A model generated the notes under the pieces. The model searched no databases, was not told the DNA's origin, and saw only the letters and a list, made by a program, of their open reading frames with translations. From positions 1 to 8,380 of the forward strand of contig CACYKX010000141.1 of NCBI GenBank assembly GCA_902775075.1: a stretch of 8,380 bases of DNA, written 5' to 3'. Within the stretch, counting starts at the first letter, position 1; the number at the start of each line of letters is the position of its first letter. The position numbers were made by a program, and so were the translations under genes. This stretch comes from an uncultured Prevotellaceae bacterium. Lineage in GTDB: Bacteria; Bacteroidota; Bacteroidia; Bacteroidales; Bacteroidaceae. This document shows positions 1 to 8,380 of the stretch, one piece after another.

Positions 1-2
1 AT

Positions 3-173
3 ATAGGAAGTGAGAATGCTGCTGAAAATACAGCCTTCGTCTTTTCGCTTACGGAGAGTTGCAGGCTCAACGGCATCAATCCAGAGACATACCTTGAGAA
101 GCTCTTCAAGTGCATAGTCAGCAAAGAAACCTATGACAAGCGGCAATTGCTGCCCTGTTATATCAAAATATAG
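3..173 (+). CDS. IS66-family transposase, C-terminal fragment (5' end outside window)
   Basis: An open frame enters from the left edge and gives 56 residues before the TAG stop. It contains GSENAAENTAFVFSL, then SCRLNGINPETYLEKLF, and ends with LLPCYIKI. This matches the C-terminal element of IS66 transposases, where an 'ENAA..(Y/F)SL..SCKL.GI.P..YL' block is followed by a basic stretch and a closing 'LLP' motif. The DDE catalytic core would lie upstream, outside the window. About 90 bp separate the stop from the putative IS end at 265, as expected for the transposase-proximal end of such an element. Only the C-terminus is visible, so I cannot tell whether the element is complete and active or a remnant. 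The family call rests on pattern recognition of the C-terminal motif. Confidence 0.8.
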   Translation: MGSENAAENTAFVFSLTESCRLNGINPETYLEKLFKCIVSKETYDKRQLLPCYIKI

Positions 174-205
174 ATTAAACTTGGAAAATCATTTTTTTGC
201 GTAAT

Positions 206-241
206 CCACATAACCGGCTGAAAAACAGCCGGGAAATGTGG
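206..241. other. Two-part inverted repeat (strong hairpin) inside the IS end
   Basis: CCACAT (206-211) pairs with ATGTGG (236-241). Inside it, CCGGCTG (214-220) pairs perfectly with CAGCCGG (226-232) around an AAAAA loop. The two stems are separated only by a small AA/GAA internal loop. The GC-rich inner stem should be stable in RNA. No T-tract follows on either strand, so it is not a classical intrinsic terminator. It may still slow transcription entering rmlB from the left, or insulate the transposase from outside read-through and translation, as end-proximal hairpins do in several IS families. The structure is seen; its function is inferred. Confidence 0.7.
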
Positions 242-275
242 TGTAACGGAAAATAAGACGTTTACAATTGCAATC

Positions 276-1442
276 ATGGATTATAGACGAGTAATCATCA
301 TTACTGGCGGTGCCGGCTTTATAGGCAGTCATGTTGTACGACTGTTTGTCAACAAGTATCCTGGCTATAAGATCATCAACCTCGATAAACTGACGTATGC
401 GGGCAACCTTGCCAACTTGAAGGATATTGAGGACAAGCCAAACTATCACTTTGTCAAGATGGATATCTGCGACTTCGAGGGGGTAACGAAGCTCATCGAA
501 AGTGAACATGTAGACGGCATCATCCATCTTGCTGCCGAGAGTCACGTAGACCGTAGCATCAAGGATCCGTTCACCTTTGCATATACCAATGTCATCGGTA
601 CACTGACGATGCTGCAGGCTGCCAAGAACTATTGGTCAGCCCAGTCGAAGCCTTGGACCGTGAAACATGGCAACGAAGAAGTACCCTGCCGGTTCTATCA
701 CATTTCAACCGATGAGGTTTATGGAGCCCTCGAGATTACCAATCCGGATGGTATCGAGCCATCGTTCAGCACAAAGGCCTCAAGCGAAAAGCATCATGAG
801 GCTTATGGCACAGAGTTTTTTACAGAAGATCGAAAGTATCAGCCACACAGCCCATACAGTGCGAGCAAGGCTAGTAGCGATCATTTCGTCCGTGCCTTCC
901 ACGACACTTATGGCATGCCGACCATCGTAACAAACTGTTCCAACAACTATGGACCTTACCAGTTCCCGGAGAAACTCATCCCGCTCTTCATCAACAATAT
1001 CCGTCACCGCAAACCGCTGCCGGTATATGGCAAGGGTGAGAATGTGCGTGACTGGCTGTATGTAGAGGATCATGCACGTGCCATCGACCTCATCTTCCAC
1101 AAAGGCAAGGTAGCCGATACCTATAATATTGGAGGTTTCAACGAGTGGAAGAATATCGATATTATCAAGGTTCTCATCAAGACCGTAGACCGCCTGCTCG
1201 ACCGTCCGGAAGGAGCCGATGACGACCTCATCACCCATGTGGCAGATCGCCCAGGTCACGATATGCGTTACGCTATCGACAGCCGTAAACTGCAACTTGA
1301 ACTTGGCTGGGAGCCAAGTCTTCAGTTTGAGGAGGGTATCGAGAAAACGGTTAGATGGTATCTCGATAACCAAGCATGGATGGATAATGTCACCTCTGGC
1401 GATTACCAGAAGTACTACGAAACAATGTATAAGAATAGGTAA
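276..1442 (+). CDS. rmlB: dTDP-glucose 4,6-dehydratase (RmlB/RfbB)
   Basis: This extended short-chain dehydrogenase/reductase converts dTDP-D-glucose to dTDP-4-keto-6-deoxy-D-glucose in the cytoplasm, the entry step for all dTDP-6-deoxyhexoses. The 388 residues show the NAD-binding GGAGFIG (11-17) at the start of the Rossmann fold, LAAESHVDRS (85-94), the catalytic STDEVYG (144-150; Thr145, Asp146, Glu147) and the YSASK pair (Tyr194, Lys198). NCSNNYGPYQFPEKLIP (220-236) and RPGHDMRYAID (325-335) are classic RmlB sugar-nucleotide-binding blocks. It is a little longer than the roughly 360 residues of enterobacterial RmlB because of extra sequence around residues 151-188. The ATG at 276 places the glycine motif normally. 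No Shine-Dalgarno or Bacteroides-type promoter is visible between the IS end and the start, so transcription must come from the IS or further upstream. A 32-bp gap separates it from the next gene. Confidence 0.97.
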   Translation: MDYRRVIIITGGAGFIGSHVVRLFVNKYPGYKIINLDKLTYAGNLANLKDIEDKPNYHFVKMDICDFEGVTKLIESEHVDGIIHLAAESHVDRSIKDPFTFAYTNVIGTLTMLQAAKNYWSAQSKPWTVKHGNEEVPCRFYHISTDEVYGALEITNPDGIEPSFSTKASSEKHHEAYGTEFFTEDRKYQPHSPYSASKASSDHFVRAFHDTYGMPTIVTNCSNNYGPYQFPEKLIPLFINNIRHRKPLPVYGKGENVRDWLYVEDHARAIDLIFHKGKVADTYNIGGFNEWKNIDIIKVLIKTVDRLLDRPEGADDDLITHVADRPGHDMRYAIDSRKLQLELGWEPSLQFEEGIEKTVRWYLDNQAWMDNVTSGDYQKYYETMYKNR

Positions 1443-1474
1443 ACGAGATAGATTAAATTAGAAATAACGAATCA

Positions 1475-1885
1475 ATGGAAGAACCAAAAATTATCAAATT
1501 AGATAAGCATGTGGATGCGCGAGGCAACCTTTCTGTTGTCGAGGAGTGCAAGGATATCCCATTTGAAATAAAACGTTCTTATTGGATATATGATGTACCA
1601 GGTGGAGAGAGCCGTGGCGGTCATGCCTACAAGACCAATAATGAATTCTATATCGCCCTTTCCGGATCTTTTGATGTTATATTGGACAATGGTTCGGAAA
1701 GGAGACATTATCAGCTCAACCGCTCTTATTTCGGACTCTATGTTCCGAAAGGTTGGTGGCGTGAAATGAACAACTTTTCTACCAACTCTTTGGCCTTGGT
1801 ATTGTCATCTACCAAATATGACGAGCAGGACTATATCCGTGATTATGATGAGTTTCTAAAATTGAGAAAATATGAAGGAAAGTAG
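1475..1885 (+). CDS. FdtA/QdtA-type sugar 3,4-ketoisomerase, copy 1 (cupin; second active-site His replaced by Tyr)
   Basis: This small cupin (136 aa) belongs to the WxcM-like family, which isomerises dTDP-4-keto-6-deoxyglucose to the 3-keto sugar before transamination. Family blocks present are DARGNLSVVE (14-23), PFEIKRSYWIYDVPGGESRGGH (start at 29), ALSGSFDVIL (61-70), WWREMNNF (94-101) and the C-terminal YDEQDYIRDYDEFL (115-128). The active-site segment usually reads RGxHAH; here it is RGGHAY, so His50 (equivalent to the catalytic His of FdtA/QdtA) is kept while the second His is Tyr52. Arg16, before GNL, is of FdtA type. By hand alignment it is roughly 55-60% identical to the next gene over the cupin core, so the two are tandem paralogs. 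Its 3' end overlaps copy 2 by 14 bp. It is probably a working or partner ketoisomerase, but the substitution leaves its activity open. Confidence 0.85.
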   Translation: MEEPKIIKLDKHVDARGNLSVVEECKDIPFEIKRSYWIYDVPGGESRGGHAYKTNNEFYIALSGSFDVILDNGSERRHYQLNRSYFGLYVPKGWWREMNNFSTNSLALVLSSTKYDEQDYIRDYDEFLKLRKYEGK

Positions 1886-2294
1886 AGTATATGATTGTAC
1901 AATCGTAAGCCTAAGCCGCCATCATCGTGAACAGGGCAATCTTTCTGTTGTAGAGAATGGGGTTGATGTTCCGTTTGATGTGAAACGATGCTATTATCTC
2001 TATGATGTGCCGGGTGGCGAGAGCCGTGGAGCTCATGCTCACCGACAACTTTATCAGCTTATTATAGCAGCCAGCGGCAGCTTTACTGTTACACTGGACG
2101 ATGGAAGAGTAAAGCGTACCTTCATGCTAAACCGCCCATATCAGGGACTTCTTGTGGTACCTGGAATCTGGCGTACTTTGGATGATTTCTCCAGTGGTTC
2201 AGTTTGTTTGGTTCTGGCTTCAGAGAAATATGACCCTGCAGATTACATCCGCGATTATGATGAATTTCTAGAATATAAAGGTGCAGCAAAATGA
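1872..2294 (+). CDS. FdtA/QdtA-type sugar 3,4-ketoisomerase, copy 2 (cupin)
   Basis: The second WxcM-like cupin, 140 aa, has the full active-site segment SRGAHAHR with His55 and His57, the pair matching His49 and His51 of characterised FdtA. Other family blocks are VPFDVKRCYYLYDVPGG (33-49), ASGSFTVTLDDG (67-78), IWRTLDDFSSGSVCLVLAS (99-117) and YDPADYIRDYDEFL (120-133). The residue before GNLSVVE is Gln21, where copy 1 and FdtA have Arg. The ATG at 1872 lies inside the end of copy 1 (14-bp overlap), and the stop overlaps the next ATG as ATGA at 2291, so translation is probably coupled on both sides. It would supply dTDP-3-keto-6-deoxyhexose to the aminotransferase encoded at 5633. Whether the product has galacto (FdtA) or gluco (QdtA) configuration at C4 cannot be read safely from the sequence. 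Confidence 0.88.
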   Translation: MKESRVYDCTIVSLSRHHREQGNLSVVENGVDVPFDVKRCYYLYDVPGGESRGAHAHRQLYQLIIAASGSFTVTLDDGRVKRTFMLNRPYQGLLVVPGIWRTLDDFSSGSVCLVLASEKYDPADYIRDYDEFLEYKGAAK

Positions 2295-2889
2295 GTGCAT
2301 CCCCTGTAGCTCATACACGGATAGTCGGTCTGGATATTATTCGTATCAGCTTAATGCTGCTCATATATCTTTTCCATTCCCATATGCATTATCACTGTGA
2401 TTATGGCTTTTTGAATAGTTTTATATCTATGGGTGCAATTGCCATGACAGCTTTTTTCATGCTTTCCGGTTATTCACTTCATATCGCCGATGGACAAAAG
2501 AATTTGACGGATAAAACTTCTCTGCGTCAATTCTATGCAAAGCGTTTTTGGGGCATTATGCCTTTATATTATTTTTGTGGTTCAATTTATGTAATTTATC
2601 TGATTGCAACAAGCAAAGAGAAAGCTATAGAAGAACTTCTTCTTTTCCCGATAGAGGCATTGGGACTTCAGTCTTATTTCTCCTCTTTGTTTGAATGGAG
2701 TCACAATGGAGGTACATGGTTTATATCTTGCCTGCTGATTTGTTATTTCTTTTATCCTTTTTTGGAGAAGACAATCGGAATGCTTGATAGACACTCCAAG
2801 ATATGTGCTGTCTGTGCTTTAGGTGGTATACTGCTTCTGGCACCCATTATTCAGTTCAAATTTCATTTGGCAAGTATTTACTCAAATCC

Positions 2890-2894
2890 TTTTT
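2890..2894 (+). other. T5 tract at first frameshift of the acyltransferase
   Basis: The frame reads ..YSNPF up to this run and then drifts to SGCANFL and a stop at 2917. With T6 the reading becomes NPFFRMCEFSIGIL, which rejoins the downstream frame seamlessly and restores a family-like membrane segment. T3 would also restore the frame. A one-base loss in the run is the simplest explanation. Confidence 0.7.
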
Positions 2895-3117
2895 CCGGAT
2901 GTGCGAATTTTCTATAGGTATCCTCTTAGCTCAAATCAATAGTTTGGACAACTCAGATTTTAAATTACTCAAGCTCTTGCGTAATAAGTGCTTGGCTCTT
3001 TTTGTTGTCGTGTTATTAATATCAGCAGTTACTGTAGCTTTACATATAGGAATACCTGGTGATTATATGCTCTATAGCTGGATTGCACTACCATGTTTTA
3101 TCGTTTTGTTCATAAGC

Positions 3118-3126
3118 GGGGGGGGG
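3118..3126 (+). repeat. Poly-G (G9) tract at second frameshift of the acyltransferase
   Basis: Nine consecutive G's follow ATAAGC. With G9 the upstream frame runs on to an unrelated tail ending in LPVRSL at 3234. With G10 (or G7) it joins the correct C-terminal frame as SGG(G)EYTGCEPKVMAYLS. With G8 (or G11) it stops almost at once, at TGA 3140-3142. All three frame outcomes therefore give different products, as expected of a contingency tract. It is the longest homopolymer in the window. Confidence 0.8.
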
Positions 3127-3364
3127 AGTATACCGGATGTGAACCAAAGGTTATGGCTTATCTTAGCAAAATATCCTATGGCTTCTTCCTTATGCAACTA
3201 TATCTATGGCCGATTACCCGTAAGGTCTTTATAGTTACAGGGATTCCAGAAATAAATATACTAAAGATTATCGTTTCATTCTTGATATGCCTAGGTGGCG
3301 CAATCGTACTCTATGAAGGCATTGAGAAGCCGATAAAGCAAAAATTCCTACAACGAGAAAATAA

Positions 3365-4885
3365 ATGAACGAACAGCAGCCTTCTACGGAAACCGAAAAT
3401 ATACAGGATCAGAAGAGTAGCGACTTCAAACAGAGCTTGAAGACTACAGGTCTCTTTGGTGGCGTGCAGATCTATCAGATCCTTATCCGTATCATAAGTT
3501 CCAAATTCGTGGCTATCCTCTTGGGGCCAGCAGGTATGGGTATCAATGGCCTGCTCCAGTCCACCACCAGCATAATCAGTTCTGTATCCGGACTGGGCTT
3601 GGGTACGAGTGCTATTCGGGATATGTCGGTTTCTTATTCCTCCCATGATAAGAACCGGTTCTTCCGTACACTATCCGTATTCCGCCATCTGGTATGGTAT
3701 ACCGGAATGCTAGGATTTCTGGTCTGTCTAGTAGGAGCACCGCTCTGGAGCAAGATATCCTTTGGCAATTATGACTATACCATCGCCTTTGCGCTGATAG
3801 CAGTAACCTTGCTTTTTACCCAGATTACCAGCGGACAGAATGTGTTACTACAGAGTACGCGCAATTTCAAACTGATGGCGAAATCCACCTTGATAGGATC
3901 AACCATCGGACTTTTTCTCAATATCCCACTTTACTATTTCTGGGGCTTTAAAGGTATTGTGCCATCCATATTGGCTGCCTCAGTGGCATCATTGGCACTA
4001 TCCACCTATTTCTCCCATAAGGTACCATCCGAGAAGGTACAGCTTACCCATAAAGAGGTGATGCATGAGGGCAGAAACATGCTCAATATGGGATTCTTTC
4101 TCATGCTTCAAGGATTTTTCGAGCTTCTCTGTGGTTATTTGGTACGGATCTATATTAGTCATACAGGTACACTTACTGATGTAGGATTGTACAACTCTGG
4201 ATTTACATTGGTAAACACCTATGTCGGAATGGTCTTTACGGCCATGGCAACCGAATACTATCCACGACTTTCATCCTATTCCAAGGATCGTCAGAAATTT
4301 ACTACAGCTATCAATCAACAAATAGAGATTAGTCTGCTTTTAATCGGACCGTTGATTTCTCTTTTCTTGGTATTTGGAGATGTCGCCGTTGTAGTTCTAC
4401 TGTCGCACAAGTTCCAGCCTATTACCTGGATGATCAACTGGGCCATGTTGGCCGTATTCTTCCGAGCGGGAAGCAATAGTATAGCCTTTGCATTTTTAGC
4501 GAAGGCCGATACCAGGTCTTTCTGGCTCAATGAACTGATTGCCAATATCGTCATTTTGATTTTCAATCTGCTGGGCTATTACCTCTATGGACTGACGGGA
4601 TTAGGCTTGTCCTATCTGGCAGGTTATCTCTATTACGACCTGCAGGTTATTGTGACGACAAAATTGAGATACGGATATGTTATGGATCTTGCATTGCTAA
4701 AATCGTTTGTGCCGCAGGTTCTGATAAGTCTTGCTATTATTCTAATTTATGTCACCCTTGGCGACATCACACGATATCTACTAGGTACTCTGCTCGTAGT
4801 ATTGTCAGGATACATTTCCTATAAGTCATTGTCCAAGTATATGGACGTGAAAGCCTTTATCATGAAGAAGGTTCATCGAAAATAA
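3365..4885 (+). CDS. wzx: Wzx-type O-antigen/polysaccharide flippase (MOP superfamily)
   Basis: The 506-residue multi-pass inner-membrane protein fits a lipid-linked oligosaccharide flippase that moves undecaprenyl-PP-linked repeat units to the periplasmic face. A polar N-terminus of about 25 residues precedes a string of hydrophobic segments, about 12-14 by eye. These include IYQILIRIISSKFVAILLGP, WYTGMLGFLVCLVGAPLW, LIGSTIGLFLNIPLYYFWGF, LLLIGPLISLFLVFGDVAVV, ELIANIVILIFNLLGYYLYG and VPQVLISLAIILIYVTLG. The opening 'KTTGLFGGVQ..I...SKFVAILLGPAGMGINGLLQST' pattern is typical of Bacteroidetes 'O-antigen translocase' proteins. The ATG overlaps the stop of the disrupted acyltransferase (ATGA, 3365-3368), so loss of that upstream frame could lower its translation. 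The next gene follows after 19 bp. Substrate specificity cannot be deduced. Confidence 0.9.
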   Translation: MNEQQPSTETENIQDQKSSDFKQSLKTTGLFGGVQIYQILIRIISSKFVAILLGPAGMGINGLLQSTTSIISSVSGLGLGTSAIRDMSVSYSSHDKNRFFRTLSVFRHLVWYTGMLGFLVCLVGAPLWSKISFGNYDYTIAFALIAVTLLFTQITSGQNVLLQSTRNFKLMAKSTLIGSTIGLFLNIPLYYFWGFKGIVPSILAASVASLALSTYFSHKVPSEKVQLTHKEVMHEGRNMLNMGFFLMLQGFFELLCGYLVRIYISHTGTLTDVGLYNSGFTLVNTYVGMVFTAMATEYYPRLSSYSKDRQKFTTAINQQIEISLLLIGPLISLFLVFGDVAVVVLLSHKFQPITWMINWAMLAVFFRAGSNSIAFAFLAKADTRSFWLNELIANIVILIFNLLGYYLYGLTGLGLSYLAGYLYYDLQVIVTTKLRYGYVMDLALLKSFVPQVLISLAIILIYVTLGDITRYLLGTLLVVLSGYISYKSLSKYMDVKAFIMKKVHRK

Positions 4886-4904
4886 AAAATATAGAAGATA
4901 ACAT

Positions 4905-5441
4905 ATGATTCACCCATTGAGTGACTGTAAGTCTAAGCATATAGGCGAGGGAACAAATATATGGCAGTTTTGCGTCATATTCCCGGATGCAATTATCGGA
5001 AATAATTGTAATATTTGTGCGAATGTCCTCATAGAAAACGATGTTAGGATAGGCAATAACGTTACCGTGAAATCTGGAGTAGAAATCTGGGATGGCATTA
5101 CGGTAGAGGATGATGTGTTCATCGGACCTAATGTGACGTTCACGAATGATCTTGTGCCTCGATCCAAAAATCCAAACTGGAAACAAGTCAATACCATCAT
5201 TCAGAAGGGAGCGAGTATCGGTGCCAATGCCACAGTATTGGCCGGACATACAATCGGCAGTTATTCTTTTATAGGTGCGGGAAGTGTTGTCACGAAGGAT
5301 GTGCCTCCCTATACTTGCTGGTATGGCAATCCTGCCCGTCAGCACGGATATGTTACTAGAGAAGGAATAATTTTAGATTTGAATAAGAAAGATAAAGATG
5401 GAAACGCTTATACCATCGATAACCCTAATTTAGAAGGTTAA
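4905..5441 (+). CDS. Hexapeptide-repeat N-acetyltransferase, FdtC/QdtC type
   Basis: This left-handed parallel beta-helix acyltransferase of 178 aa is expected to use acetyl-CoA to N-acetylate the 3-amino group of a dTDP-3-amino-3,6-dideoxyhexose. Isoleucine-led hexapeptide repeats run through most of the chain: IGEGTN, IGNNCN, IGNNVT, ITVEDD, IGPNVT, IGANAT, IGSYSF and IGAGSV (about residues 13-127). [10 protein letters not shown] (78-87) is the loop typical of the WxcM-N/FdtC subgroup, where a surface-exposed 'FTND..PR' contacts the nucleotide sugar. The end of the helix has the classic [19 protein letters not shown] (128-146). About 30 polar residues follow. Its place in the same operon as the ketoisomerases and aminotransferase supports the sugar N-acetyltransferase role over a serine or maltose acetyltransferase. 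The ATG at 4905 is the natural start, since [11 protein letters not shown] falls at the usual N-terminal position. Confidence 0.88.
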
Positions 5442-5463
5442 ATCAGCGTCCCTGAAACGGTAA

Positions 5464-5646
5464 GTCAAGTTGCTGCATCTATTAGATATCGCCTTAGAGC
5501 AATGTCTGCAGTCCAAAGCGTTCCATTCCTGCATGAAGATGAAGATTGTTGGATTTGACTTCAGCTTATCTTGGAAAAATACCGTGCTGATCTTCAAATA
5601 TGCGAGAGAAAAGTTAAAACAAGATAAAAAATATGGTTTTATTTAA
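5464..5646 (+). pseudogene. Probable 3' remnant of a lost gene in the fdtC-fdtB-type spacer
   Basis: The 191-bp gap at 5442-5632 is the only long gap in an otherwise tightly packed cluster. One frame stays open for 60 codons from just after a TAA (5461-5463) to a TAA at 5644-5646. It contains LDIALEQCLQSKAFHSCMK, then KIVGFDFSLSWKNTVLIF and [16 protein letters not shown]. Its codons and amphipathic, basic C-terminus look like real protein, and it ends 14 bp inside the aminotransferase gene, the same overlap length as between the two ketoisomerases. The first in-frame ATG is at 5533 (a 37-aa product), so a short intact gene is unlikely. The ending resembles the C-terminus of some glycosyltransferases only vaguely; I do not recognise the family. 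No terminator or clear Bacteroides promoter is seen in the gap. Confidence 0.45.
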
Positions 5647-6736
5647 TGATTTAAAGGGTGTAACCACCAAGTATAAGGATGAGTTGCATGAGGCTGTTAA
5701 CCGTGTCGTGGATTCCGGATGGTATCTGGGAAGCGGAGAGAATGACAAGTTTGAGAAAGACTTTGCAGAATATATTGGCACTAAGTATTGTGTAGGTGTT
5801 GGCAATGGTCTTGATGCACTCTACTGGATATTCCGCGCCTATATTGAGATGGGCGTGATGAAATCAGGAGATGAGGTGCTTGTACCTGCAAATACCTTTA
5901 TCGCTTCTATTCATTCCATCACGGAAAATGGTCTTGTACCAGTGCTGGTAGAGCCGAAGCAGGAGACGCTCGAAATCGACGACGACAAGATAGAGGCAGC
6001 CATAACTTACCGTACACGGGGTATTCTGCTGGTTCATCTCTATGGACGTTGCGCCTATACCGACAAGGTCGGTGAACTCTGCAAGAAGTATAATCTCAAA
6101 CTTGTGGAGGACAATGCCCAGGCCCATGGCTGCATGTTTAAGGGTGTGAAGACCGGTGCCCTCGGAGATGCTGCCGGTCATAGCTTCTATCCAGGCAAGA
6201 ACCTTGGTGCCTTTGGTGATGCAGGTGCTGTTACCACAAACGATGAAGAACTTCAGGCTACGGTCCGTGCCCTCGCCAACTACGGCAGTCAGAAGAAATA
6301 TGTTTTCAAATATATCGGTCGTAACAGTCGTTTGGATTCAATTCAGGCAGCTGTGCTGGATGTTAAGTTGAAGCATCTTGATGAAGATAATGCTCACCGC
6401 AAGGCGATTGCCCATTATTATTATGACCATATCAACAACCAGCATGTAACATTGCCAGTACGCATGGATGATGAGAACAATGTGTATCACATCTTCCCAA
6501 TTCTGTGCGACCGTCGCGATGCCATGCAGCTGTATCTGAAAGATAATGGTATTCAGACGCTGATCCATTACCCGATTGCTCCGCACAAGCAGGAGTGCTA
6601 TAAGGACTGGAACAACTGGAGTCTGCCTATCTCAGAGTTGTTGCATCAGCAGGAACTGAGCCTGCCAATGCATGCCGTTTTGACGATGGAGGAAGCCAAG
6701 CAGGTAGTGGATGCCATTAACAGTTTTGAAGGATAA
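5633..6736 (+). CDS. dTDP-3-amino-3,6-dideoxyhexose aminotransferase, FdtB/QdtB type (DegT/DnrJ/EryC1/StrS family)
   Basis: This fold-type I PLP enzyme of 367 aa would transaminate the dTDP-3-keto-6-deoxyhexose made by the ketoisomerases, probably with glutamate as donor. DegT-family landmarks are [18 protein letters not shown] (28-45), GVGNGLDAL (55-63) for phosphate binding, [14 protein letters not shown] (79-92), VEDNAQAHG (158-166) with Asp160 facing the PLP nitrogen, and [15 protein letters not shown] (184-198) with Lys189 as the Schiff-base lysine. ANYGSQKKY and the [13 protein letters not shown] block follow, with [12 protein letters not shown] near the C-terminus. The Gx[14 protein letters not shown] combination is typical of the FdtB/QdtB/DesV-like 3-ketosugar aminotransferases rather than the 4-keto ArnB type. 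The start at 5633 gives the usual 'M..FNDLK' opening. It overlaps the remnant frame upstream and is 6 bp from the next gene. Confidence 0.93.
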
Positions 6737-6742
6737 CACACG

Positions 6743-7786
6743 ATGTATACACAGGGAAAGAAACGTAATTCCAGTGTAGAGTTGTTCCGTATATTAGCCA
6801 TGCTATTTGTTGTGATCGTTCACTACAATGGCTGGCTGACAGGCGGAATGGCAGACCACTTCGATCAAGACGCTGCATCTGTACATAGTGTGACACAGGC
6901 GACGATACAGGGAATGACAGCAGTGTGCGTAAATTGCTTTCTTGTCATCACCGGATACTATGGCGTGAAGTTCAAGGGGCGTACATTTTGGAATATGTGG
7001 GTACTCTTAGTATGTATCTATGTACCTTGTGAAATTCTGATGCAGGGATATCACGGAGAGATTCATCCGATGGCCTTTGTAGACGACATCCTTGCATTTA
7101 CAAGGGAAAGTTATTACGTACAGTGCTACTTGATGCTCGTGTTTCTCTCTCCGATACTGAATTCTTTCATAGAGAAGTATGACAAGAAGATCCTGCCTTA
7201 TGTCCTGATGTTCTGGGGTATAGAGTTTGTCATGGACTGGGGCCATCACAATCATTCGCTCGGTTTCGAGCAAGGATATGGTCTTATCCACTTTGTTCTA
7301 ATGTACATGCTCGGCCGTACAGCTGCATTGTATAAGGACAAGATAACTTCGATGAATATCAACTGTTTTAGGGGGGGGTACTTCATTTGTTGCCTGCTGA
7401 TGGCACTCAGCTATATCGCAGGATTAAGTTATGATCGGAGCTACTGTTACAGTAATCCGCTGAACATTGTAGGATCATTCTGTCTCTTCTTCCTTTTTCT
7501 CCGGAGAAACTATTATAATAAATGGATAAATAAGGTTGCAGCCAGTACCTTCTCCGTCTATATTCTCCACACTTGCGCACCAATGATACTAGTCATAGGC
7601 AAGATAGATGTGTACACCTTATCCCATTATTCCTATGGACTTTACTTGCTCATAGGAGCAGGTGTTATAGCCTCCGTGTATATCATAGGCACGTTGTATG
7701 ATTGGGTAAGAATAGCTATTACCCATCGTGTCAGCGAGCACATATATCAATGGTTAAGCAAAAAGATAAAAATTAATTATATATGA
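6743..7786 (+). CDS. Acyltransferase family 3 membrane O-acyltransferase (intact, with G8 tract)
   Basis: This integral-membrane acyltransferase of 347 aa probably O-acetylates the polysaccharide repeat unit. The family opening RNSSVELFRILAMLFVVIVHY (starting at residue 8) carries Arg16 and candidate catalytic His27. VNCFLVITGYYGVKFKGRTF is the second membrane segment and loop. About 10 hydrophobic segments follow, including YVQCYLMLVFLSPILNSF and NIVGSFCLFFLFLRRNYYN. Near the end is the characteristic ASTFSVYILHT (267-277). That STF.VY(I/L)(I/L)H block is typical of capsule/O-antigen O-acetyltransferases in Bacteroidales. Codons 210-212 (Arg-Gly-Gly) are encoded by a run of eight G's at 7371-7378, in frame here, between membrane segments. 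It starts 6 bp after the aminotransferase, and its stop overlaps the glycosyltransferase start as ATGA. It is not closely similar to the disrupted acyltransferase at 2291, so the two probably modify different positions. The acyl donor and target sugar are unknown. Confidence 0.9.
   Translation: MYTQGKKRNSSVELFRILAMLFVVIVHYNGWLTGGMADHFDQDAASVHSVTQATIQGMTAVCVNCFLVITGYYGVKFKGRTFWNMWVLLVCIYVPCEILMQGYHGEIHPMAFVDDILAFTRESYYVQCYLMLVFLSPILNSFIEKYDKKILPYVLMFWGIEFVMDWGHHNHSLGFEQGYGLIHFVLMYMLGRTAALYKDKITSMNINCFRGGYFICCLLMALSYIAGLSYDRSYCYSNPLNIVGSFCLFFLFLRRNYYNKWINKVAASTFSVYILHTCAPMILVIGKIDVYTLSHYSYGLYLLIGAGVIASVYIIGTLYDWVRIAITHRVSEHIYQWLSKKIKINYI
7371..7378 (+). repeat. Poly-G (G8) tract inside the second acyltransferase
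   Basis: The eight G's follow TTTTA and encode the Arg-Gly-Gly of residues 210-212, leaving the gene in frame (ON). Loss or gain of one G would frameshift the last 135 or so residues, including the STFSVYILH block. The only other G-run of six or more in the window is the G9 tract in the first acyltransferase. Confidence 0.8.
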
Positions 7787-8380
7787 CAGAAAAGAAGCCT
7801 TTGGTTTCCGTTGTAATAATCACTTACAACAGTGGCAATTACATTTTGGAGACGCTGGAAAGCGTCAAAAAGCAGACTTATAAGAATATAGAGCTGATCA
7901 TATCTGATGATGGCTCTGTCAAGGACGATACCGTGGTAAAGGTCCGTCAATGGATAGCAGACAATAAGGCCTTCTTCACGATAGCCCCAGTATTGCTGAC
8001 AGTAGAGAAGAATACAGGGACGGTGAAGAATCTCAATCGTGGAGTAAAAGCTAGTCATGGAGAGTGGATTAAGTCTTTGGCTGGAGATGATGAACTGAAG
8101 CCTAATTGCATAGAGGAATTTGTAAAATTCGTAAATGCCCATCCAAATTGTCAGTTTTGCTGCTGTGACTTAGAGTTATTCAGCGATGATGGTAATGTAT
8201 CTAGTGGGGATATCATGTGGTATAATTATTTTTTTAATTGTGTCAAGGAGCCATATAAAAAGAAGTGTAGACGAATTATATACGAATACACAATTCCAGG
8301 GCCAGGCTGGTTCTATTCTCGTAAGCTATTTGATGAAATCGGAGGATTTGATGAAGATTATGTATTAACGGAAGAATGGC
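7783..8380 (+). CDS. Family 2 glycosyltransferase (GT-A fold), 3' end outside window
   Basis: The frame from ATG 7783 stays open for 199 codons to the right edge. It opens with PLVSVVIITYNSGNYILETL, the standard GT2 first strand and nucleotide-binding loop. ESVKKQTYKNIELIISDDGS (26-45) follows, then EKNTGTVKNLNRGVKASHGEWI (from 75) and the metal-binding LAGDDEL (99-105), the DxD-equivalent. PGPGWFYSRKLFDEIGGFDE (172-191) and the final LTEEW match the GT2 acceptor-loop region with the catalytic ED/EE-type acid. It would transfer an activated sugar to the growing lipid-linked repeat unit at the cytoplasmic side of the membrane. The start overlaps the acyltransferase stop as ATGA. The nearly 200 residues visible are the full catalytic core; only the C-terminal part is missing. 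Donor and acceptor cannot be inferred. Confidence 0.9.
   Translation, partial: MTEKKPLVSVVIITYNSGNYILETLESVKKQTYKNIELIISDDGSVKDDTVVKVRQWIADNKAFFTIAPVLLTVEKNTGTVKNLNRGVKASHGEWIKSLAGDDELKPNCIEEFVKFVNAHPNCQFCCCDLELFSDDGNVSSGDIMWYNYFFNCVKEPYKKKCRRIIYEYTIPGPGWFYSRKLFDEIGGFDEDYVLTEEW

Follow-up and report, generated by a model that had tools for sequence, protein, structure and literature searches.

Gene Content of the Locus

The window, i.e., the whole stretch of 8,380 nt that was analyzed, is part of a surface-polysaccharide locus with dTDP-sugar genes, a Wzx-type flippase, acyltransferases, and a glycosyltransferase (Table 1). Two of its genes, designated as AT3-1 and AT3-2, encode membrane acyltransferases matching PF01757 (AT3); the scores were 66.7 bits for the N-terminal piece of AT3-1 and 51.8 bits for AT3-2 (cut-off 31 for both). 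Among 299 genomes, the best match of rmlB was 78% (G484).

Table 1. Features of the window and the evidence for each.
Feature	Coordinates	Strand	Evidence
RmlB, dTDP-glucose 4,6-dehydratase (sugar pathway context)	276–1442	+	TIGR01181 above cut-off
Two FdtA/WxcM-like genes (1475–1885 and 1872–2294)	1475–2294	+	PF05523
AT3-1, membrane acyltransferase gene broken at two places	2291–3368	+	PF01757
T5 run, first lesion of AT3-1, 5' of the G run	2890–2894	+	Start-codon frame compared with P0001
G9 run in AT3-1, where the frame changes a second time	3118–3126	+	Sequence, alignment to P0001
Wzx-type polysaccharide flippase	3365–4885	+	PF13440, PF01943
Hexapeptide acyltransferase, without long homopolymer	4905–5441	+	Profile match, run scan
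DegT/DnrJ/EryC1 sugar aminotransferase	5633–6736	+	Profile match
AT3-2, second membrane acyltransferase gene, intact	6743–7786	+	PF01757
G8 run in AT3-2, frame open	7371–7378	+	Run scan, frame test
Family 2 glycosyltransferase (GT2), cut by the window end	7783–8380	+	Profile match

The C-terminal end of an IS66-type transposase was found at 3–170 (PF13817, 37.5 bits, cut-off 30), which indicates that a mobile element borders the locus. An inverton in the window was considered and rejected: seven inverted-repeat pairs were detected (73–93% complementary), none of them convincing; the locus extends past the window, and an inverton may lie outside it. A plasmid search with the AT3-1 DNA gave zero matches, and relatives were absent from the viral contigs searched with P0001 and P0121, the protein relatives of AT3-1 and AT3-2 described below.

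Homopolymer Runs in the Window

The G runs of the window had lengths of 1–5, and then of 8 and 9, with none of 6 or 7. G9 and G8 were the only homopolymers of at least 8 nt; runs of A, C, and T never reached that length. The earlier note had placed the G9 run inside a membrane acyltransferase gene and had estimated about 0.01 such runs per window by chance. The position proved exact, and on recomputation the number of G runs of at least 9 nt expected per window was 0.0106 with independent bases and 0.0144 with a first-order Markov model. For runs of at least 8 nt, the corresponding values were 0.047 and 0.061. As a related-genome background, 197 G runs of at least 8 nt were counted in about 58.8 Mb (20 genomes), that is, 0.028 per stretch of the size of the window; on this background, the probability of two or more such runs in one window was 3.9e-4. 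The second run, the G8 in AT3-2, was missing from the earlier note. The two runs are separated by 4.2 kb, and each sits in an AT3 gene. As in contingency genes, both repeats lie inside a reading frame and are longer than expected by chance.

Reading Frames of AT3-1 and AT3-2

AT3-1 consisted of pieces in three frames (2291–2917, 2803–3234, and 3093–3368), which aligned separately to the intact relative P0001. From the start codon at 2291, the frame stops at 2917, 5' of the G9 run; by alignment, the frame loss was mapped to the T5 run (2890–2894), through which P0001 runs. The three frames following G9 stop at 3232–3234, 3140–3142, and 3366–3368, in agreement with the three outcomes described before from the sequence (a tail to 3234, a stop at 3140, and the full C-terminus). 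Downstream of the upstream lesion, the run length thus sets whether the product is full or truncated. Restoration of the gene by a change in G number alone was not supported, because AT3-1 is also broken upstream; given the lesion at 2890–2894, no length of the G run alone yields the full AT3-1 protein.

AT3-2 had a three-way frame layout after its run like that of AT3-1. The G8 length keeps the gene open to 7786, and stops come at 7400 and 7434 in the other frames, so that here too the run length sets a full or a truncated product. AT3-2 was intact apart from the run, which AT3-1, with its lesion at 2890–2894, was not. Judged from the reading frames, the window copy appears to have AT3-1 in the OFF state and AT3-2 in the ON state. 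The AT3-1 copy may be a switched-off allele that is starting to decay, or its upstream lesion may be a sequence error.

P0001 matched PF01757 with 92.4 bits, and its predicted fold was all-helical (mean pLDDT 82.8). The G9 site corresponds to residues 277–279 of P0001, at the end of the predicted helix 259–278; the predicted helices 286–316 and 322–352 follow the run site. On this model, out-of-frame AT3-1 products are predicted to lose the last two helices. A search of the PDB by fold with the P0001 model gave 148 weak matches, with zero at E ≤ 0.001, and a PDB sequence search gave no solved structure matching P0001.

Frame State in Relatives of the Two Genes

The protein searches were evaluated on the matches listed, 120 of 399 for AT3-1 and 120 of 177 for AT3-2. 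P0001 (356 aa) was 99% identical to the N-terminal piece of AT3-1, with 97% of that piece covered, and stayed open through the run site. The tail of P0007 (191 aa; 8 contigs listed) was, but for a few residues, the alternative-frame tail of the window, and a large internal part was missing from this protein; it was the sole find of a protein search for out-of-frame fragments.

For AT3-2, P0121 was in frame, with one difference in 347 residues. Five further relatives were compared as protein letters only: P0122 and P0123 were open at the run site, P0132 continued in another frame and then met a stop, P0163 had an immediate stop, and P0237 (54% identity) left the frame there. P0163 is the weakest of these relatives, as its first half resembles P0126 and its second half P0123, and it may be a chimera. 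A comparison of the tract in relatives, as proposed in the earlier note, gave in-frame and out-of-frame relatives for both genes. Natural in-frame and out-of-frame alleles at one site were found at the protein level and at the DNA level, the alleles compared being from different strains or species.

A conserved active-site Gly-Gly motif at the AT3-2 site was considered and dropped, since relatives without Gly-Gly exist. Near their C-termini, four proteins of the AT3-2 type (P0186, P0200, P0211, and P0221) departed from the common frame at a His-x-x-Pro(-Pro) site, which could be a candidate poly-C switch.

Close AT3 relatives with DNA did not turn up: the best AT3-1-type segment had 53% identity, and draws of 301, 399, and 398 genomes yielded at best 59% for a short AT3-1 piece and 32 and 42% for AT3-2. 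Twelve AT3-2 homologs with DNA (28–42% identity) had zero G/C runs of at least 7 nt, which counts against the contingency reading. Among 30 distant AT3-2 homologs, three had a run (C7, C8, and C11) at most 75 bp from the match.

Among 40 AT3-1-type loci of named genomes, 9 had a G/C run of at least 7 nt in the match or at most 60 bp away. The match length was not a multiple of three in 6 of the 40 loci, and all six were among the nine with runs (Fisher P = 2e-5). In five of these six frame-changed loci (L019, L024, L029, L031, and L036, from three Lachnospiraceae, Xylanibacter ruminicola D31d, and a Spirochaetales MAG), the frame change fell exactly at the run. The sixth, L028 (5988–6200), had a G9 at the gene start and an internal break elsewhere; this break was not in a homopolymer, and the gene resembles the double lesion of the window. 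A G9 stood at the same place in L031 (X. ruminicola D31d, out of frame) and in L038 (RUG12354, in frame). The positions of the runs along the protein varied widely among the AT3-1 homologs, which favors repeated gain of runs over a conserved Gly motif.

Frequency of G Runs in AT3 Genes of Related Genomes

The census covered the 20 genomes that come next after G001 (X. ruminicola D31d) in a list of the genus of that species, two of which (G210 and G409) were already known to carry a run-bearing AT3 gene before the count. The 115 PF01757 matches of these genomes covered 106 kb. With a run-to-match distance of 30 bp allowed, 9 of the 197 G runs of at least 8 nt fell in AT3 genes, compared with 0.35 expected (P = 1.7e-10); run-bearing AT3 genes occurred in 5 of the 20 genomes (P = 3.5e-5 counted by genome). 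When G210 and G409 were left out, four runs in 3 of 18 genomes remained, compared with 0.26 expected (P = 1.6e-4 by runs and 2.5e-3 by genomes). In the MFS control, none of the 197 runs lay within the 150 matches listed (0.57 expected).

In the open-frame test, a gene was scored as out of frame when the longest open frame ahead of the run differed from the one following it. Six of the nine run-bearing AT3 genes of the census were in frame, and three were out of frame at the run (that of G407, one of two in G210, and one of two in G303). The census also contained AT3 genes broken without a G run of at least 8 nt, namely five matches that contain internal stops and a single split pair, G417:C51.

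The best 90 AT3 genes among the matches listed, with a run-to-match distance of 75 bp allowed, had 9 G/C runs of at least 8 nt in 99 kb, compared with 5 in 417 kb of flanks. The density was 7.6 times that of the flanks (P = 2.8e-4), and A/T runs of at least 8 nt showed no enrichment in the same best 90 listed. All 10 G/C runs of at least 7 nt in this sample were in frame, five of them from one genome (G441); the sample was ranked by score and is biased to intact genes. G441 was unusually rich in G runs of at least 8 nt, and its run of more than 40 G at the end of one contig probably arose as an artefact in assembly.

For a random sample of 40, 166 of the 197 runs were eligible, after the 9 AT3 runs, the other 9 runs of two clusters, 10 runs of G411, and three members of close pairs were left out. 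One run lay at an AT3 start, one in a hexapeptide gene, one in a GNAT gene (23.6 bits, cut-off 20.7), and one in a GT2 gene. The remaining 36 were spread over further genes (including that of the RNA polymerase beta subunit), frames lacking a Pfam match, and short frames or places with no frame. Open frames totalling at least 150 codons contained or adjoined 25 of the 40 runs. The idea that G runs of at least 8 nt mark switches in general was dropped, as the random sample argues against it. A run alone is thus weak evidence, and it is the association with acyltransferases that carries weight.

Among the runs of G411, an in-frame G9 was found near the start of a D12-class adenine DNA methyltransferase gene (L273:1380–2426; G411:C88), possibly a switchable methylation system.

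Clusters of Runs in Acyltransferase Genes

Several genomes had runs in neighboring acyltransferase genes; these clusters were picked for their AT3 genes, not at random. X. ruminicola D31d had 8 separate G runs of at least 8 nt genome-wide (overlapping entries merged), including two separated by 4.4 kb, one in an out-of-frame AT3 gene and the other in an in-frame MBOAT acyltransferase gene. In RUG12354, two AT3 genes separated by 4.5 kb had runs and kept the frame, and G409 had three run-bearing AT3 genes within a 22-kb stretch, all in frame.

In G407 (L279 and L280; G407:C107), eight runs were found in 30 kb. By the open-frame test, the frame was lost at the run in two hexapeptide genes, one MBOAT gene, and one AT3 gene; of these, only the AT3 gene also had its part ahead of the run identified by Pfam. 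In a GNAT-like gene, which scored weakly and below the Pfam cut-off, the run stood near the 3' end, and a frame break there was not established; an ATP-grasp gene was in frame, and the remaining two gave no Pfam match. G210 (L281; G210:C4) had four runs within 13 kb: one AT3 gene and two hexapeptide genes were out of frame, and a second AT3 gene was in frame. Acyltransferases of unrelated folds with runs thus occurred in three loci, those of D31d, G407, and G210.

Alternative Explanations

Both frame changes of AT3-1 fall in homopolymers, as they would if both were sequencing or assembly errors and the real gene were intact, and the window may come from a metagenome assembly. This explanation is unlikely in our estimate. 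The longer runs elsewhere in the window (T6 at 816–821, T7 at 8229–8235, and the G8 of AT3-2) are in frame, which argues against it, and the independent protein P0007 has the same OFF tail. A wrong length would also leave in place the G run, its twin in AT3-2, and the enrichment seen elsewhere in related genomes. A constant fraction of full-length protein, made by programmed frameshifting or by slippage of transcription at G9, was judged to be very improbable. Long homopolymers can slip in transcription or translation, as described mainly for A/T runs in PMC3711429. Slippage of this kind would leave the relatives that are open in frame at the same site unexplained and would not bridge the upstream break.

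The second lesion of AT3-1, the internal loss in P0007, and the AT3 breaks without G runs of at least 8 nt count against the contingency reading. Together with L028, whose AT3 gene combines a G9 at the start with a frame break elsewhere inside the gene, they would fit an ordinary decaying pseudogene, in which the G run is neutral and AT3-1 is being lost; contingency is also consistent with decay of an allele once it is switched off. We consider it quite improbable that decay alone accounts for the data, since AT3-2 of the same locus is intact with its G8, P0001 is intact, and AT3 genes are enriched for G runs and not for A/T runs. The frame change, moreover, fell at the run in five of the six frame-changed AT3-1-type loci and in three of the nine run-bearing AT3 genes of the census.

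Proposed Mechanism

The in-frame and out-of-frame relatives, the enrichment of runs in AT3 genes, and the breaks located at the runs support the contingency reading. On these comparisons, we think it likely that G9 and G8 are slipped-strand contingency loci of two acyltransferases. The slipped-strand phase variation suggested for AT3-1 in the earlier note is partly supported, by these comparisons, with the exception of a restoration of the gene by a change in G number alone.

In the proposed mechanism, slippage of DNA polymerase would change the run length by one or a few Gs, and the change would shift the rest of the gene into or out of frame. In frame, the full AT3 acyltransferase would acylate (probably acetylate) one of the sugars in the surface polysaccharide that the locus produces. 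Out of frame, the protein would be without its last membrane helices and the acyl group would be missing. With two switchable AT3 genes, one locus could have up to four acylation patterns. Slippage in living cells, its reversibility, the acyl group, the sugar, and any role in defense against phages or immune attack are inferred.

A broader proposal can be made from the window (two AT3 genes) and the loci of D31d, G407, and G210 as examples. The Prevotella group may have acylation phasomes, in which one surface-polysaccharide locus holds several acyltransferases of unrelated folds (AT3, MBOAT, hexapeptide, and perhaps GNAT), every one under a poly-G switch of its own. The decoration would then be shuffled combinatorially on a constant backbone glycan, as a layer apart from promoter inversion. 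We give this proposal about an even chance of being correct.

O-acetyl groups commonly serve as phage-receptor and antibody epitopes. If the proposed switching is real, one strain could vary the acylation of one polysaccharide without changing the expressed locus, some AT3 'pseudogenes' in assemblies would be OFF alleles, and tools that look for inversions would overlook the poly-G layer.

Comparison with Known Systems

The mechanism itself is known; the taxon and the stacked acyltransferase switches are the new part. Within the coverage of the literature search, which left most subscription journals outside, poly-G switching of several acyltransferases in Bacteroidales was not found; the same search gave nothing for Prevotella, homopolymeric, and phase-variable together, and nothing for Xylanibacter ruminicola with phase variation. 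For Prevotella with slipped-strand mispairing and phase variation, the titles found concern Gardnerella, Neisseria, and Haemophilus.

Phase variation in Bacteroidales is discussed mainly as DNA inversion. In the Epsilonproteobacteria Campylobacter jejuni and Helicobacter pylori, G runs of glycan genes switch by slippage; those genes encode mainly glycosyltransferases, whereas here they encode acyltransferases.

Haemophilus influenzae oafA and Salmonella oafB are named as phase variable in parts of a review of AT3 proteins (PMC9558356). Like the genes proposed to switch here, oafA of H. influenzae is an AT3 gene; its on/off switching alters the acetylation of a surface glycan, the LOS (PMC9558356). 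It switches by tetranucleotide repeats, according to a title in the reference list of that review. H. influenzae belongs to the Gammaproteobacteria. The genes described here have mononucleotide G runs, and two AT3 genes stand in one polysaccharide locus of a probable member of the Bacteroidales. In Akkermansia muciniphila, a C10 run in the acyltransferase gene Amuc_2098 and a G8 run in a capsule gene are described in sections of PMC3048395, where slippage is proposed from sequence. This gut commensal resembles the present case in having a homopolymer in an acyltransferase of capsule synthesis (PMC3048395), but belongs to the Verrucomicrobiota. In parts of a 2026 paper, capsule phase variation in Akkermansia is ascribed to an inverton (PMC13343947). 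Sections of that paper also mention the invertible capsule promoters of Bacteroidales (PMC13343947). These promoters likewise concern phase variation of surface polysaccharides in the same order; they switch whole loci, whereas in the window single enzymes within a locus would switch.
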